Part shown: in pieces, positions 1-37,784 of the stretch
Position numbering within the stretch: the first letter of the stretch is position 1
How the letters are laid out: each line of letters starts with the position of its first letter
DNA from: Desulfuromonas sp.
GTDB lineage: Bacteria; Desulfobacterota; Desulfuromonadia; Desulfuromonadales; Desulfuromonadaceae
Assembly (NCBI GenBank): GCA_002869685.1
Contig: PKUE01000067.1
Coordinates: forward strand, 1 to 37,784
DNA: 37,784 nt
Direction of reading: 5' to 3'
Translations under genes and position numbers: made by a program
Notes under the pieces: model-generated
The model's database searches: none
What the model was told of the DNA's origin: nothing
Seen by the model: only the letters and a program-made list of their open reading frames with translations

Positions 1-27
1 AGCAAATTTTTGCCACTTCTCAGGGAG

Positions 28-66
28 AAAAAACAAAAAGGCCCTCTCCCGAATAGGGAAAGGGCC
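28..66 (-). terminator. Intrinsic terminator after the tRNA pair
   Basis: On the minus strand an 11-bp stem (56-66 with 40-50, one A-C mismatch) encloses a 5-base loop and is followed by a T-rich run (28-39, interrupted once). It lies 5 bases past the encoded CCA end of tRNA-Met, where a tRNA transcript should end. Confidence 0.9.
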
Positions 67-70
67 AAAT

Positions 71-147
71 TGGTGGCGGTGCAGAGATTCGAACTCCGGA
101 CACTGCGGATATGAGCCGCATGCTCTAACCAACTGAGCTACACCGCC
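71..147 (-). tRNA. tRNA-Met (CAT), elongator
   Basis: The minus strand folds into a complete 77-nt cloverleaf: acceptor stem GGCGGTG/CACCGCC, D-arm GCTC...GAGC, anticodon stem TGCGG/CCGCA with loop CTCATAT (anticodon CAT), T-arm with TTCGAAT, discriminator A and encoded CCA. The ordinary paired 1-72 end distinguishes it from the initiator tRNA next door. A CAT anticodon could also belong to tRNA-Ile2 (lysidine-modified); the general look favours elongator Met, but I cannot exclude Ile2 by eye. Confidence 0.88.
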
Positions 148-178
148 GAACTATGAAAACCGTTACCGGTTATTGATT

Positions 179-255
<77 letters not shown>

Positions 256-269
256 TCAAAGCGAGGGGA

Positions 270-298
270 AATCTACGCGTTTAGCGCGCGCTTGTCAA
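270..298 (-). promoter_or_regulatory. Sigma-70-type promoter of the tRNA-fMet/tRNA-Met unit
   Basis: The minus strand has a perfect -35 TTGACA (293-298), a 17-base spacer and a -10 TAGATT (270-275), with transcription expected to start a few bases before the mature tRNA-fMet 5' end at 255. The bases after the -10 are C-rich (TCCCCTCGC); a GC-rich discriminator is typical of stable-RNA promoters under stringent control. The control itself is inference. Confidence 0.8.
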
Positions 299-328
299 GA
301 CAAAAAAATCTCCCCTCCATTATCAGGG

Positions 329-1069
329 TTATCCACTGATTTTTTTAATAAAACCATCGGTGCCGGCCTTGCTTTTCAGCGCCTGCTTCAATGTTTCTGC
401 TTCCGCTTTGCTGGGTACCGGTCCCACCAGAACCCGATACCAGATCCCTTTTTCACCCAAATCGGCCTGACGGACAATGACGGCAAACTGACTGGAGAGC
501 TTCTGACTCATGCCATCAGCGTCCGCACGATTTTTGAACGAGGCAACCTGAACGACGTAACCACTCACAGACGCCGTCTCCGCGGTGACAATATTCTTCA
601 CCGCAGTTGCAGCTTTGGGAGCCACAGCGACCGCATCCGAAACGGCTGGCACGCTGGGTTGCGTCGTTGTTGCAACAGGGGCAACCTCGTCAGCGGCTGT
701 GCCCTCTGTGCTGACAGCATGGTTAATTCCACTGCCCAGCGGCATCTGCTCAACGGGGGGCAACAATTCACGTAACGGATCCTGCTCGGTGTCATTTTCC
801 GGCGTTGCAACAACCGCCGATTCTGGCACATTTGCGGGCTCAGCGCCCACCTCAGGCTGTGGCAACGGTTCAGCAACCACTTGCGGCTGGGGCGGCAATG
901 GCACCGTCTGTACTGTGGCCACTTCCGCGCCGCCGGGCTTGCCGCTTTTGCCGACCATCAACCCCAGAGAGAAGCTCACCACACAGAGCACAACCACCAA
1001 CACCAACACCGTAACAAACCGGCGTCCGGTCGATCTTGGTTCACGTCTGTTGTAATCCGTTTGTGTCAT
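329..1069 (-). CDS. SPOR-domain inner-membrane protein
   Basis: A 246-residue protein with a short basic cytoplasmic N-terminus, one transmembrane segment (about 18-40, VLVLVVVLCVVSF), a long Pro/Ala/Val/Glu-rich linker and a C-terminal SPOR domain (about 168-246; YVVQVASFKNRADAD...WYRVLVGP). SPOR domains bind denuded glycan strands of septal peptidoglycan, so this is probably a bitopic division-associated protein like FtsN or DedD, though nothing here identifies a specific orthologue. ATG start with a strong site (GGAGG, 5 bases away). It starts 18 bases after the argS stop and is likely co-transcribed with it; TAA stop. Confidence 0.9.
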   Translation of the reverse strand: MTQTDYNRREPRSTGRRFVTVLVLVVVLCVVSFSLGLMVGKSGKPGGAEVATVQTVPLPPQPQVVAEPLPQPEVGAEPANVPESAVVATPENDTEQDPLRELLPPVEQMPLGSGINHAVSTEGTAADEVAPVATTTQPSVPAVSDAVAVAPKAATAVKNIVTAETASVSGYVVQVASFKNRADADGMSQKLSSQFAVIVRQADLGEKGIWYRVLVGPVPSKAEAETLKQALKSKAGTDGFIKKISG

Positions 1070-1087
1070 ACCAACCTCCGATTCAAA

Positions 1088-2752
1088 CTACATTTTCTCC
1101 GGGGATGAAACCCCCAGAACGGTAAGGGCGTTGTGAATCACCTGCTTGACAGCATTCACGAGATAGAGACGTGCACGACTGGTATCCAGATCATCCACAA
1201 TCACCCGTTGCTGGTTGTAATAGCTATGGAACTGAGCCGCTAACTCCTGAAGATAGAAGGTGATCCGGTGCGGCTCGTAATTCAGTGCAGCACCGACAAC
1301 CACCTCAGGATAACGCGACAGGGTTTTCGTCAACTGCAACTCTTCAGCCAGGGTCAGGGTTTCCAGCTTAACCTCATCATCACCCGGCAACGTCACCTGC
1401 GACTCGGCAGCGTTACGCTGAATACTGCACACGCGGGCATGGGCATACTGGACATAATAAACCGGATTTTCGGTGCTCTGCTTTTTTGCCAACTCCAGAT
1501 CAAAGTCCAACTGGCTGTCGGAACGCCGCATAAGGAAGAAGAAGCGACAGGCATCCTTACCAACTTCATCGACCACCTCTTTGAGCGTAACAAATTTTCC
1601 CGCCCGGGTACTCATGGCGATCTGCTCTCCCTCACGCAACAGGTTGACCAGTTGAACAAGAATAATCTGCAGATCTTCCGGATTACGCCCCAACGCGGCC
1701 AGAACCGCTTTCATCCGCGGCACATACCCGTGATGGTCTGCCCCCCAGACATCAATGACAATATCAAAACCACGCTGATATTTTTCGCGATGGTAGGCCA
1801 CATCCGAGGCAAAATAGGTGGTTGCTCCGTTGGAACGGATCAACACACGATCTTTGTCATCACCAAAGTCGGTCGTCCTAAACCAGATCGCACCATCCTG
1901 CTCGTAGGTATAGCCATCACGGGTCAGAGCCTCAATGCCATCCTTGACCAGATCGCGATCGTAAAGGGTCTGCTCACTGTACCAGTTGTCAAAGCGGATC
2001 CCGAACTGTTGCAGGTCAGTATCGATCCCCTGACGAATCGACTCGCCCCCTTCGCGGGAGAACCAGGCGATGGCCTCTGCCTCATCCATTTCCAGAAAAC
2101 GGCTGCCGTGCTGATCGATCACCTCACGGGCATAATCACGGATGTAATCGCCCTGATAGCAATCTTCCGGAAACTCAAGATCGCGCCCTTGCAACTGGCA
2201 GTAGCGCAAATAGATAGAGCGCCCCAGAGTGTCCATCTGATTACCGGCATCGTTGATGTAATACTCGCGCTGCACCTCAAATCCAGCCTCACAGAGAACG
2301 GATGCAACCGCGTCGCCGGTGGCAGCACCACGACCATGACCAATATGCAGAGGCCCGGTAGGGTTGGCACTGACAAACTCCACCTGGACACGCTTACCGG
2401 CACCAACCGTCCCTTTGCCAAACGCTTTGCCCTGAACACTGATTTGTTTGAGCACATCGTGCCAGCATGTGGCCTTCAAGAAAAAGTTGATAAAACCGGG
2501 ACCGGCGATTTCGATATTTTCCCACAATCCTTCCTGTTGACGCAGTTGGGCAACAAGGATTTCGGCAATCTGTCGCGGCGCTTTCTTCTCAGTACGCGCC
2601 ATCAGCATCGCCACGTTGATGGCAAAATCACCGTGATCTGTGTGGTTGGGAACTTCGATGGCAAAATCGGGAAGGGTATCACTGATGAGGGTCTTGGCAT
2701 CAAAGCACTGCTTTAAAGCAAGTTCTACAGCATTTTTCAGGCGTATTTTAAT
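1088..2752 (-). CDS. argS: Arginyl-tRNA synthetase
   Basis: Class I synthetase charging tRNA-Arg. The N-terminal additional domain (about 1-115) is followed by SANPTGPLHIGHGRG with the HIGH signature, the INDAGNQ block, the AMSTRAGKFVTL block at the usual KMSKS position, and a C-terminal anticodon-binding domain ending near LGVSSPEKM. At 554 residues it has the usual bacterial length. The start is unusual: from an in-frame TGA (2756-2758) to a GTG at 2614 that encodes an internal Val, the frame has no ATG, GTG or TTG, yet the translation there is proper ArgRS N-terminus. I place the start at ATT (2750-2752), giving MKIRLKNAVELA, with a weak AAGAG about 10 bases upstream. CTG at 2740 is the alternative. 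TAG stop. Confidence 0.93.
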   Translation of the reverse strand: MKIRLKNAVELALKQCFDAKTLISDTLPDFAIEVPNHTDHGDFAINVAMLMARTEKKAPRQIAEILVAQLRQQEGLWENIEIAGPGFINFFLKATCWHDVLKQISVQGKAFGKGTVGAGKRVQVEFVSANPTGPLHIGHGRGAATGDAVASVLCEAGFEVQREYYINDAGNQMDTLGRSIYLRYCQLQGRDLEFPEDCYQGDYIRDYAREVIDQHGSRFLEMDEAEAIAWFSREGGESIRQGIDTDLQQFGIRFDNWYSEQTLYDRDLVKDGIEALTRDGYTYEQDGAIWFRTTDFGDDKDRVLIRSNGATTYFASDVAYHREKYQRGFDIVIDVWGADHHGYVPRMKAVLAALGRNPEDLQIILVQLVNLLREGEQIAMSTRAGKFVTLKEVVDEVGKDACRFFFLMRRSDSQLDFDLELAKKQSTENPVYYVQYAHARVCSIQRNAAESQVTLPGDDEVKLETLTLAEELQLTKTLSRYPEVVVGAALNYEPHRITFYLQELAAQFHSYYNQQRVIVDDLDTSRARLYLVNAVKQVIHNALTVLGVSSPEKM

Positions 2753-2827
2753 CGATCAGTTACTCTTTTTCTTGAAGGTTCGCACCGTCGTGGTCACGGC
2801 AGTCGAAACATTGTTTAAAGTGTTCAA

Positions 2828-2856
2828 CAAACAAAATAGGGGACGAACTGTCCCCT
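2828..2856 (-). terminator. Intrinsic terminator downstream of the ftsB-like gene
   Basis: On the minus strand AGGGGAC and GTCCCCT (2838-2844, 2850-2856) form a 7-bp stem with a 5-base loop, followed by ATTTTGTTTG. It lies about 55 bases after the ftsB-like stop and about 85 bases before the argS start, so argS and the SPOR gene probably have their own promoter. I could not pick one confidently in the remaining space. Confidence 0.7.
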
Positions 2857-2910
2857 AGTCAAACAACCGAACTGGAGCGCATCAAGGGTTCTCCCCTGTT
2901 ACGCGAAAAC

Positions 2911-3246
2911 TTATCGTGCCGACGAGGAAAACTGATAAATAATCTCCCCGTCACGAACCAGGTTGAAAGTGCTGCGAGCCACTTGCTCCACATACCTTTC
3001 GTCGTGCGACAGTGCCTCGATCTCACCACGCAGACGCTCGTTGTCCTGTTGTAATTGCTGATAATGCGCCAACAGCTGCGCTTTATGCTGTTTAACCTGA
3101 TGCAGACGCAACGCCCCCTTATCACCAAACAGGGCGAAACTCAGTCCGATAACCGCCACCGCAATCAAAAAGAATGATCGCGATTGAGGCAGGTTTTTTT
3201 TCGACTCTGCGGCAGGCGCTGAGGTCATAGCATGCGGTTCCGGCAT
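2911..3246 (-). CDS. ftsB: FtsB/DivIC-like septum formation initiator protein
   Basis: A small bitopic protein: short N-terminus, a transmembrane helix (about 26-43, FFLIAVAVIGLSFALFG), then a coiled coil (about 48-85, rich in Q, L, E, K; QQLQQDNERLRGEIEAL) and the family C-terminus YVEQVARSTFNLVRDGEIIYQF. FtsB bridges FtsL and FtsQ in the divisome. Length fits the family (about 90-110). There are two ATGs: M1 at 3246 has no clear ribosome site, while M7 at 3228 has GGAA 9 bases upstream, so the true protein may be 105 residues. Divergent from clpS; TAA stop. Confidence 0.85.
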   Translation of the reverse strand: MPEPHAMTSAPAAESKKNLPQSRSFFLIAVAVIGLSFALFGDKGALRLHQVKQHKAQLLAHYQQLQQDNERLRGEIEALSHDERYVEQVARSTFNLVRDGEIIYQFSSSAR

Positions 3247-3288
3247 TCAGCAAGAAGAACAGTTTACACACAACCCGATAATCCCAGC

Positions 3289-3317
3289 AGTTTAAGACAT
3301 CCCTTTTCATTGTTCAA
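3289..3317 (-). promoter_or_regulatory. Candidate promoter of the ftsB-like gene
   Basis: Minus-strand TTGAAC (3312-3317), 17-base spacer, TAAACT (3289-3294), about 40-60 bases before the possible starts. Each element matches the sigma-70 consensus at 4 of 6 positions. The rest of the 3247-3470 spacer holds no gene or repeat that I can see. Confidence 0.4.
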
Positions 3318-3470
3318 CCGTTTATTCCCTTATCCATCGCGCAACAAAACACGTCAGAACCGCCACAAACAAGATTATGCCCAATCCGGACTTCAGTCAC
3401 CAGAATAGGCATCAATTGTCGACTTTCTACACCCTGGCAAACCCGGAAGCAGCAATTAGGGCAACAGAGA

Positions 3471-3499
3471 TTGATTCTCGGCCGAAAAAAAACTATTCT
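3471..3499 (+). promoter_or_regulatory. Candidate promoter of clpS-clpA-aat
   Basis: Plus-strand TTGATT (3471-3476), a 17-base spacer containing an A8 run, and TATTCT (3494-3499), 38 bases before the clpS ATG. A good sigma-70 match in the right place for the operon. Confidence 0.6.
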
Positions 3500-3537
3500 G
3501 AATATCTGACAAGAGACCAAACAGCACTGAGGATACC

Positions 3538-3849
3538 ATGGCCGCACCGACACAAACGACACCCGACAGTGAGGTCGTCACCCAAGATCGCACGGCGATT
3601 CCACCGCGTTTCAATGTCATCATGCACAATGACGACTACACCACCATGGAGTTTGTTATTGAGGTCCTTGAAGGCATTTATCGCAAACAACCCGCTGAAG
3701 CGACTAAAATCATGTTGGCCATTCACCACGAAGGACAGGCCGTGTGTGGGAACTATCCTTACGAAATCGCTGAAACCAAAGTGGAACAGACACACCAGCG
3801 CGCCCGCCGTGCCGGCCATCCGCTACGCTGTTCCATTGAACAGGCCTGA
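3538..3849 (+). CDS. clpS: ATP-dependent Clp protease adaptor ClpS
   Basis: A 103-residue adaptor that binds proteins with N-terminal Leu, Phe, Tyr or Trp and delivers them to ClpA-ClpP. Family signature residues are present: FNVIMHNDDYTTMEFVIEVL (substrate pocket N-D-D plus the M/E-F-V helix), IMLAIHHEG, VCGNYPYEIAETKV and the C-terminal HPLRCSIE. The N-terminal extension (1-22) is flexible and polar, as expected for the part that engages ClpA. ATG with GAGG 5 bases upstream. First gene of the operon; clpA follows after 14 bases. Confidence 0.97.
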   Translation: MAAPTQTTPDSEVVTQDRTAIPPRFNVIMHNDDYTTMEFVIEVLEGIYRKQPAEATKIMLAIHHEGQAVCGNYPYEIAETKVEQTHQRARRAGHPLRCSIEQA

Positions 3850-3863
3850 AAGGATCGTATTCC

Positions 3864-6146
3864 GTGACATTCAGTAAAGATGTTCAAATCATATTTTCAC
3901 TGGCCGTACAAGAGGCACAACGTCGCCATCACGAATATCTCACGACCGAGCATATTCTGTATGCCATGCTCTATACGGATGATTCCCAGAAAATTCTGGT
4001 GAATTGCGGCGGCGACATCGAACAGCTGCGCAACAATCTTGACGCCTACTTTACCACCGAGGTGGAAACCGTCCCTGACAATGAGGAGCAAGTACCGGAG
4101 CAGACGGTCGCCCTCCAGCGCGTTCTGCAACATGCGGTCACTCACTGCTCAGCAGCGGGGAAAGACGAGGTCAACACCGGAGACATTCTGGTCTCCATCC
4201 TCAGTGAAGACAAAAACCATTCCACCCAACTCCTGGCAGCCATGGGCATCGAACGCCTCGATGTGTTGAACTACATTTCCCATGGAATTGGCCGCAGTGA
4301 AATATCCCAAGATGAACCGGCAACCACTGAGCCGAGCAAGAAAAAAGAGCGTTCTTCGCGTAAAAAAAGTGCATTGGACAGCTTCACCATCGATCTGCGC
4401 CAGCGCGTCCGCGAAGGGAAAATCGATCCGTTGATCGGCAGGCAGAGCGAACTGCGCCGCACAATGCAGGTTCTTTGTCGCCGGCGCAAAAACAACCCGA
4501 TTCTTGTGGGTGAACCAGGAACAGGCAAAACAGCTCTGGCCGAGGGGCTCGCCACCCTGTTTGAGGAAGATAAGGCGCCGGAGATTCTCAAGAACTGCGC
4601 TATTTATGCGCTGGATATGGGAGCCTTGCTGGCTGGCACCAAATATCGCGGTGATTTTGAGGAACGCCTTAAAGCGGTGCTCAATGAACTGGCTGAGCAA
4701 GACCAACCGATTCTATTCATTGACGAAATCCACACCATCATCGGAGCGGGTTCCACCTCTGGCGGCTCCATGGATGCCTCCAATATTCTCAAACCGATGC
4801 TGGCATCCGGCGAGATCCGTTGTATCGGCGCTACCACATACGACGAATACAAGACGCTGTTCGAAAAAGATCGCGCCCTGTCACGCCGCTTCCAGAAAAT
4901 CGACGTCCACGAACCCAGTGTCGATGAGACGGTGGCCATCCTTCAGGGACTGCGTAGCCATTACGAGGAATTTCATCACATCCGCTACAGTGATGAAGTT
5001 CTGCAGGCTGCGGCTGAACTGGCAAACCGTTATCTGACCCACCGCCATCTGCCCGATAAAGCAATCGACCTGATTGATGAAATCGGCGCACGCCTACGCA
5101 CTCAGGGCAGCCGCCGCCATACGGTTCAGGTTAAAGACATCGAAACCATTGTCGCCGAGATGGCCCAGATTCCCAGTCGGTCGGTCTCTCGGGACGACCG
5201 CAAACAACTGCAACACCTTGAACGCAAACTCAAACAGAAAGTGTTCGGACAGGATGCGGCAATACATCAGGTGACACGTTCGATTCTGCGTGCCAGAGCC
5301 GGACTCGGCCACCCGGAGCACCCGATTGGCTCGTTCCTGTTCGCGGGTCCCACCGGGGTGGGAAAAACCGAAGTGGCTCGGCAGCTGGCGCAACAGCTTG
5401 GTGTCGCTTTCACTCGTTTCGACATGAGTGAATACATGGAGAAACATTCTGTGGCCCGACTGATCGGCGCGCCACCGGGCTACGTCGGATTCGATCAGGG
5501 CGGCTTGCTCACCGATGCAGTAATTAAGAAACCGCACGCCGTCTTGCTGCTGGATGAAATTGAAAAAGCGCATCCCGATCTGTTCAACATTCTGCTGCAG
5601 ATCATGGATCATGGCAGCCTGACGGACAACAACGGCAAAGTCGCTGATTTCCGCAATGTGATCCTGATCATGACCAGTAATGCCGGTGCACGAGAGATGA
5701 GCACTACTCCGATCGGCTTCAACGCGGCACTGACCGGCAGCCCGGACCAGGCGCTGGAAAAAGCGTTTTCGCCCGAATTCCGTAACCGGCTGGATGCCAC
5801 CATCATTTTCGGTTCATTGCAGCCGGAGGCCATTGACAGCATTGTGATGAAGTTCATTGCCGAATTGCGTGAGCGCCTGATTGAAAACCGCGTTACTCTG
5901 AAGATCAGCCCGGCAGCTCGCCGCTATCTGGCCCGCAAAGGGTTTGATCCAACGTTTGGCGCCCGTCCTCTAGGACGGCTGATTCAGGAAAAAATCAGCG
6001 ATCCTCTTTCCGACGCTATTTTATTTGGTGAGTTAAATCAGGGAGGGACGGCCCATATCGGTTGTCGCAATGAAGAACTGACCTTCCGCTACAGCGCAAC
6101 CGAGACCGACGACGCTGAAAACACCAGGGAAGCCGTCACCGCCTGA
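3864..6146 (+). CDS. clpA: ATP-dependent Clp protease ATP-binding subunit ClpA
   Basis: A 760-residue AAA+ unfoldase that threads substrates into ClpP. Order: N-domain (about 1-145, the ClpS-binding part), a Lys/Ser-rich linker, first ATPase domain with GEPGTGKTALAEG (about 216), GTKYRGDFEERL and ILFIDEIHTIIGAG, second ATPase domain with GPTGVGKTEVARQ (about 495), VLLLDEIEKAHPD and sensor-2 GARPLGRLIQ. An IGF tripeptide before FSPEFRNRLD sits where ClpA carries its ClpP-docking loop. The middle coiled-coil domain of ClpB is absent, so this is ClpA and not ClpB. GTG start with AAAGGA 9 bases upstream. The TGA stop overlaps the aat ATG by one base. Confidence 0.97.
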   Translation: MTFSKDVQIIFSLAVQEAQRRHHEYLTTEHILYAMLYTDDSQKILVNCGGDIEQLRNNLDAYFTTEVETVPDNEEQVPEQTVALQRVLQHAVTHCSAAGKDEVNTGDILVSILSEDKNHSTQLLAAMGIERLDVLNYISHGIGRSEISQDEPATTEPSKKKERSSRKKSALDSFTIDLRQRVREGKIDPLIGRQSELRRTMQVLCRRRKNNPILVGEPGTGKTALAEGLATLFEEDKAPEILKNCAIYALDMGALLAGTKYRGDFEERLKAVLNELAEQDQPILFIDEIHTIIGAGSTSGGSMDASNILKPMLASGEIRCIGATTYDEYKTLFEKDRALSRRFQKIDVHEPSVDETVAILQGLRSHYEEFHHIRYSDEVLQAAAELANRYLTHRHLPDKAIDLIDEIGARLRTQGSRRHTVQVKDIETIVAEMAQIPSRSVSRDDRKQLQHLERKLKQKVFGQDAAIHQVTRSILRARAGLGHPEHPIGSFLFAGPTGVGKTEVARQLAQQLGVAFTRFDMSEYMEKHSVARLIGAPPGYVGFDQGGLLTDAVIKKPHAVLLLDEIEKAHPDLFNILLQIMDHGSLTDNNGKVADFRNVILIMTSNAGAREMSTTPIGFNAALTGSPDQALEKAFSPEFRNRLDATIIFGSLQPEAIDSIVMKFIAELRERLIENRVTLKISPAARRYLARKGFDPTFGARPLGRLIQEKISDPLSDAILFGELNQGGTAHIGCRNEELTFRYSATETDDAENTREAVTA

Positions 6147-6865
6147 TGTCTATTTTCGCCCTGGAAGATGAGCTTATTTTCCCGGCGCCTCATCTGGCGG
6201 AAGAGACCGGGCTCTTGGCTGTCGGTGGTGATCTGAGCCCGTCCCGCCTGCTTCTGGCCTACAGTTGTGGCATTTTCCCTTGGAACCATCCGGAAGATCC
6301 AATCCTCTGGTGGTCACCCGATCCGCGTTGCGTGCTCGATCCTTCTGAAGTGCACATCAGCCGCCGTCTGGCCAAAAAAATACGCCAGAGACATTTCACC
6401 ATCCGCTACGATACGGACTTTTCAGCCTGCATCCACCACTGTGCCCATGCCGACGAACGACTGGACTCTACCTGGATCAGTCCGCAGATCATTGCCGCCT
6501 ATCAGGAATTACATCACCTGGGTTATGCGCATTCGGTCGAGTGTTGGGAAGAAGATCAGATGGTGGGGGGATTATACGGAATCGCTATCGGCCGTTGCTT
6601 TTGCGGTGAGTCCATGTTTCACACCCGAACCGATGCCTCAAAACTGGCCTTCACTGCCCTGGCTCAGGCACTCAAACAGCTCGGCTACCGGATGATTGAC
6701 TGCCAGCTGCCAACCGACCATCTCCATTCTTTAGGGGCCAAAGATATTCCCCGCGAGCAGTTCCTGCGCCAGCTGCAAGCATGTCAAGTCCGAGAAAATG
6801 GCTATATTGTTCCCGGTCGGTTTCCCCTGCCCGGTCCCGCCACCGACAACATGAGTGCAACCTAG
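6146..6865 (+). CDS. aat: Leucyl/phenylalanyl-tRNA--protein transferase
   Basis: Adds Leu or Phe from aminoacyl-tRNA to proteins with N-terminal Lys or Arg, making N-degrons for ClpS. Family blocks: FPAPHLAEETGLLAVGGDL near the N-terminus, LAYSCGIFPWNHPEDPILWW, SPDPRCVL, WISPQIIAAYQELHHLGYAH, SVECWE, GGLYGIAIGRCFCGESMF, SKLAFTAL and DCQLPTDHL. 239 residues, usual length. The ATG overlaps the clpA TGA (TGATG), so translation is probably coupled. It ends in a CTAG tetranucleotide that also contains the TAG stop of the convergent J-domain gene. Confidence 0.97.
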   Translation: MSIFALEDELIFPAPHLAEETGLLAVGGDLSPSRLLLAYSCGIFPWNHPEDPILWWSPDPRCVLDPSEVHISRRLAKKIRQRHFTIRYDTDFSACIHHCAHADERLDSTWISPQIIAAYQELHHLGYAHSVECWEEDQMVGGLYGIAIGRCFCGESMFHTRTDASKLAFTALAQALKQLGYRMIDCQLPTDHLHSLGAKDIPREQFLRQLQACQVRENGYIVPGRFPLPGPATDNMSAT

Positions 6866-7632
6866 CGCCAGCGTTTCCAGGGATCGTCATAAAACTGATT
6901 GTGCCGTTGTTGCTCTCGCAACCAGGCCTCAATCTCAGCGTTGGTCATGCGCCCCTGTTCAACAAAATATTGGCCAAACCGTTTTTGCAGCTGCCGCTGG
7001 TAACGCAACAGCACCTGAACCTGAAAGGGTGTAAGATAGCCCAGCTTGACGGCCCGAGCTCCAAAACGGCCACGCTGGCCATGATAGCGGTTAATCGCCT
7101 GGACATCTGCGGGAGTAAGCCAGCCCCACCGCTCGGCAAGGTCACCCAGCACGGGACGTTGGCGGCGCTGCCAGACCAGGGCTTCAATCATTTCGGAATA
7201 ACTGATAATCCCCCGGTAATAGAGGTACAGGCCGAGCTCCAGATGACGCTGAGGCAAGGTATATTCGGATTCTTCCGCAGCCGGAGGCGCATCAGAGTAA
7301 GTGGTTGGACGGGAGGAACGTGCCTGCGCGGTCGGATCAAAATGGGTTGAACAATCCGCCGGGGACCACAACCGTTTGACCGGATCGGAAGTAAACGATT
7401 GCAGCAGCTGGTAAGCTTCGCTGACGCCACGAAACAACTCCGTCTGTCGTTCATATTCGTGTTCCGCCGCGTCCACCAGTCGATCGGGATGGGTTTCCTT
7501 GGCCCGTTGACGATAGGCTGTCTTGACCCCACTGGGTTGAATGTAAAACAGGAACTCACGATTGAGTTGCAAATCGGGACCGAACAGCACCCGACACGCC
7601 TCTAAAAGTTCTGTTTCGGCAAACAACGACAT
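6862..7632 (-). CDS. J-domain protein with four C-terminal MshEN-like repeats
   Basis: 256 residues. The N-terminal part (about 1-85) resembles a J domain: AYRQRAKETHPDR carries the HPD tripeptide (48-50) needed to stimulate DnaK ATPase, followed by a helix with VSEAYQLLQS. After a low-complexity linker (about 92-125) come four tandem repeats of 28-29 residues (about 130-155, 161-186, 189-214, 218-242), each of the form (R)(L/F)G.....G.(L/I/M)(T/S)...(V/I/M)......Q. They resemble half-motifs of the MshEN domain of type II secretion/pilus ATPases. The client is unknown. Start is ATG at 7632 with GGGA 6 bases upstream; a TTG at 7647 is less likely. TAG stop shared with aat in opposite orientation. 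Confidence 0.82.
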   Translation of the reverse strand: MSLFAETELLEACRVLFGPDLQLNREFLFYIQPSGVKTAYRQRAKETHPDRLVDAAEHEYERQTELFRGVSEAYQLLQSFTSDPVKRLWSPADCSTHFDPTAQARSSRPTTYSDAPPAAEESEYTLPQRHLELGLYLYYRGIISYSEMIEALVWQRRQRPVLGDLAERWGWLTPADVQAINRYHGQRGRFGARAVKLGYLTPFQVQVLLRYQRQLQKRFGQYFVEQGRMTNAEIEAWLREQQRHNQFYDDPWKRWR

Positions 7633-7688
7633 AAGCGATCCCGGCAAAAAAACGACGTAAACAAAATAACTTCGAGCAGACGAGGACC

Positions 7689-7694
7689 ATTATA
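7689..7694 (-). promoter_or_regulatory. Candidate -10 element for the J-domain gene
   Basis: A perfect minus-strand TATAAT 57 bases before the ATG at 7632, in the 92-base spacer after the ATPase gene. The -35 region is weak (only TTTGTT/TTGTTT 15-16 bases upstream), so this is tentative. Confidence 0.35.
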
Positions 7695-7724
7695 CTGGAT
7701 ATCAATCAGAAACAAAGTTTAAAA

Positions 7725-8576
7725 TCAGTCCGCCGGGGCCTCCTCCTGCTGTTGCGCCAGTAACATGGAACGCTCAGCACAATAGTGAACGGCAAATTGC
7801 TCTGCCGTCAGACCACTGAAACCATGCCTCTGTTCCGCCCAACGCAGTGCCGCCTGCTGTACTGCAGCATCCAGAACGCCACATCCGTAGCTGGCAACCA
7901 GATTCGCCACAACCTGCAGATAGGCTGATTCATCCAGTTGCGGAACATCAAGCCACAACCCGAAGTAATCCTCCCCCCGGCCATGAGTTAAGGCCTCTGC
8001 CGCCTCATCGGTCATCGTTGCATACAGACGAACATTGTCCGGGCAACCGATCAGACCGCGATTCAACACCGCCAATAATGATTGATAGCCCTCAGGATTG
8101 GCTGCAGGTTCAATATCCTCACACAGTACGACAAAATACAATGGGATCTCTTGCAACCAGCGCACCAGTGCTTCGAGATGATGTAGTTGACCGGTACGGA
8201 CTTCAACCATCCGCAGCCCCTGGGGAACAAATCGGGGTAACAGCCCGCGGACCAGCGCTGTTTTTCCCAACCCTCTTCCGCCGCGAATCAAAACATGATG
8301 AGCCGGGACAGCCGAAACAAAGTGAGCGGTATTTTTTTCAATAGACGTGCACTGTCTCTCCATCCCCACCAGCTGATCCAGCGGCAACAGATCCACATCC
8401 AGCAAAGGACGCAGGCCATCGCCCTGCCAGTAAAACGCCGCAGCACCAGCAAACAACTCGCTGTCAATATTCTCTTCATCAAAACTGCGCGACAAGCGCG
8501 CTTCACCAAGATCAATCAACCGCTCCAATCGTTCAAGCAGATAATCCCAGTCGATATCCAGATCATCAAAAGCCAT
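7725..8576 (-). CDS. DUF815-family AAA+ ATPase
   Basis: 283 residues. An N-terminal helical region (about 1-60) leads to LLPLDQLVGMERQ and an ATPase core with Walker A RGGRGLGKTALVRGLL, EVRTGQLHHLEALVRWL, a Walker B-like YFVVLCEDIE, PDNVRLYATM and FGLWLDVPQLDESAYLQVV, followed by a helical lid ending with FSGLTAEQFAVHYC. This matches the DUF815 family, whose role is not established. Compared with the usual family pattern the loop between the YAT strand and FGLWL is short, and the SDRFGLWL block reads EDYFGLWL, so the usual Arg there is Tyr. ATG at 8576 has GGGAGG about 9 bases upstream. TGA stop. Divergent from the methyltransferase gene. Confidence 0.85.
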   Translation of the reverse strand: MAFDDLDIDWDYLLERLERLIDLGEARLSRSFDEENIDSELFAGAAAFYWQGDGLRPLLDVDLLPLDQLVGMERQCTSIEKNTAHFVSAVPAHHVLIRGGRGLGKTALVRGLLPRFVPQGLRMVEVRTGQLHHLEALVRWLQEIPLYFVVLCEDIEPAANPEGYQSLLAVLNRGLIGCPDNVRLYATMTDEAAEALTHGRGEDYFGLWLDVPQLDESAYLQVVANLVASYGCGVLDAAVQQAALRWAEQRHGFSGLTAEQFAVHYCAERSMLLAQQQEEAPAD

Positions 8577-8621
8577 AAGTAACACCCTCCCTGATAAAGC
8601 AAGCGTACCTGAGCAATACGG

Positions 8622-8627
8622 ATTATA
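8622..8627 (-). promoter_or_regulatory. Candidate -10 element for the DUF815 gene
   Basis: A perfect minus-strand TATAAT 46 bases before the start at 8576. The -35 region 17 bases upstream reads ATAACA and overlaps the palindrome at 8633-8648. Confidence 0.4.
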
Positions 8628-8632
8628 CACCC

Positions 8633-8648
8633 AACAGCAGGTGCTGTT
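8633..8648. promoter_or_regulatory. Palindrome in the divergent promoter region (possible operator)
   Basis: AACAGCA-GG-TGCTGTT is a perfect 7-bp inverted repeat with a 2-base centre. It lies between the divergent DUF815 and methyltransferase genes and covers the space between the -10 and the putative -35 of the former. The position suits a repressor site; no regulator is identified. Confidence 0.3.
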
Positions 8649-8693
8649 ATGGCAAAAATATGCTATGGTCTGCCGCCATAAAGGAGATGGACC

Positions 8694-9803
8694 ATGAAAA
8701 ACAGCCAAGAGCAGTTTTACGCCATTGTCGCCCCCGGATTTGAAGCCGTTTGCGCTGAAGAACTGCGCCAGCATTTGCACGTTGCGGTCGAGACCGAGCG
8801 TGGCGGTGTCACGTTTGAGGGCAAACTCAGGGAGTTATATCTGGCCAACCTGTGGTCCCGTTGTGCCAGCCGTATCGTGGTACGCCTCGATTCGTTCAAA
8901 TGCCGTGATTTCCCAACGTTGTATCGCAAAGCAGCACGACTGCCCTGGGGACGCTTTATCAAAACCGACAGGGCCGTGGTCGTCCGGGCAACCTGTCATC
9001 AATCGCGTTTGAACCACACCGGGCGGATCGAAGAGACCGTCTCTGATGCCATCGACAAGGCCCTGGGACGCACCTGTCCGGACACAAAAACAGATGATCC
9101 GCAGCAGGTTCTGGTCCGGTTCACTGACGACCACTGTCTGATCTCAATCGACAGCAGTGGTGAGCGGTTGCACCGGCGCGGCTACCGTCAGAAAATGACC
9201 CCGGCACCCCTGCGAGAGACACTGGCGGCAGGGTGCCTGTACTGGTGCGGCTGGACAGGGCAAAGTGATTTTTACGACGGCATGTGTGGCTCAGGAACCC
9301 TGGCCATTGAAGCGGCGCTGATTGCCGCCAACATGGCCCCAGGACGCCAACGTCATTTTGCATTTCAGCAGTGGCCGGGCTATCGTGATCGCCTGTGGCA
9401 GTCTCTGCAAGATGAAGCCGAACGCCAGCAGCGCGAACCGGCGATCACAATCACCGCGGGCGATCAGGACCCCGTCGCGCTGGAGGCCGCACGTTCCAAC
9501 AGTGCCGCTGCCGGCGTTGCCCAGTGGATCCAGTTTCACCAGCAACCGTTTCAAGACAGTCGCCCGTCCGACCCTCAGGGGTTCTGGTTAAGCAATCCTC
9601 CTTACGGTGAACGACTGAAAGATGGTCCAGAGGCTGTAGAGATTTTTAACGCCATCCAGCGTCACCACCAACACCATTATCCACACTGGCAGGGTGCGAT
9701 GCTGCTGCCGGAACCTCTCTCCGGGCTGCCGCAGCCGCTGCTACGCTTTCGCAATGGTGGACTGGCGGTAGCGCTCTATCCGCTTGGCAACCGGCCTGAT
9801 TAA
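8694..9803 (+). CDS. THUMP-domain class I RNA methyltransferase (RlmL N-half/YpsC type)
   Basis: 369 residues. An N-terminal ferredoxin-like/THUMP region (about 5-155; FYAIVAPGFEAVCAEEL, then VLVRFTDDHCLISIDSSG) is followed by a Rossmann methyltransferase with the SAM-binding block FYDGMCGSGTLAIEAAL (about 193-209) and catalytic motif SNPPYGERL (about 300-308) typical of N2-guanine RNA methylation. This is the architecture of the RlmL N-terminal half, which makes m2G2445 in 23S rRNA; the RlmK half is absent. The SAM block has G where most relatives have P (DGMCGSGT). ATG with GGAG 8 bases upstream. TAA stop, followed by a strong bidirectional terminator. Confidence 0.9.
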   Translation: MKNSQEQFYAIVAPGFEAVCAEELRQHLHVAVETERGGVTFEGKLRELYLANLWSRCASRIVVRLDSFKCRDFPTLYRKAARLPWGRFIKTDRAVVVRATCHQSRLNHTGRIEETVSDAIDKALGRTCPDTKTDDPQQVLVRFTDDHCLISIDSSGERLHRRGYRQKMTPAPLRETLAAGCLYWCGWTGQSDFYDGMCGSGTLAIEAALIAANMAPGRQRHFAFQQWPGYRDRLWQSLQDEAERQQREPAITITAGDQDPVALEAARSNSAAAGVAQWIQFHQQPFQDSRPSDPQGFWLSNPPYGERLKDGPEAVEIFNAIQRHHQHHYPHWQGAMLLPEPLSGLPQPLLRFRNGGLAVALYPLGNRPD

Positions 9804-9811
9804 GCGCCCCC

Positions 9812-9870
9812 AAAAAAAGAAAGCCCCTGACACTCTTTGAAGTAAAGAGTGTCAGGGGCTGAATGGTTTT
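9812..9870. terminator. Bidirectional intrinsic terminator
   Basis: A perfect 17-bp stem (9822-9838 with 9844-9860) and 5-base loop lie between convergent genes. On the minus strand the stem is followed by TTCTTTTTTT (9812-9821), a strong end for lptD; on the plus strand by a weaker GAATGGTTTT for the methyltransferase gene. A second hairpin (TTCCGCA/TGCGGAA, 9875-9896) lies between it and lptD. Confidence 0.88.
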
Positions 9871-9921
9871 AATTTTCCGCAAAGAAAGCTGCGGAATCAC
9901 GCCAGGGTGACGAATCCAAAC

Positions 9922-12021
9922 CTATTCGGTCCCGAGGCTGGCACCGACATGTCCGACGGAACCGATACCACCAAGGGCAAAGGTCAACATCACCTCATGA
10001 TCTTCCATCCGGTCACGGTAACGCAGGAACACACTCCAGCATTGGGCACGGTATTCAAGGTCAATCACGTTCTCCAGCCGATGATCTTCAACCAAGTCGT
10101 GACGGTACTCATAGGTTACAAACACCGGATTCAACCAATCAACACCGATCGTTGTCGCCAGGTATTCGGAATCATCCTCTTTATACCGGTACGACGCACT
10201 GTAGTGATGGTCATCGGAATAGTGCGCCCCGGCCTCGGCCGTGAACTTGGTCAACTCGTTACGATGGGGATCGTAATAACTGTCGACATCAAACACCCAC
10301 AACCGGGTGGGACGTAAAATCAGCTCACCACGGATATCGGAGAAACGGTCTTCATCTTCCTTTTCCTCGCGATCGCGGCGACTGAGCCAGATATCATAGG
10401 TCTGAGACAAGCGGAAATAGGCTAACTCGCGATAGCTTGGCCGACCATTTTCCGAATCGTAACGGCCAACAAAGCGGTTCACCAAGGCATATTCCACTTC
10501 ATTGGCATTGTCGACACGATCCGCACTATCGAAATAGGGCAGATCACTCTGTTTGTTGTTCGGTGTGTAGTAGTAAGTGGCTTCCGGCTCAACACTGTGC
10601 TTGATTTTAGTCAGCCCGGTCGTTCCGCCAAGATTAAATATACGCGAAAAGCGCGTAGAGAACCGGGTGGAAAAATCCATATTCTCAGCATGTTCGAAAC
10701 CCGGTCCCTCTTTCGACGTCCAGTACAGTCGCTCGCGATAGCCGACCTCCGGTTCAATTTCAGCAATCATCCCCGGCTGAAAAATAGCGGACAGAGAGGG
10801 GCGCATATCAACCCGCTCCCCTTTCAACCCTTCCCGACGCCAGAAATAGGTCGAGGTGGAATCAAACTTGACATACAACGGCGTCTTGCCAATCCGTGTA
10901 CGATTGTAGTTGAGCTGAATCTCCGGCAAGCGCTGCAGCGTTGTGTCGTTATTGGCATCCAACTCCAGATCTTTGGTGTAGAGCAGTTCCGCCGTCATGT
11001 TCCAGTTGCCCCACTGGCGACTCAGCGCCACGGTCGATTCCACTTCGTCCTTGTCATATTCTTCCGCGACGGTACCAAAATCCTCAAAATACTCGCGGTC
11101 ACTGACGTACTCAACGTCGGCACTAAAGCGAAAATCCCCCGGCAAAGTCCCCAAGTGTTCCCAACGATAGGCAAAACGATCATCCAGATCGGGATAGGAG
11201 GAATCCCCGTGGCTGGAGATATAGTACAAATCGGCGATCCCTTCGTTGTCATCACCGAAAATATAGCGGTATTGCAGACCGGTACCGATGCCCATGTCAG
11301 AGAAGTAGTCGACAAACAGGGTGGCATCCATATTGCGCCCCAGCACCTGATAATATGCCAGCGACAGCTGGGTTCCACGCTGACTGGAATACCCAAACCC
11401 CGGCATCAGAAAACCGGATTCCCGCTCCACCTTGACCGGATAAGCCAGGTAGGGCACGTACATCACCGGAATATCATGCAGATAGAAGGTCACATGCTTC
11501 GCCTTGGCATAACCACCCAAGGTGACATTAAGTTCTCTGGCACCAAACTTCCAAGCAGGAACATCGCCATCACAGGTGGTGAAATAACCATTGCGGATGC
11601 GGTATTTCTGCTCGCCGAGTTTACTGATCTCTTCGCCAGCCAGATGAAAATTATAGGCTGAGATAAAACCACGCGCCTGCTGGGCAACCCCGACCGCCGT
11701 GCGAATATTGACCTGCATCTGCTCACCTTGCAACTGACCGTCGACATCGCGCAGGTCAACATGCCCTTCGGCATCGGCATCGCCGGTCACGGTGTTGTAG
11801 CGTACTTTGTCGGCAAACAGTTGCGTTGTCCCCTGTTGGAGATCAACCTGCCCTTCAGCCGTGTAGGTTGAAGTGGCCTTATCGTAGTCCAGATTGTCCG
11901 CCTGCAGAGAAACCGGCTCTTTGCTTTCTCCGAGGGTGGCGGCTGATGCCCAGGCAGAAAGAACGGTCAACAGCACAACGACCATCACCACGGCCCGTCG
12001 AATCCATCTCTTAGTATCCAC
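9922..12021 (-). CDS. lptD: LPS-assembly protein LptD
   Basis: 699 residues; outer-membrane beta-barrel that, with LptE, inserts lipopolysaccharide into the outer leaflet. A signal peptide (about 1-27; basic start, VVMVVVLLTVLSAWASA) is followed by an LptA/OstA-like jelly-roll (about 35-130; LQADNLDYDKATSTYTAEGQ) and a long barrel rich in alternating aromatics (HDIPVMYVPYLAYPV, ESGFLMPGFGYSSQRG). It has only two cysteines, C150 and C661, against four in E. coli, which allows one disulfide between the periplasmic and barrel parts. GTG start (12019-12021) with GAGG about 7 bases upstream. It begins 30 bases after folC and is last in trpA-accD-folC-lptD. TAG stop. Confidence 0.94.
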   Translation of the reverse strand: MDTKRWIRRAVVMVVVLLTVLSAWASAATLGESKEPVSLQADNLDYDKATSTYTAEGQVDLQQGTTQLFADKVRYNTVTGDADAEGHVDLRDVDGQLQGEQMQVNIRTAVGVAQQARGFISAYNFHLAGEEISKLGEQKYRIRNGYFTTCDGDVPAWKFGARELNVTLGGYAKAKHVTFYLHDIPVMYVPYLAYPVKVERESGFLMPGFGYSSQRGTQLSLAYYQVLGRNMDATLFVDYFSDMGIGTGLQYRYIFGDDNEGIADLYYISSHGDSSYPDLDDRFAYRWEHLGTLPGDFRFSADVEYVSDREYFEDFGTVAEEYDKDEVESTVALSRQWGNWNMTAELLYTKDLELDANNDTTLQRLPEIQLNYNRTRIGKTPLYVKFDSTSTYFWRREGLKGERVDMRPSLSAIFQPGMIAEIEPEVGYRERLYWTSKEGPGFEHAENMDFSTRFSTRFSRIFNLGGTTGLTKIKHSVEPEATYYYTPNNKQSDLPYFDSADRVDNANEVEYALVNRFVGRYDSENGRPSYRELAYFRLSQTYDIWLSRRDREEKEDEDRFSDIRGELILRPTRLWVFDVDSYYDPHRNELTKFTAEAGAHYSDDHHYSASYRYKEDDSEYLATTIGVDWLNPVFVTYEYRHDLVEDHRLENVIDLEYRAQCWSVFLRYRDRMEDHEVMLTFALGGIGSVGHVGASLGTE

Positions 12022-12051
12022 AGTACGCCTCTTCCATTTCTTCCCGTTTCG

Positions 12052-13305
12052 TTACGTCGTCATTAACGATTCGCGGCAGGCAGCCACCAAAAAAAGTGAC
12101 CCGGCAACAACAACGATTTCATTCTCACCACACTGCTGTCGTGCAGCAGCCAATCCGGCGGCAGGCGTTGCCCAGGCAGCGGCCTTACTGCCACCCTCCG
12201 TCAGATAACGCACTACATCGCGGCACGGATAGGCTTGTTCCACCGGTGGATCAACACAATAAGCCTGAACCACATAGGGCCGTAGCGCCTCCACGACAGC
12301 CTGCATATCCTTATCCGCTTTGAACCCTGCGACCCAGTGAATACGGGTCAACTGCCGATCACGTAGATACTGCGCCAACACCTGCGCTCCCGAAGCATTA
12401 TGGGCACCATCGAGCAACACCTGCTCATCCCACCACTCCAGACGCCCCGGCCAACGTGTGTTTCTCACCGCCGACATCACAACATCTTCAGTCGCCATCC
12501 AGCCGGACGAATCAAGCAGTTCCACCACCATAAGGGCTACCGCAAGATTATCACACTGATGCGCGCCGGGAAGCCCAGGTTGCATGAGCGGCCAGGACCG
12601 ATTGGGAGTGGCAACGGAGCACCCCTGAGCGAGAGGCTGACTGTTGAAATCGCGACCAAAACACCAACTGGAAGCTGCACTAGCCAACGCCTGTCGCAAC
12701 AGCACATCCTGCACTGAGAGCTCCTGGCGAGCGATCACCACCGGCACTCCCGGCTTGATAATTCCACCTTTTTCAGCAGCAATTTCTTCCAGACTGGAAC
12801 CAAGATACGCGCCATGATCATCACTGATCGGCGTAATGACGGAAACCAGCGGCGTCACAACATTGGTGGCATCCAGCCGTCCCCCCATCCCCACTTCCAG
12901 AAAGACAAGATCGACACCCTGACGGGCAAAATAAAGAAGTGCCAGCGCCGTGGTAAATTCAAAAAACGTCGCTGGCACCTGGGGATTTAGGCGGTGTAGT
13001 TCATCGACCAGCGCGACAAGATCGCTGTCGGCAATCGGCTGACCATTAACCGTGATCCGCTCATTGAAACGATGCAGGTGGGGCGAGGTATATACGCCGA
13101 CACGGTAACCGGCCTGTCGGTAAATCTGGCCGAGGAAAGCACACACCGACCCTTTTCCGTTAGTACCTGCTACATGTACGATGGCGTAATCATTCTGTGG
13201 CTGCTCAACAGAGTCAAGCAGCGTGCGAATGTTTTCCAGCCCCAGCTTGATCCCGAACATCTGGAGTCCATACAAAAACTCCAGGGCTTTCTCGGGTGTC
13301 ATCAT
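12052..13305 (-). CDS. folC: Folylpolyglutamate synthase / dihydrofolate synthase
   Basis: A Mur-ligase-like enzyme adding glutamate to dihydropteroate and folates. Mur-fold ATP loop VAGTNGKGSVCAFL, VYTSPHLHRFNERITVNG, EVGMGGRLDATN, a S-D-D-H-G-A-Y-L-G block and HQCDNLAVAL in the central domain, then the C-terminal domain with LLDGAHNASGAQ. 417 residues, usual length. The start is the ATG at 13303-13305, overlapping the accD TGA by one base (TGATG); TTG at 13308 and a second ATG at 13302 are adjacent alternatives. TAA stop. Confidence 0.95.
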   Translation of the reverse strand: MMTPEKALEFLYGLQMFGIKLGLENIRTLLDSVEQPQNDYAIVHVAGTNGKGSVCAFLGQIYRQAGYRVGVYTSPHLHRFNERITVNGQPIADSDLVALVDELHRLNPQVPATFFEFTTALALLYFARQGVDLVFLEVGMGGRLDATNVVTPLVSVITPISDDHGAYLGSSLEEIAAEKGGIIKPGVPVVIARQELSVQDVLLRQALASAASSWCFGRDFNSQPLAQGCSVATPNRSWPLMQPGLPGAHQCDNLAVALMVVELLDSSGWMATEDVVMSAVRNTRWPGRLEWWDEQVLLDGAHNASGAQVLAQYLRDRQLTRIHWVAGFKADKDMQAVVEALRPYVVQAYCVDPPVEQAYPCRDVVRYLTEGGSKAAAWATPAAGLAAARQQCGENEIVVVAGSLFLVAACRESLMTT

Positions 13306-14153
13306 CAATTCTTCGTGAAAATTCGCAACACCTGAGACAGACGCTGCTTCATCTCCTGACGACGGACAATCATATCGATCATACCGTGTTCCAGCAGATA
13401 TTCAGAACGCTGGAAGCCCTCCGGTAATTTCTGACGAATGGTTTGTTCGATAACACGCGGGCCGGCAAAACCGATCAATGCCCGCGGTTCCGTCATGTTG
13501 ATATCACCAAGCATGGCGAAACTGGCCGTGACACCGCCAGTTGTAGGATCGGTCAATACCGAGACAAATGGCAGTCCCGCCGCTTTGAGCTTGGCAAGGG
13601 CTGCGCTGGTCTTGGCCATCTGCATCAGCGACAGAATGCTTTCCTGCATTCGGGCACCGCCGCTGCAGGAAAAAACGATGACGGGCGCCATGGTCTCAAG
13701 ACCTTTTTCAATGGCCCGGGTAATCTTTTCGCCGACAACGGACCCCATGCTGCCGCCCATGAAACTGAAATCGAACACCGAGACAACAACGGGGAGACCA
13801 TCAATGGTTCCTTCACCACAAACCACGGCATCACCACCACCGGCTTTGGTCACAGAGGCCTTGATGCGATCCTTGTATTTTTTTGAATCTTTAAATTCGA
13901 GAAAATCGACCGATTCAAGCCCCGCGTCCATTTCAACAAATGAATCCGCGTCGAGGACCAGATCGATACGTGCCCGGGCACTAATGCGGAAATGATAGTC
14001 ACATTTGGGACAAACATTCAGATTCCGCTCAATCTCTTTGGCGTAAATAATCTCAGAGCAGTTTTTACACTTGGTCCACAGCCCTTCGGGCATTTGAACC
14101 GTTCTTTTTTCAACCGGCGCGATAGGCGCTTTTTTTCTACTAAACCAGGACAT
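13305..14153 (-). CDS. accD: Acetyl-CoA carboxylase carboxyltransferase subunit beta
   Basis: 282 residues; the beta half of the carboxyltransferase that makes malonyl-CoA for fatty acid synthesis, partner of AccA. The N-terminal zinc ribbon shows CKNC...CPKC (about 32-54), followed by the crotonase-fold carboxyltransferase with [51 protein letters not shown] and [17 protein letters not shown] start 17 bases after the trpA stop; overlaps folC by one base. accD-folC linkage is common in bacteria. Confidence 0.97.
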
Positions 14154-14170
14154 GAGTTACCTCATTGTAG

Positions 14171-14977
14171 TTAATCAGTGGCACGGCTCACCCCCCGTTT
14201 AAGCTCCGTCATGAAACGACGAACCTCCTCCTGCAAACGGGGCGAATCGGTGTGCTGTTGAATGATTTTTACCAAGGCGCTTCCCACCACAACGGCATCT
14301 GAGAAACGTGCGATCGCAGCAGCATCCTGTTCGGTCGTTATGCCAAAGCCAACGGCAACCGGAACGGGGCTGAGCTCACGGAGTTGCGTCACCTGAGCTT
14401 CGATGGCAGCACTGTCGACCTTACTGGTTCCAGTCACGCCGGTCATCGAGACGTAATAGACAAATCCCTGTGCGGACGCCAACAACTGCTTGGTCCGCTG
14501 CTCCGGCGTCGTCGGAGCCAACAGGGTGATCAGGTGAATCCCCTTAGGTTTCGTGTAAACAAGCAGTTCGTCGCGTTCTTCTGCCGGCAGATCAACCAGC
14601 AAAAGACCATCGACCCCCACGGCATTGGCCCGCTCGGCAAAGCGCTCGGCACCATAACAAAATACCGGGTTGTAATAGCCCATCAACACGATCGGAATTT
14701 GAGTGAAGCGACGAACCCGCTCCACAAGATCAAGCACTAAATCAAGGGTGGCACCAGCTTCCAGAGCACGCTCTGAGGCAGCCTGAATCGTCGGGCCATC
14801 GGCCATGGGATCAGAAAAAGGGACACCGAGCTCAATAATATTGGCGCCGGCTTCGACCAGACTGGCAATGATTTTCTCGCTGGTCTCCATATTCGGATCC
14901 CCCGCCGTGATAAACGGAATCAGTGCCTTCTGGTTATTTTGCTTCAGCTGTTCAAAAGTTTTCTCAATTCGTCCCAC
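14171..14977 (-). CDS. trpA: Tryptophan synthase alpha subunit
   Basis: 268 residues; TIM barrel cleaving indole-3-glycerol phosphate to indole, which channels to TrpB. Catalytic Glu and Asp lie in IIELGVPFSDPMADGP; phosphate-binding GFGITTEQDA and VVVGSALVKII are present. I chose the GTG at 14977 (GRIEKTFEQL follows) because family members start there and GAGAG lies just upstream; a TTG at 15001 would add eight residues with no family match. A 113-base gap after the glycosylase gene, and a candidate promoter in it, suggest a separate unit with accD-folC-lptD. TAA stop. Confidence 0.96.
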   Translation of the reverse strand: MGRIEKTFEQLKQNNQKALIPFITAGDPNMETSEKIIASLVEAGANIIELGVPFSDPMADGPTIQAASERALEAGATLDLVLDLVERVRRFTQIPIVLMGYYNPVFCYGAERFAERANAVGVDGLLLVDLPAEERDELLVYTKPKGIHLITLLAPTTPEQRTKQLLASAQGFVYYVSMTGVTGTSKVDSAAIEAQVTQLRELSPVPVAVGFGITTEQDAAAIARFSDAVVVGSALVKIIQQHTDSPRLQEEVRRFMTELKRGVSRATD

Positions 14978-15008
14978 AACACACTCTCTTCTTCTGCTCA
15001 ATTTCGCT

Positions 15009-15038
15009 AGTGTAGTTCAACGCCGATAACGCTTTCAA
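15009..15038 (-). promoter_or_regulatory. Candidate promoter for trpA-accD-folC-lptD
   Basis: Minus-strand TTGAAA (15033-15038; 5 of 6), 18-base spacer, TACACT (15009-15014; 4 of 6), giving a leader of about 25 bases to the trpA GTG. It lies in the only sizeable gap between the trp genes. Confidence 0.42.
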
Positions 15039-15090
15039 CCGTTTTCTAACAGTGTTTGCATTTTCACAATTGGTTTCTCAGCATGTCACC

Positions 15091-15780
15091 TCAGCCCCTG
15101 TCGGCTCCGGCAAGTTGTCGGGCATGACGGAGCACCTGCAGAAACGACGCCGGGGTGATCCGTCCGGTTTGTACGTTGTAGCGACTGGTATGATAACAGG
15201 CCAGTAATTGCTGGCCATTGTCCAGCGTGTAACAAACATCATGCCCAAAAGGATAATCCGCCAGCCGGGTAATCAGCCCCTGCGATTTCAGCAGATGCAG
15301 CACGCTGATGAAGGCATCACGTCCCAAAGTCAGGATCACCTTAACCTGCTCAAGCTGGTGCCATTCCCGCACCAGATAGTCGCGACACTGATGGAACTCG
15401 CTGGCCAACGGCTTGTTACCCGGAGGAACACACTTGACCGAATTGCTGATATACAGATCGTTCAGCGTCAGGGCATCATCGCAACGAACAGAATCGGGTT
15501 GATTACTGAACCCGGCTTGATGAAGCAACGGATACATGAAGTCACCGGCACCGTCTCCAGTAAAAGGACGTCCCGTGCGGTTGGCCCCATGAGCGCCAGG
15601 TGCCAGTCCCACCAACCAGATCCGTGCATTAACATCGCCAAATCCCGGAACCGGGCGGTTCCAGTATTCCTCACGAGTTCGTCCTCGCTTGGGGGGCAAA
15701 GTGGCAAGATAGTCGACGAGGCGTGGACAGCACTGACAGTGAATCAGTTGAGGCAACAGCGGATCACATAAATCCGTCAC
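15091..15780 (-). CDS. Family-5 (UDGb-type) uracil-DNA glycosylase
   Basis: 229 residues; excises uracil and some deaminated purines from DNA. Family-5 motifs are clear: GLAPGAHGANRTGRPFTGD (58-76) and CYHTSRYNVQTGR (195-207) with H197 and the N-x-x-TGR ending that separates family 5 from family 4. Four cysteines suited to a 4Fe-4S cluster are present: C15/C18 (CQCC), C117 and C132. The usual HPS of the second motif is HTS here. GTG start overlaps the helicase TGA by four bases (GTGA), so the two are coupled. TGA stop. Confidence 0.9.
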   Translation of the reverse strand: MTDLCDPLLPQLIHCQCCPRLVDYLATLPPKRGRTREEYWNRPVPGFGDVNARIWLVGLAPGAHGANRTGRPFTGDGAGDFMYPLLHQAGFSNQPDSVRCDDALTLNDLYISNSVKCVPPGNKPLASEFHQCRDYLVREWHQLEQVKVILTLGRDAFISVLHLLKSQGLITRLADYPFGHDVCYTLDNGQQLLACYHTSRYNVQTGRITPASFLQVLRHARQLAGADRG

Positions 15781-17048
15781 GATTCTGTCTTTTTCTCCCC
15801 GGAGGGTTTTCTACGCCGTGGTCGGCGTCGTTGCGGCTTGTCAGTCGGGCTCTTTTTCACCGGGAGTGGTGTTTTCTTGCGCGTACTCGGCGGACGCTTG
15901 TACTTCCAGCAGAACAGTTCATCCGCTGGGACTTCACTGGGAATTGAAAAGGTGATGTACTCTTCAATGGCGGGCAAATGGAACACCAGATCCTCATCCG
16001 CCATCATGATCGCCAGACCGGAAGCACCGGCACGCGCAGTCCGGCCGATCCGGTGGACATAATCTTCAGGATCCTGGGGTACATCGTAGTTGACGACATG
16101 GGTAACATCGTCGATATGGATCCCACGTGACGCCACATCTGTAGCCACCAAAACATTCACCCGGCCATCCTTGAATTCCTGAAGGATCTTCATCCGCTTA
16201 ACCTGGGTAATGTCGCCGGAGATTTGCGCCGCTTTGATCTCATTGGCCTGCAATACACGGGTCACGTAGTCAGTGTCACGCTTGGTATTGGCAAACACCA
16301 TCACCCGACCGTCGGCCATCCGTTCCTTGAGCAAACCCAGCAACAGGGGAATTTTTTCCTTACCACCGACGTGGTAGACAATCTGTTCCACCCGTTCTGC
16401 AGTAACCTGCTCCGGCTCAATCTGAACCTTTTCAGCTTCGTTCATGAAGTCATAGGCCAGCTCCATCACCCGGGGGGACAATGTGGCCGAAAACAACATG
16501 GTCTGACGCTTTTCATAAGAGGGGAGACGACGCAGAATAAAACGCAGGTCGCTGATAAACCCCATATCGAACATACGGTCAGCTTCATCAATTACCAGCA
16601 CTTCAATCCGCTTGAACGAGAACACCTTCTGCTTGGCATAGTCAATCAGTCGCCCGGGAGTCGCGACAACCACATCGACGCCATCAGCAAAGGCCTTGCG
16701 CTGACGGTCATAATCCACCCCACCAAACACCGGATGAATTTTCAATGGTGAGTCGGGCACCAGCCCCTTGGCATCTTCACAAATCTGCACCACCAATTCA
16801 CGCGTCGGTGCCAACACCAGTGCTCGCGGATTAGGCGACGAGGGTTGAGGATCTTTCAGCAAGCGGGTATAGAGGGCAATGAGAAAGGCTGCCGTTTTAC
16901 CGGTGCCTGTCTGAGCTTGAGCAGCAACATCCCGGCCACTGAGGGCCAGTGGGATCGCCTGCTCCTGCACCGGGGTCAACTCGGTAAAGCCGAGCTGGTC
17001 GACCCCCTGCTGAATCAGTGGCGGAAGATTAAGGGCATCAAAACGCAT
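15777..17048 (-). CDS. DEAD-box ATP-dependent RNA helicase (RhlE-like)
   Basis: 423 residues. Motifs in order: Q motif (FDALNLPPLIQQG...TPVQEQAI), AAQAQTGTGKTAAFL, APTRELVVQI, ATPGRLIDY, VIDEADRMFDMGF, FSATLS, then the second RecA domain with MVFANTKRDTDYV, VATDVASRGIHIDDV and YVHRIGRTARAG. A Lys/Arg/Pro-rich tail (about 380-423) fits RNA binding in RhlE-type helicases. Start is ATG at 17048 with AAGGAG 4 bases upstream; longer readings into the trpB end lack homology. Only 14 bases after trpB, so likely part of the trp transcript, and coupled to the glycosylase gene. Confidence 0.93.
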   Translation of the reverse strand: MRFDALNLPPLIQQGVDQLGFTELTPVQEQAIPLALSGRDVAAQAQTGTGKTAAFLIALYTRLLKDPQPSSPNPRALVLAPTRELVVQICEDAKGLVPDSPLKIHPVFGGVDYDRQRKAFADGVDVVVATPGRLIDYAKQKVFSFKRIEVLVIDEADRMFDMGFISDLRFILRRLPSYEKRQTMLFSATLSPRVMELAYDFMNEAEKVQIEPEQVTAERVEQIVYHVGGKEKIPLLLGLLKERMADGRVMVFANTKRDTDYVTRVLQANEIKAAQISGDITQVKRMKILQEFKDGRVNVLVATDVASRGIHIDDVTHVVNYDVPQDPEDYVHRIGRTARAGASGLAIMMADEDLVFHLPAIEEYITFSIPSEVPADELFCWKYKRPPSTRKKTPLPVKKSPTDKPQRRRPRRRKPSGEKKTES

Positions 17049-17062
17049 AGAACTCCTTGTGG

Positions 17063-18262
17063 TTACAATTCGACGCCGAACGCATCGGCAACGGTGTGCA
17101 TGTCCTTGTCTCCACGTCCGGACAGGTTCATGATAATCGTCTGGTCTTTTCCCATGGTCGGTGCCAATTTGATCACCTCTGCCACAGCATGGGCACTCTC
17201 CAGCGCCGGGATAATTCCCTCGAGCTGAGTCAGGCACTTAAACCCTGCCAACGCTTCGTCATCACTGATGGCGACATATTCGGCGCGCTTGATTTCGTGA
17301 AGAAGCGCATGTTCGGGTCCAACCCCGGGATAATCGAGCCCGGCTGAGATTGAATGCGCATGGGTAATCTGCCCATCCTCATCCTGCAGCAAGAAGGTTT
17401 TATTGCCGTGAAGAACGCCAACTTTACCGGCGCTGATACTAGCCGCATGCTTATCGGTATCGATCCCCAGACCCGCAGCTTCAACCCCGATCAGGCGAAC
17501 ATCTTTATCATTGAGAAAGGGATAGAAAATTCCCATCGCGTTGGATCCACCGCCGATACAAGCAACAACGGCATCCGGCAGACGTCCTTCAGCTGCCATG
17601 ATCTGTTCGCGCGCTTCACGCCCAATCACCGCCTGAAAATCGCGCACCAGTTGCGGATAGGGGTGGGGGCCCGCCACAGTACCAATCACGTAAAACGTAT
17701 CACGGACATGGGTCACCCAATGGCGCAAAGCATCATTCATGGCATCCTTGAGCGTCGCCGTACCACTGGTCACCCCGTGAACTTTGGCGCCCAACAACTT
17801 CATGCGAAAGACATTCAACGATTGTCGCCGAATATCTTCGGTTCCCATGAACACTTCACACTCCAGGCCAAATCGAGCAGCAACGGTTGCCGTTGCCACA
17901 CCATGCTGACCGGCGCCAGTCTCGGCAATGACCTTCTTTTTCCCCATCCGTTTGGCCAGCAGAACTTGGCCAACCGTATTATTCACTTTATGCGCGCCAG
18001 TATGATTGAGATCTTCGCGCTTCAGATAGATACGTGCCCCGCCCAGATGTTCGCTAAGCCGTTCGGCGTAGTACAACGGACTGGGCCGTCCCACATAGTG
18101 ATTGAGATAGTAGTGAAACTCTTTCTCGAATTCGGGATCAGCCATCGCTTCGGCATAGGCTTCTTCCAGCTCCAGCAATGCCGGCATCAGGGTTTCAGCC
18201 ACATAACGCCCGCCGAATTGGCCAAAATGGCCCCGCGGGTCGGGATAAGAATAGTTCGACAT
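17063..18262 (-). CDS. trpB: Tryptophan synthase beta subunit
   Basis: 399 residues; PLP enzyme joining indole and serine to make tryptophan. PLP lysine in [27 protein letters not shown], phosphate loop [10 protein letters not shown] and [11 protein letters not shown] identify the TrpB1 type that pairs with TrpA. Start ATG at 18262 ([14 protein letters not shown]) with CAGGAG 8 bases upstream; that site overlaps the end of trpF, 4 bases away. TAA stop. Confidence 0.98.
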
Positions 18263-18266
18263 CCGT

Positions 18267-18896
18267 TTAACTCCTGACTTGTTTTGCTTGCTGTACAAAG
18301 GCACGCATCAACGCCGGGCTCTTAACTCCCGGAGCGGATTCCACACCACTGGAAACATCCACGGCATAGGGGGAAACTTCGGTGATGGCCTGCGCGACAT
18401 TGTCCGGGGTCAGCCCTCCGGCCAGGACAACCACACCTTGTCGCGCCAGAGGTGCAGCCAGATCCCAGCGTCCAACCTTGCCGGTACCACCGTAGGCCTG
18501 TTCACACCAGGCATCGACCAACAGCGCTGAAACGGGGAAGTCCCCGGCGGATTTCAAACTCTCGCCATCGCGCACACGCAAGGCCTTTATCACCCGCACG
18601 CCAGTGAAGCGACACTGCTGCGGCGTTTCATCACCATGCAGTTGCACCACATTCAGCCCACACTGCGCGACGATCTCTTCGATACGCTGAGAATCCTCAT
18701 TGACAAACAACCCGACGGTTATGACAAATGGGGGTAAATGACGGATAATCTCAGCCGCCAGTTCAGGGGTGATATTACGCGGGCTCGGCGGATAAAAGAC
18801 GAATCCAAGGGCATCCGCTCCGGCACGAACCGCTTCGAGAGCATCTTCGACCGAGGTAATGCCACAAATCTTGACTTTGACATCCACACAAGTCAT
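18267..18896 (-). CDS. trpF: Phosphoribosylanthranilate isomerase
   Basis: 209 residues; (beta-alpha)8 barrel performing the Amadori rearrangement of PRA to Cd[17 protein letters not shown] with the catalytic Cys, [25 protein letters not shown] with the catalytic Asp, GGTGK and [11 protein letters not shown] are all present. ATG start 3 bases after the trpC stop; an in-frame GTG at 18887 is possible. TAA stop. Confidence 0.97.
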
Positions 18897-18899
18897 CCG

Positions 18900-19691
18900 C
18901 TATTCACCACCGTGACCCAACAATTGAGACAGTTTCGTTGCGAAATCCCCTTCACGCATCAAACTCTCACCAATAAGAAAGGCCCCAGCTCCGGCCTGAC
19001 GCAGGCGTTGGATCGACGCATAATCCTGAATTCCACTTTCGGAAACAATCAGTCGCGACGCAGGAATACGAGGAATTAAACGCTCACTGACGGCAAGATC
19101 GGTGACAAAGGTTTTCAGGCAGCGGTTATTAATGCCGAGCAAGGTGCAATCGGTCTGCAGAGCAAGTTCCAGCTCCTCTTCGTTGTGCACTTCCAGCAAG
19201 ACATCCAACTGCAGCCGACGAGCCAGAGCATGAAACTCGCGCAATTGCTCTAATGTCAAAGCGGCAGCAATCAACAGGATGGCATCCGCTCCAAAAGCAC
19301 GCGCTTCATAGATCTGGTGGGCATCGATAACAAAATCTTTCCGCAGCAGCGGCAAACGGACTTCAGCAGCAATTTGCCGCAGAAAATCAAGATGGCCGTA
19401 GAAAAAACATTCATCCGTCAGCACCGACAAACAGCTGGCTCCTGCGGCTTCATAACCGCGGGCAATGGCAACCGGGTCAAAATCTGCACGGATAATCCCC
19501 TTGGACGGTGACCCTTTTTTCACTTCAGCAATAATGGCCACCCCATGTTCGGACTGGTCACGCAACCGCTGTTCAAAGCCACGTGTTACAGGCGCCTGGG
19601 CGATCATTTCTTCCAGTTCCGCGATGGTATAGCGCCCTTTAGCAGCGGCAACCTCAATTTGTTTATGGGCAAGGATTTTATCGAGAATCAT
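18900..19691 (-). CDS. trpC: Indole-3-glycerol phosphate synthase
   Basis: 263 residues; ring closure of CdRP to indole-3-glycerol phosphate. Catalytic motifs: [13 protein letters not shown] (Glu, Lys), [14 protein letters not shown] (Lys), [10 protein letters not shown] (Glu), LGINNRCL and IVSESGI (Glu-Ser), then [10 protein letters not shown]. The N-terminal helix covering the active site is intact. Not fused to TrpF, unlike in enterics. ATG overlaps the trpD TGA by four bases (ATGA). TAG stop. Confidence 0.98.
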
Positions 19692-20737
19692 TGGTTGGTC
19701 ATCCGGATCAGGCCTTCGAGTTTCACGGTTGCCAGGCCTGTGTCAATGGTCTGGCGCGCCATATCAAGCCCGGCGGGTATATCATCAACAACTCCGGCAG
19801 CAACCAGAGCAAAAGCACTGTTAAGCAGGACAATATCCCGTTTCGGCCCCGGCTTGCCATGGAGAATATCACGAACAATGATGGCATTCTCTTCCGCATT
19901 GCCACCCTGTAACTCTTCGAGGGAACAGCACTCCAAGCCGTAATCTTCCGGATCAATGGTCGACACACGAATTTCATCGTCAACAATCTGCGCGATATGG
20001 GTCGGTCCGGTTAACGTCACTTCGTCCATACCATCACAACCATGTACGACAAAACCACGCTGACAACCCAGGCGACACAACACTTCCGCCATCGGCTCAA
20101 CCAGTTCCTGGCGATAGACCCCCAGCACCTGACGGCTGGCTTTGGCCGGATTAGTCAGAGGACCCAGCACGTTGAAGATTGTCCGGATACCGATCTCCCG
20201 CCGCGGACCAATTGCGTACTTCATCGCACCATGCAGAGCCGGAGCGTACAGAAAACCGACATTCAACTCATCAATACATGCTTCAACAACGGCAGGAGTA
20301 ACATCAAGGTTCACCCCCAACTTTTCGAGCACATCAGCACTGCCGCATGCCGAGGACACACTGCGGTTTCCATGCTTGGCGACCTTAATTCCACAGGCGG
20401 CAACGATAAATGCAACCGTTGTCGAGATATTGAAGCTTTTCGTTCCACTACCACCAGTACCACAGGTATCAAGAATGGTTTCGGCATCGCTGTTGATCTC
20501 TTCACGATCGAGATCCAGGGCGGCACCAACACGAATCGGTGTAGCATGGGCGCGCATGACGCGGGCAGCGCCACTGATCTCCTCAACCGTCTCACCCTTC
20601 ATACGCAGGGCCGTGATAAACGCACCAATCTGAGCGGGAGTCGCCTCTCCGCCCATGATCTGATTCATCACTTCGACCATGTCACTTTCACTCAAATCAT
20701 TTCCATCGACAACGTGACTAATGGCATTTTTAATCAT
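19688..20737 (-). CDS. trpD: Anthranilate phosphoribosyltransferase
   Basis: 349 residues; transfers phosphoribosyl from PRPP to anthranilate. [17 protein letters not shown] (PRPP loop), [48 protein letters not shown] and VHGCDGMDE are typical. Not fused to TrpG. ATG overlaps the trpG TGA (ATGA). TGA stop overlapping trpC. Confidence 0.98.
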
Positions 20738-21321
20738 TTGTCCCTCCAGAACTGCTCAGCGAGATCCAGATAATTCTGCAATAAGGGCTTACCAGCCAAG
20801 GAGAGAATCGACTCAGGATGAAATTGAACGCCCCAAACCGGCAGATCCCGATGGGCAACTCCCATAATCATCTCTTCATCGGTCCAGCACGTCACTTTAA
20901 GACAATCCGGTATCGTCTCCCGTTCAATAACCAGCGAATGGTAACGTGTCGCTTCGAAAGGATTTTCCAATCCAACAAACAGATCAGTGTTGTTGTGCTG
21001 CATGGCACTGGTTTTACCATGCATCAGCTTACTGGCACGAACAATGGTACCACCAAAGGCCTCGCCAATGGACTGATGCCCCAGACAGACACCGAGAATT
21101 GGAATACTGCCGGCATAGGTTTGAATTGCGGCAACTGAGATCCCCGCTTCTTTAGGGCTGCATGGCCCTGGAGAGATCACCAATTTACGCGGTTTCAAGG
21201 CCGCAATTTCTTCGACAGAGATAGCATCGTTGCGGTAAACAATAACTTCTTCGCCTAACTCACGAAAATACTGCACCAGATTATAGGTAAAGGAGTCGTA
21301 ATTATCAATCATCAGCAACAT
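20734..21321 (-). CDS. trpG: Anthranilate synthase component II (glutamine amidotransferase)
   Basis: 195 residues; class I glutaminase supplying ammonia to Trp[44 protein letters not shown] with the nucleophilic Cys, RYHSLV and GVQFHPESI with the catalytic His-Glu. It could also serve PabB, as in other bacteria with one TrpG. ATG overlaps the trpE TAA by one base (TAATG), keeping the two subunits coupled. Confidence 0.98.
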
Positions 21322-22799
21322 TACTCAAGTCCCCCTTCGGCCATTTCGATCGCCTTCATCACCCCTTTGGCTTTGTTGATGGTCTCATCATATTCGGCCT
21401 GCGGGCAGGAGTCGGCAACGATCCCCGCACCTGCCTGAAGGTGAACTTTTCCATCGTGAATAACCAGCGTTCGAATAGCTATCGCCATATCCATATTGCC
21501 GGTAAACGAAAAATAACCCACGGCACCTCCATAAATCTCACGCCGCTGCGGTTCCATTTCGTCAATAATTTCCATAGCACGAATCTTGGGGGCTCCGGTT
21601 AATGTTCCAGCTGGGAATGTCGCCCGGAATGTGTCAAAAGCATTTTTGCCAGAATCCAGGATGCCGCGAACATTGGAAACAATGTGCATCACATGGGAAT
21701 ACCGCTCAATCACCTTAAGCTCACTGACCTCCACACTGCCGGTTTGACAGATTCGCCCCAGATCATTGCGACCAAGATCGACCAACATGATATGTTCGGC
21801 TAACTCTTTAGGATCAGCCAGCAACTCCCGTTCCAACCGCTCGTCTTCCTCGATGGTTTTCCCCCGAGGTCGCGTCCCGGCAATGGGCCGCACTTCAACA
21901 ACATCATCCTCTTTACGCACCAGCACTTCCGGCGAAGCCCCGACAACCAAAGTATCATGCAGTCGCAAAAAAAACATATACGGAGATGGGTTAATCGTTC
22001 GCAATGATCGATAGATATCAAAAGGATCTGCTTTTAAAGCGGCAGAGAAGCGCTGGGACAAAACGACCTGGATTACATCGCCACTACGCACATATTCTTT
22101 ACAACGCTCAACGGCGGCAAGAAACTGCGGCTGAGTGAAATTAGCACTAAACTCATGCCGTTGATGCTCTCGTGGCTGATCTACAGGGCGAGGTTGACGC
22201 AATTTGTCAATCAGGGTTCGGATAGAAGTCACCGCGTCATCATAGATAATCCGCAGGTCGGCACCGTCCTTGATATGAACGTTGCAAACAACTTTGATTT
22301 TCTGCTGGCGATTATCGAAGATAAGAATTGTATCGGTAATAATGAAGCAACTGTCATAAGTACCGATATCAGCAGGATTGGCATTAGGCAACTGCTCGAC
22401 ATAGCGCACCATGTCATACCCCAGATAGCCGACGGCACCTCCGCAAAAACGGGGCAGCCCCTTCATCTCTACAGGACGATACTCATCCAGTAATGCGTTA
22501 AGGACTTGGATTGGATCGTCACTGTCGCCTGTCGTTTCAATTCGACCGTTATTAAGGATTTCGTAGTGATTGCCCTGCGTACGAAAGACCCTCCCAGAAC
22601 CGCTTCCCAGCAATGAATAGCGCGCCCACTTTTCTCCACCCTCGATACTTTCAAGCAAAAAAGACAACTGTCCGTCATCAATTTTCTTAAATGCAGAAAC
22701 CGGTGTTTCCATATCCGCGAGTATCTCAGCGTAAACAGGGATCAAATTTCCCGTTTCAGATAGTGCCTCAAACTCTGAAAATGTGGGTAGTACGTTCAT
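21321..22799 (-). CDS. trpE: Anthranilate synthase component I
   Basis: 492 residues; converts chorismate to anthranilate with TrpG. The N-terminal half has [11 protein letters not shown] (about 44-54), the LLES element tied to tryptophan feedback inhibition in other TrpE proteins, and [14 protein letters not shown]. The catalytic half has [61 protein letters not shown] and [13 protein letters not shown] start with GAGGG (22804-22808) 4 bases upstream. First trp gene, beginning directly after the terminator of the ribosomal supercluster. TAA stop. Confidence 0.98.
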
Positions 22800-22819
22800 A
22801 AAGCCCTCATAGATCAGTT

Positions 22820-22854
22820 AGAAAAAAAGGCAAGGGAAAACCCCTTGCCTTTTT
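22820..22854 (-). terminator. Intrinsic terminator after rplQ, directly before trpE
   Basis: On the minus strand AAGGCAAGGG (22842-22851) pairs perfectly with CCCTTGCCTT (22827-22836) around a GTTTT loop, extendable by A-T pairs, followed by a run of T residues. It ends the S10-spc-alpha cluster, 26 bases after the rplQ stop. Its T-tract ends about 12 bases from the trpE ribosome site, so it could also act as an attenuator for the trp operon. Confidence 0.92.
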
Positions 22855-22879
22855 ATAAACCTGCTATATCACACCCGAA

Positions 22880-23251
22880 CTATTCAGCGGATTGTTCTTG
22901 ATCAACAAACTCAATAATAGAAACCGGAGCATTGTCACCAAGACGGTTGCCCACCTTAATAATGCGGGTATAACCACCTGCGCGCTCAGAGAAACGGGGC
23001 GCAAGACGATCAAACAACTTAGCAACAACCTGCTTCTCACGAATAACACTCAGAGCCTGACGACGGGCATGCAAATCACCACGCTTACCCAGAGTGATCA
23101 TCTTTTCAGCAATTTTGCGAATTTCTTTGGCACGAGCATCCGTCGTAGTAATACGCTCATGGTCAATCAAAGAGGTAACCATGTTACGCAGCATCGCAGC
23201 ACGATGACTTGAATTACGACCTAAACGGCGGCCTGACTTATTGTGACGCAT
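22880..23251 (-). CDS. rplQ: 50S ribosomal protein L17
   Basis: 123 residues, near the tunnel exit of the large subunit. [20 protein letters not shown] is the universal N-terminus, followed by [19 protein letters not shown] and VSIIEF. Last gene of the alpha operon, 32 bases after rpoA. TAG stop, then the supercluster terminator. Confidence 0.98.
22914..22941 (-). promoter_or_regulatory. Possible trp promoter inside rplQ (tentative)
   Basis: Minus-strand TTGGTG (22936-22941), 16-base spacer, TATTAT (22914-22919). It is the best sigma-70-like match I can find upstream of trpE, and it would place the terminator at 22820-22854 within the leader. Weak -35; offered because no promoter fits between the terminator and trpE. 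Confidence 0.22.
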
Positions 23252-23283
23252 TGTTACGATCCTTTCTATGCGTAGTCAGTGAA

Positions 23284-24300
23284 CTAGATTTCTTCCCGAC
23301 TTTTTTGCAACACTTTGAGATATTCAGGGTCCGGGAAGTTTTCAAGTTTCATTCCCAAGGTCAAACCCATTTCAGCCAAAATATCTTTGATCTCATTAAG
23401 GGACTTACGCCCAAAATTCTGAGTCTTCAGCATTTCAGCTTCCGTCTTCTGTACCAGATCACCGATCAGGGCAATACGAGCGTTCTTGAGACAGTTGGCG
23501 CTACGAACCGAAAGCTCCAGTTCCTCGACACTACGATACAGATTTTCATTGATTTTTTGGACTTCTTCCTCTTCAGGCTCCTCTTCAGGAATCTGCTCTT
23601 CATCAAAGTTGATGAACATCTGCAGATGCTCTTTGAGAATCTTCGCGGAATAAGCTACAGCATCTTCCGGCTTGACACTGCCATCTGTCCAAACTTCCAA
23701 TGTCAACTTGTCGTAGTCAGTAATCTGACCGACACGTGCATTGGTCACCACATAGTTAACTTTCTTAATCGGTGAAAAGATTGAATCGATGGGGATCGTA
23801 CCGACAGGAGCTTTTTCATCACGATTACGCTCAGCGGTCACATAGCCTTTTCCCATGGAAACGACCATATCAATCTCAACATCAGCCTCTTTCGTACAGG
23901 TCGCGATGAACAGATCCGGGTTGAGAATCTCAACATTCGAATCAGTAACGATATCACCCGCTGTAATCACCCCTGCACCCTTTTTGACGATGCGGACGTT
24001 ACGACTCTCCTGGCCTTCGAGACGGATCAAAACTGACTTCAAGTTCAAAATGATATCGGTGACATCCTCAGTCACTCCCGGTATTGTCGAGAATTCGTGA
24101 AGAACGCCTTTGATTCTGACTGAAGTGATGGCCGCACCCTGAAGTGATGACAACAGAATCCGACGTAATGAGTTACCAATCGTTGTACCAAAACCGCGCT
24201 CAAAGGGTTCCGCGAAGAACTTGCCATAGTTGGCAGTCAGGCTGCGGGAATCAACTTGAAGCCGTTTGGGCTTGATCAGATCTCTCCAGTTTTTATACAT
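23284..24300 (-). CDS. rpoA: DNA-directed RNA polymerase subunit alpha
   Basis: 338 residues. The N-terminal dimerisation and assembly domain (about 1-235; [19 protein letters not shown]) is joined by an acidic Glu/Pro linker ([16 protein letters not shown], about 238-255) to the C-terminal domain (about 262-330; [18 protein letters not shown] and [14 protein letters not shown]), which contacts UP elements and activators. ATG start 39 bases after rpsD. TAG stop. Confidence 0.98.
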
Positions 24301-24339
24301 TCATTTTCTCCATGCTGAGGTTAGCTGAGTGATTGCGGA

Positions 24340-24960
24340 TTACTTGGAATAGAGCTCAACAATCAACTGTTCCTCGAACACAGGAGTCGTCAGTTCTTCA
24401 CGTGCTGGCAGAGTCTTGACTGTGCCCTTGAACGCATCCCGCTCGAGTTCTAACCATGAAGGAATTCCACGACGCATTACACTGTCCAGAGCCTCAGAAA
24501 TCTTAGCAATCTTACGGCTCTTCTCACGCACCTCAATCACATCACCGGCACGAACAAGATAAGACGGAATGTCAACCTTGCGACCATTTACCAGGAAGTG
24601 GCCATGGCGGACAAACAACCGCGCTTCAGTCCGAGTTGACGCCAGACCAAGACGGAATACCATATTGTCGAGACGACGCTCGAGAAGCACCAGCATGTTA
24701 TGGCCAGTGATCCCTTTCATAGCCTTCGCCTTGTCAAAGACACGACGGAATTGCTTTTCACTCAGACCATAGCAAAAACGTACTTTTTGCTTCTCATTCA
24801 ACTGACGGGAATAGTCAGAAGGCTTGCCACGACGACCAGCACCGTGTTGTCCGGGAGGGGTGGGACGACGCTCAAGCAGACGGTCATATTTCGGATTTCC
24901 GTAAATATTAACACCAAGACGTCTTACGATCTTACCTTTAGGTGTAAAGTTTTTTGCCAT
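24340..24960 (-). CDS. rpsD: 30S ribosomal protein S4
   Basis: 206 residues; 16S rRNA-binding assembly protein and, in E. coli, the translational repressor of the alpha operon. The S4 RNA-binding motif is seen in LERRLDNMVFRLGLASTRTE and VRHGHFLVNGRKVDIPSYLV. The N-terminal region lacks the zinc-binding cysteines, so it is the C-minus form. TAA stop. Confidence 0.98.
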   Translation of the reverse strand: MAKNFTPKGKIVRRLGVNIYGNPKYDRLLERRPTPPGQHGAGRRGKPSDYSRQLNEKQKVRFCYGLSEKQFRRVFDKAKAMKGITGHNMLVLLERRLDNMVFRLGLASTRTEARLFVRHGHFLVNGRKVDIPSYLVRAGDVIEVREKSRKIAKISEALDSVMRRGIPSWLELERDAFKGTVKTLPAREELTTPVFEEQLIVELYSK

Positions 24961-25009
24961 TTCAATATCCTCTGAAGTCTATCGTCAAACTGTCAACACA
25001 ACGCCACGA

Positions 25010-25405
25010 TTAAACGCGACGGCGCTTGGGAGGACGACAGCCATTGTGGGGAATGGGAGTAACGTCCTTAATCATGGTTACGTTCAAGCCAGCACTCTGC
25101 AGTGCACGCAGAGCCGACTCACGACCGGAACCGGGCCCCTTCACACACACCTCAACATTACGCAGACCATGTTCCTGAGCAGCTTTCGCAGCTGTCTCAG
25201 CAGCAACTTGCGCAGCAAAAGGAGTACTCTTACGTGAACCCTTAAAACCAGATCCCCCAGAAGTTGCCCACGAAATGACATTTCCACTCACGTCGGCAAT
25301 TGAAACGATCGTATTGTTAAAGGTTGCCTGAATATGAGCAACACCGTTGACGATATTTTTTTTCGCCTTGCTTTTTCTTACAACTTTTTTACCTGGCTTA
25401 GCCAT
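25010..25405 (-). CDS. rpsK: 30S ribosomal protein S11
   Basis: 131 residues; platform protein of the 30S subunit near the mRNA exit. [53 protein letters not shown] and the basic end [13 protein letters not shown] are diagnostic. 11 bases after rpsM. TAA stop. Confidence 0.98.
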
Positions 25406-25416
25406 GGTTCCTCCAA

Positions 25417-25785
25417 TTATTTCTTCTTACCGGCAACCGTTTTACGCGGTCCCTTACGGGTGCGGGCGTTAGTCTTAGTTTTCTGGCCACGCACAGGCAA
25501 GCCACGACGATGACGCAAACCACGATAGCAGCCCAAGTCCATCATACGCTTGATGTTCATGGAAACTTCGCGACGCAAGTCACCTTCTACTTTATATTCC
25601 GCATCCATCACTTTCCGAATTTGGCCAACTTCGGCTTCAGTCAGATCGTCAGTGCGAGTATTGAAATCGACACCAGCCTGAGACAGGATTTGTTGAGCCG
25701 TGGAGCGTCCGACACCGTAAATATAGGTCAGTGCAATTTCAATCCGTTTGTTTTTCGGTAAATCAATACCAGCGATACGTGCCAA
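25417..25785 (-). CDS. rpsM: 30S ribosomal protein S13
   Basis: 122 residues; head protein that contacts the P-site tRNA and 50S through its C-terminal tail. [26 protein letters not shown] and the tail [18 protein letters not shown] with GPRKT are typical. 15 bases after rpmJ. TAA stop. Confidence 0.98.
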
Positions 25786-25800
25786 CTTTATATCCTCCTA

Positions 25801-25914
25801 TTAACCCTGTCTTTGCTTATGCTTAGGATTTTCGCAAATCACACGCAAAACACCCTTGCGCTTGATGACTTTGCATTTATCACAAATAGTCTTTACTGAT
25901 GCACGAACTTTCAT
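25801..25914 (-). CDS. rpmJ: 50S ribosomal protein L36
   Basis: 37 residues: [20 protein letters not shown] followed by [17 protein letters not shown]. The C-x2-C...C...H set (C11, C14, C27, H32) is the zinc-ribbon form of L36. TAA stop (25801-25803), ATG at 25914. It directly follows map with a 36-base gap and no infA between them. Confidence 0.97.
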
Positions 25915-25950
25915 TACCAACCTCTACTGATTACGTGGATCTATTAACAA

Positions 25951-26697
25951 TTACAACCTGGTCAGTATCTCATAACCAGTTTCAGTCACCGCCACCGAAT
26001 GCTCAAAATGTGCCGAGGGACGACCATCCTGCGTCACCGCAGTCCAACCATCGCTCAAAACACGCACATGATGTGTTCCGGCATTCACCATTGGTTCAAT
26101 AGCGAGAACCATCCCCTTTTTCAGCTTGGGACCGAAGCCGGGCTTGCCGTAGTTAGGAATCTGGGGATCCTCATGTAAGGAGCGCCCAATACCATGCCCC
26201 ACGAACTCTATGACGACAGAATAGCCAGCCGCTTCAACAACAGTTTGCACCGCCGCTGAAATATCTGAAAGATAGGCTCCTGGAGCCACCTTCTCGATAC
26301 CTGCCACCAGAGAAGACTTTGTCACCTCCATAAGATGGGCTTTTTCGTGATTAACGTTACCAACCGGCAACGTCACAGCCGAATCACCGTAAAAGCCATC
26401 AAACAGAACGCCAAAGTCAATACTTATAATATCGCCCTCCACCAAAGGTTGCTTCGTGGCGAAGCCATGAACAACAGTTTGATTGGGAGAGGCACAAATC
26501 GAACAAGGAAAACCACCATATCCTTTAAAGGCCGGCTTGGCTTTCCTCTTTAAACACGATTCTTCTGCAATTCTATCCAAGTCCCAGGTAGAAATACCCG
26601 GCGCAACCTGTTCGCTCAGTTCCTGAAGTATCTCTGCCACCATGCGACAAGAAACGCGCATCTTGTCGAGCTCTTGAGGGCTTTTTACAATAATCAC
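25951..26697 (-). CDS. map: Methionine aminopeptidase, type I
   Basis: 248 residues; removes the initiator Met from nascent proteins. Pita-bread fold ligands are in order: QTVVHGF (His), ISIDFGV and GDSAVT (Asp pair), GHGIGRSLHEDPQIPNYG (His), LAIEPMVNAG (Glu) and HFEHSVAVTE (Glu). The start is GTG at 26695-26697, overlapping the adk TGA by four bases (GTGA). No N-terminal zinc extension, so short type I. TAA stop. Confidence 0.97.
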   Translation of the reverse strand: MIIVKSPQELDKMRVSCRMVAEILQELSEQVAPGISTWDLDRIAEESCLKRKAKPAFKGYGGFPCSICASPNQTVVHGFATKQPLVEGDIISIDFGVLFDGFYGDSAVTLPVGNVNHEKAHLMEVTKSSLVAGIEKVAPGAYLSDISAAVQTVVEAAGYSVVIEFVGHGIGRSLHEDPQIPNYGKPGFGPKLKKGMVLAIEPMVNAGTHHVRVLSDGWTAVTQDGRPSAHFEHSVAVTETGYEILTRL

Positions 26698-27344
26698 TCA
26701 GCAACCTGCAAAATATCAAATATGGCCGCACGAACATCATCAATGGGCAACATTCCATCAACACGCGCGAGAACACCAGTCTTCTCATAATAGGCAACAA
26801 GCGGCAATGTCTGCTCAAGGTAGACGGACATACGATTACGTATCGTCTCCTCCTTATCATCATCGCGTTGAATCAATTCGCCACCACACTTATCACAGAT
26901 CCCTGCCTGCTGTGATGGTTCAAATTCAATGTGATAGCCTGCACCACAAGCTTTACATGTGCGACGACCGGCAAGACGGCTTACCAAAGCCTCGGTATCA
27001 ACCTCAAGCGAAACAACAGCATCCAGCTCCTTATTCAGAGCAGACAGAGTTTCGCTCAACGCATCGGCCTGGGGCACAGTGCGCGGGAAACCATCAAGAA
27101 TAAAACCGTTTGCACAATCTTCTTTTCGCAGACGCTCTTCCACAATACCAACAACAACAGCGTCAGGGACGAGTTCGCCGGCATCCATGAACCCTTTTGC
27201 TTTTACCCCCATCGGAGTGCCTTCTTTAACAGCGGCACGGAGGATATCACCTGTTGAAATCTGAGGGACAGACAGACACTCAACAAGAGTTTTAGCCTGT
27301 GTCCCTTTCCCTGCACCAGGGGGTCCAAGTAAAATAAGCTTCAT
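26694..27344 (-). CDS. adk: Adenylate kinase, zinc-LID type
   Basis: 216 residues; ATP + AMP to 2 ADP. P-loop GPPGAGKGTQAKTL (7-20), ISTGDILRAAV, DGFPRTVPQADAL and a long LID with CKACGAGYH...CDKCGGELIQRDDD. The four LID cysteines form a structural zinc site, as in Gram-positive and many deltaproteobacterial kinases and unlike E. coli. 15 bases after secY, coupled to map by a GTGA overlap. Confidence 0.98.
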   Translation of the reverse strand: MKLILLGPPGAGKGTQAKTLVECLSVPQISTGDILRAAVKEGTPMGVKAKGFMDAGELVPDAVVVGIVEERLRKEDCANGFILDGFPRTVPQADALSETLSALNKELDAVVSLEVDTEALVSRLAGRRTCKACGAGYHIEFEPSQQAGICDKCGGELIQRDDDKEETIRNRMSVYLEQTLPLVAYYEKTGVLARVDGMLPIDDVRAAIFDILQVAE

Positions 27345-27359
27345 GTCTATAAATCCTTT

Positions 27360-28667
27360 TTAGCCCCGACGTCCTTTAATACTTGCGCCACGCATAAAAC
27401 CTTCATAGGAGCGCGAAATCAGGTGAGACTCAATTTGCGATGCCGTATCCAGACCGACGCCAACAACGATCAACAGTGACGTGCCACCAAAATAAAACGG
27501 CACATTAAACTGACCAATCAACAACGTTGGCAGCACACAAACAACAGACACGTAAATCGCACCAGCAAAAGTAAGCCGACTCAGAACAACATCAAGAAAA
27601 TCTGAGGTTGCCTTTCCAGGACGAACTCCGGGGATATATCCACCCTGATTCTTGACATTTTCTGCCACATCAACAGGGTTAAAAGTCACAGCTGTGTAGA
27701 AGTAGCAAAAGAAAACAATAAATGCAACAAAAAACACATTATACAGCCAATGGCTCGGTGTCATCATCCCAGCAAGTTTCTGAACCCATTCAACATCAAC
27801 AAAGTTCGCAACAGTAGCCGGAAACATGATAATAGAGCTGGCAAAGATAGGCGGGATAACACCACTCATATTGATTTTGAGAGGCAAATGGCTGGATTGA
27901 CCGCCAAGGTTACGCATACCAACGACGCGCTTCGCATAATGAATTGGCACCCGCCGCTGAGCCCGCTCCATAAAGATAATCGCCATAATGACAACCACCA
28001 TCACCAGCAGCAAAAACAACATGGTCACTGGAGCCAGAGCCCCGGTACGCAGCAAGCGGACCGAGTTAACAATGGCCGATGGCATGTTTGCAATAATGCC
28101 GGCGAAGATGATCAACGAAATCCCATTGCCAATACCGCGCTCAGTGATCTGCTCACCAATCCACATGATAAATGCTGTGCCCGCAGTCAGGGTAATAACG
28201 GTCAAAACAACAAACCCAAACCCCTGATTCGACACTACCGGGTCTCCAGCAACATTCATTGACTGAAGACCGACGGCAATACCAGCACCCTGAACGACTG
28301 AAAGCAGCACCGTCCCGTAGCGGGTCCAACGAGTGATCACTTTACGCCCCTGTTCACCCTCTTTAGACAAACGCTGGACAGGCTCAAAAACAACGGTCAG
28401 CAGTTGCAGGATAATGGAGGCGCTGATATACGGCATAATGCCCAGTGCAAACACGGTCATGCGCTAGAGCGCACCACCGGTAAATGCACTGACCATCCCA
28501 AGAAGCGTTCCTTGAGAGCCTTCAAAAAAACTCGCTAAAACCTGACCATTAACCCCTGGGGTTGGGACGTGACAGCCGATACGATAGACGGCAAGCATCA
28601 TCATGGTAAACAGAATACGCTGACGCAATTCGGCAATACCGAAGATATTTTGAAGACTTTTAAACAA
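27360..28667 (-). pseudogene. secY: Protein translocase subunit SecY, interrupted by an in-frame TAG at codon 68
   Basis: Channel subunit of the SecYEG translocon in the inner membrane; the whole frame is 435 codons, the normal length with ten membrane helices. Codons 1-67 cover the N-terminus, first helix (LFTMMMLAVYRIGCHVPTPG) and the start of the plug (VSAFTGGAL). A TAG (28464-28466) follows, then CGC and ATG, and the frame resumes with TVFALGIMPYISAS. E. coli reads GGALSRASIFALG here, so the TAG replaces exactly one residue with no frameshift. Later blocks are intact (LSKEGEQGRKVI, TLTAGTAFIMWIGEQITERG, NGISLIIFAGI, GGQSSHLPLKINMSGVIPPI, TSLLIVVGVGLDT). TTG start, 2 bases after rplO, with GAGGTG 8 bases upstream. 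TAA stop. Sequence error, readthrough or reinitiation at 28460 are all possible; with one visible copy, loss of function is unlikely. Confidence 0.9.
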
Positions 28668-28669
28668 TG

Positions 28670-29110
28670 TTAGAGCACCTCAACTTGTCCACCAGCAGCA
28701 GTAATTTTATCTGCAGCGGACTTACTGAACTTTTGTGCCTTGACCGTTAATGCCTTGGTCAATTCGCCATCGCCAAGCACTTTGACGCCGTCTCTTTCGG
28801 CCTTGATCAAACCAGCAATAATCAGTGCCTGAGCATCAACTACGGTGCCAGCATCCAGCGTTTCGAGATCACGCAGATTGACAAGTGCATAAACTTTCTT
28901 GTTCAACGGGGTAAAGCCGCGCTTAGGCAGACGACGCTGCAAAGGCATTTGACCACCTTCAAAGCCGGGCTTCACTCCACCACCGGAACGCGCATTTTGA
29001 CCCTTGTGGCCACGAGCAGCAGTTTTACCTGTGCCGGAACCGGGTCCGCGACCGATACGTTTTCTATTTTTAACGGATCCCGCAGCGGGACTTAAGTTAC
29101 TCAAATCCAT
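28670..29110 (-). CDS. rplO: 50S ribosomal protein L15
   Basis: 146 residues; late-assembly large-subunit protein. [57 protein letters not shown] and [11 protein letters not shown] are typical. Its last codons carry the GAGGTG that probably serves as ribosome site of secY, 2 bases downstream. TAA stop. Confidence 0.98.
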
Positions 29111-29124
29111 TTTATAATCCCTAT

Positions 29125-29307
29125 CTAGGCTTCCTCAACAACGACCATGTGGCAGACCTTGTTAACCATGCCACGAATCTCAGGAGTATCCTTCAAAACA
29201 ACTGTCTTATTGAGTTTAGTCAGGCCAAGACCTTTAAGAACTTTGGTGAAGTACTCAGGACGGCCAATGCCACTCTTCTTCAGTGTTACCTTAATCTCGT
29301 TTGCCAT
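29125..29307 (-). CDS. rpmD: 50S ribosomal protein L30
   Basis: 60 residues: [20 protein letters not shown], then [20 protein letters not shown] and [10 protein letters not shown]. Short bacterial L30 form, in its usual place between rpsE and rplO. TAG stop. Confidence 0.96.
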
Positions 29308-29330
29308 CTGCTATCTCCAACTCGGGTCAG

Positions 29331-29816
29331 TTACGCGGTAAGGCCGCGACGTGACTTGATCTCGTCAGCACTTTTCAGCTGCTTCAGGGCCTCGATAGTC
29401 GCCTTAACGACATTATGAGGATTGTTTGACCCCAGGCACTTAGACAAGATATCACCGACACCAGCAGCCTCAAGAACCGCACGGGCAGGACCACCCGCAA
29501 TAACACCGGTACCTTTAGATGCGGGCTTGAGCAGCACACTGCCTGCACCAAAATTACCCAAAACATCAAAAGGAATCGTGCGATCATCAAGGGGCACCTG
29601 AATCATGCTTTTCTTGGCTTTTTCAACGCCTTTACGAATTGCCTCAGGAACCTCTTTAGCTTTACCGTGACCGTATCCGACCTGACCGTTGCCGTCACCG
29701 ACAACAACGAGGGCAGAAAAGCTAAAACGACGTCCACCTTTTACTACTTTGGAACAACGATTGATATGGATCACACGATCAATCATTTCCGTTTCATTTT
29801 GCTCATTGCGATGCAA
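29331..29816 (-). CDS. rpsE: 30S ribosomal protein S5
   Basis: 161 residues; decoding-fidelity protein. The N-terminal dsRBD-like domain has [20 protein letters not shown] and [20 protein letters not shown]; the C-terminal domain has [19 protein letters not shown] and [13 protein letters not shown]. Start is TTG at 29816, four bases after a strong AGGAGGG; the first in-frame ATG is codon 11 and lacks a good site. TAA stop. Confidence 0.97.
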
Positions 29817-29833
29817 AGGACCCTCCTATTCTC

Positions 29834-30202
29834 TTAAAACACCAGGCCGGCTTCACGAGCTGAATCAGCCAGGGCCTTCACACGACCGTGATAGACGAAA
29901 CCGTTACGATCGAAAACAACTTCTTTGATATCTTTCTCCAAAGCCATTTTCGCAATCGCTTCACCGACAGCCTTAGCGGCTGCAATATTTCCTGTATAAC
30001 TCACCCCATCGGCAACCGATGCGTTTTGAGTAGATACAGACACCAGTGAAGCACCTGTTGTATCTTCAATAATTTGTGCATAAATGTGTTTTGCACTACG
30101 GAAAACGCACAGACGTGGACGCGCAATGGTTCCAACCACCTTGCGACGCACACGCGCTTGCCGTCTTTTTCTCGATTGTGCTCTTGATATTACGCCAGCC
30201 AC
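29834..30202 (-). CDS. rplR: 50S ribosomal protein L18
   Basis: 122 residues; 5S rRNA-binding protein. The basic N-terminus [19 protein letters not shown] is followed by [20 protein letters not shown] and [23 protein letters not shown] start with GGGAG 7 bases upstream. TAA stop. Confidence 0.97.
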
Positions 30203-30226
30203 TTTAAATCTCCCGAGTTAATTTAA

Positions 30227-30763
30227 TTACTTACCAGTTTTACCGGCTTTACGCAGGATACGCTCGTCAGCATACTTAATCCCTTTACCTTTATAAGGCT
30301 CAGGACCGCGGAACGAACGAATCTTAGCGGCTGTTGCACCAACCAGTTCTTTATCAACTCCGCTCACAGTCAGACGAGTCTGCTTTTCTACTTCAACTGA
30401 AATACCTTCAGGAAGCGGATACTCGATCGGGTGAGAATACCCCAGAGCAAGATTTAACGTGCTGCCTTTAACATCAGCACGATATCCAACGCCGTTGATC
30501 TCAAGAACCTTGGAGAAACCGGTCGTTACACCATCAACCATATTTGCAATAAGAGAGCGATACAGCCCTTGCATCGCAGTGTTGCGGCGTACAGACTGGA
30601 TAGGCTCAACTGTAATCACATCGGCTTCCATTGAGATCACAACCGTGTCAGGAAGTGAACGACTCAACTTTCCTTTAGGGCCTTGAACATCAATATTATC
30701 CGCCGTGAGATTTACCTTAACCCCTGCCGGGATCACAATAGGCTTTTTACCAATTCTCGACAT
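30227..30763 (-). CDS. rplF: 50S ribosomal protein L6
   Basis: 178 residues; sarcin-ricin-loop-binding protein near the factor site. [60 protein letters not shown] and the C-terminal [20 protein letters not shown] start, 20 bases after rpsH; TAA stop. Confidence 0.98.
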
Positions 30764-30783
30764 TGTCTAAACTCCTTACTCTA

Positions 30784-31182
30784 TTACCAAACGGTGCAGA
30801 CCAATTCGCCACCGATTTGGGCTTCACGAGCAGCAACGTCAGGCAAAACACCCTGTGATGTTGATACGATTGCACAGCCGAGACCATTTTTTACTTTAGG
30901 GATCTCGTCGCTGCCGACATATACACGACACCCAGGGGTGGATTCACGTTTAATTTCGTGAATTACATGAAGATTTTTCTCATCGTACTTCAAATAAATG
31001 CGCAGAGTTCCCTGCACACTGTCATTGATTGACTTGAAATTCTTGATATATCCCTGGTCCTTAAGCACGGAAGCAATCGCTACCTTCATTTTACTGGAAG
31101 GCATTTCAAGCTTTTGGTGCTTCGCCATTCCCGCATTACGAATACGGGTCAGCATATCTGAAATAGGATCGGTCATTCCCAT
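30784..31182 (-). CDS. rpsH: 30S ribosomal protein S8
   Basis: 132 residues; binds helix 21 of 16S rRNA and, in E. coli, represses the spc operon. [39 protein letters not shown] and the conserved [20 protein letters not shown], with a final [12 protein letters not shown] with AAGGAG 8 bases upstream; TAA stop. Confidence 0.98.
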
Positions 31183-31200
31183 GGATCGAACTCCTTCGTT

Positions 31201-31386
31201 TTACCAGCTAGATTTCAAAACGCCAGGAAGTTTACCCTCAAGGGCCAATTTGCGCAAGCAAATCCGACACATGTTGAACTTCCGATAGTAGGCGCGCGGA
31301 CGGCCGCAAAGTGGACAGCGAGTATATTTTCTGACCTGAAACTTTTGGGGCCGTGCTGCTTTGGCTATCATTGATTTTTTTGCCAC
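31201..31386 (-). CDS. rpsN: 30S ribosomal protein S14, zinc-binding type
   Basis: 61 residues with [20 protein letters not shown], a C-x2-C...C-x2-C zinc ribbon. This is the short C-plus form, not the roughly 100-residue zinc-free form of E. coli. GTG start with GGAGG 5 bases upstream. TAA stop. Confidence 0.97.
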
Positions 31387-31408
31387 AATATCCTCCGATT
31401 ACGCCTGA

Positions 31409-31948
31409 TTATTTCCTGAAGGGCATGCCAAGTTCAGTCAGAAGAGCACGTCCTTGTTCATCAGTGGTTGCTGTTGTTACGATTGAAATATTCAAACCAC
31501 CGATTTTGGCGATCTTTTCAAGATCAATCTCCGGAAAAATGATCTGCTCACGAACACCAAGCGTGTAGTTACCGCGACCATCAAATGCCTTCGGAGAAAC
31601 ACCCTTAAAGTCACGTACACGCGGCAGAGCGATATTGATCAGGCGATCCAGAAACTCATACGCGCGCTCACGACGAAGCGTCACCATGCAGCCGATAGGC
31701 ATATCTTCACGCAGTTTGAATCCTGCGATCGACTTTTTAGCCTTGGTGATAACCGGCTTCTGACCGGTGATCTTACCCAATTCGTCGACTGCAGACTCCA
31801 ACAATTTGATGTTCTGAATAGCCTCACCAATACCCATGTTGACAACAACTTTCTCAACACGTGGAACCTGCATGGTATTGGTCAACTCCAGATCCTTGCG
31901 AAGTTTCGGTGCAAGCTCTTCAAAATATTTATCTTTTAACCTGGCCAT
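31409..31948 (-). CDS. rplE: 50S ribosomal protein L5
   Basis: 179 residues; 5S rRNA-binding protein contacting P-site tRNA. Blocks: [81 protein letters not shown] start, 11 bases after rplX; TAA stop. Confidence 0.98.
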
Positions 31949-31959
31949 TTATATCTCCA

Positions 31960-32289
31960 TTACTTATCTACAACTTCGTTGCACTTTTTGCAGAAACGAG
32001 CCTTCGACCCATCTTCCAGTACACGAATACCAGTGCGTGACGGTTGATTACAGGCACTGCAGACAAGCATGACATTCGAAGCAGCCAGAGGCGCCTCTTT
32101 TTCAACAATGCCACCTTCCTGATTCTGCCGAGAAGGACGAGTGTGACGCTTAACGACATTCAGGTTTTCGACCGTCAGACGATCCTTAGCAAGAAAGACA
32201 CGCAGAACTTTGCCCTGCTTACCTTTTTCCTTGCCAGCCATCACCTGAACAAGATCACCCTTTTTAACATGAAACTTTTTTACAGCCAT
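31960..32289 (-). CDS. rplX: 50S ribosomal protein L24
   Basis: 109 residues; assembly initiator. The KOW motif is in [20 protein letters not shown], and [20 protein letters not shown] follows. The C-terminal region holds CSAC and CKKC, a probable zinc ribbon found in some bacterial L24 proteins and absent in E. coli. ATG start, 22 bases after rplN; TAA stop. Confidence 0.97.
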
Positions 32290-32311
32290 TTTCGATATTC
32301 TCCTGGCCGTA

Positions 32312-32680
32312 TCAAAGCACCTCAGGTGCCAGCGATACGATCTTCATAAAACGCCGTGCGCGCAACTCGCGAGCGACAGGGCCAAAGATGCGGGTACCAA
32401 CGGGCTCGCCTGCCGCATTCACGACAACGGCCGAGTTTTTGTCAAAGCGGATACGGGATCCATCCTGACGGGCCACTTCCTTAGCTGTCCGTACGATAAC
32501 GGCACGAACGACATCACCTTTTTTTACTTTTGAATTGGGCATCGCTTCGCGGACAGAGCAGATAATAATATCGCCCAGCCCCGCATATTTACGCTTTGAG
32601 CCGCCCAGAACCTTAATGCAGCACAGTTTCCGAGCACCGGAGTTGTCAGCTACATCAAGAACGGTTTGCATCTGAATCAT
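32312..32680 (-). CDS. rplN: 50S ribosomal protein L14
   Basis: 122 residues; inter-subunit bridge protein. [38 protein letters not shown] and the C-terminal [24 protein letters not shown] are diagnostic. 15 bases after rpsQ; TGA stop. Confidence 0.98.
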
Positions 32681-32695
32681 TATCTATCTCCCGGC

Positions 32696-32956
32696 CTACA
32701 GTGTTTTCTCAAGGATTTGACTGACCCGCCAGCGCTTGTCACGTGACAAAGGACGCGCTTCAGTGATCAGAACCTTATCCCCGGCTGCACACTGGTTTTG
32801 TTCATCATGTGCCTTATATTTTTCACTGCGCTTGATGTATTTCTTGTAAACGGGATGTTTAACAAGAGTGTCCACCTTTACAACGACAGTCTTATCCATC
32901 TTGTCACTGGTTACAATGCCAACCAGTTTTTTCTTATTACGATGATCTGTTGCCAT
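32696..32956 (-). CDS. rpsQ: 30S ribosomal protein S17
   Basis: 86 residues; OB-fold 16S rRNA-binding protein. [39 protein letters not shown] and [16 protein letters not shown] chose ATG at 32956 because GAGG lies 8 bases upstream; the in-frame GTG at 32965 leaves only 3 bases to that site. TAG stop. Confidence 0.96.
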
Positions 32957-32976
32957 ATCACTCACCTCAACGTCCC

Positions 32977-33165
32977 TTACGCAAGTTTCTGCTGAAGAAC
33001 TGTTTTAACCCGCGCGATATCCTTGCGCAACTGGGGAATCTTGGCAGTATTCTCAAGATGTCCAGTGTGAAGTTGAAATTTCAGATTAAACAGTTCCTGG
33101 CTCAATTCCAGAGATTTTGCCTCAAGCTCTTCAGCACTGAAGCCTTGTAATTCCTTAGCCTTCAT
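32977..33165 (-). CDS. rpmC: 50S ribosomal protein L29
   Basis: 62 residues; exit-site protein and docking point for trigger factor and [43 protein letters not shown], and [12 protein letters not shown]. Its ATG lies within the end of rplP (11-base overlap), so translation is probably coupled. TAA stop. Confidence 0.97.
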
Positions 33166-33580
33166 TCGAACTCTCCTCTCTGGCTACAAACTTGGTTGAG
33201 ATTGGCAGCTTGTGAGCTGCAAGACGAAACGCCTCGCGAGCAACCTCTTCCGAAACCCCCTGCATTTCATAAAGAACCATGCCAGGACGGATAACAGCTA
33301 CCCAGCTATCAGGAGAACCCTTACCTTTACCCATACGAGTTTCGGCAGCCTTACGAGTCAGGGACTTATCAGGAAATGCACGAATCCAGATCTTACCGCC
33401 ACGCTTGATGTAACGGGTCATGGCACGACGTGCAGATTCAATCTGGCGGGAGGACAACCAACCGCGATTGGTCGCTTGAAGACCAAAATCGCCGAAGTTA
33501 ATATCGGTTGCACCCTTGGCCGCACCTTTCATGCGACCCTTAAACTGCTTTCTATGTTTTACCTTCTTGGGCATTAACAT
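33155..33580 (-). CDS. rplP: 50S ribosomal protein L16
   Basis: 141 residues; contacts A-site tRNA near the peptidyl transferase centre. [59 protein letters not shown] and [20 protein letters not shown] start; a second ATG two codons on is less likely given the family MLMPK start. TAA stop. Confidence 0.98.
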
Positions 33581-33605
33581 AACGACATACTCCTATCTGA
33601 CAAGT

Positions 33606-34241
33606 CTACAGCTCTCGCGAGAGAACTTCGCCCTTGAAGATGAGAACTTTGACCCCAATAATACCGTAGGTCGTTTTCGCTTCAGCGAAACCGTAATCGA
33701 TATCGGCACGAATGGTGTGCAGGGGTACACGACCCTCGCGATACCACTCGGTACGACTCATTTCAGCACCACCGAGGCGACCACTACAAGTGATCTTGAT
33801 GCCCTGAGCACCAAAACGCAGAGATTGTCCTACGCTACGCTTCATGGCACGACGGAAAGCTACACGACGCTCCAATTGCAGCGCGACGCCTTCAGCCACG
33901 AGCTGTGCATTCATCTCAGGCTTGCGGACTTCTTGAATATTCAGAAAAATTTCCTTGTCGGTGAGTTTGGCCAGCTCGAGCTTGAGTGCCTCTACTTCCG
34001 AACCACGCTTTCCGATAATGATACCGGGACGTGCGGCATAAATATTCAATTTCATTTTGCCGGCGGCACGCTCAATCTCGATTTTAGAGATCCCCGCATG
34101 ATACAGGCGTTTCTTTAGATAATTACGCAGCTTGAGGTCTTCATGAACAAAACGTGCATAATCCTCGTCTGCATACCACTTCGATTCCCAGGTTCTGATG
34201 ACACCCAGGCGAAACCCTACAGGATGAACTTTCTGGCCCAA
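33606..34241 (-). CDS. rpsC: 30S ribosomal protein S3
   Basis: 211 residues; head protein at the mRNA entry, with helicase activity alongside S4/S5. [22 protein letters not shown]-domain loop [16 protein letters not shown], and [20 protein letters not shown]. Start is TTG (34239-34241), 3 bases after AAGGAGGTGAT (34245-34255), a full-length complement to the 16S rRNA 3' end, which probably compensates for the weak start codon. TAG stop. Confidence 0.97.
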
Positions 34242-34261
34242 ACTATCACCTCCTTGATTAA

Positions 34262-34594
34262 CTAAATTTCGTCCAGGACAACCTGGACATGACTAGTTGG
34301 TTTACGGATCTTGCTGGCACGACCCTGAGCGCGGGGAATAAAGCGCTTCAGTGCAGGGCCCTGATCGACCGTAATTGTCTTAACATACAGTTTATCAACA
34401 TCCGCGACACCCTTCTGCTCGGCATTCGCAACGGCTGATTTCACCAAAGCTGCCACAATACCTGCGGGCTTTTGCGGGGAAAAGCGCAAGATGTTCAGCG
34501 CTTCCTGTACATTTTTTCCGCGAACCATGTCCACAACAAGGCGTGCCTTTTGCGGGGACATGCGGACAAATCTCAATTTCGCTTTTGCTTCCAT
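34262..34594 (-). CDS. rplV: 50S ribosomal protein L22
   Basis: 110 residues; lines the exit tunnel with its beta-hairpin. [40 protein letters not shown] and the hairpin region [29 protein letters not shown] start; TAG stop. Confidence 0.98.
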
Positions 34595-34612
34595 CCGGTG
34601 ACTCCGTTGCGA

Positions 34613-34891
34613 TTATTTTCTCTTGGACTTCTTGTCAGCACCGTGACCGTAATAGGTCCGTGTCGGTGCAAACTCGCCAAGCTTGTGACCTACCATATTT
34701 TCAGAGACATAGACAGGCAGAAACTTTTTACCGTTGTGCACTGCAAATGTATGTCCTACGAATTCGGGGATAATCGTGCTACGGCGTGACCAAGTTTTGA
34801 TTACCTTGCTGGCCGTTGTTCCACCTTCCAAATCAACCTTACGCAGCAGGCTTTCCTCTACATAAGGTCCTTTCTTAATTGATCTAGCCAC
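34613..34891 (-). CDS. rpsS: 30S ribosomal protein S19
   Basis: 92 residues; head protein pairing with S13. [58 protein letters not shown] and [16 protein letters not shown] start with an AGGAGAG site upstream, 11 bases after rplB. TAA stop. Confidence 0.98.
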
Positions 34892-34902
34892 GATACTCTC
34901 CT

Positions 34903-35727
34903 CTACTTATTCCGACGACGGACAATGAAACGATCAGTCCGTTTGTTCGTACGGGTTTTATAGCCCTTGGTTGGAACACCCCAAGGTGTTACAGGGTGGC
35001 GGCCACCCGAGCTCTTACCTTCACCACCACCATGGGGGTGGTCAACCGGGTTCATGGCAACACCGCGGGACTGTGGGCGCTTGCCCAACCAGCGATTACG
35101 GCCTGCCTTACCGATCTTAACATTTTCATGATCCGTATTGCCGACTTGGCCAACAGTCGCACAGCACTCCTGAAGAACCAGGCGAACTTCACCCGAAGGG
35201 AGACGGAGTTGCGCGTAACGTCCCTCTTTGGCTGCGATCATGGCATAAGCACCAGCGCTACGTGCAAGCTGACCGCCCTTACCGGCTTTCAACTCAACGT
35301 TATGCACCCAAGTACCCAGAGGGATCGCCCGAATTGCCATGGCATTCCCCGGCTGAATATCAGCAGATTCGCTCGCTACAACCTCAGCACCTACTTCAAG
35401 GCCGACCGGTGCGAGGATATAACGCTTCTCACCATCAGCATAATTAAGCAGTGCAATCCGAGATGAGCGATTCGGATCATATTCAATTGAAACCACGCGA
35501 GCCGGAATCTCTTTCTTATCCCGTTTGAAATCAATAACGCGGTACTTGCGCTTATGACCACCACCCGTGTGTCGTTTAGTAATTCGTCCGTTGTTGTTGC
35601 GTCCGCCAGACTTCTTCAGAGGTTCCAAAAGTGACTTTTCAGGTGTCGCTGTTGTTACCTCCTCAAAAGTTGAGGCTGTCATGTGGCGGCGCCCCGGCGA
35701 GGTCGGCTTAAACTTTTTGATCGCCAT
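34903..35727 (-). CDS. rplB: 50S ribosomal protein L2
   Basis: 274 residues; needed for subunit association and peptidyl transferase assembly. [60 protein letters not shown] and [19 protein letters not shown] with the conserved His. ATG start, 30 bases after rplW; TAG stop. Confidence 0.98.
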
Positions 35728-35757
35728 TATTCTAACTCCGTATCCCTTAGACTGTCA

Positions 35758-36045
35758 TCACACGCCGAAGAAGTCGATGTTGCTGCCTTCAGCGAGAGTT
35801 ACATATGCTTTTTTACGATTAGGGCGCTTGCCAAATTGACGACCAACGCGCTTCACCTTACCCGCAACGATCATGGTATTGACTTCGTCAACCTTAACGT
35901 CAAAAGCTTTCTCTACAGCCTGTTTGATTTCAATCTTGTTTGCATCTTTAGCTACTTCGAAAACAACCACGCGACCTTCTTCTTTTTGGATCGCAGTCTT
36001 TTCAGTAACCAGCGGCTTTTTGATAATGTGATGTAAAGGCTTCAT
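35758..36045 (-). CDS. rplW: 50S ribosomal protein L23
   Basis: 95 residues; exit-site protein, docking point for trigger factor and [43 protein letters not shown] and [23 protein letters not shown] overlaps the rplD TAA by one base (TAATG). TGA stop. Confidence 0.97.
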
Positions 36046-36665
36046 TACGCCAACGCTCCTTCCAGCTGCTCTACAGCGCCTTCAGTCAGAACCAGGTTGG
36101 AATATTTCATCACGTCGTAAACGTTGACACCGTCAGCACGTAACACTTTCACATTACGAAGATTCCGGGCAGAAAGCTCGATCTCAGGACTGGCCGCATC
36201 AATGACAACCAGTGCATCTTTGAGCTCAAAGCGATCAACAACCTGCTTAAAACTTTTTGTGCTGATACTTTCAAGCTTGAGCTCTGAAAGAACCGTCAAC
36301 TTCTGTTCCTTAAAACGGGAGGACAGAGCTGAACACAGAGCAAGCTTTTTAACTTTGCGATTTAACTTAAACGAGTAATCGCGCGGAGTGGGGCCAAATG
36401 CAACACCACCACCAACATGGTTCGGAGCAGTAATCGTACCCTGACGAGCGTTGCCTGTACCTTTTTGTTTAAAAGGTTTTTTACCACCACCGGCAACGGC
36501 AGCGCGATTTTTGCAAGCCGAGGTTCCCTGACGGCGAGCCGCCAGCTGATAACGAACCATATCATGCACCAGGTAAGGACGAACCTCCGCATCAAAAACG
36601 TCATCATTAAGATCACGCTCTGATACCTGATTTTTTTGCATATCATAAACAGTTACTTTTGCCAT
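36045..36665 (-). CDS. rplD: 50S ribosomal protein L4
   Basis: 206 residues; early-assembly protein with a loop reaching the exit tunnel. The loop carries [20 protein letters not shown] and [20 protein letters not shown]; the C-terminal fold has [20 protein letters not shown] and [20 protein letters not shown]. In E. coli L4 represses the S10 operon; no leader is visible here. ATG start; TAA stop. Confidence 0.98.
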
Positions 36666-36698
36666 CCTACTATCTCCTGTATCACCAATAGCCCAGCA

Positions 36699-37331
36699 TT
36701 AAGCCTTAATGGCTTTACGAATCGTTACCAGACCATTTTTGGGGCCAGGGACTGCGCCCTTAACCAGGATCAGGTTTTGATCAGCCCGGACATCAACGAT
36801 CTCAAGGTTCTGAGTCGTGACGCGCTCATTCCCCATCTGGCCTGCCATTTTTTTACCTTTAAAAACACGTGAAGGCCAGGCACTGCAACCAATTGCGCCA
36901 GGGGCACGATGGAATTTAGAGCCGTGAGTGCTCCGACCACCGGAGAAATTCCAGCGTTTCATAACGCCCTGAAATCCCTTACCCTTGCTGGTACCAACAA
37001 CATCAATCAGATCTCCGGCAGCAAAAAGATCGCCACACAGAATTTCTGCACCAACTTCACAGTCAGAAACATCTCCACCCATCTCACGAAGACAGGAGAA
37101 AACACCCTTACCGGCTTTTTTGAAATGCCCCATCTCGGGCTTATTGATCCGATGGGCCTTCTGTTCGCCAAAACCGAGCTGCACCGCATCATAGCCGTCA
37201 GTATCGACAACCTTCTTTTGTACTACCGTGCAAGGGCCAGCTTGAATGACCGTCACAGGGATGCGCACTCCGCTCTCGGTAAATATCTGGGTCATACCCA
37301 GTTTTTTTCCCAGAATTCCGTTTACCATCAT
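36699..37331 (-). CDS. rplC: 50S ribosomal protein L3
   Basis: 210 residues; an assembly initiator near the peptidyl transferase centre. [67 protein letters not shown] and [20 protein letters not shown]. Two adjacent ATGs (37331, 37328); AAGGA is 4 and 7 bases upstream respectively, so the second may be used. TAA stop. Confidence 0.98.
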
Positions 37332-37357
37332 ACTATCCTTATCAAATACAATTCTTA

Positions 37358-37666
37358 CTACAGCTTGATTTCAACAAAGACACCGGCTGAGAGATCGAGC
37401 TTCATCAGAGCATCAACTGTCTGCTGTGTAGGGTCAAGAATATCCAACAACCGCTTGTGAGTCCGAATTTCAAACTGCTCACGGCTCGTCTTGTTAACGT
37501 GAGGACCACGCAATACACAATATTTGTTGATCACAGTCGGCAAGGGAATCGGCCCTGCAAGATGGGACCCAGTCCGCTTGACCGTATCAACAATTTCATT
37601 CACTGCCATATCAAGCAGTTTATGATCGTACGCCTTCAGGCGAATTCTTATTTTCTGGCTGGACAT
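37358..37666 (-). CDS. rpsJ: 30S ribosomal protein S10
   Basis: 102 residues; 30S head protein and NusE partner of NusB in antitermination. [40 protein letters not shown] and [25 protein letters not shown]. It begins 12 bases after the tuf stop, so the str and S10 clusters are joined. TAG stop. Confidence 0.98.
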
Positions 37667-37678
37667 TTGTAACCTCGA

Positions 37679-37784
37679 TTATTCAATAACTTCACTAACA
37701 ACACCGGCGCCAACGGTACGGCCACCTTCGCGAATCGCGAAGCGCAGCTCTTTGTCCATGGCGATCGGGGTGATCATATTGACG
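37679..37784 (-). CDS. tuf: Elongation factor Tu (3' end, cut by the window edge)
   Basis: The last 34 codons: [20 protein letters not shown] followed by [14 protein letters not shown], the C-terminal end of domain 3 of EF-Tu, then TAA (37679-37681). The rest lies beyond 37784. Its position directly before rpsJ is the usual str-S10 junction. Confidence 0.96.

Follow-up and report, generated by a model that had tools for sequence, protein, structure and literature searches.

How can a bacterium keep an in-frame stop codon within its only visible copy of secY? SecY is essential in the bacteria where it has been studied, as established from work in Escherichia coli. The question is raised by a 37,784-nucleotide stretch of Desulfuromonas sp. 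DNA (hereafter the window), in which the 435-codon secY frame running 28667-27363 on the reverse strand is interrupted by TAG at codon 68 (Table 1). The window comprises contig C153 in full, from a draft genome assembly (G000) of 3,116,757 bases in 186 contigs, rated 94.76% complete. If the stop were real, an essential gene would be living on readthrough or on a split SecY channel; if SecY were truly broken, a single translocon channel would withstand interruption at residue 68.

Table 1. The secY frame of the window, its internal stop and its two open pieces (window coordinates).
Feature	Position	Strand	Basis
secY frame, TTG start 28667, TAA 27362-27360, single interruption	27360..28667	-	frame listing, genome search, secY of relatives
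In-frame TAG, codon 68; E, S, Q, K, R or T in 88 related loci	28464..28466	-	alignment with relatives
N-terminal open piece, 67 aa	28464..28667	-	mechanical ORF list
C-terminal open piece of 366 aa, starting at the ATG two codons past the TAG	27360..28460	-	mechanical ORF list

The first-pass annotation of this DNA had described the TAG as replacing a single codon between conserved flanks, and this description stands. When the frame was read with X at the stop and compared with same-genus copies, homology was kept on both sides. Matches were obtained in eight of the nine other same-genus genomes; seven of the copies share 85-95% identity with the frame over nearly its whole length, the copy of G004 matches in two pieces and G003 gave no secY match in this search. 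The two G004 pieces (L010 and L011; G004:C45:9125-10254) overlap along their contig, and query residues 278-329 are absent from them, a pattern such as a deletion with a change of frame would give. The best match among named records belongs to the metagenome bin Desulfuromonadales bacterium C00003068, on a contig identical to that of G002, and a comparison of secY with phage sequences found nothing. A PF00344 search of the whole genome returned one match, the interrupted gene itself. The annotation was therefore right that a single secY is visible, and the second copy that it had offered as one way out was found nowhere in this 94.76% complete assembly.

A stop serving programmed readthrough or a split gene would be expected to be conserved among relatives. 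Codon 68 was compared over 90 loci, reduced to 89 by dropping the second G004 piece, that is, this genome and 88 others (at least one genome is counted twice, as L007 and L047 both derive from the contig of G002). No stop occurs in any of the 88, which all have a sense codon, as follows: Glu in 48, Ser in 16, Gln in 11, Lys in 6, Arg in 6 and Thr in 1. The four closest relatives (G001, G007, G008 and G009) all carry CAG, coding for Gln, and CAG becomes TAG through one transition (C to T). Among the options put forward in the annotation, a base error is the best supported, although, with CAG in the closest relatives, the change would be C to T and not the GAG-to-TAG of its example.

The two sides of the stop have diverged in a similar manner. 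Relative to G009, 4 non-synonymous and 24 synonymous codon changes are counted in the 67 codons before the TAG, and 17 and 169, respectively, in the 367 codons after it. Because conservation is similar before and after the stop, neither piece of secY shows a sign of decay. Such a pattern would also fit a very recent event, namely a true loss-of-function mutation carried by part of the sampled population. However, with one SecY found and the protein essential, cells of this kind should not persist, and we give this explanation little credence.

Checking unrelated genes for other types of stop helps to separate an assembly problem from recoding. Assembly errors or unrepresentative variants should leave lone stops scattered over conserved, mutually unrelated genes of the draft and absent from finished relatives, and amber suppression or reassignment should leave internal stops that are all TAG. 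Five contigs (C153, C42, C115, C77 and C91; 286,479 bases) were scanned against the matching stretches of the finished same-genus genomes G007 and G008, the gene set for each genome being the frames open in the two others, with matched genes of at least 100 aa. Flags upstream of starts, antisense to genes, in tRNA stretches, in the last residues of a gene or seen with one relative only were dropped by eye; two extra flags in tRNA-bearing sequence of C115 were dropped as well. In G000, 220 matched genes (65,236 aa) contained three credible internal stops, one TAG and two TAA over the five contigs: the secY TAG, and TAA in two other genes, at codon 7 in smc and at column 537 of 612 in the alignment of a ubiD-like gene. 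Both gene names, smc and ubiD, were assigned by reading the sequences. Two conserved genes unrelated to secY thus also carry a lone stop that the finished relatives lack, and the three stops are of mixed type. No other evidence here is as strong as this comparison.

The smc stop (G000:C42:71290-71292, forward strand; L163:11290-11292) is preceded by Met and five residues identical in both finished relatives, replaces a codon for Glu in both and is followed by an open frame of about 1160 codons. The ubiD-like stop (G000:C91:33290-33292, reverse strand; L168:13290-13292) comes late in its frame, at a site where the finished relatives differ from each other (Cys and Ser); the gene may be dispensable and its stop could be a true mutation. 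Each of the controls raised two flags under the same procedure, G007 in 230 genes (68,549 aa) and G008 in 234 (69,119 aa). All four were rejected: three lie 7 to 10 codons ahead of the start codon of a conserved frame, and the fourth is antisense to a frame resembling that of an ABC transporter. When the window itself was compared with eight same-genus genomes, of which G007, G008 and G009 cover nearly all of it and the other five a part, the secY stop was the only one flagged within a credible gene, the remaining flags being judged by eye to lie upstream of starts or antisense.

The frequency of these stops can be converted into a rough substitution load. In this codon usage, 3.4% of random substitutions create a stop (46% TAG, 37% TAA and 17% TGA); by simple arithmetic, and assuming uniform errors, three stops in 65,236 codons correspond to about 90 substitutions, or about 4 to 5 per 10,000 bases. 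No clear case of a frame broken by insertion or deletion was found in the five contigs, apart from one truncated match. The latter (G000:C42:45440-46444) comprises the first 339 of 633 residues of its G007 counterpart, was obtained with G007 only and could be a truncation or a variable gene; the same contig also gave variable flagellin matches at C42:57512. Of 2286 sites invariant in the eight other same-genus genomes, 13 carry an odd residue in G000; the error rate just given would contribute about two, too few for discrimination. The corresponding counts are 0/2273 (G009), 5/2278 (G008), 11/2284 (G007) and 2/2275 (G001) in genomes with few or larger contigs and range from 24 to 125, the latter in G006, in four more fragmented ones, so that G000 shows no clear excess over other same-genus genomes. 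In a set of five genomes, the unique codon changes of G000 have the highest non-synonymous-to-synonymous ratio (0.243 versus 0.031-0.109); as unique changes of either class are likewise most numerous in G000, this ratio was given no weight.

The annotation had also judged general recoding unlikely, noting that TAG ends at least 13 other genes of the window. An independent, hand-made list of 45 window genes agrees, with 13 TAG, 22 TAA and 10 TGA terminators. Over 435,181 bases, TAG terminates 74 of 392 frames of at least 200 codons, in a mechanically made list where antisense frames may be counted as well; this count is the sole part retained from a reference-free codon-usage scan for interrupted genes, the rest of which proved on reading to be mostly noise. 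Release factor RF1 is present, its match scoring 446.8 bits against a cut-off of 423.25 and covering residues 117-357. A truncation of RF1 was considered and rejected, as the match stops at the end of contig C10. TAG is an ordinary stop here, RF1 is encoded and none of the 43 tRNAs typed has a CUA anticodon. Another TAG, inside prfB, was set aside as an ordinary RF2 frameshift site, the stop lying upstream of the shift and in the other frame; at L155 (G000:C2), prfB has a usual-looking LRGYL-stop frameshift site.

The tRNA complement deserves some caution. All 43 RF00005 matches were typed by ARAGORN; the CUA anticodon is absent from these 43, and the assembly lacks some tRNAs altogether. Missing from the set are tRNA-Trp, tRNA-Ile(GAT), tRNA-Ala(TGC) and tRNA-Ser(GCT), and because tRNAs needed by every bacterium are absent among the 43 found, the draft evidently misses obligatory genes. 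A search for CTA followed by a T-arm gave three hits, exactly as many as its control; two of them fall inside tRNA-Glu(TTC) genes but away from the anticodon, and the third corresponds to no tRNA. At the contig end of the window (71-255, reverse strand) lie two adjacent tRNA-Met genes.

These data bear on the possibility that the stop is real and that low-efficiency readthrough, by a near-cognate tRNA-Gln or an unassembled suppressor tRNA, yields enough full-length SecY. The stop is indeed one base away from the Gln codon of the closest relatives, the genome encodes tRNA-Gln with either anticodon (CTG and TTG), and a suppressor could be missing from the assembly just as other tRNAs are. Against this stand an RF1 above its cut-off, even if its match is cut by the contig end, the frequent use of TAG as terminator in the mechanical list, the lack of a CUA anticodon among the tRNAs found and a number of CTA hits equal to the control. 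Moreover, an amber suppressor would not act on TAA, the codon found at both of the other lone stops. Readthrough of this kind appears very unlikely.

Some anaerobes of this broad group possess a pyrrolysine system, and TAG might accordingly stand for pyrrolysine, or for another residue, in this species. No PylS exceeded the cut-off in the genome search, the best score being 26.4 bits against 178.15; the profile passed its cut-off in one of 14 control genomes, none of which served as a bacterial PylS control. The two weak hits appear, on reading of their sequences and neighbours, to be an EpmA-like protein encoded beside efp and LysRS. As TAG is moreover a common terminator here, this decoding is extremely improbable. 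The pylS, the CUA-anticodon tRNA and the second secY that the annotation had proposed looking for were all searched for, and none of the three was found in this draft assembly. Its option of a suppressor tRNA, context-dependent readthrough or pyrrolysine is disfavoured by the tRNA set, by the PylS scores, by RF1 and by the TAA stops taken together, and the evidence gives no support to a working recoding signal.

A further option was termination followed by reinitiation at position 28460, the stop being real and SecY made in two pieces split at the plug. An ATG does lie at 28460-28458, two codons past the TAG with one codon between, and a GGTGGTG about 11 bases upstream of it pairs with the anti-Shine-Dalgarno core at -8.7 kcal/mol, the second strongest of nine starts tested (range -3.7 to -9.2). 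Reinitiation is therefore possible in principle; the site nevertheless bears no sign of having evolved for it. Both the ATG and the GGTGG derive from conserved residues (GGA and Met), and because intact close relatives share these residues, neither can be viewed as an adaptation. The plug is described as a short helix, TM2a, which seals the channel on the periplasmic side (PMC8082313). A break there would presumably place a new N-terminus outside, and the SecY fold suggests likewise that the C-terminal piece would begin on the membrane's outer face. For their part, the stops in smc and the ubiD-like gene have no adjacent start, the nearest start codons lying 12 and 39 codons downstream, respectively. 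A SecY split in this way is highly improbable. More broadly, a SecY that is truly broken at the plug, and kept working by leaky decoding of UAG or by separate translation of two pieces, seems quite unlikely.

From the assembled sequence and its comparison with relatives, we infer, with a probability of roughly 0.87, that the secY TAG reflects an error in the draft consensus or an unrepresentative variant. Either would explain a stray stop, since relatives have a sense codon and the same draft has other lone stops. The TAG would be a single-base nonsense change in the assembled secY sequence. It most likely arose as a consensus error in this metagenome-like draft or stems from a variant unrepresentative of the living population. 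It would have no function, and cells of the species would carry an intact secY. The stop is probably to be read as an assembly error or a stray variant and not as a new reading of the code, and the case is a caution that lone nonsense codons can occur in essential genes of draft genomes.

The comparison can be widened to the class, where a secY search gave a match in 239 of 277 genomes. Among the best 150 matches listed, three contain an internal stop: that of G000 and those of G022 and G047, two members of the same order whose assemblies consist of about 100 or more contigs each. Like the present gene, each of the latter has one stop in an otherwise full-length secY. The positions are unlike, TAG at query codon 205 in G022 (L157) and TAA at query codon 353 in G047 (L158), against codon 68 in G000, and because the position differs among the three genomes, nothing marks the plug as a programmed-stop site. 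A test stretch of G022 is identical to the named record JAJRRB010000096 (L049).

Among known systems, the programmed +1 frameshift of RF2 (prfB) offers a likeness, as a case in which living cells bypass a stop within a conserved gene. It differs in that secY has no need of a frame change and that the secY stop is not conserved. The locus also resembles the single-base consensus errors and minority variants of draft and metagenome assemblies, with which it shares one substitution, conserved flanks and intact relatives, as well as the occurrence of different stop codons in unrelated genes of the same genome.
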